Of a DNA stretch of 64,000 nt, positions 1-64,000 are shown piece after piece. The position numbers were made by a program, and so were the translations under genes. The notes beneath the pieces were generated by a model that did not search any database, had not been told where the DNA came from, and worked only from the letters and a program-made list of their open reading frames with translations. Origin of the DNA: Halobacterium salinarum DSM 3754 (GTDB lineage Archaea; Halobacteriota; Halobacteria; Halobacteriales; Halobacteriaceae); NCBI RefSeq assembly GCF_008124605.1, contig NZ_VRYN01000001.1, positions 1 through 64,000 on the forward strand, in the 5' to 3' direction. Position 1 is the stretch's first letter, and each line of letters opens with the position of its first letter.

Positions 1-2
1 AC

Positions 3-19
3 CGTGCACCAAGTGCACG
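3..19. repeat. Perfect 7-bp inverted repeat with 3-base loop
   Basis: CGTGCAC at 3-9 and GTGCACG at 13-19 are exact reverse complements around CAA. It lies in the non-bop flank and could be a hairpin or part of a mobile-element end. Its role is unknown. Confidence 0.5.
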
Positions 20-38
20 ACTTTCTAAGCTAGTAACT

Positions 39-47
39 CTCTATAAC
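39..47 (+). promoter_or_regulatory. Possible TATA box reading into the altered bop gene
   Basis: The motif CTCTATAAC is centred about 27 bp upstream of the GTG at 71, the usual TATA-to-start distance for a leaderless haloarchaeal transcript. If used, it would replace the lost bop promoter and remove control by the normal upstream activating sequence. Confidence 0.4.
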
Positions 48-70
48 AGTCAGAAACTCTATCATAGTGT

Positions 71-874
71 GTGAAGACTTCTATGACACCCTCGTTATTG
101 CCAACAGCAGTGGAGGGGGTATCGCAGGCCCAGATCACCGGACGTCCGGAGTGGATCTGGCTAGCGCTCGGTACGGCGCTAATGGGACTCGGGACGCTCT
201 ATTTCCTCGTGAAAGGGATGGGCGTCTCGGACCCAGATGCAAAGAAATTCTACGCCATCACGACGCTCGTCCCAGCCATCGCGTTCACGATGTACCTCTC
301 GATGCTGCTGGGGTATGGCCTCACAATGGTACCGTTCGGTGGGGAGCAGAACCCCATCTACTGGGCGCGGTACGCTGACTGGCTGTTCACCACGCCGCTG
401 TTGTTGTTAGACCTCGCGTTGCTCGTTGACGCGGATCAGGGAACGATCCTTGCGCTCGTCGGTGCCGACGGCATCATGATCGGGACCGGCCTGGTCGGCG
501 CACTGACGAAGGTCTACTCGTACCGCTTCGTGTGGTGGGCGATCAGCACCGCAGCGATGCTGTACATCCTGTACGTGCTGTTCTTCGGGTTCACCTCGAA
601 GGCCGAAAGCATGCGCCCCGAGGTCGCATCCACGTTCAAAGTACTGCGTAACGTTACCGTTGTGTTGTGGTCCGCGTATCCCGTCGTGTGGCTGATCGGC
701 AGCGAAGGTGCGGGAATCGTGCCGCTGAACATCGAGACGCTGCTGTTCATGGTGCTTGACGTGAGCGCGAAGGTCGGCTTCGGGCTCATCCTCCTGCGCA
801 GTCGTGCGATCTTCGGCGAAGCCGAAGCGCCGGAGCCGTCCGCCGGCGACGGCGCGGCCGCGACCAGCGACTGA
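71..874 (+). CDS. bop: Bacterio-opsin with a rewritten N-terminal presequence
   Basis: Light-driven proton pump of the purple membrane, a seven-helix retinal protein. From LLPTAVEGVSQAQITG onward the protein matches the Halobacterium salinarum precursor as recalled, including the mature start at Gln19 of this reading, the RYADW segment holding the proton acceptor Asp85 (mature numbering), the LLLLDLALL segment with the donor Asp96, and the DVSAK retinal lysine near residue 234. The native first three residues MLE are replaced: starting at GTG 71 gives an eight-residue MKTSMTPS extension; starting at ATG 83 gives MTPS. The mature protein should be unchanged since the presequence is removed, but the native promoter and mRNA start are gone, so expression is doubtful. 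blp follows 51 bp downstream. Start choice is uncertain; identity is not. Confidence 0.95.
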   Translation: MKTSMTPSLLPTAVEGVSQAQITGRPEWIWLALGTALMGLGTLYFLVKGMGVSDPDAKKFYAITTLVPAIAFTMYLSMLLGYGLTMVPFGGEQNPIYWARYADWLFTTPLLLLDLALLVDADQGTILALVGADGIMIGTGLVGALTKVYSYRFVWWAISTAAMLYILYVLFFGFTSKAESMRPEVASTFKVLRNVTVVLWSAYPVVWLIGSEGAGIVPLNIETLLFMVLDVSAKVGFGLILLRSRAIFGEAEAPEPSAGDGAAATSD

Positions 875-925
875 TCGCACACGCAGGACAGCCCCACAAC
901 CGGCGCGGCTTTTCAACGACACACG

Positions 926-1195
926 ATGAGTCCCCCACTCGGTCTTGTACTCGCACGATCGCGCGACGACGGCGACGCCGACGGCGACTTTCCAGCGTCG
1001 CTCAACAGGCTGGCTGTCGTCGCGCTCGCTGGTGCGGCTCTCGTCGGTGCGGCGGGTCTGTTCGCCGTGCCGTTCCTGCGGTCGTTCGGCATGACGTTTT
1101 GGGAAGCGTTCACCGTTGTTGGTGTCTCCGAGTTCGTCTCGGCCATCGTGGCGGCCCTCGCGGGCTACCACCTCTACACCACGCCCGACGACTAG
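926..1195 (+). CDS. blp: Bacterio-opsin-linked small membrane protein
   Basis: An 89-residue protein with two hydrophobic segments (about residues 26-49 and 58-82) and an acidic N-terminus (RDDGDADGD). It lies just downstream of bop on the same strand. From memory, Halobacterium salinarum carries a bop-linked gene called blp here that is co-induced with bop; the biochemical role is unknown. The ATG at 926 gives a protein that begins shortly before the first membrane segment. If blp normally depends on a bop-region activator, the altered region upstream of bop could affect it too, unless it has its own promoter. The stop codon lies within a CTAG tetranucleotide. Confidence 0.65.
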   Translation: MSPPLGLVLARSRDDGDADGDFPASLNRLAVVALAGAALVGAAGLFAVPFLRSFGMTFWEAFTVVGVSEFVSAIVAALAGYHLYTTPDD

Positions 1196-1424
1196 CAGGG
1201 CCCGCTGGCGAGCCATCACTCCCGCTGTGGCGAGGCGACGGCCGTTCTGTACCGCTACCGCCGGCCCGGAGTCCGGGACATCGGCGGGGCGATGCGCATC
1301 GAACGGTCACCCCACGATTGCCGGCATGCACCGGGCGCCGGGTCGGTTCGTCCGGCCGAGACGCGCTGTCGATCCCGGCGAGACGACACTGATTTACCCG
1401 CGGTCGGCGTACTGCCGTCCCGAC

Positions 1425-2600
1425 ATGGAGGAACGGACCCGTGCGTATCTCCGGGGGCGGTTCGGCGACGTGTACCGCCGTGCGGAGATCGACCTCCCCC
1501 CGCGCGCCGACGACCGCGAGTGGGGGTATATCCCGTGGACTGCCGGCCCCGACACGACGATGGTTCGGCACAAATCCACGCTGGATCTGGGGTCGATGAC
1601 GTCGTTCCTCGAACGGAAATGCCCCCGGCACGTCTATTTCTCGGCGGGCACCTACGACGCTCCGGGGGCGGCGACGATGGACGAAAAACACTGGCAGGGC
1701 TCGGATCTGGTGTTCGACCTCGACGCCGACCACCTGCCGCGTGTCACCCTCGGGGAGGATTCCTACGCGGAGATGCTGTCGAAGTGCAAGGACGCACTGC
1801 TGCGGCTGCTCGATTTCCTCGAGCGCGATTTCGGGTTCGAGGAGCTGACCGTGACGTTCTCCGGCGGCCGCGGATACCACGTGCACGTCCGCGATGCGGG
1901 CGTCTACGAGCTCGGCAGCGAGGAGCGCCGGGAGATCGTCGATTACGTGCGCGGCAACGACCTGGCGTTGGAGACGCTGGTCGAGGCCGAACCCGTCGGC
2001 GGGCGCGGGCTAGAGAACCCCACCGAGAAGCGGATGCTGCCGGCCGACGGCGGCTGGGGCCGTCGGGTCACCACCCGCCTCGAAGCGTTCGCCGACGACC
2101 TCATCGAGCGCGGCGAGGACGACGCCGTGGCGACGCTCACGGAGTTCGACGGCGTCGGAGAGAGATCGGCGCGGGCCATCTACAACGTGGTCGCGGACAA
2201 CACCACGGCGGTGAAGCGTGGAAACGTCGACGTGCATCCGGCGTTCCTGACGGTCGCGCGGCGCTACATCGACGAGACCGTCGCGGCCGAGCAGGCACCC
2301 ATCGACGAGCCGGTGACCACCGACACGAACCGCTTGATCCGGCTGCCCGGATCGCTGCACGGCGGCAGCGGGCTGGAGGTGCAGCGCCTCGACCGTGCCG
2401 CACTCGATGACTTCGATCCGCTCGTCGACGCCGTTCCGGAGACGTTCGTCGGCCACGACATCACCGTCGAGCTACCCACAGAGCACACCGTCGAGCTGCG
2501 TGGGGAAAGCCTTACAGTCGGGCCGGGCGTGAGCACAGTTCCAGAGTACGCGGGTGTCTTCATGATGGCCCGCGGTACCGCCGAGAAGGCCACAGAATGA
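1425..2600 (+). CDS. priS: DNA primase, small (catalytic) subunit PriS
   Basis: Makes the RNA/DNA primers for replication, with PriL as partner. The 391-residue protein carries the primase catalytic acidic cluster FDLDAD at residues 97-102 and the SGGRGYHVHV nucleotide-binding motif at 146-155, both diagnostic of archaeal/eukaryotic PriS; a further conserved region follows near RLPGSLHGGSGLEV. The frame is open further upstream, but ATG 1425 (MEERTRAYLRGRFG) fits the family and has a GATTTACCC box about 30 bp upstream (1391-1399), suggesting a leaderless message. The stop overlaps the start of ginS by four bases (ATGA), so the two replication proteins are translationally coupled. The 229 bp between blp and this gene hold no other convincing gene. 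Confidence 0.95.
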   Translation: MEERTRAYLRGRFGDVYRRAEIDLPPRADDREWGYIPWTAGPDTTMVRHKSTLDLGSMTSFLERKCPRHVYFSAGTYDAPGAATMDEKHWQGSDLVFDLDADHLPRVTLGEDSYAEMLSKCKDALLRLLDFLERDFGFEELTVTFSGGRGYHVHVRDAGVYELGSEERREIVDYVRGNDLALETLVEAEPVGGRGLENPTEKRMLPADGGWGRRVTTRLEAFADDLIERGEDDAVATLTEFDGVGERSARAIYNVVADNTTAVKRGNVDVHPAFLTVARRYIDETVAAEQAPIDEPVTTDTNRLIRLPGSLHGGSGLEVQRLDRAALDDFDPLVDAVPETFVGHDITVELPTEHTVELRGESLTVGPGVSTVPEYAGVFMMARGTAEKATE

Positions 2601-3421
2601 ACTTAGACGACTTACGGGCGGCACAAACACAGGAGCGCGCGACCGACGGCCTGCAGGACCTCCAGGAGTCGTTTTACGCGGACGTGGCGGCGTTTATCGA
2701 GTCACTGAAAGACCGCCGTGACGACGCCGCGGCCGCGGCCACCGATCCGTTCGGCGATCCGGAGGTCCAGGAGCTCACGGACAAAATCGAGACCGCCGAG
2801 CAGGTCACGGAGGCCATCTACGAGCGCCGCATGGGGAAGCTCGTCAAGCAGGCCAGCCTCGCGGCCGCCGGGATGCCCGACGACCAGGGCGGGCTCACCG
2901 CCGAGGAGCGCGACCTGTACGGTGACCTGGTTGCCCGCATCGAGGACAACAAGGCGCACGTGCTCGACGTGATCGCGGGCGACGCGGCCAGTGCGCGTCC
3001 CGATGGCGACGACCCGGCCGATCCTGGCTCCCCGGCCCCGGACAGCGATGCCGGCGACACGTCTCCCAGGGACGCCAGCCCGCCGGCGGGCGGCTCCTCG
3101 GTGGCTGCCGCAATGGGCGGTGACGACGGCGGGACCCTCGACCCGCCACCGGCTCCGGAGCCCCCGGGGGACGGTGGGGCAGACCGGGTTGACACGACCA
3201 CCGATGGCGGCGTGCAAAGCGAACCCGCGGACGACGCCGGCGTGCCCGACAGCGGCGACGCGGCGACCGCCCGGGTTCGTGTCCGAGTGACCGACACCGT
3301 CGGTGAGATCCTCGGCGTCGACGAGCGACCCTACGACCTCGAAGCCGGCGACGTGGTCACGCTCCCGGAGGCGAACGCCGACCCGCTCATCGAGAAAGAC
3401 GCCGCCGAGAAGCTGGACTGA
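2597..3421 (+). CDS. ginS: Archaeal GINS complex subunit (Gins51 type)
   Basis: GINS joins MCM and the Cdc45/GAN-like nuclease in the archaeal replicative helicase. The 274-residue protein has an alpha-helical A domain (about residues 1-130, with the ERRMGKLVKQASL helix typical of the family), a long disordered Asp/Gly/Pro-rich linker (about 140-215), and a small beta-rich B domain (about 222-274, VRVRVTDTVGEILG). The A-then-B order is that of Gins51. The low-complexity linker is longer than in non-halophilic archaea, typical of haloarchaea. It overlaps priS by ATGA, a pairing common in this group. Assignment is from domain pattern and context. Confidence 0.85.
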   Translation: MNLDDLRAAQTQERATDGLQDLQESFYADVAAFIESLKDRRDDAAAAATDPFGDPEVQELTDKIETAEQVTEAIYERRMGKLVKQASLAAAGMPDDQGGLTAEERDLYGDLVARIEDNKAHVLDVIAGDAASARPDGDDPADPGSPAPDSDAGDTSPRDASPPAGGSSVAAAMGGDDGGTLDPPPAPEPPGDGGADRVDTTTDGGVQSEPADDAGVPDSGDAATARVRVRVTDTVGEILGVDERPYDLEAGDVVTLPEANADPLIEKDAAEKLD

Positions 3422-3514
3422 GGCCGGGCGGGCGACGGCCTGCTGTCGGTCGCTACGGGACGAGCGCAGCGTGCGTTCGACACAGCCAGGCGTCGTTCCG
3501 GGGCGGCGCGTCGG

Positions 3515-5794
3515 TCAGCGGAACGCTCCGGACGCGGGTTCGTCGTCGGTCGGCGTGTCCGCGGTGTTGAACCGCTGTTCGATCTCCTCGTAGTTCTCCT
3601 TGACGTCCGCGTCGACGCTGGCCGTGACCTCCCCGAGCGCGGCCTCGAAGTGCGCCATCGTTACGCGGACGTTCCCCACGGAGTCGCTGGCGTCGGCGGG
3701 GTCGACGGAGTTGATGAACTCGCGGGTGGCGTTCATCGTGGCCTCCCGGACGAGCGCCTCCACGTCCGCGCCGACGAACCCGTCCATCCGCTGGGCCACG
3801 ACGTCGAGATCGACGTCGTCCGCGAGGGGTTTGTCGCGCGTGTGCACGTCGAGGATCGCGCGGCGCGCGTCGGCGTCGGGCACCGGCACGTGGATGTGGC
3901 GGTCGAGGCGGCCCGGCCGCAGCAGCGCGTCGTCGATGAGGTCCGGCCGGTTCGAGGTCGCAACCACGACCACGTCTTCGAGGGCCTCGATGCCGTCCAG
4001 TTCGGTGAGCAGCTGGGAGACGACGCGCTCGCCCACGCCCGAGTCGCTGGTTGCGCGCCCGCGCTGGCCCGCGATGGCGTCGATCTCGTCGAAGAACACC
4101 ACTGTCGGGGCGTTCGACCGCGCCTTCTCGAACACCTCACGGACGCCCTTCTCGGACTCGCCGACGTACTTGTTCAGCAGCTCCGGGCCTTTCACGGAGA
4201 TGAAATTTGAGTTCGCCTCGTTGGCGACGGCTTTCGCCAACAGCGTCTTGCCGGTGCCCGGCGGGCCGTACAGCAAGACGCCTTTGGCGGACTGGAGATC
4301 CATCTCGGAGAACACGTCCGGGTAGTCCAGGGGCCACTGGATGGTCTCCCGGAGGCGTTCTTTGGTGTCCGTGAGGCCGCCGACGTCCGCCCACGTGGTG
4401 TCCGGCACCTCCACGAACACTTCGCGGAGCGCGGACGGCTCGATGCCGTTCAGCGCGCGCTTGAAGTCGGCTTCCGTGATCGAGATGGATTCCAGGAGTT
4501 CGGCGTCGATCTCGTCGGATTCCAGGTCGATGTCCGGGCGCACCCGGCGCAGTGCGTTCATCGCGGCTTCCTTGGCGAGGCTCTCGATGTCCGCGCCGAC
4601 GAAGCCGTGCGTGCTCTCGGCGTAGTCGTCGAGGTCGATGTCCTCGACCAGCGGCATGCCACGCGTGTGCACCTGCAGGATCTCCTTGCGGCCGTCCTGG
4701 TCGGGGACGCCGATCTCGATCTCGCGGTCGAAACGCCCGCCCCGGCGGAGCGCGGGGTCGATGGCGTCGACGCGGTTGGTCGCCGCGATGACCGTGACGT
4801 CGCCGCGGTCCTCCAGGCCGTCCATGAGGCTCAACAGCTGGGCGACCACGCGGCGCTCGACGTCGCCCTGGGTTTCGCCTCGCTTGGGCGCGATGGAGTC
4901 GAGCTCGTCGACGAAGACGATCGCGGGGGCGTTCTCCTCGGCCTCGTCGAAGACCTCGCGGAGCTTCTCCTCGCTTTCGCCGTAGTATTTGCTCATGATC
5001 TCCGGGCCGGAGATCGTCTCGAAGTGCGCGTCGATCTCGTTGGCGACGGCTTTCGCGATGAGCGTTTTGCCGGTGCCGGGCGGGCCGTGGAGGAGCACGC
5101 CTTTCGGCGGGTCGATGCCGAGTTGCTGGAAGAGTTCGGGGTGACGCATCGGCAACTCGATCATCTCCCGCACCTGTTCGAGTTCGCCGTCGAGGCCGCC
5201 GATGTCCTCGTAGGTGACGTTCGGCGTGGGGTCGCCGGTCTCGGCTGCCTCACCGGCCCCCGGCGCGATCTCTTCGGCGGGGCGCTCGGAGAGCTGGATT
5301 TCGGTGTCGTTGCTGACGACGACCGTGCCGCTGGGCTCGGTTTCGGCGATCTTGACCGGGATCTGTTGGCCGGAGATGGTGCTCATGCCGCCGAACCCGA
5401 ACGAGATGGGGATGGTTTGCCCGGCGGTGACCGGGCGGCCGTTGAGCCGGTCACGAACCATCGGCGCGATGTTGCCGCGCACGCGAAGGTTCTGCGGGAG
5501 GGCAACGGTGACGCCGCCGGCGGGCTTGATGTCCGCGGGTTCGACGGTGACTTGATCGTCGATCCCGACGTCGGCCTCCTTGCGCAGCCGTCCGTCGATG
5601 CGGACGACGCCGTCGCCGTCGTCTTCGGGGTAGCCCGGCCAGACGCGGGCGACCGCGCGCCCGTGGTCGCCCTGCCCGTCGATAACCACGTAGTCGCCGT
5701 TTTCGAGCGCCAGCTCGTCCATGGAGTCGCGGTCGACGGCGGCGAGACCGCGACCTGCGTCCTTCTGTTTGAGTGGTTTGACCGTGAGTTTCAT
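3515..5794 (-). CDS. cdc48: Cdc48/VCP-type double AAA+ ATPase
   Basis: Unfoldase/segregase that extracts and unfolds proteins, often for proteasomal degradation. The 759 residues show the double-psi beta-barrel N-domain (about 1-190), D1 with Walker A GPPGTGKT at 237-244 and Walker B VFVDELDS at 293-300, and D2 with Walker A GPPGTGKT at 510-517 and Walker B VVFFDEID at 565-572. Sensor and arginine-finger regions ([27 protein letters not shown]) are intact in both rings, so both should hydrolyse ATP. The C-terminus is acidic. It differs from the cdcH protein of this species as I recall it, so it is a paralogue. The start codon overlaps the stop of the HSP20-like gene (ATGA), implying co-translation. 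Confidence 0.93.
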
Positions 5795-6039
5795 CGTGAC
5801 ACCTCGACTGTTACGACGCCGTTGTTGATGAAGGCCCGCGTTGAGTCACCGTCCGGAACGGGGAGTTCGTACTGGTCGGTCGGCGAATCGTCGCGGGTGA
5901 CGATCGCGGTGTCCTGGACGACGTCGACAGCAACGCGGTCGTCGTCGACTCCGAGGTCGGCGGCGACGATCACCGCATCGCCGTAGTCGTAGCGTCGAAC
6001 CAACGGATCCGATTCGGTGAGATGGGTTTTCGAAGTCAT
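5791..6039 (-). CDS. Small HSP20/alpha-crystallin-like protein
   Basis: An 82-residue acidic protein. Its alternating hydrophobic pattern ([28 protein letters not shown]) and C-terminal NNGVVTVEV strand resemble the end of an alpha-crystallin domain, where the usual motif is a G-V-L-type strand. It is shorter than a full HSP20 (about 140 residues), so it may be a reduced domain. It overlaps cdc48 by four bases and precedes it in the transcript, which suggests a substrate adaptor or co-chaperone for the unfoldase. ATG 6039 is chosen because a CTTAA box (about 6071-6075, complement) lies about 30 bp upstream. The HSP20 assignment is by pattern only. Confidence 0.75.
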
Positions 6040-6147
6040 ATTACTAACGTAAGGTAATCGTTCAGCACACTTAAGTCCTTCGTCTGGTTGTGGGGGACGT
6101 GATGGGGTTTCCCGACGACAAGTAGAATTGCGGTTCACACCGTCGTA

Positions 6148-6155
6148 GGTCTTAT
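6148..6155 (+). promoter_or_regulatory. Putative TATA box of the alpha/beta hydrolase gene
   Basis: The AT-rich element GTCTTATG is centred about 29 bp before ATG 6181, consistent with a leaderless transcript and supporting that start over the upstream in-frame ATG at 6154. Confidence 0.4.
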
Positions 6156-6180
6156 GCCCTTGGTTGCTCTCGCCGCAACC

Positions 6181-6978
6181 ATGGAGACGCTTGCCCACCA
6201 CGGACGGTCGACAGCCTACCGCGTCCGTGGGTCCGCAGACGCACCCACCGTGTTGTTCGTCCACGGCAGCGGCGGCACCCACGCCGTCTGGAAAGCACAG
6301 CTGGCACGCCTCGCGGACACGTATCGGGTCGCCGCCCTGGACCTACCGGGGCACGGCGACAGCGACGACATCGAAACCGACCCTGGCCCGGAGACGCTTG
6401 ACGCGTACGCGGCGGACGTGCGCGCCGTCGCCGCCGATGTCGGTGCGTCCGTCCTGGTGGGGAACAGCCTCGGCGGTGCGGTCGTGCTCACCGCAGTCCT
6501 CGACGGAGGCGTTGAGCCGGACGCCGTGGTGCTTGCCGGATGTGGCGCAACGCTCGCGGTCGCCGACTCGCTTCGCGCCTGGCTCGCCGGCGATGGCCCC
6601 GGGTTCGAGCGGGCACTGGCGTTCCTCCACGACAGCGGCCGGCTGTTCCACGACCCCGACGACCGCACGCTCGCCCTCTCGAAGGACGCAATGCGGGACT
6701 GCGGGCGCGCCGTCGTCAACCGCGACTTCCGGTCGTGTCACAGCTTCGATGTCCGAACGCGACTCTCGGAGATCGACAGCCCGGTGTTCGCGCTCACCGG
6801 TGATCACGACCACCTCACACCGCCCTCGGCCCACGAGTTCCTCGCGGAACACGTGCAGACAGGGGGGTGGACGACGCTCCCGGATGCCGCACACCTCTCG
6901 ATGCTCGAAACACCCGACCAGTTCAACGACGCCCTCGATGCGTTTCTCAGTGACCCCGCGCTAGTGGCCCGCCGATAG
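6181..6978 (+). CDS. Alpha/beta-fold hydrolase
   Basis: A 265-residue enzyme of the alpha/beta hydrolase superfamily; the substrate is not evident. Visible elements are the oxyanion loop HGSGG (residues 28-32), the nucleophile elbow GNSLGG with Ser96, a late acid in the LTGDHDHLTPP segment and the catalytic His in DAAHLSMLE near the C-terminus, so the triad is complete. A DLPGHGDSD motif at 54-62 is typical of 2-hydroxy-muconic-semialdehyde-hydrolase-like and esterase-like members. The gene diverges from the HSP20-cdc48 operon across a 141-bp promoter region. ATG 6181 is preferred because of the upstream box at 6148. Confidence 0.85.
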   Translation: METLAHHGRSTAYRVRGSADAPTVLFVHGSGGTHAVWKAQLARLADTYRVAALDLPGHGDSDDIETDPGPETLDAYAADVRAVAADVGASVLVGNSLGGAVVLTAVLDGGVEPDAVVLAGCGATLAVADSLRAWLAGDGPGFERALAFLHDSGRLFHDPDDRTLALSKDAMRDCGRAVVNRDFRSCHSFDVRTRLSEIDSPVFALTGDHDHLTPPSAHEFLAEHVQTGGWTTLPDAAHLSMLETPDQFNDALDAFLSDPALVARR

Positions 6979-7249
6979 CGGTGGCACTGCCGTGTGCGGC
7001 GAGTCACTTACCAAGCTACAGGCAGTATACGTTCCCGATGACACACGTCTCCGCGGTGGTTGCCTAGATGGGAACATTCATTTCCTCCCGACCGTTCGGT
7101 AGGCATAGAGGCCAAGCGGTTCGGCACCAGGGCACGACGACACGACCGACACAGTAGATCGGACCCTCACCGACTCACGCACGGCTCTTTCCGATGTCAC
7201 AAACAACGCACTGAGATGAATTCCAACCGAAAACGTACTTCACGAAGAC
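6979..7249. other. Intergenic region without a recognised gene
   Basis: These 271 bases between the hydrolase and the COG1361 gene contain only short open frames without convincing starts or composition. No clear TATA box was seen close to the ATG at 7250, so that gene may have an untranslated leader. Nothing else was recognised. Confidence 0.5.
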
Positions 7250-8905
7250 ATGTTTGACTCCCAATCAGTAAGCAAACACGCATCGCGTATAACTGTTCTG
7301 GCCGTTGTGGTTCTCATCACGCTCTCGGCAGTTCCGTTGTCCGTGAGCGCGGCCGACAACACCGTCACGGGGAAGCCCGACATCTCGCTTTCCTCGCCTG
7401 ACGGTCCCGTCGGCGCTGAATCAGCACACGCGTTCACCGTCACGGTGTCGAACTCCGGGACGCTGATCCAGGGCGGACAAGACCGATACGAGCGCGAGGT
7501 CCAAACGGCAGAGGCCCTCAAACTCGACATCGCAACGGAGAAACTGGACGCCAACATCACCCCGAAAAGCGGGACGTACACGATCAGTAGCCTCCCCAGC
7601 GGACAGGGCACCGACGTCAAGTTCCAACTCGAAGTCGGAGACGTCGAGCCCGGGACGTACCGCATCCCGATCGACATCGCCTACGAACACACGCGATCGG
7701 TTTCCTACGGCCGATTCCAGGAAGCCTCCCGCACGAAAACCGAGGAGGAATCCACCCAGTACGTCGACATCACCATCGAGGACAAACCACAGTTCTCGAT
7801 CGTCTCGCAGGGCGAAAACGAGATCTACGGCGGCGACACCGGGCAACTCTCGCTCGACGTCAAGAACACGGGCACCGAGACGGCGACCGACGCCTCGGTG
7901 CAGCTCAGCAGCCAGTCCCCGACGCTGTACTTCGGGCAAATGACCAGCCCCCAGCCCAAGACGAGCGTGTACATTCCGGCGCTTGACCCCGGCGAAACAG
8001 CGAACATCTCCGCGAAAGTCGGCGCGGAATCCAACGCGGATGCCGGCGACTACCCGATCAACGCCGTCGTCGCCTACACCAACAGCAACGGCGTGACGCG
8101 GAAATCCGACTCGCTGACTGCCGGCGTGTCCGTCCAGCCCGAACGCACGTTCGAACTCCGGAACGTCGACACGGAGAAGTTCCGGGTCGACGAGTCCGAC
8201 GCCGAGATCCACGGCGAAATCGTGAACACCGGCTCGGGATCCGCGAACAACGTCGCCGTCCGCCTGGGATCGATCCCGGGCATCGAGCCGACCAACGGGG
8301 AGTCCGCCGTGGGTGACCTCGCACCCGGCGAGTCCAAGCCCGTGTCGTTCACCGTCGCGATCCCAGGCTCCGCTGAGCCCGGCAGCAACTCCTTCCCGTT
8401 CAACGTCGAATACGAGAACGACAACGGTGACGTGCGGACGATCTCCAGTCCGCTGCGCCAACCCCTCGAAATCGGCGCCGAGCAAGACCCCTTCGAGGTC
8501 GTCAACGTGAGTACGTCGGTCTCCCCCGGCGGTAGCGACACGGTCGCGGTCTCCCTACGGTACCAGGGCGACGAGCCGGTGTCCGCCGCGAACGCCAAGC
8601 TGTTCGTGAGTGATCCGCTGTCGACGTCCGACGACGGCGCGTACCTCGGCGAACTGCAGCCCGGCGAAACCACCACAGCGACGTTCACCGCTAGCGCCGA
8701 CAGCGCGGCGATCACCAAAGAGTACGACGCGTCGGTGGAAGTGCGCTACGACGAACCGGACGGTGACACGAAATACACGGACGGCCTCACGGTCGGGGTG
8801 CCGGTGTCGCCCCAGTCCGGCGGGCTCCCAGTGCCGCTGCCAGTCATCATCGGACTCGTTGTGGTCGTGGCTGGCGTGGGCTACGTCCTCTACCAGCGCC
8901 GGTGA
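7250..8905 (+). CDS. COG1361-type secreted, C-terminally membrane-anchored protein
   Basis: A 551-residue surface protein. It starts with a signal peptide (hydrophobic ITVLAVVVLITLSAVPLSVSA, cleavage probably after SVSA near residue 34), continues with several repeated immunoglobulin-like/CARDB-type beta modules (recurrent patterns such as LDPGETANISAKV, LAPGESKPVSFTV, LQPGETTTATFTA), and ends with a single membrane helix followed by YQRR. This architecture is the archaeal COG1361 'S-layer-domain' family. The RND permease begins 20 bp downstream on the same strand, a recurrent haloarchaeal pairing, so the product may be an extracellular partner of that exporter. The role is inferred from context only. 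Confidence 0.8.
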   Translation: MFDSQSVSKHASRITVLAVVVLITLSAVPLSVSAADNTVTGKPDISLSSPDGPVGAESAHAFTVTVSNSGTLIQGGQDRYEREVQTAEALKLDIATEKLDANITPKSGTYTISSLPSGQGTDVKFQLEVGDVEPGTYRIPIDIAYEHTRSVSYGRFQEASRTKTEEESTQYVDITIEDKPQFSIVSQGENEIYGGDTGQLSLDVKNTGTETATDASVQLSSQSPTLYFGQMTSPQPKTSVYIPALDPGETANISAKVGAESNADAGDYPINAVVAYTNSNGVTRKSDSLTAGVSVQPERTFELRNVDTEKFRVDESDAEIHGEIVNTGSGSANNVAVRLGSIPGIEPTNGESAVGDLAPGESKPVSFTVAIPGSAEPGSNSFPFNVEYENDNGDVRTISSPLRQPLEIGAEQDPFEVVNVSTSVSPGGSDTVAVSLRYQGDEPVSAANAKLFVSDPLSTSDDGAYLGELQPGETTTATFTASADSAAITKEYDASVEVRYDEPDGDTKYTDGLTVGVPVSPQSGGLPVPLPVIIGLVVVVAGVGYVLYQRR

Positions 8906-8925
8906 GCGCAGCCTGGAACTAATCC

Positions 8926-11166
8926 ATGCCCAAACTACGTAGTGCGTTCGCTTCGATTGGTGATCGCGTCCAAGCGCGGCCAGTCGCAACACTGCTCATC
9001 GCAGGACTGCTCATCCTGGTTGCGATCGGCGGCGCCGCACAGATCACGAGCGTCACCGGAGACGACGCGTTCGTCGGGAGCAACCCCACCTACGAAGCGT
9101 TCTCCGATTCGTTCGACCACGGGAACATCGCGGTGCTCATCCGGGGTGACATCACGGAGCCGTCGGCGATCGAGGCGATCGACCGCTACGACAGGCGGAT
9201 GTCACAGACACAAGACGTGTATGCAGTGCGCAGTCCCGCCGACCAGGTGCGGGCTGCGTACGGCCGCATCCCGGACTCGAAGTCGAAAATCGAGTCCGTG
9301 ATCGGGTCCCCCGATTACACCACGATCCAGATCGCCACCGACACCGACCTCACACAACAACAGCAACGCCCGATCTACACCGAGGCTGTGAGCACCAGCG
9401 ACTGGGCGCGGTTCCCCGCCAGCGTGACCGCCACCGTCACGGGTGACGCGGCGTTCTCCGCGCAGCTCTCGACGGTCATCCAGCAGAGCACGCAGAAGCT
9501 GCTGGGGCTGGCAGTCGGCCTGATGGTGATCGCGTTGTTCTTCCTGTTCCGCGGGGTTCGACTCCGCCTGCTGCCCATCGTCGCCGTCTTCGTGGGCGTC
9601 ATCTACACGTTCGGCGCGATCGGCTACGGCGGGATCCCGAACTCCACGATGACGAGCGCGGTGTTCCCCATCCTGATCGGGCTGGGGATCGACTACTCCG
9701 TGCAGTTCCACGAGCGGTACGAAGAGGAACTAGAGACGCATCCGCCCCGCGAGGCGCTCCCGAACGCCCTCGGCGGGGTTGGGCCGCCGGTCCTCATCGC
9801 GATGCTCGCGGCAGCCCTCGGGTTCGGTGCGACCTGGGTGTCGACGTCCTCGCCGGCGATCATCTGGTTCGCACAGACGTCCATCCTCGGCGTGTTGCTC
9901 ACGTACGCCGCCGGTATCCTGGTGTTGCTCGCCGGGCTGACGATCTACATCCGGCGCTGGGGCGACGACAGTCCGGCGGCGGCCGACGGCGGAGACCCCG
10001 AGGCCGCGCACGCTGAGGTCGACGAGGACTCGCGTATCGGCCTCGTGGGGTCGACGCTCGGCCGGACGTCGCGGATCCTCGCAAGCCACCCGATGACGGT
10101 GCTTGCGATCGCGCTCGTCCTGTCGGGCGTCGGCTTCCAGGTCGCCAGTTCGCTGGGGACGCTCGCGGACACCGAAGAGTTCATCCCCCAGGACTTGCCC
10201 GCATACGTCGACCTCCAGCAGTTCCGCTCTCAGACCGGTGGCGGAACGAGCACCAGCTACGACGTGCTCGTCACCGGCACCCACCTCAAACACCCTGAAA
10301 CGTTGCGCTGGATGGACGGCCTCAACGACGTTGCCACACAAGCCCCACTAGTCGAAGGCGTGGACACGCCCGCTGGGGCTGTGAAACAGTACAACGGCGG
10401 TGAGATCCCGCGCACGACCAGTGGCGTCGAGCGCGTCCTCGCGCAGATGCCGACCGAGCAGCGCCAGCGGTATTACAACGACGGGCGCGCACACATCACC
10501 GTGGCGTCCCCACAGGACATGACCACCGGGCAGGTGTTGTCGTTCCTGGAGAACTCACAGGAGTCACTGGATTACAGCAACCCGCCGCCGGGAGTTACTG
10601 CTGAGGTCACCGGCACGTCGTCGATCGCGGTGCCGTCGATCATCGACCAGATCAACTCGCGGAACACCACGACCGGCCTGGGCATCCTGTTCGTGTTCGC
10701 GCTCCTCGGGTTGTACTACCGGGACCTCGTGAAGGCGGTGGCACCACTGGTGCCGATGGTGTTCGTCATCGGCTGGCAGAACATCTACATGCTCGCGCTG
10801 GACATCCCCGTGTCGCCGCTGGGTGCCAGCCTGGGCGCGATGACCGTCGGCATCGGCGCCGAATACACGATCATCGTCATGGAGCGCTACTACGAGGAGA
10901 AACAGCACAACGGCTACGGTCGCCTCGACGCCGTGGAGATCGCGGCCAGCCGCGTCGGGAAAGCCATCACCGTCTCCGGGATGACGACGGTGTTCGGGTT
11001 CTCGGCGCTGATCCTGTCACCGTTCCCGGTGCTCAGCAGCTTCGGGTTCCTGACCGTCGGCGTGATCTTCCTCACGCTGATCGCGTCACTGGCGACGCTG
11101 CCCCCGACGCTGGTGGTGCTCGATGGGCTGGCCGAGCGGGTCGCGGCGTTCCGCGCCGCCGACTAG
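8926..11166 (+). CDS. RND superfamily (MMPL/HAE3-type) permease
   Basis: A 746-residue polytopic membrane protein with the RND architecture: one N-terminal helix, a large extracytoplasmic loop (about residues 45-180), a five-helix bundle, then the same layout repeated (helix near 390, loop 410-580, five helices to the end). The helix-4 type motif LIGLGIDYSVQFHERYEEE in the first half and TVGIGAEYTIIVMERYYEE in the second mark the proton-relay region of MMPL/HAE3 proteins. The archaeal family is thought to export lipids or hopanoid-like molecules, but no substrate can be read here. It follows the COG1361 surface protein by 20 bp, suggesting one operon. The stop lies in a CTAG. Confidence 0.88.
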   Translation: MPKLRSAFASIGDRVQARPVATLLIAGLLILVAIGGAAQITSVTGDDAFVGSNPTYEAFSDSFDHGNIAVLIRGDITEPSAIEAIDRYDRRMSQTQDVYAVRSPADQVRAAYGRIPDSKSKIESVIGSPDYTTIQIATDTDLTQQQQRPIYTEAVSTSDWARFPASVTATVTGDAAFSAQLSTVIQQSTQKLLGLAVGLMVIALFFLFRGVRLRLLPIVAVFVGVIYTFGAIGYGGIPNSTMTSAVFPILIGLGIDYSVQFHERYEEELETHPPREALPNALGGVGPPVLIAMLAAALGFGATWVSTSSPAIIWFAQTSILGVLLTYAAGILVLLAGLTIYIRRWGDDSPAAADGGDPEAAHAEVDEDSRIGLVGSTLGRTSRILASHPMTVLAIALVLSGVGFQVASSLGTLADTEEFIPQDLPAYVDLQQFRSQTGGGTSTSYDVLVTGTHLKHPETLRWMDGLNDVATQAPLVEGVDTPAGAVKQYNGGEIPRTTSGVERVLAQMPTEQRQRYYNDGRAHITVASPQDMTTGQVLSFLENSQESLDYSNPPPGVTAEVTGTSSIAVPSIIDQINSRNTTTGLGILFVFALLGLYYRDLVKAVAPLVPMVFVIGWQNIYMLALDIPVSPLGASLGAMTVGIGAEYTIIVMERYYEEKQHNGYGRLDAVEIAASRVGKAITVSGMTTVFGFSALILSPFPVLSSFGFLTVGVIFLTLIASLATLPPTLVVLDGLAERVAAFRAAD

Positions 11167-11167
11167 C

Positions 11168-11992
11168 TCAGTACACGTCGTCGACGTCGTCGGCGACGTG
11201 GCTGTGCTCGGCCGCCGGGAACGATCCGGATTCGACCGCGTCGACGTAGTCGTCGACCGCGGCCGCCATTTCTCGGTTCACGTCCCCGAACTGCTTGGAG
11301 AACGGCGGGCTGCGTTCTGACATCCCGATCACGTCCGAGATCACGAGCACCTGGCCGTCGGTGTCCGGCCCCGCGCCGATACCGATGGTCGGGATGTCGA
11401 TGGCGTCGGTGATGTCGGCGGCGACGTTCGCCGGCACGTGTTCGAGCACGAGCGCGAACGCGCCGGCGGCCTCGTGGTCGCGCGCCAGATCCAGCATGCG
11501 CTCGGCGCTGTCCTGGTCGGTGCCCTGCCGGAAATACCCCCCGAGCTGGTTGACGTGCTGGGGGGTCAACCCGAGGTGCGCCATCACGGGAATCCCCAGC
11601 GACGTGAGCGTCTCGGTCAGCGACACCGTGTGCGGCCCGGATTCGAGTTTCACCGCGTCGGCGTCCTCCTCTTTGAGCATGCGACCGGCGTTTCGCACGC
11701 TCTCGGTCTCGTCGGCGCCGAAGCTCAGAAACGGCATGTCCGCGACGACGACCGCGTCCGCGGTGGCGCGTGCGACCGCGCCGGTCGCCGACGCGATCTC
11801 GTCGACGGAGACGGGCAGCGTCGTGTCGTATCCGAGCTTCGCGTTCCCGACGCTGTCCCCGACCAGGATCATGTCGACGCCGGCGTCGTCGACCACCGAC
11901 GCCGTGGGGGCGTCGTACGCGGTCAGCATCGTCACCGGGTCGGTTTCCTCGTCGGTGTTGCCCGCACGCCGCACTGAATTCACCGTTGGCAT
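11168..11992 (-). CDS. panB: 3-methyl-2-oxobutanoate hydroxymethyltransferase (PanB)
   Basis: Transfers a hydroxymethyl group from 5,10-methylene-tetrahydrofolate-type cofactor to 2-oxoisovalerate, giving ketopantoate on the route to pantothenate and coenzyme A. The 274-residue protein has the family signatures MLTAYDAPTA (22-31), DMILVGDSVGNAKLGYDTT, the VADMPF segment, KLESG and MAHLGLTPQ, with metal-binding Asp residues in GDS and DMPF, and the PTIGIGAGPDTDGQVLV motif. Length is normal. An upstream GTTTAAC box (complement of about 12018-12024) lies some 27 bp before ATG 11992. It converges with the RND gene with only one base between stops. Confidence 0.93.
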   Translation of the reverse strand: MPTVNSVRRAGNTDEETDPVTMLTAYDAPTASVVDDAGVDMILVGDSVGNAKLGYDTTLPVSVDEIASATGAVARATADAVVVADMPFLSFGADETESVRNAGRMLKEEDADAVKLESGPHTVSLTETLTSLGIPVMAHLGLTPQHVNQLGGYFRQGTDQDSAERMLDLARDHEAAGAFALVLEHVPANVAADITDAIDIPTIGIGAGPDTDGQVLVISDVIGMSERSPPFSKQFGDVNREMAAAVDDYVDAVESGSFPAAEHSHVADDVDDVY

Positions 11993-12081
11993 ACGACGAT
12001 GTCGGTGGGTCGCGGTGTTAAACGTATGCGACGCGGCACCGTGACGGGAGAGTTAAGCACACCGCGACCATCTAGACCGGT

Positions 12082-12315
12082 GTGCCGGAACTGGAAGCAC
12101 GCACCGACCCGGACGGCGTCGACTACGCGTGGGTGATGCAGACCACGTTCGTCGTCACCATCGTCGTCGGGGCCCCCATCGTGACTGCGCTCTCGACGGG
12201 CTACTCACTCCCCACGTGGGCCTCCCGCGTGTCGTTTGCCGTGCGCATCGGCGCGATCATCTGGTTTCTGACCGCGGTCACCGTCTTCGCGTACGCGCGC
12301 CGCCACGCTGCGTGA
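12082..12315 (+). CDS. Small two-helix membrane protein (haloarchaeal, uncharacterised)
   Basis: A 77-residue protein with an acidic N-terminus (PELEARTDPDGVDY) and two membrane helices (about 20-40 and 50-72). It resembles a haloarchaeal family I remember as DUF5822, whose function is unknown. The start is GTG at 12082, supported by a GTTAAG box at about 12051-12056 giving a leaderless spacing. It is divergent from panB and convergent with the HAD phosphatase. Confidence 0.65.
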   Translation: MPELEARTDPDGVDYAWVMQTTFVVTIVVGAPIVTALSTGYSLPTWASRVSFAVRIGAIIWFLTAVTVFAYARRHAA

Positions 12316-12318
12316 CCG

Positions 12319-12891
12319 CTACACCCACTGGAAGTCAGCGCCGGCGCGCTCGGCGGTCGTCTCGTCGGACGCCGAATCCCCGACGAACAGCGTGTCAGCG
12401 GGGGCCACACCGAGTTCGGTTGTGACCCATTCGAGCGCCCGCGGGTCGGGCTTCATCGCGGGTGTCGTGTCTCGGCCCGCGACGACCGCGACCGCGTCCG
12501 CGAGCTCGTGGGCGGCTAAGGCGCGCCTGCAGGCCGCCTCGGCGTTCAGCGAGCACACACCGACGGGGACGTCGCGGGGGATGTCGTCGGCCGCGGGAAG
12601 CCGGGCGGCCGTGTCCGCGCCCGCGAGTTCGTGCTCGGTGATGATGTCGTCGACCGCCGTTCTGACGCCGGCGTCATCGGCGGTCGCCAACACCGACCAC
12701 ATGTCGGCGTCCGTGGTCTCCCGGCCGGCCTCACGGAGCACGCGGGACACCTCGGTTTTGACCGCCGCCCAGTCGACGTTCAAGCGCACGAGCGTGCCGT
12801 CGAGGTCGTAGACAACCGCCTCGTAGCCGCCTGTCACGGCACACGGTTCGCCCCCGTCGCCGTTAGTGGCTTCGGTGGTCGAAGCGGGCAC
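12319..12891 (-). CDS. HAD-superfamily phosphatase
   Basis: A 190-residue haloacid-dehalogenase-like hydrolase. Motif I is YDLDGTLV (residues 28-35) with the nucleophilic Asp, motif II the CSLNAEA segment, motif III the Lys of TPAMKPDPRALEW and motif IV VGDSASDE. The helical cap between motifs I and II and the phosphoglycolate-phosphatase-like order suggest a small phospho-metabolite as substrate, but none can be named. The first ~20 residues are low-complexity and the true start may be further in. Its stop is three bases from that of the small membrane protein gene. Confidence 0.85.
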   Translation of the reverse strand: MPASTTEATNGDGGEPCAVTGGYEAVVYDLDGTLVRLNVDWAAVKTEVSRVLREAGRETTDADMWSVLATADDAGVRTAVDDIITEHELAGADTAARLPAADDIPRDVPVGVCSLNAEAACRRALAAHELADAVAVVAGRDTTPAMKPDPRALEWVTTELGVAPADTLFVGDSASDETTAERAGADFQWV

Positions 12892-12990
12892 GCCACCTCG
12901 GGGGACTTTTCCCCGGGGCTGCCCGAGGATACCGCATGCACGACACCAGCATCACACGCAACCGCCCGCCGTGGTCGTTCGACACATCGA

Positions 12991-13506
12991 ATGTACGCAC
13001 GCATCCGTGAGGACGTCCGTGCGATGCGGCGACGCGACCCCGCAGCCGGGAGTCGCCTCGACGTCGCGCTCACGTATCCCGGCCTGCACGCCGTCTGGGC
13101 GCACGTCTTCCTCGCCGGCCCGCTGTACGACCGGTGGCCGACCGCCGGCCGCCTGGTCGCGTACTGGGTGCGGCTGCTCACTGGCATCGAGATCCATCCC
13201 GACGCCGACATCGGCCGCCGGGTCACCATCGATCACGGCCACGGCGTCGTCATCGGCGAAACGGCAGTCGTCGGCGACGACGTGCACATGTACCACGGCG
13301 TCACGCTGGGGGGCAACGACTCCCGGCCGGTCGACCGACACCCCACGGTGCGCGCCGGCGTGACGCTGGGCGCGAACGCGACGCTGCTCGGTGACATCGA
13401 AATCGGCGCGAACGCCAGCGTCGGCGCGGCGTCGGTCGTCACCGACGACGTGGCGGCCGGCGCAACGGTGACCGGCGTGCCCGCACAGCGGGTCGACGAC
13501 GCGTAG
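12991..13506 (+). CDS. cysE: Serine O-acetyltransferase-like hexapeptide transferase
   Basis: Makes O-acetylserine for cysteine synthesis. The 171-residue protein shows the catalytic YPGLHAVWAH region (CysE Asp/His-containing helix), then left-handed beta-helix repeats (IHPDADIGRRVTIDHGHGVVIGETAVVGDDV) with the catalytic DHGHGVVIGE motif and the HMYHGVTLGG stretch, ending in the VTGVPAQRV loop. It lacks the long N-terminal domain of enteric CysE (about 270 residues), as do other short archaeal and Gram-positive forms. The reading frame is open upstream, but ATG 12991 (MYARIREDVRAM) matches family starts. Confidence 0.88.
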   Translation: MYARIREDVRAMRRRDPAAGSRLDVALTYPGLHAVWAHVFLAGPLYDRWPTAGRLVAYWVRLLTGIEIHPDADIGRRVTIDHGHGVVIGETAVVGDDVHMYHGVTLGGNDSRPVDRHPTVRAGVTLGANATLLGDIEIGANASVGAASVVTDDVAAGATVTGVPAQRVDDA

Positions 13507-13515
13507 CCGCGGTGG

Positions 13516-14640
13516 TCAGTCGATCAGGCCGCGCGCGATGACTTCCTTCTGGATCTCGGAGGTCCCCTCGTAGATGGTCGTGATCTTCGAGTCGCGGTAG
13601 AACCGCTCCACGTCGAAGTCCTTGGTGTAGCCGTAGCCGCCGTGGATCTGGACCGCCTCGTTGGTCACGTCGACGGCCGCCTCGCTGGCGAAATACTTCG
13701 CTTTTGCGGCCGCGGTCTGGTGGTCCTCGCCGGCGTCGGCCATCCGTGCGGCGTCCCGGGAGAGCAGGCGGGCGGCCTGCACTTGGGTTTCCATGTCCGC
13801 GAGCTTGTGCCGGATGGTCTGGATCTCGGAGATCGGCTGGTCGAACTGCTCGCGGTCGTCGGCGTACGCGAGCGCCGCGTCGAGGGCGGCCTGGCTCAGG
13901 CCCACAGCCTGGGAGGCGATCCCGATCCGGCCGCCCGTGAGGATGTGGAGCGCGGCCGACAGCCCGCGGCCCGCCTCTGTGAGCTGGTTGCTGGCCGGAA
14001 TGCGGCAGTCGTCGAACAGCAACGACGTGGTGTCGCTGGCGCGCAGCCCGAGTTTGTCCTCCTTGGGGCCGACCGTGAGGCCGTCGGCGTCCTTGGGCAC
14101 GAGGAACTGCGTGATCTTGTCGTCGTCCCCGTCGATCTTCGCGAACACGATGACGACGCCCGAACGCTTCCCGTTCGTGATCCACTGCTTTTTCCCGTTG
14201 AGCACGAACTCGTCGCCGTCGCGGCGCGCCGTGGTGGACATCTGTGCGGGGTTCGAACCGGCGTCGGGCTCGGACAGCGCGAACGCGCCGACCGGGCGGC
14301 CGTCGGCCATCTCCGGCAGCCACCGCTCCTGTTGGTCGTCGTCGCCGAACTCCGCGATGCAGGAGGTCGCCAGGCAGTGCACCGACAGCGCGGTTGCGAC
14401 GGACAGCGCGCCGTACGCGAGCTGTTCGTTGACGACGCTGTAGGTCAGCGAGTCCACGTCCAGGCCGCCGTACGACGCCGGCGTCGTCATCGCGGTGACG
14501 CCGAGCTCCCCGAGGTCGTCCCAGACCTCTTCGGGGAACGACTGTGTGCGGTCTGCTTCGGCGGCCACCGGACGGATCTCCTCGACGGCGAACTCGCGGA
14601 CGGATTCGCGCATCCGACGCTGCTCGGCGGACAAGTCCAT
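13516..14640 (-). CDS. Acyl-CoA dehydrogenase
   Basis: FAD-dependent enzyme of fatty- or branched-chain acyl-CoA oxidation. The 374 residues cover the N-terminal helical domain (LSAEQRRMRESVREFA), the middle beta domain with the ALSEPDAGSN and WITNG signatures, and the C-terminal domain with QIHGGYGYTKDFDVERFYRD and YEGTSEIQK, where the catalytic Glu of short/medium-chain types sits. Length and motifs suit butyryl- or isovaleryl-type members, but substrate cannot be fixed. ATG 14640 is preferred over upstream in-frame starts because of a CTTTTTTCG box about 26 bp upstream on the minus strand (about 14660-14670). Confidence 0.92.
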   Translation of the reverse strand: MDLSAEQRRMRESVREFAVEEIRPVAAEADRTQSFPEEVWDDLGELGVTAMTTPASYGGLDVDSLTYSVVNEQLAYGALSVATALSVHCLATSCIAEFGDDDQQERWLPEMADGRPVGAFALSEPDAGSNPAQMSTTARRDGDEFVLNGKKQWITNGKRSGVVIVFAKIDGDDDKITQFLVPKDADGLTVGPKEDKLGLRASDTTSLLFDDCRIPASNQLTEAGRGLSAALHILTGGRIGIASQAVGLSQAALDAALAYADDREQFDQPISEIQTIRHKLADMETQVQAARLLSRDAARMADAGEDHQTAAAKAKYFASEAAVDVTNEAVQIHGGYGYTKDFDVERFYRDSKITTIYEGTSEIQKEVIARGLID

Positions 14641-14704
14641 ACACCCTCTCGTGGGTGCTGTCGAAAAAAGCTGTCTGGTTTCCGGGCTGTCCGGCGTGGC
14701 GTGG

Positions 14705-15208
14705 TCAGTCGTCGCTGAGCTGGACGTCGAGGAAGTCCTCGAGCGCGGCGATGACCGACCCGCCGACGTTGGCCTTCGTGGCACGGGCCTGCTCGACGGC
14801 CAGCACGTCCGCGTCGTCGATCTCCAGTTCCGCGGCGAGCTCCGACCGCTGGAGGCCGGCGTCCTGGCGGGCGCGCACGACGCGTTCGCCGTAATCGGAG
14901 ACCAGGTACGGCAGCTGGTCGGTTTCGTAGTTCGTGCCGTCTTCCTCCCAGTGGCTGGAGTCCCCGCGTGTCACCGCGTCGAACTGTTGGGCCTGGTTTT
15001 CAACGGCGCGCTGCGTCCGGTCGGCGTCGGCGGCGTCTCCGTCGGCGTCGGCGGCTGCGCTCTCGTCGTGGCTCGCGCAGTCCGGGCAGACGGTGAGCTC
15101 CGCCCCGGCGACGTTTGCATCCTGCAACGAGTCGGCGGTCGACCCACAGAGCTCGCAGGCCTGCCCACCGCCCCCGCTGCCGGCGCCACCGGTCGAGTAC
15201 TTCGGCAT
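14705..15208 (-). CDS. MBF1-like zinc-ribbon/HTH transcription factor
   Basis: A 167-residue protein with a four-cysteine zinc ribbon (CELCG at about 18-22 and CPDC at about 41-44), an acidic linker, and a C-terminal helix-turn-helix (about residues 105-160: GERVVRARQDAGLQRSELAAELEIDDADVLAVEQ). This is the layout of archaeal multiprotein bridging factor 1 homologues, which contact TBP or the ribosome. A strong TATTAAAATAA box (complement of about 15229-15239) lies about 26 bp upstream of ATG 15208. It is divergent from the membrane protein at 15295. Confidence 0.85.
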   Translation of the reverse strand: MPKYSTGGAGSGGGGQACELCGSTADSLQDANVAGAELTVCPDCASHDESAAADADGDAADADRTQRAVENQAQQFDAVTRGDSSHWEEDGTNYETDQLPYLVSDYGERVVRARQDAGLQRSELAAELEIDDADVLAVEQARATKANVGGSVIAALEDFLDVQLSDD

Positions 15209-15294
15209 GCGTTGCCGTACGTGGGCGATGTTATTTTAATACCCGGTTTGTGACCAAGCCATACCTAAGTACGAGGAGGCGAAAGCCACCCGAT

Positions 15295-16563
15295 ATGCGC
15301 GGGGAGTTCGCCGATCACGTGTATCTCGCGGCGCTTCACAGCCCCGAGTTCACCGACGCGTTCGGCGCTGACTACACGACGGCCGTTGAACCGCCGCGGG
15401 TATCGTCGCTGGTGCGGTCGCTGTCCGACACGCACGCGTGGGCGACGCGGGAGACCAACGTGGTTGCCGACCTGGAGCGCGGTGATTACGTTGTCTTCCA
15501 CCGCGAGTGGGGCGTGCGCGCTGTCGGCCAGGTGTGGTCGGTGAGCGTCGACAGCGACGACGTCGCACGGCACACGGCGCTCACCGATCCGGCGGGCGGA
15601 TGGGGCGTGGTCACGCTCACGAACGTCCAGCCGGCCCTGGATCACGTGTCGCTGAAATCCCTGGGGATCGACGACGTGCGCACGTCGCGGTCGCTGTACC
15701 GGCTCAGCAACGACGACACGACCGCCGACCTGTCCGGGCGCTACAGGACGGCGGCGCGGTTCGTCGAGGAGCTCGTCGAGAACCCGCTGGCGTTCGACGT
15801 GCCACCGGGCGGAACGCCTCCTGACAGGCGGCCCGCGCCCCCGGGGCAGGCCGGCGGTGGCGTGTCACTGCTCGACACCCCCGTGGAAGCCCACTTGGAC
15901 GCGCTCGACCGGGTGCGGGCGACGGCGTGGCGGGTGCTGGCGTTGGGGGTGGTCCTGCTCGCGGCGACGCTCGGCGTGGTCGAGCGGTATCGGGTGGCTC
16001 CCGAGGAGCCGTTCGCGTTCACGCCCGCCGTCTGGGTGGGCGTCGGCGCGCTGGCTGTCGGCGCGGCGCTCGCGACCGGCGTTGTGGTGCATGGCTCGCT
16101 TCGACCGCGCCCCGGGCTGCCGACGTTCACGCGCGAGCAGACGGGGGCCGTCGAGCGCGCGGGCGTGACGGACCGCGACAGCGACGCCGCCGGGCACGCG
16201 GCTGCGACCGCGGCGGCGTACTGCTCGCACATCCACGCCATCACTCGCCGCCTCGGAGCGGCAACCGGGACGGCGGCCGTCGGCGTCCTGGCGGGGGCGG
16301 TCTATCTCGCGTACGGGCTCGGCGCGCAGGTCACCACCGCCATTCGGCCGCTGTCCGTCGTTGCCTTTGTCGGGTTCCCGGCACTGATCGTGGCGGCGTT
16401 GGGGTACGCGTTCGCCGTCCACACCGACCACCGCCTGCGCTCCGTTTCCGTCGGCGAGCTGTCGGCGTCGCTGCCGGCGGTGCCACGGATGGGGGCAGCC
16501 GTCACCGCCCGCGTCCGCGCGCTCACACGCCGGCTGTTCGCGTTCGCCGAGCGCCACCGGTAG
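15295..16563 (+). CDS. Uncharacterised four-helix membrane protein with a possible EVE/PUA-like N-domain
   Basis: A 422-residue protein of unknown role. The N-terminal ~165 residues are soluble and beta-rich; the pattern GDYVVFHREWGVRAVGQVWSV (63-83) followed by WGVVTLTNVQPALDHVSLKSLGI (103-125) recalls EVE/PUA-like domains that bind modified nucleic acid bases, but this is pattern impression only. A Pro/Gly-rich linker (about 168-190) leads to two membrane helices (about 212-232 and 243-268), a cytosolic-type loop with a Cys/His-containing segment (AAAYCSHIHAITRRL) and two more helices (about 318-370). ATG 15295 has a CATACCTAAGTA box about 27 bp upstream. Fusion of such a domain to membrane helices is unusual; see findings. 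Confidence 0.6.
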   Translation: MRGEFADHVYLAALHSPEFTDAFGADYTTAVEPPRVSSLVRSLSDTHAWATRETNVVADLERGDYVVFHREWGVRAVGQVWSVSVDSDDVARHTALTDPAGGWGVVTLTNVQPALDHVSLKSLGIDDVRTSRSLYRLSNDDTTADLSGRYRTAARFVEELVENPLAFDVPPGGTPPDRRPAPPGQAGGGVSLLDTPVEAHLDALDRVRATAWRVLALGVVLLAATLGVVERYRVAPEEPFAFTPAVWVGVGALAVGAALATGVVVHGSLRPRPGLPTFTREQTGAVERAGVTDRDSDAAGHAAATAAAYCSHIHAITRRLGAATGTAAVGVLAGAVYLAYGLGAQVTTAIRPLSVVAFVGFPALIVAALGYAFAVHTDHRLRSVSVGELSASLPAVPRMGAAVTARVRALTRRLFAFAERHR

Positions 16564-16642
16564 CCTGTGGCGGCGTGCGTTTCCCAGTGCACTGGAACCA
16601 GGGCGGGCCATTTATCCCAGTCTGTCGAATACCAATTCACCG

Positions 16643-16804
16643 ATGAGCGCCAGCGAGGACATCGTGTTCACGTGCCCCCACTGCGGGGAGACCATGACGG
16701 TCAACCCCGCGATGCGGGACGCCCTCTTCTCGAACGGGTGTGTTGTCTGCGGGGCGGCCGTCGACGGCGATGCGTTCGCGCCGGCCGAGCAGTCGTGTAC
16801 GTAA
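16643..16804 (+). CDS. 53-residue zinc-ribbon microprotein
   Basis: A short acidic protein with a clean four-cysteine zinc-finger pattern: CPHCG at residues 11-15 and CVVCG at 34-38, ending in EQSCT. The two CxxC pairs are 20 residues apart. Haloarchaea encode many such small zinc-finger proteins, several of them conserved and of unknown function. It lies between the membrane protein gene and the flavin-fold gene, all on the plus strand, with its own intergenic spaces. The ATG at 16643 is the only plausible start. Confidence 0.75.
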   Translation: MSASEDIVFTCPHCGETMTVNPAMRDALFSNGCVVCGAAVDGDAFAPAEQSCT

Positions 16805-16858
16805 CCCCTGCGCTGGCGTCGCCTGCGCGTGCAGCGCCGTTCGCGCGGCGCGGATGGC

Positions 16859-16870
16859 CAAATATAAAGA
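16859..16870 (+). promoter_or_regulatory. TATA box for the flavin-fold protein gene
   Basis: CAAATATAAAGA is a strong AT-rich element centred about 35 bp upstream of ATG 16900. A GGAGG sequence at 16886-16890 sits nine bases before the start, so this gene may have a very short leader with a Shine-Dalgarno site, unlike most leaderless neighbours. Confidence 0.5.
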
Positions 16871-16899
16871 TTCCCACCGGTAAGTGGAGGCACTGACCA

Positions 16900-17358
16900 A
16901 TGGCCCTGGACCAACAGACCGAGCTGTCGCGGGCGGAGACGGACGCCGTGCTCGCCCGCAACGAAACCGGGGTGCTGTCGTTGGCGCGTGGCGACGAGCC
17001 GTACGCGATCCCGATCTCGTACGGTTACGACGCCGAGTCGCGAACCGTCTTCCTACGCCTGGTCTCGACGCCGGACAGCGAGAAGCGGGCGTTCCTCTCG
17101 TCGTCGCCGGCGGTGCGGCTGGTCGTCTCCGAGGAGTCGCCGCCCGAGTACCGGAGCGTCGTCGCTCAGGGGACGCTCACCGAGATCTCGACCGACGAGA
17201 TGACCGTCGAACGCATCGAGCAGTTCGGGGACGCGAAACGCCCGCTGTTCGAAATTTGGGGGGCTGACAAGCCCGACCTCCGCATCCAGTTGTACGAGTG
17301 TGACGCCACCACGATCAGCGGCCGCTGCATCGAGTTGGATCACGCGGCATACGCCTAA
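16900..17358 (+). CDS. Pyridoxamine-5'-phosphate-oxidase-like flavin-binding protein
   Basis: A 152-residue split-barrel protein. The pattern NETGVLSLARGDEPYAIPISYGYDAESRTVFLRL (residues 20-55) is the usual start of the PNPOx-like/nitroreductase (NimA-type) FMN-binding family, followed by VRLVVSEE and VVAQGTLTEI strands. Haloarchaeal members are common and usually uncharacterised; substrate and cofactor (FMN or F420) cannot be read. The Bat-type regulator gene follows 53 bp downstream on the same strand. Confidence 0.8.
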   Translation: MALDQQTELSRAETDAVLARNETGVLSLARGDEPYAIPISYGYDAESRTVFLRLVSTPDSEKRAFLSSSPAVRLVVSEESPPEYRSVVAQGTLTEISTDEMTVERIEQFGDAKRPLFEIWGADKPDLRIQLYECDATTISGRCIELDHAAYA

Positions 17359-17411
17359 CGGCACCGCGTCTCCCGTGGATTCTTGTACCGGCACGCGCCT
17401 CGTACTCGTAG

Positions 17412-18059
17412 ATGCCCGCTGGGATTCGTGTCACTGTGTCGTTCCCACGGCCACCGGTGTGTCCGATCGCGGTGCTCTCGGAGCGCGCAAACACCACGAT
17501 CACGAACGTCTCGACGAGCATCGCGGCCGACGGCGCGCCGGTCACGGAGTTCTTGATCGACGCCGACGCGGTCCCCGACGATTACGACCGTGACCCCGTG
17601 TTCACGTACACCGACCGCCACCTGTATCGTGTTCGCCACGACGCCGAGGCGGCGTGTCCCTGTGTCTGCTTGGGCGCACACGACACGCCGGTGAACCGGT
17701 ATCGGGCCCGCGACGGCGAGCTCCAGATCGTGTTTCACGGCCGCGAGTTCGACACCGTCCAGGCGATCGTCGGGGAGCTTCGCGCGGAGTTCGCCGACAT
17801 CGACATCCAGCGCCTGGTCCGCGCACCCACGGGGACCGCCGCCCAGGACACCGCGTTCGTCGACCGCGGCCAGCTCACCGACCGCCAACTGGAGGTGTTG
17901 ACGACCGCCTACGAGGCGGGCTACTTCGAGCGCCCCCGCGGCGCGACCGCGCAGGCGCTGGCCGACGACCTCGGGATCGCGCCGTCGACGTTCACCGAGC
18001 ACCTGCTCGCCGCACAGCGCAAACTCCTGGGGGACGCCCTCGAAACCGACGGCACTTAA
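17412..18059 (+). CDS. Bat-type HTH_10 transcriptional regulator
   Basis: A 215-residue regulator. The C-terminal part (about 152-205: LTDRQLEVLTTAYEAGYFERPRGATAQALADDLGIAPSTFTEHL) is the HTH_10 domain named after the bacterio-opsin activator Bat. The N-terminal ~140 residues form a sensor region with no PAS or GAF signature that I can see; it contains a CPCVC cluster (about residues 77-81) that could bind metal or respond to redox. It is followed 59 bp later by a winged-helix gene, so the two may act together. The target is not evident. Confidence 0.82.
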   Translation: MPAGIRVTVSFPRPPVCPIAVLSERANTTITNVSTSIAADGAPVTEFLIDADAVPDDYDRDPVFTYTDRHLYRVRHDAEAACPCVCLGAHDTPVNRYRARDGELQIVFHGREFDTVQAIVGELRAEFADIDIQRLVRAPTGTAAQDTAFVDRGQLTDRQLEVLTTAYEAGYFERPRGATAQALADDLGIAPSTFTEHLLAAQRKLLGDALETDGT

Positions 18060-18118
18060 ACCACCCCCGTTGTTGGGGGGTGCAATACCTCCCCGGGTAG
18101 GTATTCCGATGAGATACA

Positions 18119-18523
18119 ATGAGTCAGTCGCAGCTGGCAGCACCATCCCGGACGGCCGACGACGACGACAGCGATATCACCGCGACCGGCGAGCTCATGC
18201 AGCGGATCCTCGACGCCTTCGACGACGCCGAATGCCGGCAGATCCTCGAATCCACCGACGATGCCGCGTTGACTGCCGGCGAGATCGCCGATGAATGTGA
18301 TCTCCCGTCCTCGACCGCCTACCGCAAGATCGACCGCCTCACCGAGGCCGGACTGCTCTCGGAGACGCTCCGCATCCGCCGCTCGGGGAAACACGTCAGC
18401 GAGTACACCTGCACCGTCGACGACGTGACGCTCTCGGTCAGCCACAACGGCGTCGAAGCAACCCTCTCGTGTACGCCGACGGACGCCGGCACCGCCGGTC
18501 CCGCACAGCCGTTTGCGGACTGA
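18119..18523 (+). CDS. Winged-helix (ArsR-like) transcriptional regulator
   Basis: A 134-residue DNA-binding protein. The central section ILDAFDDAECRQILESTDDAALTAGEIADECDLPSSTAYRKIDRLTEAGLLSE (about 29-81) is a typical haloarchaeal winged helix, with the recognition helix at STAYRKIDRL, followed by a wing and a beta-rich C-terminal part. The N-terminal ~25 residues are disordered. It follows the Bat-type regulator by 59 bp. Haloarchaeal relatives often accompany HTH_10 regulators in pairs; the ligand is unknown. Upstream there is a run of G/C with a hairpin-like repeat (ccaccccc...gggggtg, 18061-18080) that may be a terminator of the previous gene. Confidence 0.8.
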   Translation: MSQSQLAAPSRTADDDDSDITATGELMQRILDAFDDAECRQILESTDDAALTAGEIADECDLPSSTAYRKIDRLTEAGLLSETLRIRRSGKHVSEYTCTVDDVTLSVSHNGVEATLSCTPTDAGTAGPAQPFAD

Positions 18524-18692
18524 CTCACGGGCCAGGTTCTCCGAGGCGTGGCCGCCAGGAACGGCAGCCCCTGGGCTGTACGAATCGACGCCAGTAGGAA
18601 ATTGTGCGTGGGTGATGTCCCGGGAGGGGAAATCACCGTGCATCGCAGCGCCACGTGGTGTGGCAGGCGGTGGGAACAACCCACCAGTGCGA

Positions 18693-18777
18693 TGCGTGGG
18701 ACCGGATTCGAACCGGCGAACCTCTACAGGACAGCGCCCTCAACGCTGCGCCTTTGACCTAGCTCGGCTACCCACGC
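18693..18777 (-). tRNA. tRNA-Leu (anticodon GAG)
   Basis: The 85-base complement folds as a class II tRNA: acceptor stem GCGTGGG/CCCACGC, D arm starting TAGCCGAGC, anticodon stem CAGCG/CGCTG around the loop TTGAGGG (anticodon GAG), a long variable arm typical of leucine tRNA, and the T arm GCCGG-TTCGAAT-CCGGT. The discriminator is A. The CCA end is not encoded. Confidence 0.93.
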
Positions 18778-18819
18778 TCGCGTACGGTTGCTGCTGCACT
18801 CAGTGGTACCCGCCCCCGA

Positions 18820-18828
18820 ATTAAAACC
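18820..18828 (-). promoter_or_regulatory. Probable promoter box of the tRNA-Leu gene
   Basis: On the minus strand the sequence GGTTTTAATTC is centred about 46 bp upstream of the mature tRNA 5' end, allowing for a short 5' leader removed by RNase P. Confidence 0.45.
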
Positions 18829-18877
18829 CCTGCGATTCGCGCTCGGCGCGTGAGACCGCGACACGGAACCGATTTGG

Positions 18878-18895
18878 TGGGTTACGCGTAACCCA
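18878..18895. promoter_or_regulatory. Perfect 18-bp palindrome at the DUF420 gene start
   Basis: TGGGTTACGCGTAACCCA is an exact palindrome whose last base is the A of the ATG at 18895. A dyad touching the start codon is a plausible repressor operator. No other copy was noticed in the window. Confidence 0.6.
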
Positions 18896-19464
18896 TGGGC
18901 ATGGCTGACGGATTCGTTCGGCGTCACGTCGCCGGGCTGGCGGCGGTCCTCGGCGTGGCCTCCATCGCGGTCGTCGTGGCTGCCGTCCGTGGGGTCATCC
19001 CGGCGGGCGTGCTCCCACAGGCACCGGCCTGGTTCATCGGCGCGATCCCGCCGCTGAACGCAGTGATCAGTGCGGCTGCCATCGGCACCATCCTCGCGGG
19101 GTGGCGCTGGATCCGGCGCGGCGACGTGGCCAAACACCGCGCGGCGATGGCGACGACGACCCTGCTGTTCGTGGCGTTCCTGGGGCTGTACCTCTACCGG
19201 CTCGTCGTCCACGGCACCACCGCGTTCCCGACGACGGGGGCGGTCTACACGTTCGTCTACCTGCCGGTGTTGATCATCCACATGGGGTTGGCGATCGCCT
19301 GCATCCCGCTGGTCTACTACGTGCTCTTGTTGGCTGGCACGCGCCCGGTCAGCGAGATCTACGACTCGAACCACGCGCGGGTGGGCCGCGTCGCCGCTTC
19401 CCTGTGGCTCGTGTCGTTCGCGCTCGGCATCGTCGTCTACCTCATGCTGTACGTGCTCTACTGA
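18895..19464 (+). CDS. DUF420 membrane protein
   Basis: A 189-residue integral membrane protein with five hydrophobic segments (about 13-33, 45-67, 83-103, 122-145, 165-187). The order and the HRAAMATTTLLFVAFLGLYLYR and VYLPVLIIHMGLAI stretches match the DUF420 family, whose bacterial members (CtaM-like) help mature cytochrome c or quinol oxidases. Conserved His residues in helix flanks could contact heme or copper. A second ATG lies two codons in at 18901. The start overlaps an exact 18-bp palindrome, so transcription or translation may be regulated locally. The oxidase link is from family knowledge only. Confidence 0.82.
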   Translation: MGMADGFVRRHVAGLAAVLGVASIAVVVAAVRGVIPAGVLPQAPAWFIGAIPPLNAVISAAAIGTILAGWRWIRRGDVAKHRAAMATTTLLFVAFLGLYLYRLVVHGTTAFPTTGAVYTFVYLPVLIIHMGLAIACIPLVYYVLLLAGTRPVSEIYDSNHARVGRVAASLWLVSFALGIVVYLMLYVLY

Positions 19465-19522
19465 CCGCTGCCCCGCTGTGCATCGCGGAACCCGTGGCGG
19501 TTCCTGGGGCTGGTGAGCGCGG

Positions 19523-20968
19523 TCAGTCGTCGCTGGACGGCGTGACTGTCGGGCGCTCGGCGTCCCGGTCGGTCGCCTCGCCGTCGACGTCGTATGGGTA
19601 CGCGCCGGTCACACACCCCGCGCACATGTCGGCTTCGCTCTTCCCGATGGCCGCCGTGACCGCGGACAGCGGGAGATACGACAGCGAGTCCGCGCCGATC
19701 TCCGCCGCGATCTCGTCGGCCGTCCGGTCGGCGGCGATGAGTTCCTCGCGGGTCGCCATGTCGATGCCGAAGTAACACGGGGCCTGTATCTGGGGGGCGC
19801 CGATGCGCACGTGGACCTCGGTTGCGCCCGCGTCCCGGACCAGATCAACGAGCTGGCTGCTGGTCGTGCCCCGTACGATGGAGTCGTCGATGATCGTGAC
19901 CGACTGCCCCTCGACGGTGGACTTGATGGGGTTGAGCTTGAGCCGGACGGCGCGCTCGCGGGCCTCCTGGGTGGGCATGATGAACGTGCGGCCGACGTAC
20001 CGGTTTTTCATCAACCCCTCGGCGAACTCCACGTCGCTCCCGTCTTCGGTGGCGGCGTCGGCGTAGCCGGACGCGAACGCCCGCCCGGAGTCGGGGACGG
20101 GCACCACGACATCGCTTTCGACGCCGGTCTCGTGCCACAGTTGGCGGCCGAGGTTGCGCCGGACCTCGTAGACGAGTTCGTCGTCGATGACCGAATCCGG
20201 GCGCGCGAAATACACGTACTCGAAAAAGCAGTGGGCAGTGGTGTCGCGGTCGACGAGCTGGTGGGCGGAAAACCCCGTGCCGTCGTCGTCGAGGACGATC
20301 GCCTCGCCGGGACGGACGTCACGGACGACATCGCCGCCGATGGTGTCGATCGCGGCGGACTCGCTGGCGATGACGTAGCCGTCCTCGACGGTCCCCAGCA
20401 CCAGCGGGCGGTTCCCCCGTGGGTCCCGGACGCCCAACACGGTGTCGTCGTGCATGATGGTCAGCGAGTACGACCCGTGGATGCGCTCCATGGTCCGCTC
20501 GACGGCGTCCACGAGGTCGGCGTCGAGGAGGTTGCGCGCGAGGTCGTGGGCGATGACCTCGGTGTCGCCGTCGCTGGTGAACGCGTGCCCGCTTGCCGCG
20601 AGGTCCGCGCGCAACTCGTCGGCGTTGACGAGGTTGCCGTTGTGGCTCAGGCCGAGCGCACCGCCCTTGAACGACACCGAGAACGGCTGCGCGCAGGACT
20701 TGTCGACGCTCCCCGCGGTCGGATAGCGAACGTGGCCGATGGCGGCCGAACCGTGCAGCGCGTCGATGTCGGCTTCGTCGAAGGCGTCACCCACCAGCCC
20801 CATGCCGACGTGTTGGTGTTGCTGGAAGCCGTCGTGGGCGACGATGCCCGCCGACTCCTGGCCGCGGTGCTGGAGGGCGTACAGCGCGTAGTACGTCGGA
20901 AGCGCGGCGTCACGGGCCGACAGTGAGGCACCGACGACCCCACATTTCTCGGTTGGATGGTCACTCAT
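19523..20968 (-). CDS. purF: Amidophosphoribosyltransferase PurF
   Basis: First step of purine synthesis: glutamine + PRPP to 5-phosphoribosylamine. In the 481-residue reading, Cys9 of EKCGVVG becomes the N-terminal nucleophile after removal of an eight-residue propeptide; the glutaminase domain carries LQHRGQESAGI and GHVRYPTAG, and the transferase domain has the PRPP loop VTIIDDSIVRGTTSSQL. C-terminal cysteines (MCAGCVTGAYPYD) recall the Fe-S ligands of Bacillus-type PurF. The frame is open to 20995, but ATG 20968 places the Cys correctly. It lies 232 bp downstream of lsm-rpl37e on the same strand, with a TTTACC box near 21022 suggesting its own promoter. Confidence 0.94.
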   Translation of the reverse strand: MSDHPTEKCGVVGASLSARDAALPTYYALYALQHRGQESAGIVAHDGFQQHQHVGMGLVGDAFDEADIDALHGSAAIGHVRYPTAGSVDKSCAQPFSVSFKGGALGLSHNGNLVNADELRADLAASGHAFTSDGDTEVIAHDLARNLLDADLVDAVERTMERIHGSYSLTIMHDDTVLGVRDPRGNRPLVLGTVEDGYVIASESAAIDTIGGDVVRDVRPGEAIVLDDDGTGFSAHQLVDRDTTAHCFFEYVYFARPDSVIDDELVYEVRRNLGRQLWHETGVESDVVVPVPDSGRAFASGYADAATEDGSDVEFAEGLMKNRYVGRTFIMPTQEARERAVRLKLNPIKSTVEGQSVTIIDDSIVRGTTSSQLVDLVRDAGATEVHVRIGAPQIQAPCYFGIDMATREELIAADRTADEIAAEIGADSLSYLPLSAVTAAIGKSEADMCAGCVTGAYPYDVDGEATDRDAERPTVTPSSDD

Positions 20969-21004
20969 GGGTCCGTCCGCGGGGCCGCCTGACATACCTC
21001 CCGC

Positions 21005-21035
21005 TTGCGGACACCATAGGGTAAACCTTCCGCAA
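21005..21035. repeat. Inverted repeat upstream of purF
   Basis: TTGCGGA (21005-21011) and TCCGCAA (21029-21035) are exact reverse complements, flanking the putative TATA element GGTTTACCC of purF. The placement would suit a regulator binding site; function unproven. Confidence 0.35.
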
Positions 21036-21200
21036 CCGTGTCGAATACACGCCCCGATAGCCGTGAAGTATGCACAACACTGCAGTGAGGGGTGTGTTCA
21101 GCACCCATGGCCGGGGGTAAAGACGGACGACTCGGCGAACCGGGCGCGATCACGGACCAGTGGCTGTCCGGACCGGAACGAAACGCGGAGAAAGAACTGC

Positions 21201-21377
21201 TTAGTTGTCGCCGGTCTTGCCCTGCCACTCGTAATCCCGGCGCTTGGCGGAAGCACCGAAGCCGCAGGAACTGCAGACCTTCTTCTTCGTGTGGTAGGAC
21301 TTCTCACCGCAGCGTCGGCACTTCGTGTGCGTCGTGGTGTTCTTCTTCCCCTGGCTCGGGGTTCCTGCGCCAGTCAT
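21201..21377 (-). CDS. rpl37e: Ribosomal protein L37e
   Basis: A 58-residue zinc-binding large-subunit ribosomal protein. It is rich in Lys/Arg and Thr with four cysteines in the pattern CRRCG (20-24) and CSSCG (35-39), plus the family sequence [10 protein letters not shown] and the KRRDYEWQ C-terminal segment. Length and motifs match archaeal L37e. Its start overlaps the stop of lsm by four bases, the arrangement known in other haloarchaea, implying coupled translation. Confidence 0.95.
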
Positions 21378-21556
21378 GGTTTGATGGTGACGACGTTATC
21401 GCCACGGATAATCGTTGTGTCTTCGCCCTCAATGACGACGTTCATGTGCTGGTCGTAGCCCGTCAGCACGCCGGTGAACTCGTCGCCGTCCTTCAGGCGG
21501 ACGGTGACGGTTTCTTCGAGTGACTCCTCCAGCACATCCAGTGGTCGGCCGCTCAT
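21374..21556 (-). CDS. lsm: Sm-like RNA-binding protein (LSm)
   Basis: Archaeal LSm forms a ring that binds uridine-rich RNA and contacts small RNAs. The 60-residue protein shows the Sm1 motif ([27 protein letters not shown], residues 18-44) and the short Sm2 motif ([10 protein letters not shown], 49-58), at the expected spacing for the short haloarchaeal type. ATG 21556 is chosen over 21583 since a CTTATG box (complement of 21581-21586) lies about 27 bp upstream and the protein then starts with the conserved RPLDVLEES helix. It overlaps rpl37e, so it is first gene of the operon. Confidence 0.95.
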
Positions 21557-21612
21557 GTACCTACCGCCGGTGGTGGCATCCATAAGCGTACCGGACCGCT
21601 CCCGCCCGACGC

Positions 21613-22674
21613 TCAGACCGAGACCCCAAACGAGTCCCGGTCCCCGGCGTGGGCGGCGAACGCCGCGAGCACGTCCGCCCCCGCAGCGAGGTCCGCCAGA
21701 TCAACGACCTCCGCCGGCGTATGCATATACCGGTTCGGGATCCCCAGGTCGGCGGTCGGCACCCCGCCACCCGCCGTCCCGAACGCGTCGGCGTCCGTGC
21801 CAGTCGAGATCCGGTGGGCGGCGACCTGCAGCGACGCCCCGGCGTCGGCTGCGGCGTCACGAAGCGCGGACACCACCACGGGGTGGTTCGTGCCGCCGCG
21901 CATCACCACGGGGCCGTCGCCGAGCGCGACCGTGCTCGCGCGCTCGGCCGGATACATCGGATCGTCGGCGGCGTGGGTCACGTCGGCGGCGACCACGGCG
22001 TCCACGTCGAGGTCGAACCCAACCATCCGTGCGCCGCGGGTGCCGATCTCCTCGTGGACCGTGCTCACTGCGTACACCGTCGCGTCGACGTCGCGTTCGA
22101 CGGCGCGCCGGAACCCCTCGGCGGCCACCCACAGCCCGGTGCGGTTGTCGAGGCTGCGCGCGTTCAGCCGGCCGCCGGCCAGCTCCCGGGGCTCGGAGAC
22201 GAGCACCCCCGGATCGCCCACGGACACACGGTCACGAGCGTCGTCGCCGTCCGCCGCCCCGATGTCGACGTACTGCTCGGTCACCGACGGCGCGGCGCCG
22301 TCCTCGCTGTGGTCCCGCAGATGAACCGCCGCCTGCCCGATGACCCCGTTGACGGGGCCGTCGTCGGTCTCGATCCGGACCTGGCTGCCCCGCGTCACGG
22401 ACGCATCCAGCCCGCCGATCGGGGCGATCCGAACGAACCCCCCCTCGGTGATCTCGGCCACCGCGAACCCGATCTCGTCGGCGTGCCCGGTGAACGCCAC
22501 CGCGGGCGCGCCGCCCTCGGCGACGGCCACGGCGTTCCCGTAGGCGTCCGTCTCCACGCGGTCGGCGTACTGCGAGACGTACTCCACCCACACGCGCTGT
22601 GCGGCCGCCTCATGGCCGGTCGGGCTGTGGACTGCGAGCAACTCATCCAGGAACGTGCGACGCGCATCGTCCAT
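21613..22674 (-). CDS. M42-family aminopeptidase
   Basis: A 353-residue metallopeptidase of the M42 (TET/deblocking aminopeptidase) family. Metal and catalytic residues are visible in TGHADEIGF (about 60-68), ARSLDNRTG, STVHEEIGTRG (Glu-Glu pair with general base), AADVTH and the late RYMHTPAEVVD with the last His ligand. The enzymes form tetrahedral dodecamers that clean up short peptides made by the proteasome. Length is normal. The ATG at 22674 (MDDARRTFLDELL) is chosen from family starts; the frame runs much further upstream without homology. Confidence 0.92.
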   Translation of the reverse strand: MDDARRTFLDELLAVHSPTGHEAAAQRVWVEYVSQYADRVETDAYGNAVAVAEGGAPAVAFTGHADEIGFAVAEITEGGFVRIAPIGGLDASVTRGSQVRIETDDGPVNGVIGQAAVHLRDHSEDGAAPSVTEQYVDIGAADGDDARDRVSVGDPGVLVSEPRELAGGRLNARSLDNRTGLWVAAEGFRRAVERDVDATVYAVSTVHEEIGTRGARMVGFDLDVDAVVAADVTHAADDPMYPAERASTVALGDGPVVMRGGTNHPVVVSALRDAAADAGASLQVAAHRISTGTDADAFGTAGGGVPTADLGIPNRYMHTPAEVVDLADLAAGADVLAAFAAHAGDRDSFGVSV

Positions 22675-22758
22675 ACGCGTTCTCCCGTCGCCCACCCGAT
22701 CAATCCTCCGCATCCAGCACCACCAACAGCTAAATGCGCGCTCGCTGAACACCACCGC

Positions 22759-22980
22759 ATGGGACTGCTTGAAGTCCACTTCCACGATTCGGAGTTCACT
22801 GCCGCCCCCAGCATGCGGACTGGTGACAGCGACACCGACGGCGACGAGACCGATCAGACGCCGCCGGCTGACGCGGACTGTGGCGGCGGCTGTGGCGGCC
22901 GCGGCGTCGCCGTTGCGGTCGGCGTCCTGGTCGTCTTGGGCCTGCTCGCGGGCCTGCGCCGGCGGCGTGACGCGGCGTAA
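22759..22980 (+). CDS. 73-residue single-helix protein with a glycine/cysteine motif
   Basis: I do not recognise a named family. The N-terminal half is polar and very acidic (DSDTDGDETD at 23-32), then CGGGCGGRG at 41-49 precedes one membrane helix (about 49-64) ending in RRRR, an orientation that would leave the acidic tail outside. The MGLLEVHFHDSEF start is reminiscent of small haloarchaeal proteins encoded near proteases. A CTAAATG box lies about 28 bp upstream of ATG 22759. Divergent from the M42 peptidase. Confidence 0.65.
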   Translation: MGLLEVHFHDSEFTAAPSMRTGDSDTDGDETDQTPPADADCGGGCGGRGVAVAVGVLVVLGLLAGLRRRRDAA

Positions 22981-23028
22981 CCTCGCGCCCTCCAGAAGAG
23001 ATTTGCGTTCAGACGCCCGAACTGCGGT

Positions 23029-23982
23029 ATGTCGATCTTCGAAAGCGCGCGCGCCGTCGTGAGCGCCGACGGCGGTGGCGCTATCGACTGGGATAGCGTC
23101 GCCGACGCCGCAACCAGTGCCACGCCGCCGGGCGAACTCGCGCTGGGCGAGGACACCGCCGACGCGTACGCGGCCGACGTGCGGGACGCACGCGCCCGCA
23201 TCCGCTCGGTGTCCGGGCTGTCCTTCGACGTGCCGGAGACGGTTGCGCTCCACACCCGCCACCACTGGGTGGACGCCAACGTGGCGACGTTCCGGCGCGC
23301 GTTCGAACCGATGAACCAACAGCCCTCGCGGCTCCCCGGTGTCGCCCGCACACTCAACACGGCCACCACCGCAGGCGCGCTGGTGTTCATCGCCCGCAAC
23401 GTCCTGGGCCAGTACGACCCGCTGTTGCTCGCCGACGCCAGCGACGCCCACGCGCTGTACTTCGTGCACCCCAACATCGTCGCCGTCGCCGACAGCCTCG
23501 GCGTTCAGTTCCCGCGGTTCCGGCGGTGGATCGCGTTCCACGAGGTCACACACGCCGCCGAGTTCGGCGCGGCGGGGTGGCTGTCGGACTACCTCGAAAC
23601 CCGCCTCCGGACCGGCGTCGACGCGCTCGCCGACGGCACCATCGACACCGCGGCGTTCGAGGAACTGCAGGTCGCGATGACCGCCGTCGAGGGGTACGCC
23701 GAACTCCTCATGGACGAGGCTTTCGACGGCGAGTACGACGACCTCCGGCGGAAACTCGACGCGCGCCGCGGCCAGCGCAGCCCGATTGGGGCGGTGGCTA
23801 CGCGGCTGCTTGGCCTCCACCGCAAGCGCGAGCAGTACGAACGCGGTCGGGAGTTCTTCGCGCACGTCGCCGGGGAGCGCGGGCTCGCGGGCGCGTCGCG
23901 GGTCTGGGACGACCCCGAGTATCTGCCGACCGACGACGAGCTGGACGTGCCGCCGCGGTGGCTCGCCCGCGTCCCCGCCTGA
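23029..23982 (+). CDS. DUF2342-type zincin-like metalloprotease
   Basis: A 317-residue protein with the zincin motif HEVTHAAEFG (about residues 174-183) and a downstream Glu in the VEGYAELLMDEAF helix, typical of the 'zinc-dependent metalloprotease, DUF2342' family found in actinobacteria and haloarchaea. No signal peptide is visible, so it probably acts in the cytoplasm. In several genomes it sits near coenzyme F420 or tRNA-lysidine genes; here its neighbours are a small membrane protein and an uncharacterised gene. Substrate unknown. Confidence 0.85.
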   Translation: MSIFESARAVVSADGGGAIDWDSVADAATSATPPGELALGEDTADAYAADVRDARARIRSVSGLSFDVPETVALHTRHHWVDANVATFRRAFEPMNQQPSRLPGVARTLNTATTAGALVFIARNVLGQYDPLLLADASDAHALYFVHPNIVAVADSLGVQFPRFRRWIAFHEVTHAAEFGAAGWLSDYLETRLRTGVDALADGTIDTAAFEELQVAMTAVEGYAELLMDEAFDGEYDDLRRKLDARRGQRSPIGAVATRLLGLHRKREQYERGREFFAHVAGERGLAGASRVWDDPEYLPTDDELDVPPRWLARVPA

Positions 23983-24537
23983 CTACTGGAACCCGCGGCC
24001 GACGCGGTCCGCATCAACGAGGTCGTCGAGCTCGCTGTCGAGCAACTCGTCGGCGTCGGGGAACTCCTCGGCCAGCCCCTCGACGGGATCCGGGCGGTCG
24101 TAGGGGTCGTACTCCATGGGTCCGAACGCCGGGCTGTCGAGGGCGTCCATCACGTCATCGAAGAACGCGTCCGGGGTCGTCGGGGCGTCGGCGTGGGCCT
24201 GCACGACTTGCTCCAGTTCGCTGGCTTTCGTCTCGGCGTCGTCCTCGTCGGCGACCGGCTGCTGGACCGCGAACCGGCCGTCGGCGTCGTCGCCGGTGGG
24301 CAGGAAGTCGGCCAGCCCGTCGTCGACCTTGCGGGCGATCTGGGTGCCGACGCCGCGCACCTCGTAGGGGTTTTTCGCGTACGTCTTGAGGTGAAAGACG
24401 CCCGCCGCGGGGTGGCCGAGGTAGAGGTCCTCGCCGACCCCGGACGCCCGGTCGCCGGCGACCGCCCGCCAGTCGTCCGGGTCGCCAGACGATCCAACAA
24501 CGTCTTCGACGATGTCGTCCCAGTCCCGTACGCGCAT
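23983..24537 (-). CDS. Uncharacterised haloarchaeal acidic protein
   Basis: A 184-residue soluble, very acidic protein (MRVRDWDDIVEDVVGSSGDPDDWRAVAGDRASG...). The N-terminal half has a GVGEDLYLGHPAAGVFHLKTYAKNP stretch that looks like a small globular domain; the C-terminal half (from about residue 115) is helical and dominated by Asp/Glu. I do not recognise a family beyond 'conserved in haloarchaea'. Its stop abuts that of the DUF2342 protease with no spacer, and it is divergent from the Dna2-like helicase across about 100 bp. Confidence 0.75.
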   Translation of the reverse strand: MRVRDWDDIVEDVVGSSGDPDDWRAVAGDRASGVGEDLYLGHPAAGVFHLKTYAKNPYEVRGVGTQIARKVDDGLADFLPTGDDADGRFAVQQPVADEDDAETKASELEQVVQAHADAPTTPDAFFDDVMDALDSPAFGPMEYDPYDRPDPVEGLAEEFPDADELLDSELDDLVDADRVGRGFQ

Positions 24538-24637
24538 GTCACCACGTGGTTGTGGCGTGGTGGACTTCAACCCTGTCCTCGCAGCCGTCCCACCGGAGAG
24601 CGACACCGTTATTCGCCGGCCGCCCCACCCGTCGTGC

Positions 24638-27274
24638 GTGAACATTCGGGGCGTCGTCACCGATGTCGACACACCCGCGTCGGTGGACACGCAGCACGGC
24701 GGCCGGGACGTAGTGACGGTGCGGGTGCGGCCCGATCCCGGGGCCGAGCCGGTGCCCGTGTCCTTGTGGGGGAAGTGGACGGAGACGGCCACCTACCTCG
24801 ACGCGGGCATGGAGCTTGCGGTGCACGACGCCACCGAGGACGGGGCGGGGTACGCAACCGCGGCGTCGTCGTGGGTGGTCGTCGAACCGGAGTTCGTCGT
24901 GGACGTGACCGACATCCGGTCGTTCGTGCAGTGCCCGCGGCTCTACTACTTGAACAAGCTCTCCGGGCTGCCGTTGAAGTATCCGGTGACGAAAGGAACG
25001 ATCGTCCACGAGGTGTTCGGGGATCTGCTTCGGGGCCGCGATCTGGAGGCGTCGGTCGCCCAACGGGTCGACGAAGCCGGCCTGGAACTCGGGCTGCTGG
25101 GTCGGAGCCGCGCGGAAGTCGAGGCCGACGTGCGGGACAACGCCAGCGCCATCGAGGGCTGGCTCCAGCAGGGCCGGCTGACCGACGAGGACGAGTGGCG
25201 CTCGGAGTACACGCTGGTTTCCGAGCGCTTCGGCATCAAAGGCCGGTGTGACGCCATCCGGCGCGGGATGCCCGTGGAGCTGAAAACGGGGAAGAACACG
25301 AACCGCGAGCCCCGATTCCACGACAAAGTGCAGGCGGCCTGTTACGCGCTGATGTTGGACGAGCACGGCGTCCCCGCGGACACGGGGACGCTGCTGTACA
25401 CGAAGAACGCGGCCGTCGACCGCAGCGAGGCGTCCGGCGACCTCTCGCCCGCCAAGGAGTTCTCCATCGGCCGGGGGTTCCTGGAGTTCGTCGTGCGGGA
25501 GCGCAACCACCTCGCCGCCCTCGAAGCGAGCGACGGCCCGCCGACGGGCTACGAGGCCGACGCCAAATGCGACTACTGCTTCGAGCAGGACACCTGCATG
25601 GTGGTCTCGGGCCGCCTCGATCAGGAGTCCAAGGCCGGCCGGATCGGCGATCCGGTGCCCGCCGAGGAGCGCGCGTACTTCGACGAGCTGTACGACGCCA
25701 TCGAGGCCGAGCGCGGCGCGATCCACGACGAATACCGCAAGCTCTGGGAGCAGTCCCCCGACGAGCGCGCGGCGGACGACCGCGCCGTCGTCGGCCTCAG
25801 CCCGGCCGAGCAGACGGAGCTTCCGGACGGCCGCTGGCGGCTGACCGCCACCCGCCCCGGCAGCGCCGCCTCGAAGATCCGGGAGGGCGACCGCGTGCTC
25901 GCCTCGGACGGCGACCCCGTGGCGGGGCGCGCGGAGATGGCGCGCGTCGAGCGATTGGACGCCGACCGCGTCGAGGTCACCACCGACGAACCCGTCTCGC
26001 TCTGCCGGCTAGACGTCTACCCCTCGGAGCTCTCCGTCGACCGGATGCTGACCGCGCTCCACGACGCCGTGCTGAAAAGCGACCAGCGCCGCACGGACCT
26101 CTTATTCGACCGGGCCAGCCCCCGTTTCGAAGGCGGAGACCACGACCTGATCCCGAACAACGACGCCCAGAACGCGGCCGTGAACCGCGCGCTGAACGCC
26201 GAGGACTTCGCGCTCGTCCACGGGCCGCCCGGCACGGGGAAGACGTACACCATCGCCACCCTGGTGCAGGCGTTCGTGGCGCGCGGCGACCGCGTGCTCG
26301 TCTCGGCGTTCACGAACCGCGCGGTGGACAACGCCCTCGACGCGCTCCGCCAGCAGGGCCACGAGGACATCGTGCGGGTCGGCACGGAAACCGGCGTTCG
26401 GGCGGACATGCAGGACCTCCGGCTGGATCGGTCCGGTGACCCCGGCGAGCGCGCGGCCGCCCTGCGGTCGGCGCCCGTCGTCGCCGCCACCACGGCCACG
26501 TGTGGCTCCCGCATCCTCCGGGAGTTGGAGTTCGACGTGGTGCTCGTCGACGAGGCCAGCCAGCTCACCGAGCCGGACACGCTGGCCGCGATCAACCGGG
26601 GCGCGCGGTTCGTGCTCGTCGGCGACCACGAGCAGCTCCCGCCGGTGGTGCGTTCCGGCGGCCGGCTCTCGAAATCCCTCTTCGAACGCCTCCACGAGAC
26701 GTACCCGGAGGCGTCGGTGATGCTCGACCAGCAGTACCGGATGAGCCAGCGCATTCAGGCGTTCTCCAGCCGCGAGTTCTACGACGGCCAGCTGCGGCCG
26801 GCATCGAGCGAGGTTGCTGGCCAGCGGCTCACCGATGTTGGGGTCGACCCCGGTGGTGCCGTCCACGGCGGGGTCACGTTCTACGACGTGCCCGGCACGG
26901 ACGACGCCCACGTCGACCCCGCGGAAGCCGATCGTGTCGCAGACGTCGTCACCGCGTACGTCGACGCCGGGCTGGATCCCGGTGAGATCGGCGTCATCGC
27001 GCCGTTCCGCGCACAAGTCGCGGAGATCGGGCGGCGCACCCCGGCGGGCGTCGCCGTCGACACCGTCGACCGCTTCCAGGGCTCCTCGAAGGAGGTCATC
27101 GTCGTCTCGTTCGTCGCCCGCGGCACGCTTGAGGGCCCCATCTTCGAGGACCACCGGCGGGTGAACGTCGCGCTCTCCCGCGCGAAAAAGAGCCTCGTGC
27201 TCGTCGGCGACGAGCGGGCGCTGCGCTCGGAGCCGCTGTACGACCGCATGATCGACTGGGCGGACATGGAGTGA
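24638..27274 (+). CDS. Dna2-like nuclease-helicase (Cas4-type nuclease plus SF1B helicase)
   Basis: An 878-residue DNA-repair enzyme. An N-terminal OB-like region (1-85) leads to a RecB/Cas4-type nuclease: Cys99 (FVQCPRLYYLN), His124 (GTIVHEVFG), Asp in GRCDAIRRG, the ELKTGKN Glu-x-Lys and the CDYCFEQDTC cluster, so all four Fe-S cysteines are present. The C-terminal SF1B helicase has [48 protein letters not shown] and the terminal NVALSRAKKSLVLVGD motif. This is the Dna2 order. Start GTG 24638 follows a CGTTATTC box at about 24607-24614. It may process DNA ends or Okazaki flaps. Confidence 0.9.
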   Translation: MNIRGVVTDVDTPASVDTQHGGRDVVTVRVRPDPGAEPVPVSLWGKWTETATYLDAGMELAVHDATEDGAGYATAASSWVVVEPEFVVDVTDIRSFVQCPRLYYLNKLSGLPLKYPVTKGTIVHEVFGDLLRGRDLEASVAQRVDEAGLELGLLGRSRAEVEADVRDNASAIEGWLQQGRLTDEDEWRSEYTLVSERFGIKGRCDAIRRGMPVELKTGKNTNREPRFHDKVQAACYALMLDEHGVPADTGTLLYTKNAAVDRSEASGDLSPAKEFSIGRGFLEFVVRERNHLAALEASDGPPTGYEADAKCDYCFEQDTCMVVSGRLDQESKAGRIGDPVPAEERAYFDELYDAIEAERGAIHDEYRKLWEQSPDERAADDRAVVGLSPAEQTELPDGRWRLTATRPGSAASKIREGDRVLASDGDPVAGRAEMARVERLDADRVEVTTDEPVSLCRLDVYPSELSVDRMLTALHDAVLKSDQRRTDLLFDRASPRFEGGDHDLIPNNDAQNAAVNRALNAEDFALVHGPPGTGKTYTIATLVQAFVARGDRVLVSAFTNRAVDNALDALRQQGHEDIVRVGTETGVRADMQDLRLDRSGDPGERAAALRSAPVVAATTATCGSRILRELEFDVVLVDEASQLTEPDTLAAINRGARFVLVGDHEQLPPVVRSGGRLSKSLFERLHETYPEASVMLDQQYRMSQRIQAFSSREFYDGQLRPASSEVAGQRLTDVGVDPGGAVHGGVTFYDVPGTDDAHVDPAEADRVADVVTAYVDAGLDPGEIGVIAPFRAQVAEIGRRTPAGVAVDTVDRFQGSSKEVIVVSFVARGTLEGPIFEDHRRVNVALSRAKKSLVLVGDERALRSEPLYDRMIDWADME

Positions 27275-27323
27275 CGCCGCCGACTCCCGAACGCTTACCT
27301 CGCTTGCTGTCCCCGGGTTGGGC

Positions 27324-28067
27324 ATGCAACTGACGTTTCTCGGCACTGGGTCTGCGATGCCCACCGGCCAGCGGATGCAGACCGGACTGCTGGTCGAAGA
27401 CGGCGACAGCCGACTGCTCGTGGACTGCGGCAGCGGCGTCCTGCACACCCTGGCCCGCACCGACGTGGGCTACGAGGGCGTCGACACCGTCCTGCTCTCG
27501 CATCACCACCTCGACCACGTCAGCGACCTGCTCGCGCTGCTGAAGGCGCGCTGGCTCGCCGGCGAGGAGACGCTGACCGTCGTCGGCCCGGCGGGCACCG
27601 ACGCGCTCGTGACGGACCTGCTGGGCGTCCACGACTACCTCCAGGGGCGTGTCGACGTGACCCTGCGCGAGGTCGATGTCGGCAGCGTCGGGGTTGCGGG
27701 CTTCGACGTGACGGCCATCGAAACGGAACACTCGATGCCCGGGCTCGCCTACCGGTTCGGCGGCGACGATGGCGACCTCGTGTTCAGCGCCGACACCGAG
27801 GCGTTCGACGGAATGGGGGCGTTCGCTGACGGCGCGTCGGTGCTCGTCCACGACTGCTCGTTCCCTGACGAAGTCGACGTGTCCAACCACCCGACACCCA
27901 CGCAGCTGGGCGCGTCGCTGGCCGGCGTCGACGTCGACGACCTCTATCTCACCCACCTCTACCCGCACACCAACGGCGAACACGACGCGATGACGGCGTC
28001 GATCCACGAGGCTGGCTTCGACGGCGAAGTCCATATCGCCCGCGACGGTCTCGGCGTCGAGCTCTAG
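27324..28067 (+). CDS. Metallo-beta-lactamase-fold hydrolase (RNase Z-like)
   Basis: A 247-residue member of the RNase Z/ElaC-like branch. It shows [21 protein letters not shown] (4-24), the metal motif [11 protein letters not shown] (about 56-66), a second His in [14 protein letters not shown], the Asp of FSADTEAF and the final His of YLTHLYPH. It lacks the long flexible exosite arm of true tRNase Z, so a phosphodiesterase or arylsulfatase-type activity is also possible. Its stop shares the palindrome CTAG (28064-28067) with the stop of the convergent hemAT gene. Confidence 0.86.
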
Positions 28068-29533
28068 CTGAGCTTGCCGACCGTCTCGCGGACCTCCTCG
28101 ACGGTCCGGACCTGCTGATCGGTCGCGTCGGCGATGTCATCGAGGGCGGCCGCGATCTCGCCCGCGCGGTCGTCGACATCGTCGACCATCTCGGCGACCT
28201 CCTCGGTGCTCACCGCCTGTTCGTCGGTCGCCGTCGACACCTCCTGCATCCCGCTTGCGGCGTCCTCGACGGCGTCGGTGATCTCCTGGAGGGTCTCCAT
28301 CGCCTCCTCGACGCGCTCGACGCCCTCGCCGATGCGCTGGTTGACCTCGTCCAACTGGTCGACCGTCTCCTCGGTCTCCGCCTGCATCTGCTCGACGAGC
28401 TCCTCGACGCGCGTGGACTGCTCGCGGGACTCCTCGGCGAGGGCCTTGACCTCGTCGGCGACGACCGCAAACCCCTCGCCCGCCTCCCCGGCGCGGGCGG
28501 CCTCGATGGACGCGTTCAGCGCCAGCATGTTCGTCTGCTCGGCGATGTCGTCGATCACGCCGGTCACTGATTCGACGTCGGCGGCGCGCTCGCGCAGCTG
28601 TTCGACGCCCGCGGTGACGCCGTCGGTCGCCTCGTCGATGTCGGTCATCGTGGCGAGCGCGTCGTCGGCGGCCGCCTCGCCCTGCTGGGCCAGCGCCTCG
28701 GCGTCCTCGCTGGTCCGGCGGACGTCGTCGGCCGTCGAGGCGACCTCCTCGACGCTCGCGGACACGCTGGATATCTCACGGCTGACGTCAGCCATGCGGT
28801 CGACCTGGTCGTCGGTCGCGGCCCGCATCGTGTCCGTGCGCTCGGCGACGTCCTGCGAGGTCGCCTCCAGCGAGGACAGCGGTGCTTCCACGTCGCTGGC
28901 GACCGCGTTCGCCAACTCCTGGCGGCTGTCGATCTCGTCGTGGAGGCGCTGGGCGTACGAGTCGATGTAGGTGTCCATTGCGATCTGCTGATCGAAGGTC
29001 AACAGCTTCAACATCGGCAGGAACCGGGCCACGAGTTCGTCGACGGCGGCGGCCGCCTCCTCGCCGCGGTCGGCGACCACGTCGTCGGCAAGCGCGTCCA
29101 ACAGCCCCGTGTAGTATCGCGTGTACGCGCCCAGATAGACGTCCGGTCCGAGCCCGAGCACGTCGTGTATCTTCCCGATACGGGCGCGCTGGGCGGCGTA
29201 CTCGGTGTCGTACTCGCCGCGCCCGAGGCCCAGCAAGTACTCGGCCTGCGTCTCTTTGAGTTGCTCGACGGTCTTCGTGGAGTTCGCGAAGAGGTCCTGT
29301 GTGCGCTCGTAGGACTCCAAGTGGTCGTAGAAGTCGGTCACCAGCGCGTCCGCGGTGGCTTCGAACAGCGGCTGTTCGGCGGCGAGCGCGGCCATCGTGT
29401 CGTCGTCGATCCCGGTGAACGACAGCCGCCACGCGATCTCCGCCTCGTCGAGGCCGATCCGGTCCGCGAGTGCGTGCCCGTCGATCCCGTTCCGAACGTC
29501 GGCGGTCACGAGAGTGTCATTATCGTTGCTCAT
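28064..29533 (-). CDS. hemAT: Heme-based aerotaxis transducer HemAT
   Basis: Soluble oxygen sensor for the aerophobic response, signalling through CheA/CheW. The 489 residues start with a globin-coupled sensor domain (about 1-195): His123 in GKIHDVLGL is the proximal heme ligand, and [11 protein letters not shown] and [13 protein letters not shown] are typical of the family. The C-terminal half is a methyl-accepting coiled coil with the hairpin [40 protein letters not shown] intact and Glu/Gln pairs for methylation. It matches HemAT-Hs in length and start (MSNDNDTL); ATG 29542 further upstream is also open. An AT-rich box (complement of about 29557-29565) lies about 28 bp upstream. Confidence 0.95.
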
Positions 29534-29593
29534 TTTCCCCAAGAATGCCGGACGCGCTTTTTAACTCTTTTCTCTGCGTGTGAATTATCGGCG

Positions 29594-30667
29594 TCAGTCG
29601 AGCCGATACCGCAAGACGGCACCGATCCCGCCGAGGTTCCGGAGCTGCTCGCCGGGCGCGAACTCGTGGCTGAACACGGTCACGCTCCCGCCCTGCTGTT
29701 CGACGGTCCTGACGAGGTCGTTGACATCGACATCCACCCAGTCGCCCTCGCCGGCGCGCTCCAGTCGCAGGCGCTCATCGAGGATCAGCAGGTCCTCGAC
29801 CGCGCCGAACTCCACGGCTTTCTGGACCTCGTCGATGCCGTAGGCGGCCTTCCCGTCGGTCGCCATCTGCGTGGTAAGCTCGTCGATGAGCTCGGACTCC
29901 TCGGCGATGCGGGTCTCCTCCTGGACGTCCTCGACGGCACCGCGCTTGAGGACTTCGTGGACGCCACGACCGCCGACCGCGCTCGTGTCCACCATCGTGA
30001 TTGTCTCCTGGAGATCGGGGTACTCCTCGGTGATGTGATCGAGGGCGTCCTGCTTGGTGAACCCGGGGCCGGCGAGGATGATGGCGTCGGCCTGCATGCG
30101 CGCCAGCGCGTCCGCGAGCGTCCCGAACAGCTCGTCGCGGCCGCGGTCGTTCTGCTCGCCTTTCCCCGTGGTCGCCGTGAACGACCCCTGCTCGTCGACG
30201 CCGTACTGCTGGACGACGTGGATGTGCGCCTCCCCCTCCTCGACGGTGGCGATGGCGACATCCGGCTGATCGGTGGCCTCGACGGCCTCGTTGAGGCGGT
30301 TCAACTGATCGGGCTGCCAGTGCTTCTCGACCTCCAGTTCCTCGCGCTCCGCGACGTTCAGCGTGTGATGCAGGCCGAGTTGGTCCTCCCGCGAGCAGTC
30401 CTCGATGGTGCCGGAGACCCGCAGCCGGTTCGAGAACTTGTGGAACTCCACGTCCCCGACGTCGATGGTGACGAACATGTGCTCGCGCTCGCCGCCCGTG
30501 TCCCGCATCTGGTCGTCGTTGCGCTGGATGCGGCGGTGGGTGTCCCCGGCCACGAAATCCCCGGGTTCCAGGACGTACGCGAGGTGCCAGAGGTCGTCGA
30601 GGCTCTCCGGAACGAGCGTGATGCGCTCGCGGCCCCCCTCGACCGTGTGGCGGTCCTTCAGTTGCAT
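29594..30667 (-). CDS. pelA: Ribosome rescue factor Pelota (aPelota)
   Basis: Recognises stalled or empty ribosomes with aEF1A and recruits ABCE1 to split them. The 357-residue protein has the eRF1-like N-domain (about 1-125), a central domain and a C-domain (about 250-357) as in archaeal Pelota; no GGQ motif is present, which separates it from the true release factor. Family stretches include [21 protein letters not shown] and GPGFTKQD. It has its own AT-rich box (complement of about 30690-30699) upstream of ATG 30667. It lies 59 bp downstream of rqcH, another ribosome-quality-control gene, on the same strand. Confidence 0.93.
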
Positions 30668-30726
30668 GGTCGCCCACAGGACCCCCACGAGAAAAGGCTC
30701 ACTCCTTTGCGGTCACCCCGGCGCGC

Positions 30727-32838
30727 TCACTCCTCGACGATCCGGCTGCCGCCCGGCGGCATGTACTTCTGGATCTCGCCCGGGCTGGCGACCTTCCGCA
30801 CGAACGATTCGTCGGTGAACCGCTCGCGGAACTCCCGGTAGATGCGCTTGGCGGCGTCGCCCTGCGCGTACCGCCCGGGCTCGATTTCGATGCGCGTCTC
30901 GACCTGCTCGCGGATGGCGTCCGTCGGCCCGCCGAGCACTCGGGTGTTGGGCTCACACGTGATGCCGACCGCCCACTCGGTCGACAGATCACGGAAGTAC
31001 GTGCGGTCGCCCCGCACCGCGAACCCGCCCTTTTCGAGGTATTCGCCGGACTCGGGGGTTTTCGACACCTGGTCCGGCGACACCATGTACGCGTCGCCGG
31101 CCCCCCGGCCGTCCTTCCACACCGACGAGCACGCGACGGCGAACCGGGCGGCCTGGCGGGCGTCCCGCTCGGGCACCTCGATGTCGTTGGAGGGCTCGCT
31201 GGGCGCGCTGGTTTTCAACACCGTGATCGGGCCGCCGTGGGCCTGCGAATGGAAGAACCGGTCGTAGCGGTCCATGTACTTCTTCACCAGCTCCTCGTTC
31301 TGGCCGGCGTCCCGGCCGCCGATCACCAAGAACCCCTCGCTCGTTCGGAACCACCGGAACCGCTCGTACCACTGCTCCTGGTGGCGGATCGGGATCGACG
31401 ACCGCGACAGCCACGCGACCTCATCGTCGGCGTCGTCCTCGTGCTCGCTCTCGGGTTCGGCCTCCCACTCGTCGCGGCGCTGCTTGACGGCGTCGAGGTC
31501 CGCGCGCGTGTTCTCGATGGCCGCCCGGGCACCCGCCTTCTTCTCCTCGATGCGTTTGGCCTCCGTGTACAGCCGGTCGGCGTTCTTCTCGACGCCCGCG
31601 GACGGATCCAGCGTCACCGTGTGGTCGTCGATCCGCGCCCGGATCATGCCCGCGGACTCGTTGACGCCCACGAACGCCTCGGCGCCCGGCACGTCGCCGG
31701 CGGCGTCGTCGAAGGTGTCGGCGATCTGCTGCCACCCGTGACCCGCCTCGCGGGCCTGCCGGACGGCGCTCAACAGCCCATCCACGAGGTCGTAGTGGCC
31801 GTACAGCGACTCCGCCTTCTCGCGCTCGGCTTCGGCCTGCGCCTCGAAGTCCTCGATGGCCTGCTCCTGTTGCTCGATGATGCGTTGTTGCTTCTCGATC
31901 TCGTTCTCGAAGTCCGGGCGGTCGACGGTCTCGCCGCTGTCCTCGTCCTCGCTGGTGTCGAGGTTCGTGAAGTAGTCGTCGAGCGCGTCGTTGAACGACT
32001 CGAAGGCGTCGCTTGGCAGGTCGGCGCGCTCGTCGAGCGCGATCGGCGTCACGTCCACACGCGCCCCCTGTTCGTCCTCGTCGTCGGTCGGCTCGTAGTA
32101 CACCTGCGGGTCGAGGTCGCCCGCGCTGATGTTCCCGAGCAGCGTCTCGCTGGCGTCGAACAGCGCTTCGAGGGTCGACTCCGGGGCGTCCGCGACCGGC
32201 GTTGTCTTCTCCACGCCGGCCCGCGAGCACAACTCCTCGGCGTACAGCCCGCCGAAGTTCAACTGGGTCGCCAGCGTCCGCACGAGGTCGGTGTCCGAGT
32301 CCCGCATCTGCTCGGCGAACGCCTCGTAGGACAGGTCGAGGGGGTTCACGCGCGCATCCGGGAAGCCGTAGTCGCGGCCGGGGGCGACGGTTCGGGACTG
32401 CAACCGCACCGTGTCGAGGCTGTCGACGACCTCACGCTGTGGGTCCAGCACCGCGATGTTCCCGTCGCCGAACAGCTCCGCGACGATGGTGGTGTCGGCG
32501 TCCTCCCGGCGGAACTCGAACTCCAGGATGCGGTCGAAGCCGTGCTGGCGGACCGCATGGAAGTCCGCGCCCGAAAGCCGGTTGCGCAGCATCTTCGCGA
32601 AGTTCGGGGGCCGCCCGGGTGCGTCAGGGACGTGCGTCGGGTCGGCGACGTGCGCGCGCTTGGTCTCCCCGACCTCGACGAGCAACTCCACCCGGCCGCG
32701 GTCGAAATCCCGCATTTTCAGGCGGAGGAGGTCGTCGCCGTAGAGGTAGGCCTTGTCGACTTTCGCCCCCGCGTACTCGTTCAGCTCCGCCGTGAGGGCG
32801 ACGAGGTCGACACTCGTCACCTCCCGCTTCTGATTCAT
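30727..32838 (-). CDS. rqcH: Ribosome quality control factor RqcH/NEMF (NFACT family)
   Basis: Binds the 50S-nascent-chain-tRNA complex left after ribosome splitting and, in bacteria and eukaryotes, adds C-terminal tails. The 703-residue protein has the NFACT-N domain (1-250; VALTAELNEYAGAKVDKAYL), two helix-hairpin-helix-like segments, a long Glu/Gln-rich coiled coil (about 325-365), the NFACT-R domain with WYERFRWFRTSEGFLVIGGRDAGQNE (about 508-533), and a C-terminal region. The conserved DR motif for tRNA binding is at FDRILEFEFRRED. The adjacent pelota gene supports a rescue role. Start ATG 32838 (MNQKREVTSVDL) matches the family; further in-frame ATG upstream is unlikely. Confidence 0.9.
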   Translation of the reverse strand: MNQKREVTSVDLVALTAELNEYAGAKVDKAYLYGDDLLRLKMRDFDRGRVELLVEVGETKRAHVADPTHVPDAPGRPPNFAKMLRNRLSGADFHAVRQHGFDRILEFEFRREDADTTIVAELFGDGNIAVLDPQREVVDSLDTVRLQSRTVAPGRDYGFPDARVNPLDLSYEAFAEQMRDSDTDLVRTLATQLNFGGLYAEELCSRAGVEKTTPVADAPESTLEALFDASETLLGNISAGDLDPQVYYEPTDDEDEQGARVDVTPIALDERADLPSDAFESFNDALDDYFTNLDTSEDEDSGETVDRPDFENEIEKQQRIIEQQEQAIEDFEAQAEAEREKAESLYGHYDLVDGLLSAVRQAREAGHGWQQIADTFDDAAGDVPGAEAFVGVNESAGMIRARIDDHTVTLDPSAGVEKNADRLYTEAKRIEEKKAGARAAIENTRADLDAVKQRRDEWEAEPESEHEDDADDEVAWLSRSSIPIRHQEQWYERFRWFRTSEGFLVIGGRDAGQNEELVKKYMDRYDRFFHSQAHGGPITVLKTSAPSEPSNDIEVPERDARQAARFAVACSSVWKDGRGAGDAYMVSPDQVSKTPESGEYLEKGGFAVRGDRTYFRDLSTEWAVGITCEPNTRVLGGPTDAIREQVETRIEIEPGRYAQGDAAKRIYREFRERFTDESFVRKVASPGEIQKYMPPGGSRIVEE

Positions 32839-32915
32839 GCTCACCCAGTTGTCGGCCCCCACCCCTCTGCCTTACGGTCGCTACCCGGCAGCCGTTGGGA
32901 GCGACGGCACGGCAC

Positions 32916-34565
32916 TCAGAGGCGCTTGGAGACGTACGGGCCGTCTTGGTGGTAGCCGAGCTGCTGCTTGTAATACTGGCGCGCCCCGATGCCGGAGATG
33001 ACCGACAGCTTCTCGAAGCCGCTGTCGGCGGCCAGGTGCTCGGCGCGCTCCATGAGCTGCCGCCCGTAGCCCTGGTGTTGGTGTTGGTCGTCGCCGGTGT
33101 CGTCGCCGACGCTCACCTCGCTGCCGTAGACGTGGAGCTCCCGCAACAGCGCGGCGTCGGTCAGCTCCTCGCGCGCCGGCTCGTTGGGGAACCGCAGGCG
33201 CGCGAACCCCACCAGGAGGTCCTGCTGGAAGTCCTCGATGCTGATGAACTGCTCCGTGCCGCCGCCGGCAGCGTACGTCTCCACGTCGAGGCTGACGTTC
33301 TCGGGGTCGTCGTCGTTCATCCCGGCCTCACGGCAGCGAATGCAGTCGCAGGTGTAGCCGTGCTCGGCCATGCGCTGGCGGGCGAGCTGGCGCAGGTTGG
33401 ACTTCCAGACGCCGGCGTCGATGAAGTCCGCGGGGATGTCCCGCTGGACGCGCTGCAGGCGCGTGTACCGCGGGATCATGTCCTTGATCTCCGCGACGAG
33501 GTCGGCGGCCTCCTCGTTGTGCAGGGGCTCGAAGTCGCCGTTGCGCCACATGTCGTAGGTGATGGTGTCCCGCACCACCAGCGTCGGGTAGATCTTGAGG
33601 TAGTCGGGCTTCCAGCGCTCGTCGTCGAACAGCCGCCGGAAGTCCTCCAACACCATCTCCTTGCTCATGCCGGGCTGGCCGGGCATCATGTGGAACCCGA
33701 CTTTGAACGCGGCGTCCCGCAGCCGCCGGTTGGCGTCCACGGACGCCTGCACGCCGTGGCCCCGATGCATCTCGCGGTTCACGCGCTCGAAGGTGGTCTG
33801 GACGCCCACCTCGACTTTCGTCGCGCCGAGATCCAGCATCCGGTCGACCTGCTCGGGGTCACACCAATCGGGTTTCGTCTCGAACGTCGTGCCGATGTTC
33901 CGGAGCGCCCCGTGCTCGTTGTCGGCGATGACGTCCTCCAGATACCGGAAGTCGTACTCCGCGGGGTCCTGGGCGAACGACTCCGTCTGGTTGGGTGCGG
34001 GCTCCTGGTCGGGGTCGAAGTCGTTGAGCGCTTGCAGCGCGCGCTTCACGAACCACTCCTGGTAGTCGTGGCTGCGCGCGGTCATCGTCCCCCCCATCAG
34101 GATGAGCTCCACCTTGTCGACCGGGTGGCCGATCTGGCGGAGCTGGTGGAGGCGCAGGGTCACCTGGCCGTACGGGTCGTAGTCGTTTTGCACGCCGCGC
34201 GCAGCGGCGGGCTCGTGGCCGGTATACGACTGGCTGGACGTGAACTCGCTCGCCGGGCCGCCCGGACAGTACAGACACTTGCCGTGCGGGCAGGTGTGGG
34301 GGCTGGTCATGATCGCGACGGGCGTCACCCCGGACGCCGTCCGCACCGGCTTGCGCTGGAGCACGTCCTCCAGTTCGTCCCGCCGGCCGTCCGGCGCCAC
34401 GTCCAGGAGGTCGGAGTGTTTGGGCACCTTCGACGCGGCGTACTCACCACAGACGTCGAGTTTCGCGTCCTCGATGTCGTCTTTGCCGACATCACCGGCG
34501 AGGATCCGGGAGACGAGCTCCTCGCAGGCGGCCTGGAACGCGCCGTCGTCGGCGTTACTGCTCAT
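32916..34565 (-). CDS. elp3: tRNA U34 acetyltransferase / radical SAM enzyme Elp3
   Basis: Modifies uridine 34 in the tRNA wobble position, starting with acetyl-CoA. The 549-residue protein has a radical SAM domain with the cluster cysteines Cys92, Cys97 and Cys100 (TCPHGKCLYCPGG), GGTMTARSHDYQEWF, the KVEVGVQTTFERVN and PGQPGMSKEM motifs, and a C-terminal GNAT acetyltransferase domain (about 400-549, including QHQGYGRQLMERAEHL). The Cx4Cx2C spacing is usual in archaea. Start ATG 34565 (MSSNADDGAF) has a CGCTTTTTCG box about 25-30 bp upstream on the minus strand. It lies upstream of rqcH, making three translation genes in a row. Confidence 0.95.
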   Translation of the reverse strand: MSSNADDGAFQAACEELVSRILAGDVGKDDIEDAKLDVCGEYAASKVPKHSDLLDVAPDGRRDELEDVLQRKPVRTASGVTPVAIMTSPHTCPHGKCLYCPGGPASEFTSSQSYTGHEPAAARGVQNDYDPYGQVTLRLHQLRQIGHPVDKVELILMGGTMTARSHDYQEWFVKRALQALNDFDPDQEPAPNQTESFAQDPAEYDFRYLEDVIADNEHGALRNIGTTFETKPDWCDPEQVDRMLDLGATKVEVGVQTTFERVNREMHRGHGVQASVDANRRLRDAAFKVGFHMMPGQPGMSKEMVLEDFRRLFDDERWKPDYLKIYPTLVVRDTITYDMWRNGDFEPLHNEEAADLVAEIKDMIPRYTRLQRVQRDIPADFIDAGVWKSNLRQLARQRMAEHGYTCDCIRCREAGMNDDDPENVSLDVETYAAGGGTEQFISIEDFQQDLLVGFARLRFPNEPAREELTDAALLRELHVYGSEVSVGDDTGDDQHQHQGYGRQLMERAEHLAADSGFEKLSVISGIGARQYYKQQLGYHQDGPYVSKRL

Positions 34566-34612
34566 TGCTGACTGCAAGCCGCCGCGGGCGAAAAAGCGTG
34601 TCGTTCGGGGCG

Positions 34613-36661
34613 TTACGCCAGCTGGGCCGCGATGGCGTCGACGACCGCGTCCAGGACGGCGTCGCGCTCTCCGGCCAGGAACTCGATGCGGCCGTCTCGC
34701 GCCCCGCGAGCGGTCACACCCGCGGTGGTGGTCAGGTCGTCGTCGATGGCGTCGACGACCGCGTGCACGTCGACGGCGTCGTCGCTGCGCACCCGCAGCG
34801 CGTCCTCGCCGGCACCGAGCAACACGTCGGTGCTGTCCGCGCGGCGGTGCAACGCGTCCAACAGCAGGTCGACCGGCGGGAAGTCGTACTGGTGTGTGTA
34901 GGCGCCCACGTCGAGCGTCTCGAACGCGACGCCGTCGTGGTGGCGTGTCGACAGATGCGGCTCGGCGGTCGACAGCTCGGTCGCCAGCCGGTCCCGGAAC
35001 TGCGTGGCGATGTGGTCCGCGAGGTCGTCGTCGGCGTCCCCCCAGAGGAGGTCGGCGATGAGCTCGCGTTTGTCCTCGTAGGACTGATAGAACGCCTCCA
35101 GGGCGACGGCGTCACGGAGCGCTTCGCGGGCGTCGCTGTCGTAGCTGGCGTCCGCCGCGAGGTCCGCGTACGCGGCCGGGAGGTCCGTCCAGTACGCGAC
35201 CGCCGGCAGGTGGGCGAGGTCCTCGCGCACGTCGTCGTTGATGACGGCGGCGAGTTGCGCGCCCAGCGCGCCCGTGTTCACGGGCTGCTCGCCGGCCGCG
35301 GTCGGGGAGACGAGCACGTCCATCCCGGCGGCGTCGTCGGCGTACCCGCCGTCGACGACCACGGTGTCGGCGTCGTAGATGTCCAGGAGGTCCAGGGCGT
35401 CCGTGGACTCGGTCGTGGAGCCAGTGCCCACGAACACGAACAGTGGGTGTTTCTCGTCGTGGCGGTGGGCCGCCTCGAGCATGCTCGTCACGTCGCCGGT
35501 CGCGTCGTCGATGGTGTAGAAGGCGTCGTCGAGGGGGCGGCGGTCGACGTAATGGTATTCGGCGTCCTCGCGGGCGTGCTCGTCGCGGATCAGCGGCAGC
35601 AGCGCGCGCTCGATGGCGGTGCCGGCGACGTACCCCTCGACGGTCGTGGGGTGGCGGACGATGACCGGTCGGGCGTCGATGACGGCGCGCCGAACCGCGG
35701 TCGCGGCGTCCACGATGTCGTCGTGGACCGCGGCCACGGCGTCGTCGTCGGGCGCAAGCAACGCGGTGGTGGCGGGCGCTGCGCGGTCGTCGAGGGCGGC
35801 GTCCATGCGGTTGCGGACCTCGTCGGCGCGGTCGCCGGTGAGCTCGGTGACGGCCTCGGTCTCCACTTGGAGGTCGCCGCGCCGGCGCTCGACGGTGCCC
35901 GTGAGCTGCACGACGGCTCCGGGTTCGATCTCGGGGTATGCGCGAACGCCGGCCTCGACGAACGCGGCGGCGTCGACAGCGCCGGTTTCGTCGGTCAACT
36001 CGAACACCGTCGGGCCGCTGGTCTGGCGGGCGGCCGTGATCTCCCCTTCGACGGTGACCGCGTCGTCGACGTGGTCGTCGAGGGCGTCGACGCGCACCGT
36101 CTCGTGGTCGGTGTCGTCGTCGTCCGCGCCGCTGAACTCGAAGCTGGCGTCCGCGGCGCGCTCGGTCGTGGCGTCCGCGTCGGAGACGCGTTTCCCGCCG
36201 TCGGCGGTCTCCGCGTCCCGTGAGTCGTCGGTGGTGTCGCCGTCGTCAGTTGTGTCGCTGTCCGCCTCGTCGTCGGCGGGGAGCGCGGCGTCCGAGTCGT
36301 TCGCCGGGTCGTGGACGAGCTCGCCGCGGAAGTCACGCATCGACTCCCGGATCGACCACCCCAGGTCGATGTTGCCGTTGTCGTGGACGTCGGTCACTTG
36401 CACGAACACGTCGTCGCCGACATCCCACGCCAGGGAGTCAACGCGACCGGGGACCTCCGAACGATGCAGGAGGCCCGTAACGGTGCCGCCGACGTCGACG
36501 AACACGCCGAACTCGGCGAACCCGTCGACGGTCCCGCGGTAGAACCGGCCGGGGGTGAGTTGGTCTGGTGAGTCACCACGGAAATCGAACACGACGTCCT
36601 CTTCGTGGGTGGCGCAGATGTGGCCGTCCGTAGAGGAGCCGCAGACGATACAAGTAGCCAT
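34613..36661 (-). CDS. RecJ/DHH-like protein with S1 and OB domains, catalytic motif degenerate
   Basis: A 682-residue protein with an N-terminal CIVCGSSTDGHICATH zinc-binding segment, an S1 RNA-binding domain (about 35-105; GRFYRGTVDGFAEFGVFVDVGG), a very acidic linker, an OB domain (about 180-275) and a C-terminal RecJ-like region. In active RecJ the first motif is a HYDADG-type stretch; here the equivalent VRHPTTVEGYVAGTAIERALL has no Asp pair, and the DHH motif is not recognisable (VVDGGYADDAAG may be its relic). It could be a structural GINS/MCM partner akin to GAN/Cdc45 rather than an active nuclease. An alternative start is ATG 36667. It lies 47 bp upstream of elp3. Confidence 0.75.
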   Translation of the reverse strand: MATCIVCGSSTDGHICATHEEDVVFDFRGDSPDQLTPGRFYRGTVDGFAEFGVFVDVGGTVTGLLHRSEVPGRVDSLAWDVGDDVFVQVTDVHDNGNIDLGWSIRESMRDFRGELVHDPANDSDAALPADDEADSDTTDDGDTTDDSRDAETADGGKRVSDADATTERAADASFEFSGADDDDTDHETVRVDALDDHVDDAVTVEGEITAARQTSGPTVFELTDETGAVDAAAFVEAGVRAYPEIEPGAVVQLTGTVERRRGDLQVETEAVTELTGDRADEVRNRMDAALDDRAAPATTALLAPDDDAVAAVHDDIVDAATAVRRAVIDARPVIVRHPTTVEGYVAGTAIERALLPLIRDEHAREDAEYHYVDRRPLDDAFYTIDDATGDVTSMLEAAHRHDEKHPLFVFVGTGSTTESTDALDLLDIYDADTVVVDGGYADDAAGMDVLVSPTAAGEQPVNTGALGAQLAAVINDDVREDLAHLPAVAYWTDLPAAYADLAADASYDSDAREALRDAVALEAFYQSYEDKRELIADLLWGDADDDLADHIATQFRDRLATELSTAEPHLSTRHHDGVAFETLDVGAYTHQYDFPPVDLLLDALHRRADSTDVLLGAGEDALRVRSDDAVDVHAVVDAIDDDLTTTAGVTARGARDGRIEFLAGERDAVLDAVVDAIAAQLA

Positions 36662-36712
36662 TTGCATCGAAGAAGCGGGCGCTGCCCTAAACGATTATCG
36701 AAACCGCGCCGG

Positions 36713-36976
36713 TCACTCGAACACCGGGCTGTCGGCCGTGAGCGCGTCGATGTCGTCGGCGAGCGCGGCGACCTGTTCGGGAAACAGCGCCACCTGGACC
36801 TCGTTGCCGGAGTCGTCCTCGAAGACGAGCTTGACGCGTTTGTCACCGAACTCGCGGGCGGTCGCGTCGTCGACGTCGAAGAGCTTCGCGTCGGCGTGTT
36901 TGTTCGTGGGGCCGACGTTCTTGATCGAGCCGTCTTTCAGCTCCACCATGAACTCCGAGAGCGTGATGTTCAGCAC
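36713..36976 (-). CDS. Small uncharacterised haloarchaeal protein
   Basis: An 87-residue acidic protein (MLNITLSEFMVELKDGSIKNVGPTNKHADAKLFD...) with an alternating beta-strand pattern (VKLVFEDDSGNEVQVALFPEQVAALADDI). No named family recognised. The GTG at 36976 is taken as start because it gives the longest likely domain; ATG 36949 (MVELKDGS) is the alternative and would drop nine residues. It is followed by the RecJ-like gene 51 bp downstream on the same strand. Confidence 0.65.
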   Translation of the reverse strand: MLNITLSEFMVELKDGSIKNVGPTNKHADAKLFDVDDATAREFGDKRVKLVFEDDSGNEVQVALFPEQVAALADDIDALTADSPVFE

Positions 36977-36999
36977 ACACACCGTTGTCGCCGGCGCGT

Positions 37000-37608
37000 C
37001 TAAAATGCGAGCCCTGCCGCGTGGATGACCTGCTCGCCGGCGGGGATGGCACCGAACCCGGCACCGAACGCCAGCACGCCCGGCACAGCGGCGGCGATCA
37101 CCGCCCGTGGGAGCGAGATCTCGTGGACGACGCTCGTCCCGACGACCAGCAGGCACCACGCCCACACCCCCGCGAGCAGCGTGAGCACCGGCACGCCCAG
37201 ACCGGTGACCACGCACGGGGCCGCCGCGTACGCGATCAGTTGGACGGTTTCACTGACGCCGCCCCGGGACTCCGAGATCGTCGCGATCACGAGACAGAGC
37301 GTCTGAATCGCCGACAGCGCGTGCACCGCCGCCGGCGTGACCAGTAACACGACGAGCGCCACGGTGAGCACGGCGGCCAGCCAGTCGGCGGTCGGGAACG
37401 CCAACGCGTCGCTGGGCGTGGCCGCGAGTTCGGTGGCGGCCACGACTCCGACGACAACCATCGCGAACACGAGCCCCGGGGCCTGGTCGCCCGGCGACAC
37501 CGCCTCGTCGAAGAACGACACCGGATTCAGGAGGACCTGCGTGAACGACTTCGCGAGCCCGAGCGGGCCACGCTCACGGCCACCCTCCGGTTCCACCCAG
37601 GTCGTCAT
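37000..37608 (-). CDS. Yip1-family membrane protein
   Basis: A 202-residue membrane protein with five hydrophobic segments (about 45-67, 76-101, 105-123, 131-151, 157-190). The start LGLAKSFTQVLLNPVSFFDEA and the layout of five helices match Yip1-domain proteins of haloarchaea, of unknown role (possibly membrane organisation). It lies three bases downstream of tdk, so the two are likely co-transcribed although they do not look functionally related. Confidence 0.8.
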   Translation of the reverse strand: MTTWVEPEGGRERGPLGLAKSFTQVLLNPVSFFDEAVSPGDQAPGLVFAMVVVGVVAATELAATPSDALAFPTADWLAAVLTVALVVLLVTPAAVHALSAIQTLCLVIATISESRGGVSETVQLIAYAAAPCVVTGLGVPVLTLLAGVWAWCLLVVGTSVVHEISLPRAVIAAAVPGVLAFGAGFGAIPAGEQVIHAAGLAF

Positions 37609-37611
37609 GGG

Positions 37612-38199
37612 TTACTCACGGCGCACGACATGGCAGTTCCGGCACCGCGCCTCGTAGGTCTCCTCGGCGCCGACCATGACGGTGGGGTCGTCGTAGTGGG
37701 CGGGCTCGCCCTCGATGAGGCGCTGGTTGCGGGTGGCCGGTTCCCCACACTGCATGCAGATCGCGCGCATCTTGTCGACGTATTCGGCGATCGCCATCAG
37801 CTGTGGCACCGGCTCGAAGGGCTCCCCGCGGAACGTCTGATCGGTGCCCGACAGCACCACCCGACGTCCGTCCGCCGCGAGCTCCTGGCAGACGTCGACG
37901 AGTTCGGCCGGGAAGAAGTTGGCTTCGTCGATGGCGACCACCTGCTCGCCGTTGAGCAGCGTGGGGATCGACGCGACGCCCTCGGCGGTGGGTTCGACGA
38001 CCGTTGCCGCCCACGACCGGCCGGCGTGCGAGCCCAGCGTCGCCTCGCCGTACCGGTCGTCGACGGCGGGCGTGACCGCCGCGACGTCTTGGCCCGCGAT
38101 CTCCGCGCGCCGCAGTCGCCGCAACAACTCCTCGGTTTTCCCCGAGAACATCGACCCCGTGATCACCTCCACCCACCCGGAGTTCGTGATGGCGTGCAT
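37612..38199 (-). CDS. tdk: Thymidine kinase
   Basis: Salvages thymidine to dTMP with ATP. The 195-residue protein has the P-loop GSMFSGKTEELLRRLRRAE (15-33), the DEANFF motif (catalytic Glu near residue 93), the lasso region with GTDQTFRGEPFEP, and a C-terminal zinc finger formed by CMQCG (about 150-154) and CRNCH (about 186-190) in the type II TK fold. ATG 38199 is chosen because an AT-rich box (complement of about 38223-38235) lies 27-30 bp upstream and the resulting N-terminus (MHAITNSGWVEVITGSM) fits the family. It is divergent from the UspA gene. Confidence 0.94.
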   Translation of the reverse strand: MHAITNSGWVEVITGSMFSGKTEELLRRLRRAEIAGQDVAAVTPAVDDRYGEATLGSHAGRSWAATVVEPTAEGVASIPTLLNGEQVVAIDEANFFPAELVDVCQELAADGRRVVLSGTDQTFRGEPFEPVPQLMAIAEYVDKMRAICMQCGEPATRNQRLIEGEPAHYDDPTVMVGAEETYEARCRNCHVVRRE

Positions 38200-38273
38200 G
38201 CCACAGCCAGCGGGTGGCTGGAGGAAAACGCTTGCTTTTCGCCACCTCCGCAGTCGGCGCGCCGTCTGCACGC

Positions 38274-38280
38274 TTTTTTA
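38274..38280 (+). promoter_or_regulatory. Putative TATA box of the first UspA gene
   Basis: A run of TTTTTTA ends 25 bp before ATG 38306, the common spacing for leaderless transcripts in this window. Confidence 0.45.
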
Positions 38281-38305
38281 GGGGGCGGGGTGACAATGGG
38301 GACGC

Positions 38306-38746
38306 ATGTACGATGACATCCTCCTGCCGACCGACGGCAGCGACGCCGCCGACGCCGCGGTCGCCAACGCCATCGACCTCGCGTCGAAGTACAACGCCAC
38401 CCTCCACGTGCTGTACGTCGCCGACACCACCGAATACAGCACGGTCACCTTCGAGGACGCCGTCACCGATCCGCTTGAGCGCGAGGGCGAGCGCGTCGTC
38501 GACGACGCGGTGGCGCGCGCCGAGGACGCGGGCGTGGTGGCGATGGGCGTCGTGCTCCACGGCGGCGTGTTCGAGACGATTCAAGCGTACGTCGACGACG
38601 AGGGCATCGACACCGTGGTGATGGGGACCCATGGCCGCCGCGGCCTGGGTCGTGCGCTCCTGGGGAGTGTCACCGAGCGCGTCGTGCGAACCAGTGACGT
38701 GCCCGTGTTGACGGTGCGGGAGACCGACGACGACGGCGCGGCGTAA
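38306..38746 (+). CDS. Universal stress protein (UspA family)
   Basis: A 146-residue alpha/beta protein with YDDILLPTDGSDAADAA at the start and the ATP-binding motif GTHGRRGLGRALLGSVTERVVRTSDVPVLTV near the end (pattern G-x2-G-x9-GS). The motif is complete, so it probably binds ATP. A second UspA of similar type lies at 55810. The role is unknown beyond stress response, and the intervening metabolic genes offer no clue. Confidence 0.9.
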   Translation: MYDDILLPTDGSDAADAAVANAIDLASKYNATLHVLYVADTTEYSTVTFEDAVTDPLEREGERVVDDAVARAEDAGVVAMGVVLHGGVFETIQAYVDDEGIDTVVMGTHGRRGLGRALLGSVTERVVRTSDVPVLTVRETDDDGAA

Positions 38747-38762
38747 CCCACTGGGTGGCGGC

Positions 38763-38972
38763 TCACGTGGTGTCCACGCCGAGCACGCGGTACACGCCAC
38801 ACGTGTTCATCGCGCCGCTGGCGAGCAACAACAGCGCCCCCACGCCGAGGGCTGGGGTCAGCGCCGAGGGGCCGCCGCCGTAGCCGGCCAGGGTCGCCAG
38901 CGCGGCGCTGCCCAGCACTGCGCCGCCGAGCAGTCGTGCCAGTGCGTCCATGGGGCCGACGTTGTGTTCCAT
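38763..38972 (-). CDS. DUF2892 small membrane protein
   Basis: A 69-residue protein with two hydrophobic helices (about 11-31 and 39-60) and the family start HNVGPMDALARLLGGAVLG. The pattern NVG...D...R...G in the first helix and the late CGVYRVLGV match DUF2892 (YgaP-like C-terminal membrane domain). Function is unknown, although related bacterial domains are linked to rhodanese proteins; Cys at about residue 57 is conserved in many members. Confidence 0.78.
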   Translation of the reverse strand: MEHNVGPMDALARLLGGAVLGSAALATLAGYGGGPSALTPALGVGALLLLASGAMNTCGVYRVLGVDTT

Positions 38973-39048
38973 ATGGGGCGTGTTGGCACGGCGGGATCAA
39001 AAGCGGTGTGGGTCGGCGGCTGCGCGGCACAGCCCGATCGGGGCCGGG

Positions 39049-39987
39049 CTATTCGAGGCGGACGACCGTCCGCTCGCCCCGGTACTCGGTCCGGACGAGC
39101 CCGTCGTCGGCGAGATCCGACAACAGGCCGCGCAGCCACTCGCGGCCGTACTCGCCGTCGGGCGTGTAATCCACGCGAACCCGATGGCCGAGCGCGTCCA
39201 GTTCCATCTCGTCGTGCTCGCCGAGCAACCGAACGATCCGCCCCCGGAACTGCCGGCGACTCCCCTCGAAGCTCGGCTGGGTGGGCACATCCGGCGCGGT
39301 GAAATCCCCGGTTTGGTAGGCGTGACACCACTCCCGCAGCGGGCACTCCGCCTCGTCACAGCGCGGGGTCTGCTGGCAGGCGACCGCCCCCAGTTCCATC
39401 ACGGCGTTGTTCCACACGCGGGACGTGCCGTCGGGCAGCAACTCGTTGGCCAGCGGCCGGTAATCCGGGTCGTCGTCGTCGCGGATCCCCTCGAACGCGC
39501 GGTAGAGCACGCGCTTGACGTTCGTGTCCACGACCGCGTTGCCGGCGTTGAACGCGAACGACGCCACGGCGTTGGCGGTGTACGGGCCGACGCCCATGAG
39601 CTCCGAGAGCTCCGCGGGCGTCCGCGGGATCGCGCCGTCGTAGTCGGTTTCGACCTGTTGGGCGGCCTCGTGGAGGTGGGTGGCGCGGTTGTTGTACCCG
39701 AGGCTGTGTGCGGACCAGAACCCGACCACGTCGCTGCGGTCGGCGGCCGCCAACGCGGCGGTGGTCGGCCACCGATCGAGGAACGCCCGCCACGCGTCGA
39801 TCACCCGGGAGAGCTGGGTCTGCTGGCTCATCACCTCCGAGACCAGGATCTCGTAGGGGTCGGTGGTCTCCCGCCACGGGAACGACCGGTGGGAGTCGGT
39901 GTACCAGTCGACGAGTGCCGTCTGGAGGGCTGTGGTGTCGGCCGGCCCAGTCGCGCCCGCGCGGTCGCTCCCGTCCCCTGTCGTCAT
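39049..39987 (-). CDS. mutY: A/G-specific adenine DNA glycosylase MutY
   Basis: Removes adenine mispaired with 8-oxoguanine. The 312-residue protein has the family motif FPWRETTDPYEILVSEVMSQQTQLSRV with catalytic Glu51, the helix-hairpin-helix LMGVGPYTANAV, the catalytic Asp in VDTNVKRVLYR, and four cysteines after ACQQTPRCDEAECPLREWC. The cysteine spacing here is Cx5Cx4Cx5C rather than the usual Cx6Cx2Cx5C; all four are still present, so the 4Fe-4S cluster may be held in a different way. It has a short C-terminal domain (about 90 residues) instead of the full MutT-like one, as in other archaea. Start ATG 39987. Confidence 0.92.
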   Translation of the reverse strand: MTTGDGSDRAGATGPADTTALQTALVDWYTDSHRSFPWRETTDPYEILVSEVMSQQTQLSRVIDAWRAFLDRWPTTAALAAADRSDVVGFWSAHSLGYNNRATHLHEAAQQVETDYDGAIPRTPAELSELMGVGPYTANAVASFAFNAGNAVVDTNVKRVLYRAFEGIRDDDDPDYRPLANELLPDGTSRVWNNAVMELGAVACQQTPRCDEAECPLREWCHAYQTGDFTAPDVPTQPSFEGSRRQFRGRIVRLLGEHDEMELDALGHRVRVDYTPDGEYGREWLRGLLSDLADDGLVRTEYRGERTVVRLE

Positions 39988-40083
39988 GGGGGGGCGTTGG
40001 CGGGCGGCCGTCTTGGGGATGATGGTTCGGCGGCGCACGGCGCTGCCGAAACGCGTATGTCCACCGGCACGTTCGACGGCCGT

Positions 40084-40407
40084 ATGGGACTTGACGACTT
40101 ACAGACAGACGTCGAGCACGCGGCCACAACCCTCGACGACTACGCGTTCCTGGATCGGGAGACCACCCAGGAGTTGGCGATGCTGGCGGCGGCGCTGGAC
40201 GCCGACACCGACGAGCTGGTGCGGCGCGCCGTCCACGCGCTGTTCCAGTCGCTGACCGAGACCGGGCGACTCGACTTCCACCTCCGGGGCGCGTACGACA
40301 CCACGTACGACGAATACCTCTCCGGAATGGCGTACGACGACCTCGTGGCCGGTGGCTACCAGGCACCCGACGACAACGACACCCAGGACCGGCCGTATCG
40401 GTTCTGA
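40084..40407 (+). CDS. Uncharacterised 107-residue acidic protein
   Basis: A soluble, acidic, mostly helical protein (MGLDDLQTDVEHAATTLDDYAFLDRETTQELAMLAAALDADTDELVRRAVHALFQ...). The first 65 residues resemble a ribbon-helix-helix/DUF4145-like helical bundle, but I do not recognise a family. It may be a partner of the flanking mutY or htr8, though it is divergent from mutY and only 65 bp upstream of htr8. No clear TATA box was seen. Confidence 0.7.
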   Translation: MGLDDLQTDVEHAATTLDDYAFLDRETTQELAMLAAALDADTDELVRRAVHALFQSLTETGRLDFHLRGAYDTTYDEYLSGMAYDDLVAGGYQAPDDNDTQDRPYRF

Positions 40408-40472
40408 GCGCGCATGCCTGAGTGTGACAGGACAGCAATGCGCTTTTTGAACTCCGCCACCTGAGGGTGTTC

Positions 40473-42404
40473 ATGGGGGAATCCGCACGCGGCGGCGGCA
40501 GCGCTGAGACGACCGGCGGACTGGCTGCAGCGGTCAAGACGTATCTCGAATACACGCCGACGGGGGAGTCGATCCCGGCGGCGGCGTGGCGGCGTCGCCA
40601 CCGCAACGTTCGCGTGTTCGTGCTGGCGCACATCCCGCTGTTGCTTGCGCTCGGGCTCTACGAGGGGACCGAGTCCGCAGTCACGGGCGCGACGATCCCG
40701 CCGACACCGGGCATACTCATCGCGGCGGAGCTGGGTATCGTGGGGGCGCTGGTCGGGCTTGCGTCGATCCCGTCGGTGTCCCGGCGGGGACGCACGGCGC
40801 TGGCCTCGACGGCCGTGCTGGCGTCCTCGGTGGTGCTCGTGCAGTTCTCCGGCGGGTTCATCGAAGCGCACTTCCATTTCTTCGTCGGGATGGCCGTCAT
40901 CGCGGTCTACGAGGACTGGCTGCCGTTCGCGCTTGGACTGGTGTACGTCGTGTTCACGCACGGTGTCTTCGGGATGATCAACGCCGAGCGCGTCTACAAC
41001 CACACCGCCGCGATCAACAACCCGTGGGTGTGGGGTGGCATCCACGGCGCGTTCGTGTTGCTGTTGGCGGGCGCACTGATGGCCAACTGGTACTCCACCG
41101 AGCGCTCGCGGGAGGCCTCCCAGAAGCGCCTGGAGGAAGCCCGGCAAAAGGCCCAGCAGGTCGAAGACCTCGAAGCCCGCCAGGCGGAGATCGAGGCCGA
41201 AAAGGCCGAAGCGAAGCGGCTGAAAGCCGACGCCGAGGAGGCACGCGAGGCCGCCGAAGCCCAACAGCGGGAGGTCGCGGCCCTGAACGAGCGCCTCGAA
41301 GCGACCGCCAACACGTACGGGGCTGCGATGGCGCGGGCCGCCGACGGTGATCTCAGCGTGCGCCTCGATCCCGACGTCGAAAACGACGCCATGGCGGCGA
41401 TCGCGGCGTCGTTCAACGAGATGCTCGACGAAACGGAGACCACGATCCGGGAGATCCAGGCGGTCGCCAGCGACGTCGCGGCCGCCAGCGAGGACGCCGA
41501 TGCGGGCGTCGTCGAGATCGAGGACGCCAGCGGCCAGGTGAGCGAGACGGTCCAAGAGATCGCCGCCGGGGCCGACGAGCAGCGCGAGAAACTGGAGACG
41601 GTGTCCGGGGAGATGACCGACCTGTCGGCGGCCATCGAGGAGGTGGCGGCGTCCGCCGATTCGGTCGCGGAGCGCTCGCACGAGACCGCGGCGGTCGCCG
41701 GCGACGGCGAGCAGACCGCCGAGCAGGCGATCGCGGACTCCCGGACGGTGCAGTCGGCCGTGGAGTCGACGGTGCAGAACGTCGAGGCCCTCGACGACCA
41801 GCTCGCGGAGATCAGTGAGATCGTCGACCTCATCAGCGACGTCGCCGAGCAGACGAACATGCTGGCGTTGAACGCCAACATCGAGGCCGCCCGCGCCGAC
41901 AAGAGCGGCGACGGCTTCGCGGTCGTTGCTGACGAAGTCAAGGACCTCGCGGAGGAGACGCGGGCGTCGGCCGGCGACATCGAGGCGCTGGTCGCCGACA
42001 TCGACGCGCAGATGCAGGCCACGGTCACCGAAGCCCGGACCGCGGACGAGAGCGTGCAGGACGCGATCTCAGCGGTGGACGCGGTCGTCGACGCGTTCGG
42101 GACCGTGGCCGAGAACGCCGAGGAGACCGACACCGGTGTCCAGGAGATCAGCACCACCACCGACGATCAGGCCGCCAGCACCGAGGAGGCGGTGTCGATG
42201 ATCGCGGAGGTCAGTGACATCAGCACGGCGACCGCCGCCGACGCACAGCAGGCCTCCACGGCGGCCGAACAGCAGACCACCGCGGCGGCGACGATCAGCG
42301 AAAACACGGCCGCGCTGCGCGAGCAGGCGGACCGGCTGCAGGGGTTGGTGTCGACGTTCGACGTGCACGACGAGTCGGCGTCGACGGCTGCGCGCTCGGA
42401 GTGA
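40473..42404 (+). CDS. htr8: Membrane-bound aerotaxis transducer Htr8
   Basis: Oxygen-attractant receptor signalling through CheA/CheW. The 643 residues begin with six membrane helices (about 45-205), then a cytoplasmic coiled coil (about 207-275), a HAMP-like region and the signalling domain with the hairpin [39 protein letters not shown] (about 455-493). Histidines 133 and 135 in [10 protein letters not shown], plus 163 and 191 in other helices, could bind heme, as proposed for Htr8. No periplasmic loop is large enough for a ligand domain. A TTTTTGAA box lies about 26 bp before ATG 40473. HemAT is 11 kb away, giving both oxygen transducers in this window. Confidence 0.88.
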
Positions 42405-42407
42405 GCG

Positions 42408-43784
42408 TTACGCAGTGGGTTCGCCTTCGACCTTCGAGGTGCCGGCGTGGCGAACGTCGGGGTCGTCGAGCGCCTCCAGGAGGATGTCGACCGCGATGTC
42501 GATCTCGCGCTCGGTGACGTCGAGCGGCGGCAGTAGTCGCACCGTCTTGTGGCCACAGCCCAACACGAGGAGGCCACGCTTGACGCAGGCGTTCACGACC
42601 GCTTCGCGGCGCTTCTTGGTGTCGAACTCGACGGCCAGCATCAGGCCGCGGCCGCGCACGTCCGTGACGAAGTCGGGATCGGCGTCGTGGAGTCGGTCGG
42701 TGGTCTGCTCGCCGCGGGCCACGACGTGATCGAGGAGGCCGTCGCTGGTGATGGCGTCGATGGTCGCAACGCCCTGCGCGGCGGCGACAATGTCCCCGGC
42801 GCCCCACGTCGAGGAGAGGCGGCCGGTCTCGCTGGGGAAGAGGTCCTCGTTGGCGACCGTTGCGCCGACGCGCAGCCCCTTCGCGGAGGTGATGACATCC
42901 GGTTCGATCTCGGTGTGGTCGATCCCCCAGAGTTCGCCGGTGCGGCCCAGTCCCGCCTGGATCTCGTCGCTGATGACGGGGATGTCGTGGGTCCGCTGGA
43001 TGTCGGCGATGTCGGCGATGAAGTCGTCGTTGGGGACCCGGTAGCCGCCCTCGCCCTGCTGGGGTTCCATGATGAGGTACGCCACCTCTTCGGGGTCGAT
43101 GACGCCGCGGTCGTGGTGGAGCTTGTCAGCGGCCACGTTCCCGCCGGGGCCGTTGGTCTTCCAGCCACACGAGCACTCGCCCTCGCAGGTGCAGTACGGC
43201 ACCGAGACGACGCCCCCGATCTCGGGGAAGCCCTTCCGGTGGATGGCTTTCGATCGGTTCAGCGACAGCGCGCCGAGCGTGCGCCCGTGGAACGCGCCGT
43301 CGAACGTGAGCGCGCGGTGGCCGCCGTTGTTGTAACAGATCTTGATGGCGTTCTCGACGGCTTCAGCGCCCGTGTTCGAGAGGAACACCGTGTCCAGATC
43401 GTAGTGTGCGGTGATGTCGGTGAGCCGGTCGAGCAGCTGTGTCGCGGTCGGGATCTCGGGCGACTCGGGATCGGTGCCGCCGCCAGCGTAGAAGTCCTGG
43501 CCCGCCATCTTGAGGGGGTCGACGAGGTCGAACGACTCCAGGCGGTCCATGATCTTGGGGTTGTTGTAGCCGAACGGCGCGGCGGCAACGTGGCTGGTGA
43601 AGTCCATGAGGACGTTGCCGTCGACGTCCGTGCAGAACGGCCCGATGGCGTCCTCGGTGATGTCCCACACGAAGTCGTAGACGTACGTGGAGGGGGCGGC
43701 GTGATTGTGGTGGAAGTTCACCCATTCCGCGGCCTTCTCGCCGGGCATGCTCCGGACGTCAGGCTCGGCTGTTTCACGGTCCAT
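42408..43784 (-). CDS. Class III pyridoxal-phosphate aminotransferase
   Basis: A 458-residue PLP enzyme. The PLP-lysine sits in ITSAKGLRVGATVA; other family motifs are TGAEAVENAIKICY, TFDGAFHGRTLGALSLNRSK, EPQQGEGGY and ISDEIQAGLGRTG. Size and pattern fit 4-aminobutyrate aminotransferases, but archaeal relatives include ornithine aminotransferases and broad amino-acid racemases, so substrate is open. A CTCEGECSCGW insertion (about residues 197-207) with four cysteines is unusual for the family and may bind metal. An AT-rich box lies about 25 bp upstream of ATG 43784. Its stop is three bases from htr8. Confidence 0.88.
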   Translation of the reverse strand: MDRETAEPDVRSMPGEKAAEWVNFHHNHAAPSTYVYDFVWDITEDAIGPFCTDVDGNVLMDFTSHVAAAPFGYNNPKIMDRLESFDLVDPLKMAGQDFYAGGGTDPESPEIPTATQLLDRLTDITAHYDLDTVFLSNTGAEAVENAIKICYNNGGHRALTFDGAFHGRTLGALSLNRSKAIHRKGFPEIGGVVSVPYCTCEGECSCGWKTNGPGGNVAADKLHHDRGVIDPEEVAYLIMEPQQGEGGYRVPNDDFIADIADIQRTHDIPVISDEIQAGLGRTGELWGIDHTEIEPDVITSAKGLRVGATVANEDLFPSETGRLSSTWGAGDIVAAAQGVATIDAITSDGLLDHVVARGEQTTDRLHDADPDFVTDVRGRGLMLAVEFDTKKRREAVVNACVKRGLLVLGCGHKTVRLLPPLDVTEREIDIAVDILLEALDDPDVRHAGTSKVEGEPTA

Positions 43785-43916
43785 GCACACAGTTGGCACC
43801 GCCCCAAATAAAAGTCGTTCGTTCCAGCCACGCCGACATGTCCCACGTGCACCGGACGCGTATCTCACGGCCAGACACTCCCCGGGAACGGCGTCGGACG
43901 CCGTGATTGGTCGTCG

Positions 43917-45248
43917 TTAGGCTGCCAGCACGACCGCAGCGCCGCCACCGACGACCAATAGCCCGGCGCTGTACGCGACGACGCGGGCCGCGAACGTCCG
44001 GTTAGCGCTGGTCGCCGACAGCCCCGCTTTCACGCCGATGGAGCTGGCGGTCGCCAACAACACCGCGATCGCCGCTGTGTCGGCGTCGACGGCGTTGGTG
44101 CGGTAGAGCACGACCGCCGACGTGGTCGCGCCGGCGCTGGACACGAGCCCGGAGACGACCGCGGTGACGAGCAGCCCGGCGGACCCGAACTGGGTCTCCG
44201 CGAGCCCGCCGGCCACGACCACGACGAGGAACATCGCGCCGAACCCGAGGGCGTTCCGCATCGAGAACGGCGTGTCGAGATCCATGGACACCGACTGCGA
44301 CCAGTCGGCGGTCACGGCCGCGATGGCGATGCTGCCGGTGACGATGACCGCCAGCGGCAGCGTCCCCGTGACGAGGACGCCGGCCGACGCGGTGAACACC
44401 ACGACGATGAGGAGGTTGCGGAGCGCCATCGCCGCGTTCGCCAACAGCACCCCCGCGACGGCGTACCGTGTCGCGTCGGCGTGCGCGTCCACGTGATCGA
44501 GCAGTGTGCCGACGACCGCCGTCGAGGACGCCAACCCACCGAAGAAGCCGGTGACAGCGATCCCGCAGCCGCCGTACGCCTGCACGACGACGTAGTTCAC
44601 GATGCCGATGGCCGCCACGAACACCACCATCGACCAGACCACGCGAGGCTCGATCTCGACCACCCACCCGCCCCGTCCCACGGTCATCGCGCCGGTGGGC
44701 AACACCGGATACACGACGAACGCCAGGATCGCGAACTCCGTGGTTGAGCGGAGTTCTTCCCGGGACAACCCCCACGCGAAGCCGTGGAGTTCGCGCTTGA
44801 ACACCAGCAGGATCGAACTCGTGACTGCGACGACAGTCGCCGGCAGGACCGCGCCCAGCGCCGCCAGCACGCCGATGCCGTACGCGACGAGCATGCTCAC
44901 GGCCGTCGTGAGGTGTAGGGTGCCCTCCGACGACCGCAGCCCGGAGACCATCAACACACCGGTGAGCACGATCACGAACACCGCGCCGACGCCGCCCAGG
45001 ACCGGCGGGCACGCGCCTCCGGCCGCCGCGCAGCGCTCGGTGTCGACCATCGTGAAGATGGCACCCAGCACGCTCACGAGCGCGAACGTCCGGATGCCGG
45101 CGGCCTTCTGGGCCCACTCGCGTTCCAGCCCCAAGAACAACCCCAGTGCCACCGCAACCGCGATGCGGACGATCCGGCTGTCGAGTGGCGCTGCCACTAG
45201 TGCGTCGACGGTCACGGTCACCACCAGGACGTTCGCCGGTGTGCACAT
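43917..45248 (-). CDS. MgtC/DUF4010-family membrane protein
   Basis: A 443-residue membrane protein. The first ~140 residues match MgtC/SapB (ALGLFLGLEREWAQKAAGIRTFALVSVLGAIFTMV, with the GLEREW and GIRTF motifs), and the rest is a long chain of ten or so hydrophobic helices of the DUF4010 type. MgtC proteins affect magnesium homeostasis and ATP synthase in pathogens; the fused DUF4010 part is uncharacterised. The frame extends further upstream; ATG 45248 is preferred since it starts just before the first helix. Confidence 0.8.
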   Translation of the reverse strand: MCTPANVLVVTVTVDALVAAPLDSRIVRIAVAVALGLFLGLEREWAQKAAGIRTFALVSVLGAIFTMVDTERCAAAGGACPPVLGGVGAVFVIVLTGVLMVSGLRSSEGTLHLTTAVSMLVAYGIGVLAALGAVLPATVVAVTSSILLVFKRELHGFAWGLSREELRSTTEFAILAFVVYPVLPTGAMTVGRGGWVVEIEPRVVWSMVVFVAAIGIVNYVVVQAYGGCGIAVTGFFGGLASSTAVVGTLLDHVDAHADATRYAVAGVLLANAAMALRNLLIVVVFTASAGVLVTGTLPLAVIVTGSIAIAAVTADWSQSVSMDLDTPFSMRNALGFGAMFLVVVVAGGLAETQFGSAGLLVTAVVSGLVSSAGATTSAVVLYRTNAVDADTAAIAVLLATASSIGVKAGLSATSANRTFAARVVAYSAGLLVVGGGAAVVLAA

Positions 45249-45483
45249 AAACACTGGGTCGAGATCACCCCACGGCCCTGGCGGTGCCCCGGCGGTCAGT
45301 CGCGGGGGATCGACACAACCCACTACGTCAGCCGCCCAGCGGCCCGTTCTCGCTTGTCGATGTCGTTTCGGGCCAGGGCGCTCTCTCCCGCTCGACGCTG
45401 TAAATAATAACTCGTTGTATGGTACCAAACTCCGTCGCAGCCGTGTCGCTTTTGTACCGTGTCCTGATACGGCGTGGTACAAC
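45249..45483. promoter_or_regulatory. Divergent promoter region between DUF4010 and SNF genes
   Basis: 235 bp without a gene. It contains an AT-rich stretch (taaataataactcg, about 45403-45416) and a TTTTGTACC box about 30 bp before ATG 45484. GTACC (45454-45458) and GGTAC (45476-45480) form a short inverted repeat just ahead of the SNF gene start. Confidence 0.4.
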
Positions 45484-46827
45484 ATGGCAGAACGTGAGAC
45501 ATGGGCATCCAGACTGGGATTCATTCTGGCCGCCGTTGGGAGCGCAGTCGGCCTGGGGAACATCTGGCAGTTCCCGTTCAAGACAGCGACCGAGGGCGGC
45601 GCGGCGTTCGTCGTTGTCTACCTGGTAGCCGCGCTCCTGTTGGGGTTGCCCGCCATCCTCGGTGAGTTCGTCATCGGGCGGCGCGCGAACCTCAACGCCG
45701 TCGAGGCGTTCGACCGGCTCGACCACCCGGCGTGGACGATCGTGGGGGCGATGGGGCTGCTCACGGGGCTGTGGATCCTGTCGTACTACAGCGTCGTCGG
45801 CGGCTGGGTCACGCGATACCTGCTGGGCAGCGCCACCGGGGCGTACTTCGCCGCGCCCGCGGCGTACTTCGGGAGCGTCTCGATGGGGTGGGAGGCGGTG
45901 GCGTTCCACGGCGCGTTCATGGCCGCCACGGCCGGCATCGTGGCGTTCGGCATCGAGGACGGCATCGAGAAAGCCACGAAGCTGATGGTGCCGTCGATCC
46001 TCGTGATGCTCGTCGGCCTCGCGGTGTACGCGTCCACCCTCAATGGTGTGGGCGCAGCCTACGAGTTCTACCTCTCCCCTGACTTCGGGTTCATCGCCGA
46101 CAACATCGGGAGCATCGTCCCGTACGCCGTCAGCCAGGCGTTCTTCTCGCTGTCGCTGGGGATGGGCGCGATGATCACGTACGCCTCCTACCTGGGCGAC
46201 GACGACAGCCTGTTCGCCGACGGCGGCCTCATCGTCGTGTTGAACACCTCCGTGGGGCTGCTCGCGGGGCTGGTTGTGATCCCGCTGCTGTTCGTGCAGT
46301 TCGGCACGGTTCCGGATGCCGCGGCCGGCGGCGGTGCCGGCGCGCTGTTCATCTCCGTCGCACAGGCGTTCGCCACGCTCGGCGTGGCGGGGCGCGTGCT
46401 CGGGGTGCTGTTCTTCGGCGTGGTGTTGGTTGCCGCGCTGTCCTCGGCGATCAGCCTCCTGGAGGTCGTCACCGCCTACGTCGTCGACAACTACGGCTAC
46501 AGCCGGCCCGCGACCGCGTTCAGCTTCGGGGGCGTGTTGTTCGCGCTGGGCACGCTGTCGGCGTGGAACACCGCCTGGCTGGACTGGTTTGACTCGCTGG
46601 CCTACGGCGTGTTGTTGCCGCTGTCGGTGCTGCTCGGTGTGGTGTTCGTCGGGTGGGTGTACGGCCCCGCCGCGGTCGACGAGATCAAGAAGGGATCGGG
46701 CACCGGGACCACGTTCGCCACCGCGTGGCTGTGGTCGGTCCGCACCTACGTTCTCATCGGCGTGTTCGTGACACTCTACTTGGGTGTGACGGACATCTAC
46801 GCCGCGCCGGCGATCCCGTTCGTCTAG
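45484..46827 (+). CDS. SNF-family sodium-dependent transporter 1
   Basis: A 447-residue Na+-coupled amino-acid or amine transporter with the LeuT fold. The first helix has [23 protein letters not shown] (about 8-30), with unwound glycine region and Na+ site; further motifs are EFVIGRR and the TM6-type [19 protein letters not shown]. It has about eleven helices, as usual for prokaryotic NSS members (LeuT, MhsT). Substrate cannot be read. A close relative follows downstream after 139 bp, so this is probably a tandem duplication. The stop lies in CTAG. Confidence 0.9.
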   Translation: MAERETWASRLGFILAAVGSAVGLGNIWQFPFKTATEGGAAFVVVYLVAALLLGLPAILGEFVIGRRANLNAVEAFDRLDHPAWTIVGAMGLLTGLWILSYYSVVGGWVTRYLLGSATGAYFAAPAAYFGSVSMGWEAVAFHGAFMAATAGIVAFGIEDGIEKATKLMVPSILVMLVGLAVYASTLNGVGAAYEFYLSPDFGFIADNIGSIVPYAVSQAFFSLSLGMGAMITYASYLGDDDSLFADGGLIVVLNTSVGLLAGLVVIPLLFVQFGTVPDAAAGGGAGALFISVAQAFATLGVAGRVLGVLFFGVVLVAALSSAISLLEVVTAYVVDNYGYSRPATAFSFGGVLFALGTLSAWNTAWLDWFDSLAYGVLLPLSVLLGVVFVGWVYGPAAVDEIKKGSGTGTTFATAWLWSVRTYVLIGVFVTLYLGVTDIYAAPAIPFV

Positions 46828-46966
46828 GATCTCTCAGTGAACCCGGATTTTTGCAGTCGATTCGAAGTTCCATAACGGTTTTTCAGGCTGTTTACCGCGC
46901 GTTCCTCGCGGTCTGACGGATCGACGGTCGTAACCCTGAAATGGGGTGGTTTGTTACTGCGTTGCA

Positions 46967-48400
46967 ATGGCACGAGATGTGTGGCACTCCCGGCTCGGAT
47001 TCATCATGGCCGCCGTCGGCTCCGCGGTCGGCCTGGGGAACCTCTGGCGGTTCCCGTGGATGACGAGCGAAAACGGCGGCGCGGCGTTCCTCCTGGTGTA
47101 TCTCGGCGTTGTACTGTGTGTTGGCGTGCCCGGCCTGCTGGCGGAGTTCGTGATCGGGCGGCGGAGCCGTCGAAGCCCCGTCGGCGCGTTCTCCTCGCTG
47201 TCGGACTCCACGCTGTGGCGGGTGTTCGGACACCTCTCGGTCGTCATCGCGGTCGTGTTGCTCTCCTTTTACAGCGTTGTCGGCGGGTGGATCCTGCGGT
47301 ACTTCGGGGCCAGCCTGACCGGCGCGTACTTCTCGAACCCCGGCCAGTACTTCGCCACGGTGAGCTACGGGCTTGACGCCGTTGGCTTCCATCTGTTGTT
47401 CCTCGCGATCACCGGGCTCATCGTAGTACGCGGGATCAAACGCGGGATCGAGAACGCAACCAAGCTCATGATGCCGGCTGTGGTGGTGCTTTTGATCGTG
47501 CTCGCCGCCTGGGCGAGCACGCTCGACGGCGCGGGTGCCGGTCTCGCGTTCTACCTGTCGCCGGACGTCGAACTGCTTGAAGCCGACCTGCTTGGGATCC
47601 TGCCTGCCGCCGCCGGCCAGGCGCTGTTCACGCTCTCGCTTGGCTCCGGAACGATGATCACCTACGCGTCGTACCTCGACGAGGAGCGGTCGCTGGCCGC
47701 CGACGGCGCGGCGATCGCCGTTCTCAACACCTGCATCGGTGTGCTCGCTGGACTCGTGGTGTTCCCGCTGTTGTTCGCGCTCGTCGGCGACGCCGGCACT
47801 GGCGGTCCCGGCGCGCTGTTCGTTGGCCTCGCCAACGCGTTCGTTGCGGTCCCCTACGGGCGGGCCGTCGGCGCGGTGTTTTTCGCGGTCGTCTCCCTGG
47901 CCGCCATCTCCTCGTCGATCTCGATGCTCGAACTCCCGGTGTCGTTCCTGGTCGACGAGTACGGCGTCTCACGCCGCCGCGCGACCGCGCTGTTCGTGGG
48001 CGTGTTCACCGTCACTGGGAGCGCAACCGCGCTCTCGCCCGGGCTCTTTGACTTCGTCGCGGGCACCCTGGTGGACCTCCTGATGACCGCCGGCCTCATC
48101 GGGTTCCTGCTGTTCACCGGGTGGGTCGTCGGGCAGAACGCCGTCACCGAGTACGAGCTCGGCGCGGGCGCTGTCGCGTCCGCGTTGTCGACGCCGTGGC
48201 TGTACGCGGTCGGCGTGGTGATCCCGGTGTTCCTGATTTTCACGCTCGTCTCCGGGATCGCCGCCGCGCTCGGCGTCTCGATCACGGCCGTCGAGCTGTG
48301 GGGGGTCACCATCAGCCAGCCGCGACTGTTCGCGGGACTGAGCGTCGTCATCGCGGTGGTGTCGTTTCTGGGGCTGCGGCGGCCGGCGTCCGTCGCCTGA
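46967..48400 (+). CDS. SNF-family sodium-dependent transporter 2
   Basis: A 477-residue NSS transporter with the same first-helix signature ([24 protein letters not shown]) and TM6 motif ([17 protein letters not shown]). It differs from transporter 1 in an added C-terminal helix (about 447-470), giving about twelve helices, and in the Arg (WRFPW) instead of Gln (WQFPF) in the first helix; most family members have Arg here. Start ATG 46967 ([11 protein letters not shown]) is chosen by alignment with the first copy. It lies 139 bp downstream on the same strand. Confidence 0.9.
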
Positions 48401-48468
48401 CAGCGCCGTCCTGGGCTGTCGCCGTCTCGGAATCCTTTTGCCGCCGGTTGCGGAACCCTCCTAATCAA

Positions 48469-50019
48469 ATGACGATGGAAGAGCGCATCGAGGACTTGCG
48501 CGAGCAGACCGAGCGCGCACTCCTCGGCGGCGGAGAGGCTCGCATCGAGTCCCAACACGAGAAGGGGAAGCTGACGGCTCGCGAGCGCATCGACTACTTC
48601 CTCGACGACGGCACGTTCAACGAGTTGGATCAGCTGCGCACGCACCGCTCCACGAACTTCGACATGGACGAAACGAAGCTCCCCGGCGACGGCGTCGTCA
48701 CCGGCTACGGCGACGTCAACGGCCGGACGACGTTCGTGTTCGCCCACGACTTCACCGTCTTCGGGGGGAGCCTCGGTGAGGTGTTCGCGGAGAAAGTGAC
48801 GAAAGTGATGGATCGCGCGATGGAGGTCGGCGCGCCCGTCGTGGGGCTCAACGACTCGGCGGGCGCACGCATCCAGGAGGGCGTCGACGCGCTGGGCGGG
48901 TTCGCGGAGATCTTCACCCGCAACGAGAAGGCCAGCGGCGTCGTCCCCCAGATCTCGGCGATCATGGGGCCGTGTGCGGGCGGTGCCGTCTACTCGCCGG
49001 CGATCACGGATTTCACCGTCATGGTGAAGGACACGAGCCACATGTTCATCACCGGGCCGGACGTCATCGAGACGGTGACCGGCGAGCAGGTCGGCTTCGA
49101 GGAGCTCGGCGGCGCGACCACCCACGCCGCCGAATCGGGGGTCGCACATTTCGCCTGCGACAGCGAGGAGGCGGCCCTGGACAACATCAAGCGCCTGCTC
49201 TCGTATCTCCCCCAGAACAACGTCGAGGACCCGCCACGGGTCGAGCCCTACGACGACCCCGAGCGCCGCGACGACGCCCTCGAAACCATCGTCCCGGACG
49301 AGCCACGGAAGCCCTACGACATGACCGACGTCGTCGACAGCGTCGTCGACGAGCAGTCGTTTTTCGAGGTGCAGGCGGACTACGCGAAGAACATCGTCGT
49401 CGGGTTCGCGCGACTCGACGGCCGGTCGGTCGGCATCGTCGCGAACCAGCCCCGCGTGAACGCCGGCACCCTCGACATCGACGCCTCCGAGAAGGGCAGC
49501 CGGTTCGTGCGGTTCTGTGACTCGTTCAACGTCCCGATCCTGACGCTCGTGGACGTGCCCGGGTTCCTGCCGGGCACCGACCAAGAGCACGGCGGCATCA
49601 TCCGGCACGGCGCGAAGCTCCTGTACGCGTTCAGCGAGGCGAGCGTGCCCCTGATGACGGTCATCACGCGGAAGGCCTACGGCGGCGCCTACGACGTGAT
49701 GGCGAGCAAGCACATCGGCGCGGACGTCAACTACGCGTGGCCGACCGCCGAGATCGCCGTGATGGGGCCGAAGGGCGCGGTGAACGTCCTCTACAGTGAT
49801 GAACTCGAAGCGGCCGACGACACCGCGGCGCGGCGCCAAGAGCTCATCGACGAGTACCGCGAGGAGTTCGCCAACCCATACACGGCCGCCGACCGCGGCT
49901 ACCTCGACGCCGTCATCGAGCCGACCGAGACCCGACCGCGGCTCATCGACGACCTCGACATGCTGGCGAGCAAGCGCGAGGAGACGCCGGACAAGAAACA
50001 CGGCAACATCCCGCTGTGA
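48469..50019 (+). CDS. pccB: Propionyl/acetyl-CoA carboxylase carboxyltransferase subunit
   Basis: Transfers CO2 from biotin to propionyl- or acetyl-CoA, giving methylmalonyl- or malonyl-CoA. The 516-residue protein has the crotonase-type double fold: [37 protein letters not shown] at the start, oxyanion glycines in SGGR-type and [21 protein letters not shown] and [10 protein letters not shown], then [24 protein letters not shown] and [19 protein letters not shown]. Followed at once by pccX (TGATG overlap) and by pccA 110 bp later. From family knowledge this feeds the 3-hydroxypropionate/methylmalonyl route to succinyl-CoA. Confidence 0.94.
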
Positions 50020-50276
50020 TGCCCGCCGAGATGGACCTGACGATCCCCGAGGACGCCAGCGAGGAGGAGGCCGCCGCCATCGCTGCGGCCGTCCAGAGCC
50101 ACCTGGCCGCGATGGCGGCGGCCGCGGCAGCCGCCGACGACAACGAGGCGACGTGGCCCGGTGAGAAATGGCGGTTCGCCGGCCGCGTCGAACAACAGGG
50201 CGGGCGCTCGGTGCGCGTGCCCGACGGTGCGCCCACCGACGCGTGGAGCGCGGCGGGGCGTCGCGACCGGTTTTAG
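50019..50276 (+). CDS. pccX: Small third carboxylase subunit (PccX/acc-epsilon-like)
   Basis: An 85-residue protein between the two carboxylase genes; its ATG overlaps the pccB stop as TGATG, so translation is coupled. The N-terminal half is acidic and helical ([30 protein letters not shown]) and the C-terminal half ends in [18 protein letters not shown], a pattern shared with acc-epsilon subunits. In Haloferax a protein of this size called PccX is needed for propionyl-CoA carboxylase activity, so it is probably a structural or activating subunit. Function is by analogy. Confidence 0.8.
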
Positions 50277-50386
50277 GCCGTCGCTCCGGGCGAGGCGGCG
50301 GCCCAAGCGGGTGTTCTGTGCGCGGGCTGGCGGCCGATCCAGAACCGAAGCTATGAGTAGGCCGTCTCTGAAACGAACGATCAAGA

Positions 50387-52219
<1,833 letters not shown>

Positions 52220-52353
52220 ACGGTTCCGCGACCGGAGTCATTATGTCGCCTGGCTGTCTGCTACTCCCACACGACCCGACCGACGACACCGCCGGCTGAC
52301 GCCGCGCTCCGTGGCGGCGGCAGTCGAACCGTGCGGTGTCACGTGGCCGCACC

Positions 52354-54498
52354 ATGAACCCAGCATTCACGCCGACCACGAGCCCGACCGGGCTGCGTGT
52401 TCACGACCGGATCGAGAACGCCCAGTTCGAGCTGTACACCGAGTCCCGGGTGGCCCCAACGCCTATCGCTACCGGCTCGGGGCATGGACTGTCTCGGCAG
52501 CCGGATGCGGAGGCGTGGCACACCAGCAGTGATGCTGGGTTCGCGTTGCCCGTCGATAGCGCGGTTGCCTTCGACACGACGCGGATCACGCTGCCGGCAC
52601 TGGTGGACGTGTTCGTGTGGCAGCCAGACCGGACGCTCGTCGGGAAAACCACCAACCAGGAGTCGGCGACGTATCCCGAGCAGGGAGCGTACGCCCTGGA
52701 TGTCGACATCGGGTCGATGAAGCTCCAACTGGCTGTAACGGACCCCTTCGAGATCCACCGCACCGACGACTCGACGGTCATCAGCTTCGACGCCACGGCC
52801 ACCGTGCGCCTGGGCGCGCGGTCGCTGCATACGGCCCCCGAGGCCACGATCACCATCACCGACGACGTGCGGGACGGCATGCGCGCGGTCTCACTGTTCG
52901 GATCCGCGCTGAAAACCACCACACCGGAGCGGTCGTTCCCGACGCTACGGGGCCATCCACCGCTCGTGGAGCGCGGTGACGCCTTCGACGCGCCCGCCAC
53001 CCTCGACGCCCCGGACACCGGGATCGCCATCGAGATCCCGCTCGACTGGGGTGACCTGTACCGGGTGAGCACGCTCGCGTACTATCTCGGGGCGACGGTG
53101 CAGCCGGGCGCACAGCGCGCGCTCGTGCTCGACGGCGTCCGGTATCCGTTCCCGTCCGCCAGTGGGTTCGGCGACGCGGTGCAGACTCTGCTGGAGCACG
53201 TGTTCTTGCTGGATTGTGTCGTCCGGACGGAGGGGCTGTACTCGGTGTCGATGCACGAACGCACCGCGATCGAGCCGACCCTCGGCATCGACCTGTCGGC
53301 GGCCTACGACGCGCCGCCCGCCGAACGGCTGGCGGCATACCTGGGTGTGCCGTTCGCGGTCACCGAGCCACACGGTCCGCAGTGGCCGGTCACCGCGGAC
53401 ATTGCCCCGGACCCCGGACGCATCGCCGCGCTGCCGTTCGTCGTGGATGACCTCGCCAACGTCCGAGTCCACGACGCACAACCGGACACGACATCCGACG
53501 CCGGGCACGGAGCCGAGGCTGTGAGTTCGTTCCTTCGGAGCAGGTCACAGCCGGACCGCGACCAGCCACGCGTGGCGGCCGACGCGGACGATGTCGTGGT
53601 ACCGCCGGATACGGAGTCCATCGAGCACGTGTGGCTCGCCGACGGGGTGCCAGTGGGTGCCAACAAGGCCACCGCTGCGGACTACCAGGCGAGTCTCGCG
53701 TGCGATGCACTCGCCAGCGATCCGATCCGGGTCGTGGTCGTCTGCAACGACCCGTCGATGGACGCCGAGGACTGCGTCAGCGCCGTCTACGGGATGCGGG
53801 ATTTCTTCGAGTTCGACATCTCGGTGCGCCACGAGCTGTCCACGAGCGAGCTCGCCACGGTCTTGGAGTCGACGGTCGACTTCCTCCACTACATCGGGCA
53901 CACGGACGCCACCGGCTTCCAGTGTGTGGACGGGCGACTCGACGCCCGGGACCTGGACACAACCGGCGTCCGCGCGTTCCTGCTGAACTCCTGTCAGTCG
54001 CACGCGCAGGGTCGCGCGCTGGTTGATCGCGGAAGCCAGGGCGGCATCGTCACCGTGTCGGACATCGACAACGACGCCGCCGTGCGGGTCGGGCACGCGA
54101 TCGCGCGACTGCTGAACAACGGGTTCTCGCTGCTGGCAGGGCTATCAGTCGCTCGCAACGTGACGGCGTTCGGGAACCAGTACGTCACGGTCGGCGATGG
54201 GTCCGCGCAGGTGGTGCAGAGCCGGAGTGGCGTGTCGCTGCTCGCTGAGCTGGCAGCAACCGATGCCGGCTACGAGGTGTCTCTGGTCGGCTATCCGACT
54301 ACGAACACGCCGCTGGGATCGCTCGTCACGCCGTACATTCCCGGGAACGACACGTCGTATCTAAACGCTGGTCACATCGGGACGTTCAACGTTGCTGCTG
54401 AAGATCTTCGCTCGTTTTTCGACCATGGGGTCTTTCCAGTTCTCTACGACGGAACACTGACATGGAGTGACAAACTGACCATCGAAGAAACCGGCTGA
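52354..54498 (+). CDS. CHAT-like (caspase/separase-fold) protein of 714 residues
   Basis: A large soluble protein that does not belong to the biotin pathway. The C-terminal half contains a peptidase clan CD pattern: DFLHYIGHTDATGF with His516 in the GH pair, then FLLNSCQS with Cys547, followed by HAQGRALVDRGSQGGIVTVSDIDNDAAVRVGHAIARLL, the order of CHAT domains (His-Cys dyad, then the GA-type and DxxA helices). The N-terminal ~440 residues are beta-rich and unrecognised. It may be a protease activated by a partner, as in bacterial defence and cell-death systems. A 47-residue membrane peptide gene faces it from the other strand. No TATA box was seen; the gene may be read from pccA. Confident about the dyad pattern, not about function. 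Confidence 0.75.
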   Translation: MNPAFTPTTSPTGLRVHDRIENAQFELYTESRVAPTPIATGSGHGLSRQPDAEAWHTSSDAGFALPVDSAVAFDTTRITLPALVDVFVWQPDRTLVGKTTNQESATYPEQGAYALDVDIGSMKLQLAVTDPFEIHRTDDSTVISFDATATVRLGARSLHTAPEATITITDDVRDGMRAVSLFGSALKTTTPERSFPTLRGHPPLVERGDAFDAPATLDAPDTGIAIEIPLDWGDLYRVSTLAYYLGATVQPGAQRALVLDGVRYPFPSASGFGDAVQTLLEHVFLLDCVVRTEGLYSVSMHERTAIEPTLGIDLSAAYDAPPAERLAAYLGVPFAVTEPHGPQWPVTADIAPDPGRIAALPFVVDDLANVRVHDAQPDTTSDAGHGAEAVSSFLRSRSQPDRDQPRVAADADDVVVPPDTESIEHVWLADGVPVGANKATAADYQASLACDALASDPIRVVVVCNDPSMDAEDCVSAVYGMRDFFEFDISVRHELSTSELATVLESTVDFLHYIGHTDATGFQCVDGRLDARDLDTTGVRAFLLNSCQSHAQGRALVDRGSQGGIVTVSDIDNDAAVRVGHAIARLLNNGFSLLAGLSVARNVTAFGNQYVTVGDGSAQVVQSRSGVSLLAELAATDAGYEVSLVGYPTTNTPLGSLVTPYIPGNDTSYLNAGHIGTFNVAAEDLRSFFDHGVFPVLYDGTLTWSDKLTIEETG

Positions 54499-54545
54499 AG
54501 CGTCTTCTTTAGCGAGACAGCGGATTCAGTACGCTTTCTACTCAG

Positions 54546-54689
54546 CTATGGCCCCTGGATAATCCCGACAGGGTGCCTTGCCGCCGCCGTCCCTGTTGTC
54601 GAGAGGAACAGCAGCATCGTGAACAGCGCGCCGATCATTCGTGGGTTATCCGACAGGTACTGCGTGAACTTGGAGTCAGTCATCGACAT
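54546..54689 (-). CDS. 47-residue single-helix membrane peptide
   Basis: Too short for most gene finders. It reads MSMTDSKFTQYLSDNPRMIG, then the hydrophobic ALFTMLLFLSTTGTAAA and the tail RHPVGIIQGP. The NPRMIGALFTMLL signature recurs, from memory, in a family of ~45-residue haloarchaeal proteins (DUF7503-like), so it is very likely real. A TATA-like AAATTTAATT (complement, about 54711-54720) lies 26 bp upstream of ATG 54689; a second ATG is at 54683. Its stop is 47 bp from the CHAT gene stop (convergent). A membrane-acting effector or a CHAT substrate are possible roles, both inference. Confidence 0.72.
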   Translation of the reverse strand: MSMTDSKFTQYLSDNPRMIGALFTMLLFLSTTGTAAARHPVGIIQGP

Positions 54690-54707
54690 CTGTATCAACA
54701 ACCCGCT

Positions 54708-54745
54708 GAAAATTAAATTTATCTGAACATAACAGATATAAATAA
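54708..54745. promoter_or_regulatory. AT-rich divergent promoter with inverted repeat
   Basis: An unusually A+T-rich island. TATCTG (54720-54725) and CAGATA (54733-54738) form an exact 6-bp inverted repeat with a 7-base loop, between a minus-strand TATA-like element for the membrane peptide and a plus-strand TATAAATA (54736-54743). The plus-strand box points at a 23-codon open frame (54760-54831) and not at birA, which has its own TTTAAC box. Confidence 0.5.
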
Positions 54746-54825
54746 ACCGAAAAAAGGTATGAGTGAGTTATTGTGTCGGATTAGGACAGTCTCCTCCGGT
54801 GCGGTGTGGCGTTCAACCAGTCGGG

Positions 54826-54833
54826 TTTAACAG
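54826..54833 (+). promoter_or_regulatory. Putative TATA box of birA
   Basis: TTTAACAG lies about 27-30 bp upstream of the ATG at 54856, consistent with a leaderless birA transcript and the choice of that start over the upstream in-frame codon at 54763. Confidence 0.45.
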
Positions 54834-54855
54834 GACACGCCGGATACCACCGGCA

Positions 54856-55803
54856 ATGAGCGACACCCGACGCGCCGTCCTCGACGCGTTGGCCGACGGC
54901 CCCACACCCGGGCCGGCGCTGGCCGACGAACTCGGCGTCTCCCGGGCCGCCGTCTGGAAGCACGTCGACGCACTCCGCGACGCCGGCTTCACCATCGACA
55001 GCGGCCACGACGGGTACACGCTGGCCGGAGTGCCCGACTACGGCGGGCTCGCGGTCAGCGTCGACTTGGACGCCCCGTTCACGATCGAACACCACGACAG
55101 CCTGCCCAGCACGAACGACCGCGCCCGCGAGCGTGCGGCCGACGGCGCGCGCGACACGGTCGTGCTCGCAACCCGGCAGACGAGTGGCCGCGGTCGCCGG
55201 GACCGATCCTGGGAGTCGCCCGCAGGCGGCGTCTGGGCGAGTCTCGTGCTCGGCCCGGACCTGCCGCCGGCGCGCGTGCCCCTGCTCACGTTCGCCGCCG
55301 CAGTGGCGGTCACGGACGCCGCCCGGGAAGCCGGCGTTGACGCCGCGATCAAGTGGCCCAACGACGTGGTCGTGCCCGGCGAACCCGCCGCGCGCGGCAA
55401 CCGAAAGCTCGCGGGCATCCTCACCGAGATGGAGGGCGAAGCCAGCCGCGTGTCCTGGGTGGTCGTGGGCTTGGGCGTGAACGTCAACGTCGACCCGGCG
55501 GCGCTCGCGCCCGGCGCGACGAGCGTGCGCGCGCTGGCCGGCGAGACGGACCGACGGGTGTTCGTGCAGCGCGTCCTCGAACGGTTCGACGCCCTGCGTG
55601 GCCGCCCGGAGGCGGCGCTGGCGGCGTGGCGCGAGCGCGCAGCAACGCTCGGCGAGCACGTGCGCATCACCCAGGATGACGACAACACGATCACCGGTCG
55701 CGCCGTCGATGTCACGGCTCACGGCGCGCTCGTGGTTGCCACTGGTGGCGAGTCGACAACCGTCGTGCATGCCGGCGACTGCCAGCACGTGCGGCCCGCC
55801 TGA
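54856..55803 (+). CDS. birA: Biotin-[acetyl-CoA-carboxylase] ligase BirA
   Basis: Attaches biotin to the carrier lysine of PccA. The 315-residue protein has an N-terminal winged helix (about 1-60; LADELGVSRAAVWKHVDALRDAGF), then the ligase domain with the biotinoyl-AMP loop TSGRGRRDRSWESPAGGVW (about 112-130), KWPNDVV (Lys in the active site), KLAGILTEMEG and GLGVNVN, and a C-terminal SH3-like domain. The HTH suggests it also represses biotin genes, as bifunctional BirA does. It is separated from pccA by the CHAT gene. Start ATG 54856 is preferred. Confidence 0.95.
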   Translation: MSDTRRAVLDALADGPTPGPALADELGVSRAAVWKHVDALRDAGFTIDSGHDGYTLAGVPDYGGLAVSVDLDAPFTIEHHDSLPSTNDRARERAADGARDTVVLATRQTSGRGRRDRSWESPAGGVWASLVLGPDLPPARVPLLTFAAAVAVTDAAREAGVDAAIKWPNDVVVPGEPAARGNRKLAGILTEMEGEASRVSWVVVGLGVNVNVDPAALAPGATSVRALAGETDRRVFVQRVLERFDALRGRPEAALAAWRERAATLGEHVRITQDDDNTITGRAVDVTAHGALVVATGGESTTVVHAGDCQHVRPA

Positions 55804-55809
55804 CGGGCG

Positions 55810-56253
55810 TTACTCGTCCCCGCCGCTGACGGTGAGCACCGGCACCGACGACGATCGCACCACCTTCTCGGTGACGCTGCCCAGCAACAGCCGGTCGATC
55901 CCACCGCGGCCATGGGTCCCCATCACGATCAGGTCACAGCCGGCGTTGTCGGCGTAGGTCACGATCTCCATGGCGGGGTTGCCGTCCCGGAGTTCGCGCT
56001 CGGTGGCGACACCACGGTCGTTTGCGGCCGCGGTCACGGTATCGAGCGCGCTCGTTCCCTCACTGCTCAGCATCGCGGACACGCTCTCCCAGGAGGAGTC
56101 CATGGGCAGCCCCGCGTAGCTCGCAGTGTCCACGACGTACAACGCGTGAACCGTCGCGTCGTGCTCGACGGCGAGATCGACGGCGTGCGCGACGGCGTCC
56201 TGTGACGCGTTCGACCCGTCCGTCGGTACGAGGATGCGCTCGTAGCGTCCCAT
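55810..56253 (-). CDS. Universal stress protein (UspA family), second copy
   Basis: A 147-residue UspA-type protein with RILVPTDGSNASQDAV at the N-terminus and the ATP-binding signature GTHGRGGIDRLLLGSVTEKVVRSSSVPVLTV at the C-terminus, complete as in ATP-binding members. It resembles the copy at 38306 in length and motif. The minus-strand TTAAC box (about 56279-56286) is about 28 bp upstream of ATG 56253. It converges with birA. Confidence 0.9.
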   Translation of the reverse strand: MGRYERILVPTDGSNASQDAVAHAVDLAVEHDATVHALYVVDTASYAGLPMDSSWESVSAMLSSEGTSALDTVTAAANDRGVATERELRDGNPAMEIVTYADNAGCDLIVMGTHGRGGIDRLLLGSVTEKVVRSSSVPVLTVSGGDE

Positions 56254-56304
56254 CGTGTCGTGCTTCTCACGGTGCTGTGTTAAGTGTACAGGGCGGTCGG
56301 GTGG

Positions 56305-57534
56305 TCACTCCGAGAACCCCGGCGGTGAGTCGTCGGGCGCGTTCACCTCGGTGACGAGCCCGTCGTCGGGGTCCAGCCCGAGCACGCGCTCCGTGGCCCG
56401 CCCGACCGCGTCGGTGTGCGCTCGCGGCGTGTAGACGCCGAGTCGCCACTGCTCGCGCTGGGCGGTCTGAAGCGCGGTCACGAGCGTTGATTGCTCGTGG
56501 AGCCGCCGCACCTCGCCGTTGACCAGCACACCCGTCGAGGACTCCGGCATCGAGGGCTCGCTGGGCGCATCAACGATGACATCGCGCTCGGGGACGCCGG
56601 CGTCGGCGGCGATGGCGCGCTCGAACTCCCGCACGGTGTCGTGGTCCGCGCCGACGAGGTCGTCGTCGACGTCCCCGAGTTCCGCCCACACCGCGCGCTT
56701 GTAGAGGTCGCGCTCGAACAGCCGGGCGGCGACCCGGCTGGTGGCGTCGTGGGCGCGGAGCGCGGCCACGAGGTCGTGGTCGTCCATGCGGCGCAGCGCC
56801 GGCGCGGTCACGTCCGTGGTGGCGAGCAGCGTTTCGGCCGCGCGCCGCAGCATCGACTTCGAAATGCGGGCGACGTGGTGGCTGTACACGGTCGGGTTCA
56901 TGAGCGCGCGCGCCAACAGCAGGCTTTCGGCGGATTGCACGTTGCCCGCGCCGAGCACGAGGTCGCCGTCGATGAACGTCAGCCCACGGATGAGTCGTCC
57001 GTGGTCGATGGTGCCGTAGGGGACGCCGGTGTGGTGGGCGTCCCGCACCAGGTAGTCCATGCGGTCGACGTCGAGCTCGCCGGCGACCAGTTGGGCCAGT
57101 GGCTCGCCGTCGCCGGCCACGAGGGCGGCGATCTCCGCGGGCTGGATGTCGTGGTCGGCCAGCACCGACGCCACCTGGCCGGACGCCACGAGGTCGTGGA
57201 CGTCGTCGTGGCGGTTGCCGGTGTGGCGCTCGATCACGTCCTCGACGTTGTGGCTGAACGGTCCGTGGCCGATGTCGTGGAGGATGGCGGCGGCGCGAAC
57301 GCGGGTGGCGCGCTGGCCCGTGATCCCGAGGTGGTCGAGCGCGCGGTCGGCGAGGTGGTAGACGCCCAGGGAGTGCTCGAAGCGGGTGTGGTTGGCTGAC
57401 GGGTAGACGAGGCTGACGGTGCCCAGCTGTGCGACGTTGCGCAGGCGCTGGAGCGGGGGCGTGTCGAGCAGCGCAGCGACCACGCCGGTGACTTCGATGT
57501 GGTCGTGGACGCTGTCCTTGATCGTGGTGGTCAT
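56305..57534 (-). CDS. HD-domain phosphohydrolase (dNTPase-like)
   Basis: A 409-residue metal-dependent phosphohydrolase. The metal motif is spread over RFEHSLGVYHLAD (His near residue 52), ILHDIGHGPFSHNVED (HD pair near 87-88) and the later DVDRMDYLVRDAHHTGV (Asp near residue 155-160), as in SAMHD1/YdhJ-like archaeal proteins that hydrolyse dNTPs. A C-terminal extension of about 130 residues is acidic. It could control nucleotide pools or act in phage defence. Start ATG 57534 (MTTTIKDSVHDHIEV) is chosen because earlier in-frame sequence shows no homology. Confidence 0.86.
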   Translation of the reverse strand: MTTTIKDSVHDHIEVTGVVAALLDTPPLQRLRNVAQLGTVSLVYPSANHTRFEHSLGVYHLADRALDHLGITGQRATRVRAAAILHDIGHGPFSHNVEDVIERHTGNRHDDVHDLVASGQVASVLADHDIQPAEIAALVAGDGEPLAQLVAGELDVDRMDYLVRDAHHTGVPYGTIDHGRLIRGLTFIDGDLVLGAGNVQSAESLLLARALMNPTVYSHHVARISKSMLRRAAETLLATTDVTAPALRRMDDHDLVAALRAHDATSRVAARLFERDLYKRAVWAELGDVDDDLVGADHDTVREFERAIAADAGVPERDVIVDAPSEPSMPESSTGVLVNGEVRRLHEQSTLVTALQTAQREQWRLGVYTPRAHTDAVGRATERVLGLDPDDGLVTEVNAPDDSPPGFSE

Positions 57535-57636
57535 TGGAGGCTGTTGGCGGGGTTTTCGTATAACTCGTGTGACCGAGCGCGCGCCGGACGCGGTGTCGTC
57601 CACAGGGGTTTTCACCGTGACACGCGAACCACCGGT

Positions 57637-58464
57637 ATGCGACGGCAACTTGCTGCCCTGTTGGTTGTGGCGCTTGTCGCGGTCGCCGGATGCGCCGGCG
57701 GCTCCGCCCCTGCGACAGACGACGGCGCATCGAGCGGCGACCAGATCTATCAGACGCCCCTTGACACGGGGACCGTCGTGGACGCCCACGCCAGCGCGCT
57801 CACTGACGCGGGCTCGTACACGATGGAGTCGACGGTCGCACAGTCGCTGGCAAACAGCACGCAGCGCGCCGAGACCACCGGCGTGGTCCGTGGGAACGCC
57901 GCCTCGGGTGCGCTGTTCCTGCGGACGCAGTCGCCGCGGGGCCAGACGGTCGCCGTGTACACCGACGGCAACGGCACCGCCTACGAGCGGCGCGCCGCCG
58001 GCAACCGGTCACAGGTCCGGGACGCGTCCGGGAGAGCGCCGACCGCCGATCAGTACGCTAGCAGCATCGTGCGGCCGTTCATCGACCTGTTCAACTTCAC
58101 GTACACGGGCACCACCACTGAGAACGGCGACACGGTCGCGGTCTACGAGGCCGACGGCGTGGCGGACCTGAATACGTCCTCACAGGCGTTCGCGAACCGC
58201 GACCCCGAGTCGGTCGAGGCGGCGGCTGCGACGCTGCACATCCGTGACGACGGCGTGGTGACCTCGCTGCAGTCGAACACCACGTTCGCACAGCAGAACC
58301 GCTCGCAGACGACGGCTGTCAACTACACCTTCAGCGACATCGGGTCGACGGAAGTCACCCAGCCCGACTGGGCCAGTGACGCCGCCACGACCGCGACCAG
58401 CCAGCCGTCGACGACGACACCCACGACCGCGAACGCGACCACCACCGCGAACGCGTCGGCGTAA
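57637..58464 (+). CDS. Haloarchaeal lipoprotein
   Basis: A 275-residue secreted lipoprotein. The signal peptide (RRQLAALLVVALVAVAG) ends in the lipobox VAGC, with the lipid-bearing cysteine at residue 19, followed by a Gly/Ala/Ser-rich linker. The body (about 45-245) is beta-rich with repeated Thr/Asn/Ser and several N-glycosylation sequons, and the C-terminus is a Thr/Ala-rich low-complexity tail. It resembles the DUF7537-like lipoproteins of haloarchaea, function unknown. A GTTTTCA box (57608-57614) lies about 26 bp upstream of ATG 57637. Divergent from the HD gene. Confidence 0.82.
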   Translation: MRRQLAALLVVALVAVAGCAGGSAPATDDGASSGDQIYQTPLDTGTVVDAHASALTDAGSYTMESTVAQSLANSTQRAETTGVVRGNAASGALFLRTQSPRGQTVAVYTDGNGTAYERRAAGNRSQVRDASGRAPTADQYASSIVRPFIDLFNFTYTGTTTENGDTVAVYEADGVADLNTSSQAFANRDPESVEAAAATLHIRDDGVVTSLQSNTTFAQQNRSQTTAVNYTFSDIGSTEVTQPDWASDAATTATSQPSTTTPTTANATTTANASA

Positions 58465-58498
58465 CGCGCGGTCGAACTCCGTTCGTTCTGCTGTCCGG

Positions 58499-59209
58499 TT
58501 AGGCGTCGCCGTAGACTGGGACCGCAGCCCCGTTCGTGGGCGGCGTCGCGTCCGAACACAGCGAGAGCACGACGCGAGCGATGGCATCGGGGTCGACCCA
58601 GGAGTCGTGGTCGGCGTCGGGCAGCATCTCGCGGTTCGCGGGCGTGTCGATGACCGACGGCATGACGGCGTTGGCGCGCACCGCGCCGTGGTTCTCGGCG
58701 GCGATGGTTTCGGTGAGCAGGCGGACGCCGGCCTTCGCAGCCCGGTAGGGACCGTCGCCCCGGCCGCCCTCTAGGGAGGCCCGCGCGGAGACGGAGACGA
58801 TGGTGCCATCGCTGTCCTGGAGGTGTGGGATCGCGTGCGCGCTCGCGAGGAACATCGTTTTCAGGTTCACGTCCAGGACCGTCTCGAACGCCGACACCGG
58901 CGTTTCGTGGATCTGGTCGCCGCCCTGCCACATCCCGGCGACGTTGCAGAGCGCGTCGAGGCCGCCGTGGTCGGCGACCGTGCTTGAGACGACGTGGGCG
59001 GCCTGCGTGTCCTCCGTGAGATCGCCCTGGTAGAACGACGCGAACGTGGGGGTCGGCACGGCGTCGTCGCTCTCCGCGGGGGCCACCACGTCGGTGCCAC
59101 AGACGGTTGCGCCGGCGTCGGCGAACGCCCGGCAGACGGCGCTCCCGAGCGCGCCGACCGCGCCGGTCACGAGCACAACGTCGCCATCGCACTCGAAGTT
59201 GGCATGCAT
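58499..59209 (-). CDS. Short-chain dehydrogenase/reductase
   Basis: A 236-residue NAD(P)-dependent oxidoreductase. The nucleotide-binding motif is TGAVGALGSA (about 15-24, variant of TGxxxGxG), the NAG of the family is in LCNVAGM, and the catalytic Ser and YxxxK appear in SVSARAS and PYRAAKAG. The preferred substrate is not evident; a GTDVVAP segment after the second strand has an Asp that favours NAD. ATG 59209 (MHANFECDGDVVLVTG) has a GTTTACAAC box (complement of about 59233-59241) about 27 bp upstream. Its stop is 34 bp from the lipoprotein gene. Confidence 0.88.
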   Translation of the reverse strand: MHANFECDGDVVLVTGAVGALGSAVCRAFADAGATVCGTDVVAPAESDDAVPTPTFASFYQGDLTEDTQAAHVVSSTVADHGGLDALCNVAGMWQGGDQIHETPVSAFETVLDVNLKTMFLASAHAIPHLQDSDGTIVSVSARASLEGGRGDGPYRAAKAGVRLLTETIAAENHGAVRANAVMPSVIDTPANREMLPDADHDSWVDPDAIARVVLSLCSDATPPTNGAAVPVYGDA

Positions 59210-59293
59210 ACCCACCACATGGATGGCGCGCGTTGTAAACGTATGCACCCCGTGTCGAAGCGGCAGCACGCGCCGGATTCGGAGACCGATGGG

Positions 59294-59301
59294 GTTTATG
59301 C
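59294..59301 (+). promoter_or_regulatory. Putative TATA box of sucCD
   Basis: GTTTATGC lies about 29 bp before ATG 59327, giving a leaderless sucC transcript. The two genes overlap, so this box probably serves both. Confidence 0.45.
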
Positions 59302-59326
59302 TGAGCGAGGTTCGCGTTCAGACTGC

Positions 59327-60475
59327 ATGAAGCTTCACGAGTACCAGGCGAAGGAGGTCTTCGCCGATGCGGGCATTCCGACCCCGGAGTCGGCGCTCGC
59401 AACGTCCGTCGACGAGGCCGTCGAGGTCGCAGACGCCCTCGACTACCCCGTCGCGGTGAAGGCCCAGGTACACGTCGGTGGCCGCGGAAAGGCCGGCGGC
59501 ATCAAACTCGCGGAGAACACGGCCGAGGCTCGCGAGGCCGCCGAGTCGATTCTCGGCATGGACCTCAAAGGCTACACGGTTGATCGCGTTCTCGTCGAGG
59601 AGGCCGTCGACTTCACCAACGAGTTGTACGTCGGCGTGACCATGGACCGCAGCGAGGGCGCGCCGGTCGTGATGGTCTCCGAGCGCGGCGGCGTCGACAT
59701 CGAATCCGTCGCCGAGGAGGCCCCCGAGGACATCGTGCGCGAGCACGTCGATCCCTCGTTCGGCCTGCAGGCCTATCAGGCCCGCAACGCCGTCTACGAC
59801 GCGGGCATCGAGCAGGACGTCGCCGGGGACGTCGCGAAGATCGTGCAGGGCGTCTACGATCTGTGGGCGGACAGCGACGCCACGGAGGTCGAGATCAATC
59901 CCGTGATGGTGACCAGCGAGCGCGACGTTGTCGCCGCCGACGCCGTGATGAAACTCGACGAGGACGCGTTGTTCCGCCAGCCGGCGTTCGCCGACATGGA
60001 AGAGGACGCCGCCGAGGACGACCTCGAAGCCAAGGCCAACGAGTACGGCTTCGACTACGTCCGCTTGGACGGCAACACGGGCATCATCGGCAACGGGGCC
60101 GGGCTCGTGATGACGACGCTTGACCTCGTGGACTACTACGGCGGGCAGCCCGCGAACTTCCTGGACATCGGCGGCGGCGCGAAAGCCGACCGCGTCGCCA
60201 ACGCCCTGGACATGGTGTTCAGCGACGAGAACGTCGACAGCGTCGTGTTCAACATTTTCGGCGGCATCACTCGCGGCGACGAGGTCGCGAGGGGCATCAA
60301 CAGCGCGCTCGAACAGTTCGACGAGATCCCGACGCCGGTCGTCGTCCGGCTCGCGGGCACGAACGCCGCTGAAGGCCGCGAGATCCTCAACGACGACCTC
60401 GTGACCGTCGAAGAAACGCTCGAGGGCGCTGTCCAGCGCGCCGTCGAGTACGCCGACGAGGAGGACATCCAATGA
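59327..60475 (+). CDS. sucC: Succinyl-CoA synthetase beta subunit (ADP-forming)
   Basis: Tricarboxylic acid cycle enzyme converting succinyl-CoA to succinate with ATP or GTP formation. The 382-residue protein has [18 protein letters not shown] at the start, the ATP-grasp domain ([20 protein letters not shown]), the metal-binding VEINPVMVT and the CoA/phosphohistidine-contact motif GNGAGLVM and [17 protein letters not shown]. The sucD start overlaps its stop by ATGA. The upstream TATA box suits a leaderless start. Confidence 0.96.
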
Positions 60476-61341
60476 GCATTCTAGTCGATGACGACACCCG
60501 CGTCGTGGTGCAGGGCATCACGGGTGGGGAGGGGAAGTTCCACGCCGAACAGATGATCGAGTACGGCACCAACGTCGTCGCGGGCGCGGTGCCCGGGAAG
60601 GGCGGCCAGGAGGTCGCCGGCGTTCCCGTCTACGACACCGTCAATCAGGCCGTCGTGGCCGAGAACGCGGACGCCTCCGTGGTCCTCGTGCCGCCGGCGT
60701 TCGCTGCGGACGCGGTCTTCGAGGCGCTCGATACGCCCCTCGATCTCGTGGTCGCGATCACCGAGGGCATTCCGAGCCAGGACATGGCGAAAGTGTACAA
60801 GCGCCTCTCGGAAGTCGACACCCGCCTGCTCGGGCCGAACTGTCCGGGCATCATCACGCCGGGCGAGGCGAAACTCGGCATCCTGCCGGGCAACATCTTC
60901 GAGGCGGGCAACGTCGGCCTCGTCTCCCGGTCGGGCACGCTCACCTACCAGGTCGTGGATTCGCTGACCGCGCGCGGCGTCGGGCAGACGACCGCCATCG
61001 GCATCGGCGGCGACCCGATCATCGGGACGGACTTCATCGACGCCCTCGAACTGTTCGAGGCCGATCCCGACACCGAGGCCGTCGTGATGTGCGGCGAGAT
61101 CGGCGGCGAGGACGAGGAGGCAGCGGCCGCGTACATCGACGAGCACATGGACACGCCGGTCGCCGGGTTCATCGCCGGCCGCACCGCACCGCCGGGCAAG
61201 CGCATGGGCCACGCCGGCGCGATCGTCTCCGGCAGCGGCACCGGCACCGCGGACTCCAAGATCAGCGCGCTCAACGACGCGGGCGTTCCCGTCGGCGACA
61301 CCCCCGAGGAGGTCGCCGACGATATCGAGGAGCTGCTGTAG
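60472..61341 (+). CDS. sucD: Succinyl-CoA synthetase alpha subunit
   Basis: Partner of SucC. The 289-residue protein carries the CoA-binding Rossmann region ([35 protein letters not shown]), the [12 protein letters not shown] motif and the phosphohistidine in GHAGAIVSG (His near residue 246). Length is normal. It overlaps sucC and is followed by zim after 54 bp on the same strand. Confidence 0.96.
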
Positions 61342-61395
61342 CGTCCGCGCGCCCCGTCGAAACTGGTTTGTAGCCGGGTCTAGTCGCGTGACGTG

Positions 61396-62442
61396 ATGGA
61401 TGAGACCACGCACCGTGTCGCGGTCGGGGATGCGCGCGACCTGCCACTGGCCGCCGACGCCGTGGACCTCGTCGTGACGTCGCCGCCGTACCCGATGATC
61501 GAGATGTGGGACACCGTGTTCACCGATCTCGACCCCGAAATCGGCGCGGCCCTGGACGCCGGTGCGGGCGAGCGCGCCCACGACCGCATGCACGCGGTGC
61601 TGGCCGACGCGTGGCGGGAAGTCAAGCGCGTGCTTCGCCCCGGTGGGATCGCCGTGGTGAACGTCGGGGACGCCACGCGGTCGGTCGACCGGTTCCGCGT
61701 CTACGACAACCACGCCCGCGTCACGAACGCGTTCGCGGATCTGGGGTTCGACCCGCTGCCGGGCGTGCTGTGGCGCAAGCCCACGAACTCCGCGGCGAAG
61801 TTCATGGGGTCGGGAATGGTGCCGCCAAACGCCTACGTGACCCTGGAACACGAGCACCTGCTGGTGTTCCGGAACGGCGAGCGCCGCGGGTTCGAGCCGG
61901 GCGCGGACCGCCGCTACGAGGCGGCGTACTTCTGGGAGGAGCGCAACGACTGGTTTTCCGACGTGTGGACCGACCTCAACGGGGCCCGCCAAGACCTCGC
62001 CGAGCCGGGGCTGCGGGAGCGCTCGGCGGCGTTCCCGTTCGCGTTGCCGTACCGCCTCATCAACATGTACTCGGTGTACGGCGACACCGTCCTGGATCCG
62101 TTCTGGGGGACGGGCACGACCAGCGTCGCGGCCGCCGTGGCCGGGCGCAACTCCGTGGGCGTCGACGCCGACCCGGAGGTGGTGGCTGCGTTCGCCGACC
62201 GCATCACCGCCACCCCCGAGCTGTCGCGTGCGGTCGCTGCCGACCGCCTGGCTGCCCACCGGGCGTTCGTCGCCGAGACGGACGACGACGCGCTGGGGTA
62301 CGACGCCGTGAACTACGATGTCCCCGTGCGAACGAACCAGGAGCGGGACCTCCAGTTGTATACGGTTGCGGACGTCGAGGCGACCACGGCCGGCTGGCGG
62401 GCAACCCACGAGCCGTTCGTGCCCACCGACGACGAAGCGTAG
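61396..62442 (+). CDS. zim: Orphan CTAG DNA methyltransferase (Zim-like, m4C)
   Basis: A 348-residue DNA methyltransferase of the beta/N4-cytosine type: the SAM-binding TLDPFWGTGTTSVAAAVAGRNSVGVD is near the end and the catalytic TSPPYPMIEMWD near the start (residues 28-39). No restriction endonuclease gene is adjacent, so it is a stand-alone modification enzyme. From memory, the Haloferax protein at the equivalent place (Zim) methylates CTAG, and the Halobacterium gene next to sucCD is the same; I have not checked the target. A GTG at 61393 precedes ATG 61396. A GTTTGTAG box lies about 30 bp upstream. Confidence 0.87.
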   Translation: MDETTHRVAVGDARDLPLAADAVDLVVTSPPYPMIEMWDTVFTDLDPEIGAALDAGAGERAHDRMHAVLADAWREVKRVLRPGGIAVVNVGDATRSVDRFRVYDNHARVTNAFADLGFDPLPGVLWRKPTNSAAKFMGSGMVPPNAYVTLEHEHLLVFRNGERRGFEPGADRRYEAAYFWEERNDWFSDVWTDLNGARQDLAEPGLRERSAAFPFALPYRLINMYSVYGDTVLDPFWGTGTTSVAAAVAGRNSVGVDADPEVVAAFADRITATPELSRAVAADRLAAHRAFVAETDDDALGYDAVNYDVPVRTNQERDLQLYTVADVEATTAGWRATHEPFVPTDDEA

Positions 62443-62451
62443 GCGGTGGCG

Positions 62452-64000
62452 TCAAGCCCCCGCGTCCGGCAGCGCCCACTGTCGGTCGCCGACGTCGTCG
62501 ATGGGGATGCGGTCGTAGGCCGCGAGCACGTCGGTTCGGGTGACGATCCCGACCAGCGAGCCGTCGGTGTCGACAATGGGGATGCGGCCGATGTCGACGC
62601 GCGCCATGCGGTCGACGAGCGTGAGGAGGTTGGTGTCCGGGGTGGCAGTAACGACGTTCGTGGTGCCGAGTTCCTCGACCGCCGTCGATGGGGATTGCCC
62701 GCCGTCGCGTGCACAGACCGCCACCGTCTCGGCGGTGTCTCCGGCGACAGTCACCAGCGGCTCCACGTCGGACCGCACGAGCATGCCCGCGACGGTGTCG
62801 TCGGCGTCGACGATGGGGAGGCCGCGGTGGGAGCGCTGCTGGAAGACCCGCAGCGCGTCCATGGCGGAGGTCCCCACGGTGACCGTGTCGACGTCCGTGG
62901 ACATCACGTCCTTGGCGGCGAGGTCTTCGAGGCTGCCGATGCGGCGCTCCTGGACGGTGATGCCCTTGTCGCGCAGCGCCTCGGTGTAGATGGTGCCGTT
63001 GTCAAGCAGTCCTTGTGCGACCTCGCTGCCGATGACGGTCACCGCCAGCAGCGGCAGGATGATCGTGTACTGGCCGGTGAGTTCGAAGATGATGAGCGTC
63101 GCGGTGAGCGGCGCGCTGGCCGTGGCGGCGAACACGCCGGCGGTGCCGACGAGCGCGTACGCGCCGGCGCTGGCTGTGCCGGCGAACGCGGCGTTGACGA
63201 GCACGCCGAACGCGCCGCCGGCCATCGCGCCGACGTAGAGGGTCGGCGAGAACACGCCCCCGGAGTTCCCGCTGCCGATGGACAGCGAGAACCCCACGAC
63301 TTTCAGCACCGCCAGCGCCACCAGCACCAGCAGCGTGAGGTCGCCGGCGATGCTGGAATGGATGGTGCCGTATCCGACCCCGAACAGCCAGGTCGCGCTC
63401 TGCAGCGGCGAGGCGTCGAGCAGCACAGCCGTGAGCAGGACCGACACCCCGAGAAGGGCACCGCCGATGGCCGGCGTGAGGTAGCCGGGCAGGTCCCAGC
63501 GGTCCTGAAAGAGGTGTTCGGAGGCGTACAGCAGCCGCACGACGGCAGCGCCGATGCCGGCGGCGACCACGCCGAGGCCGGCGTAGAGGGGGAACTCCAG
63601 GGAGGGCGTGACGATGTGGTAGGTGATCGGCACGAGGAACTCGCGGACGCCGGGCACGGCAGTGAACGCCAGCACCGACCGCGCGACGGCGGTCGCCGTG
63701 ACCGCGCTCAGCACGACGGTGACGACGTTGGTGAGCGCGTACTCCGAGAGCAGGATTTCGAGCGCGAACATCACACCCGCGAGTGGGGTGTTGAACGTGG
63801 CCGCGATGCCGCTGCCCGCGCCGGCGGCGACCAGCGTGCGCGTGTACCGGGAGTGGACGAACGCCCCGAAGTACGATCCCGCGGCGCTCCCGATCTGCAC
63901 GATCGGGCCTTCCCGGCCGAGGGACGCCCCGCTGGCGATCGCGATGCTCGACGAGACGGTCTTGTACACGGCGATCTTGGGGTCGATCTGGCCGTTGTGG
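62452..64000 (-). CDS. ClC-type chloride channel/transporter with two CBS domains (5' end outside the window)
   Basis: The reading frame continues past the last base on the minus strand, so the N-terminus is missing; the 506 residues from GTG 63969 are preceded by at least ten more codons in frame. Visible are GREGPIVQIG (Glu that gates the pore), the pore helix GSGIAATFNTPLAGVMFALEIL and GSGNSGGVFSPTLYVG (anion filter), followed by two cytosolic CBS domains (about 350-400 and 440-500). This is the EriC/ClC layout; the gating Glu is in place, which suggests a H+/Cl- antiporter. The gene converges with zim. Confidence 0.9.
   Translation of the reverse strand, partial: HNGQIDPKIAVYKTVSSSIAIASGASLGREGPIVQIGSAAGSYFGAFVHSRYTRTLVAAGAGSGIAATFNTPLAGVMFALEILLSEYALTNVVTVVLSAVTATAVARSVLAFTAVPGVREFLVPITYHIVTPSLEFPLYAGLGVVAAGIGAAVVRLLYASEHLFQDRWDLPGYLTPAIGGALLGVSVLLTAVLLDASPLQSATWLFGVGYGTIHSSIAGDLTLLVLVALAVLKVVGFSLSIGSGNSGGVFSPTLYVGAMAGGAFGVLVNAAFAGTASAGAYALVGTAGVFAATASAPLTATLIIFELTGQYTIILPLLAVTVIGSEVAQGLLDNGTIYTEALRDKGITVQERRIGSLEDLAAKDVMSTDVDTVTVGTSAMDALRVFQQRSHRGLPIVDADDTVAGMLVRSDVEPLVTVAGDTAETVAVCARDGGQSPSTAVEELGTTNVVTATPDTNLLTLVDRMARVDIGRIPIVDTDGSLVGIVTRTDVLAAYDRIPIDDVGDRQWALPDAGA

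Follow-up and report, generated by a model that had tools for sequence, protein, structure and literature searches.

What are the bases that precede the bacterio-opsin gene bop at the start of this contig, and what became of the promoter and start codon expected in their place? In the window (the whole 64,000-nucleotide stretch analysed here, which starts at base 1 of contig C1), the bop frame is interrupted nowhere between the LLPTAV segment and the stop at 874 (ORF listing; Pfam Bac_rhodopsin, E = 2e-74), as the initial annotation had described. Positions 94-874 (plus strand) comprise bop from the third base of codon 3 to the stop and, according to the ORF listing, the joining of the two flanks and the Pfam match, encode the whole mature bacteriorhodopsin. 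Downstream lies an 89-aa ORF (926-1195, plus strand), taken from the ORF listing alone, which is presumably blp. The breakpoint falls between bases 93 and 94, and the base 5' of GTTATTG is C, as previously noted, which proved to be the last base of a mobile element. Bases 1-93 are not bop; they recur with 100% identity (over 92-94 bases) six more times in the genome and on pHSAL2, so that the genome carries seven copies of this element end, the one in bop included. These bases had been regarded as foreign DNA replacing native sequence: their recurrence as an element end supports the foreign origin, whereas the apparent replacement partly reflects an assembly edge, since C1 begins at window base 1 because the assembler broke at the repeated element. 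We conclude, with a probability of roughly 93%, that the element MITEHsal2 inserted into codon 5 of bop after coding base 14, duplicating GTTATT, and that the strain is probably a natural bacteriorhodopsin mutant.

The missing 5' half of the gene was located on contig C7 through its left junction, AGTTATT followed by GAGGGTGTCATAGA. There, brz (NCBIfam equivalog) is followed by the bop promoter, ATGTTGGAGTTATT and the left 93 bases of the element, identical to the pHSAL2 copy; divergent brp/blh was recognised by NCBIfam, and the next ORF after brp, with 674 aa and a PAS domain, stands where bat would be. The break in the native sequence follows ATGTTGGAGTTATT, the first 14 coding bases of bop, and splits codon 5; the 6-bp target duplication GTTATT stands on both sides of the split, with the left copy on C7 directly before the left end of the element and the right copy at window positions 94-99 (plus strand); the pattern of a 7-bp duplication, GTTATTG, is absent. 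Joining the flanks in a script with a single GTTATT restored the native MLELLPTAV..., and Halobacterium sp. TGN-42-S1 is colinear with the empty site and the DNA before it, whereas no uninterrupted bop start (native ATGTTGGAGTTATTGCCAACAG) was found in the whole assembly. The 93 bases are absent from the native upstream region both on C7 and in TGN-42-S1, which excludes that they belong to it. The presence of the bop promoter on C7 likewise rules out a promoter deletion: promoter and start were displaced, not lost. The initial annotation had promoter and MLE start replaced, but these were separated from the rest of the gene by a 405-bp MITE. Element and bop point in one direction, and the resulting order runs brz, bop promoter, ATGTTGGAGTTATT, element with its ribbon-helix-helix gene, GTTATTGCC... 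and the rest of bop, where the join of C7, element and C1 is based on the matching duplication and published coordinates, no single contig or read crossing it.

The element is complete on pHSAL2 of H. salinarum 91-R6 (DSM 3754), where it measures 405 bp (GAGGGTGTCATAGAAG...CTTCTATGACACCCTC) and has inverted ends of 25 bp at 88% identity; this length was measured on complete copies, the bop copy being visible solely as two 93-bp ends. Its one ORF encodes a 66-aa ribbon-helix-helix protein (Pfam RHH_1, just over the curated cut-off), and a transposase gene is absent. Five copies could be paired by their target duplications, of 6, 7, 7, 7 and 8 bp, so that the element shows the hallmarks of a MITE, namely terminal inverted repeats and direct target duplications (6-8 bp, five copies) without a transposase. 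According to Table A2 of PMC10264941, the 91-R6 chromosome has two MITEHsal2 copies specific to it, one of 413 bp with an 8-bp duplication and one of 411 bp with a 6-bp duplication, and subtraction of the duplications leaves 405 bp in each case, the length of the pHSAL2 element. The copies bounding C7 have an 8-bp (C3/C7) and a 6-bp (bop) duplication, as in this listing, and C7 spans 47,172 bp between its element ends; less 8 bp, this gives 47,164 bp, equal to the gap between the listed copies, a match that is exact provided that the right-hand duplication is counted within the listed intervals and is otherwise 2 bp off. Two other contigs, with the element ends that they carry, are 100% identical to pHSAL2 over 3,892 and 4,172 bp, and the genome is therefore that of 91-R6 or of a nearly identical strain. 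Going by its length, its target duplications and the spacing of its copies, the element is most probably MITEHsal2. The listed copies, with their 405 bp, their duplications of 6 and 8 bp and their positions, are consistent with the insertion in bop, which is very probably the one at 1,455,597-1,456,007; the accessible text of PMC10264941 makes no mention of bop as a target. A search of phage sequences for the element gave no match. Elsewhere in the genome, a padR regulator gene on pHSAL2 is split by a further MITEHsal2 copy, whereas NRC-1 has this gene uninterrupted (pNRC100 VNG_RS12745), a copy on C14 sits ~27 bp ahead of a probable gene start, its flank occurring without the element in other Halobacterium plasmids, and a ~697-bp element with the same GAGGGTGTCATAGAA ends (C15, 6049-6745) carries a 173-aa ORF without a Pfam match.

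The element end at bop consists of the right terminal 93 bp of MITEHsal2 (window positions 1-93, plus strand; element positions 313-405), truncated where the contig begins, and matches the final 93 bp of the pHSAL2 element without a difference. At 4-18 it contains the palindrome GTGCACCAAGTGCAC, the second of two flanking the ribbon-helix-helix gene and a candidate operator, which is conserved in divergent element copies and occurs once in the window (chance expectation, 0.01). CTATAAC at 41-47 (plus strand), TATA-box-like and ~27 bp before the GTG at 71, might tentatively be taken as an outward promoter; it is kept, between variable stretches, in most divergent copies. The right terminal inverted repeat (70-93, plus strand), ending in ...CTTCTATGACACCCTC, pairs with the left end of the element and includes two starts: a GTG (71-73, plus strand), the first in-frame start after the last stop, which would give MKTSMTPSLLPT... 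(ORF 71-874), and an ATG supplied by the element (83-85, plus strand), which the joining of flank and element places in frame with bop (MTPSLLPTAVEGVSQ...).

The native bop start now reads MLELLRVS-stop, eight codons with the stop inside the element. Because the native start is cut off from the opsin frame, bacteriorhodopsin would be strongly reduced or absent, and its loss or strong reduction is the likeliest outcome; the earlier expectation of altered bop expression is judged probable. Since the element end supplies an in-frame ATG, an opsin with the altered leader MTPSLLPTAVEGVSQ... and an unchanged mature protein is, on sequence grounds, predicted to be encoded, and some residual opsin could arise from the GTG or ATG if transcription read through from the bop promoter or began at a candidate outward promoter in the element. 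No special RNA fold was detected at the new bop start (z = -0.54).

Taken further, bop might still be alive, with the element end providing both promoter and start and the opsin being made with the leader MTPSLLPTAVEGVSQ (or MKTSMTPS...), perhaps under the control of the ribbon-helix-helix protein, which we regard as unlikely. The two in-frame starts, the intact mature opsin and the conserved palindrome and CTATAAY stretch would fit such a design. In the H. salinarum genome, all five intragenic copies have the element ATG in frame with the remainder of the host gene (bop, the padR gene, a C5-epimerase-like gene, a large gene matching a DUF1156 protein and a small pHSAL2 gene). This striking 5/5 suggested a general rule that the element end restarts its host gene in frame, but the rule failed elsewhere: of seven clear intragenic cases in other haloarchaea, picked by us on ORF length, codon composition and protein family, only one was in frame, and four of the six out-of-frame host genes had Pfam support. 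Overall, 6/12 fusions are in frame (P = 0.18 against 1/3), so that an in-frame fusion is no general trait of the element. Moreover, insertion of ISH1 at the same hot spot, reportedly first described by Simsek et al., is a classic bacteriorhodopsin-minus mutation.

Two further alternatives were considered. The junction could stem from recombination between two MITEHsal2 copies, in which case the true left flank would not be bop's own promoter; seven right ends offer substrates and transposon-triggered inversions are known for 91-R6 (PMC6624760), but C7 ends with precisely the 14 bases that open the bop coding sequence, has the GTTATT duplication in common with C1 and shows a spacing that fits the published assembly (PMC10264941), making this highly improbable. 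An assembly artefact joining the repeat to an intact bop, prompted by the position at the contig edge, is extremely improbable, given that two separately assembled junctions have one target duplication in common, that an uninterrupted bop is absent from the assembly and that the published long-read assembly includes a matching copy (PMC10264941).

The GTTATT duplication lies inside the 8-bp ISH1 target in bop, presumably AGTTATTG, and the overlap of the two target sites indicates that a known hot spot was struck by another element, in line with the suggestion of the initial annotation that a mobile element had broken bop there without being a plain ISH1 copy. The published site confirms the position, with ISH1 at coding base 15 and an 8-bp duplication (PMC7193027). 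ISH1 itself was rejected as the inserted element: it is ~1.1 kb long, encodes a transposase and makes 8-bp duplications, whereas the duplication here is 6 bp and the ends are those of the 405-bp MITE. ISH2, which is non-autonomous like MITEHsal2 and has a homologous inner module, was rejected as well, its 19-bp ends CATTCGTCTTTAGTTAAGA being ISH8-type with duplications of 10-11 bp, as opposed to GAGGGTGTCATAGAA and 6 bp; the ISH2 insertions W1 and W11 upstream of bop lie in brz or its upstream region (PMC2253796), while MITEHsal2 lies in bop itself. Insertion of an element in bop is an ordinary kind of event for this gene. In terminal motif (GAGGGTGTCATAGAA) and duplication length, MITEHsal2 matches ISH11, an autonomous element of ~1.07 kb whose DDE transposase MITEHsal2 lacks; the copies here were assigned to ISH11 from their length, their ends and the DDE domain and not through a named record. 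Relatives of full length, which encode a DDE_Tnp_1 transposase, begin with GAGGGTGTCATAGAAC and have similar ends and duplications, and PMC10264941 gives ISH11 duplications of 6, 8 and 9 bp; outside the ends, no common sequence of ISH11 and MITEHsal2 was found. Because the ends match and the target duplications are similar, ISH11 is the likely source of the transposase, and MITEHsal2 would have been mobilised in trans by an enzyme of this type.

The distribution of the element extends well beyond this strain. Among 394 sampled haloarchaeal genomes, 32, from 20 of 86 genera, contain matches to elements of the MITEHsal2 build (partial matches included), mostly of 404-406 bp and, where duplications were found, mostly with 5-9 bp. 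Conservation of the 66-aa protein is reflected in dN/dS values of mostly 0.03-0.16 relative to the 91-R6 copy (pairwise, simple counting); the ORF is under strong purifying selection although the elements carry no transposase. Its gene is flanked by two palindromes of the GTGCACNNNGTGCAC form, 253-254 bp apart, and in one genome (G128, C1) eleven matches to the palindrome motif were found, the complete copies read representing a 395-bp form of the element. ISH2 of NRC-1 encodes a protein 59% identical to that of MITEHsal2 between the same two GTGCACNNNGTGCAC palindromes, ~250 bp apart. MITEHsal2 (L014, 2689-3093) and ISH2 (L157, 1283-1803) thus have unrelated ends and one inner module in common; a short search with partial literature coverage found no paper describing it. 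MITEHsal2-type elements and ISH2, whose ends are unrelated, may conceivably both carry a single regulatory module, in which two palindromic operators, separated by ~254 or 250 bp, enclose the gene of a ribbon-helix-helix repressor and the second operator precedes an outward promoter, such that insertion would put a neighbouring gene, here bop, under the regulator and start codon of the element, a proposal that we consider doubtful.

A split bop in the type strain of H. salinarum would make that strain a natural bacteriorhodopsin mutant, unsuitable as a wild type for purple-membrane work, and would show two unrelated elements, ISH1 and an ISH11-type MITE, settling on the same few bases of this gene. 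The module common to MITEHsal2 and ISH2 is a more interesting side result than the bop insertion, in that a shared arrangement of repressor and palindromes would offer a testable reason for the persistence of elements that lack a transposase.
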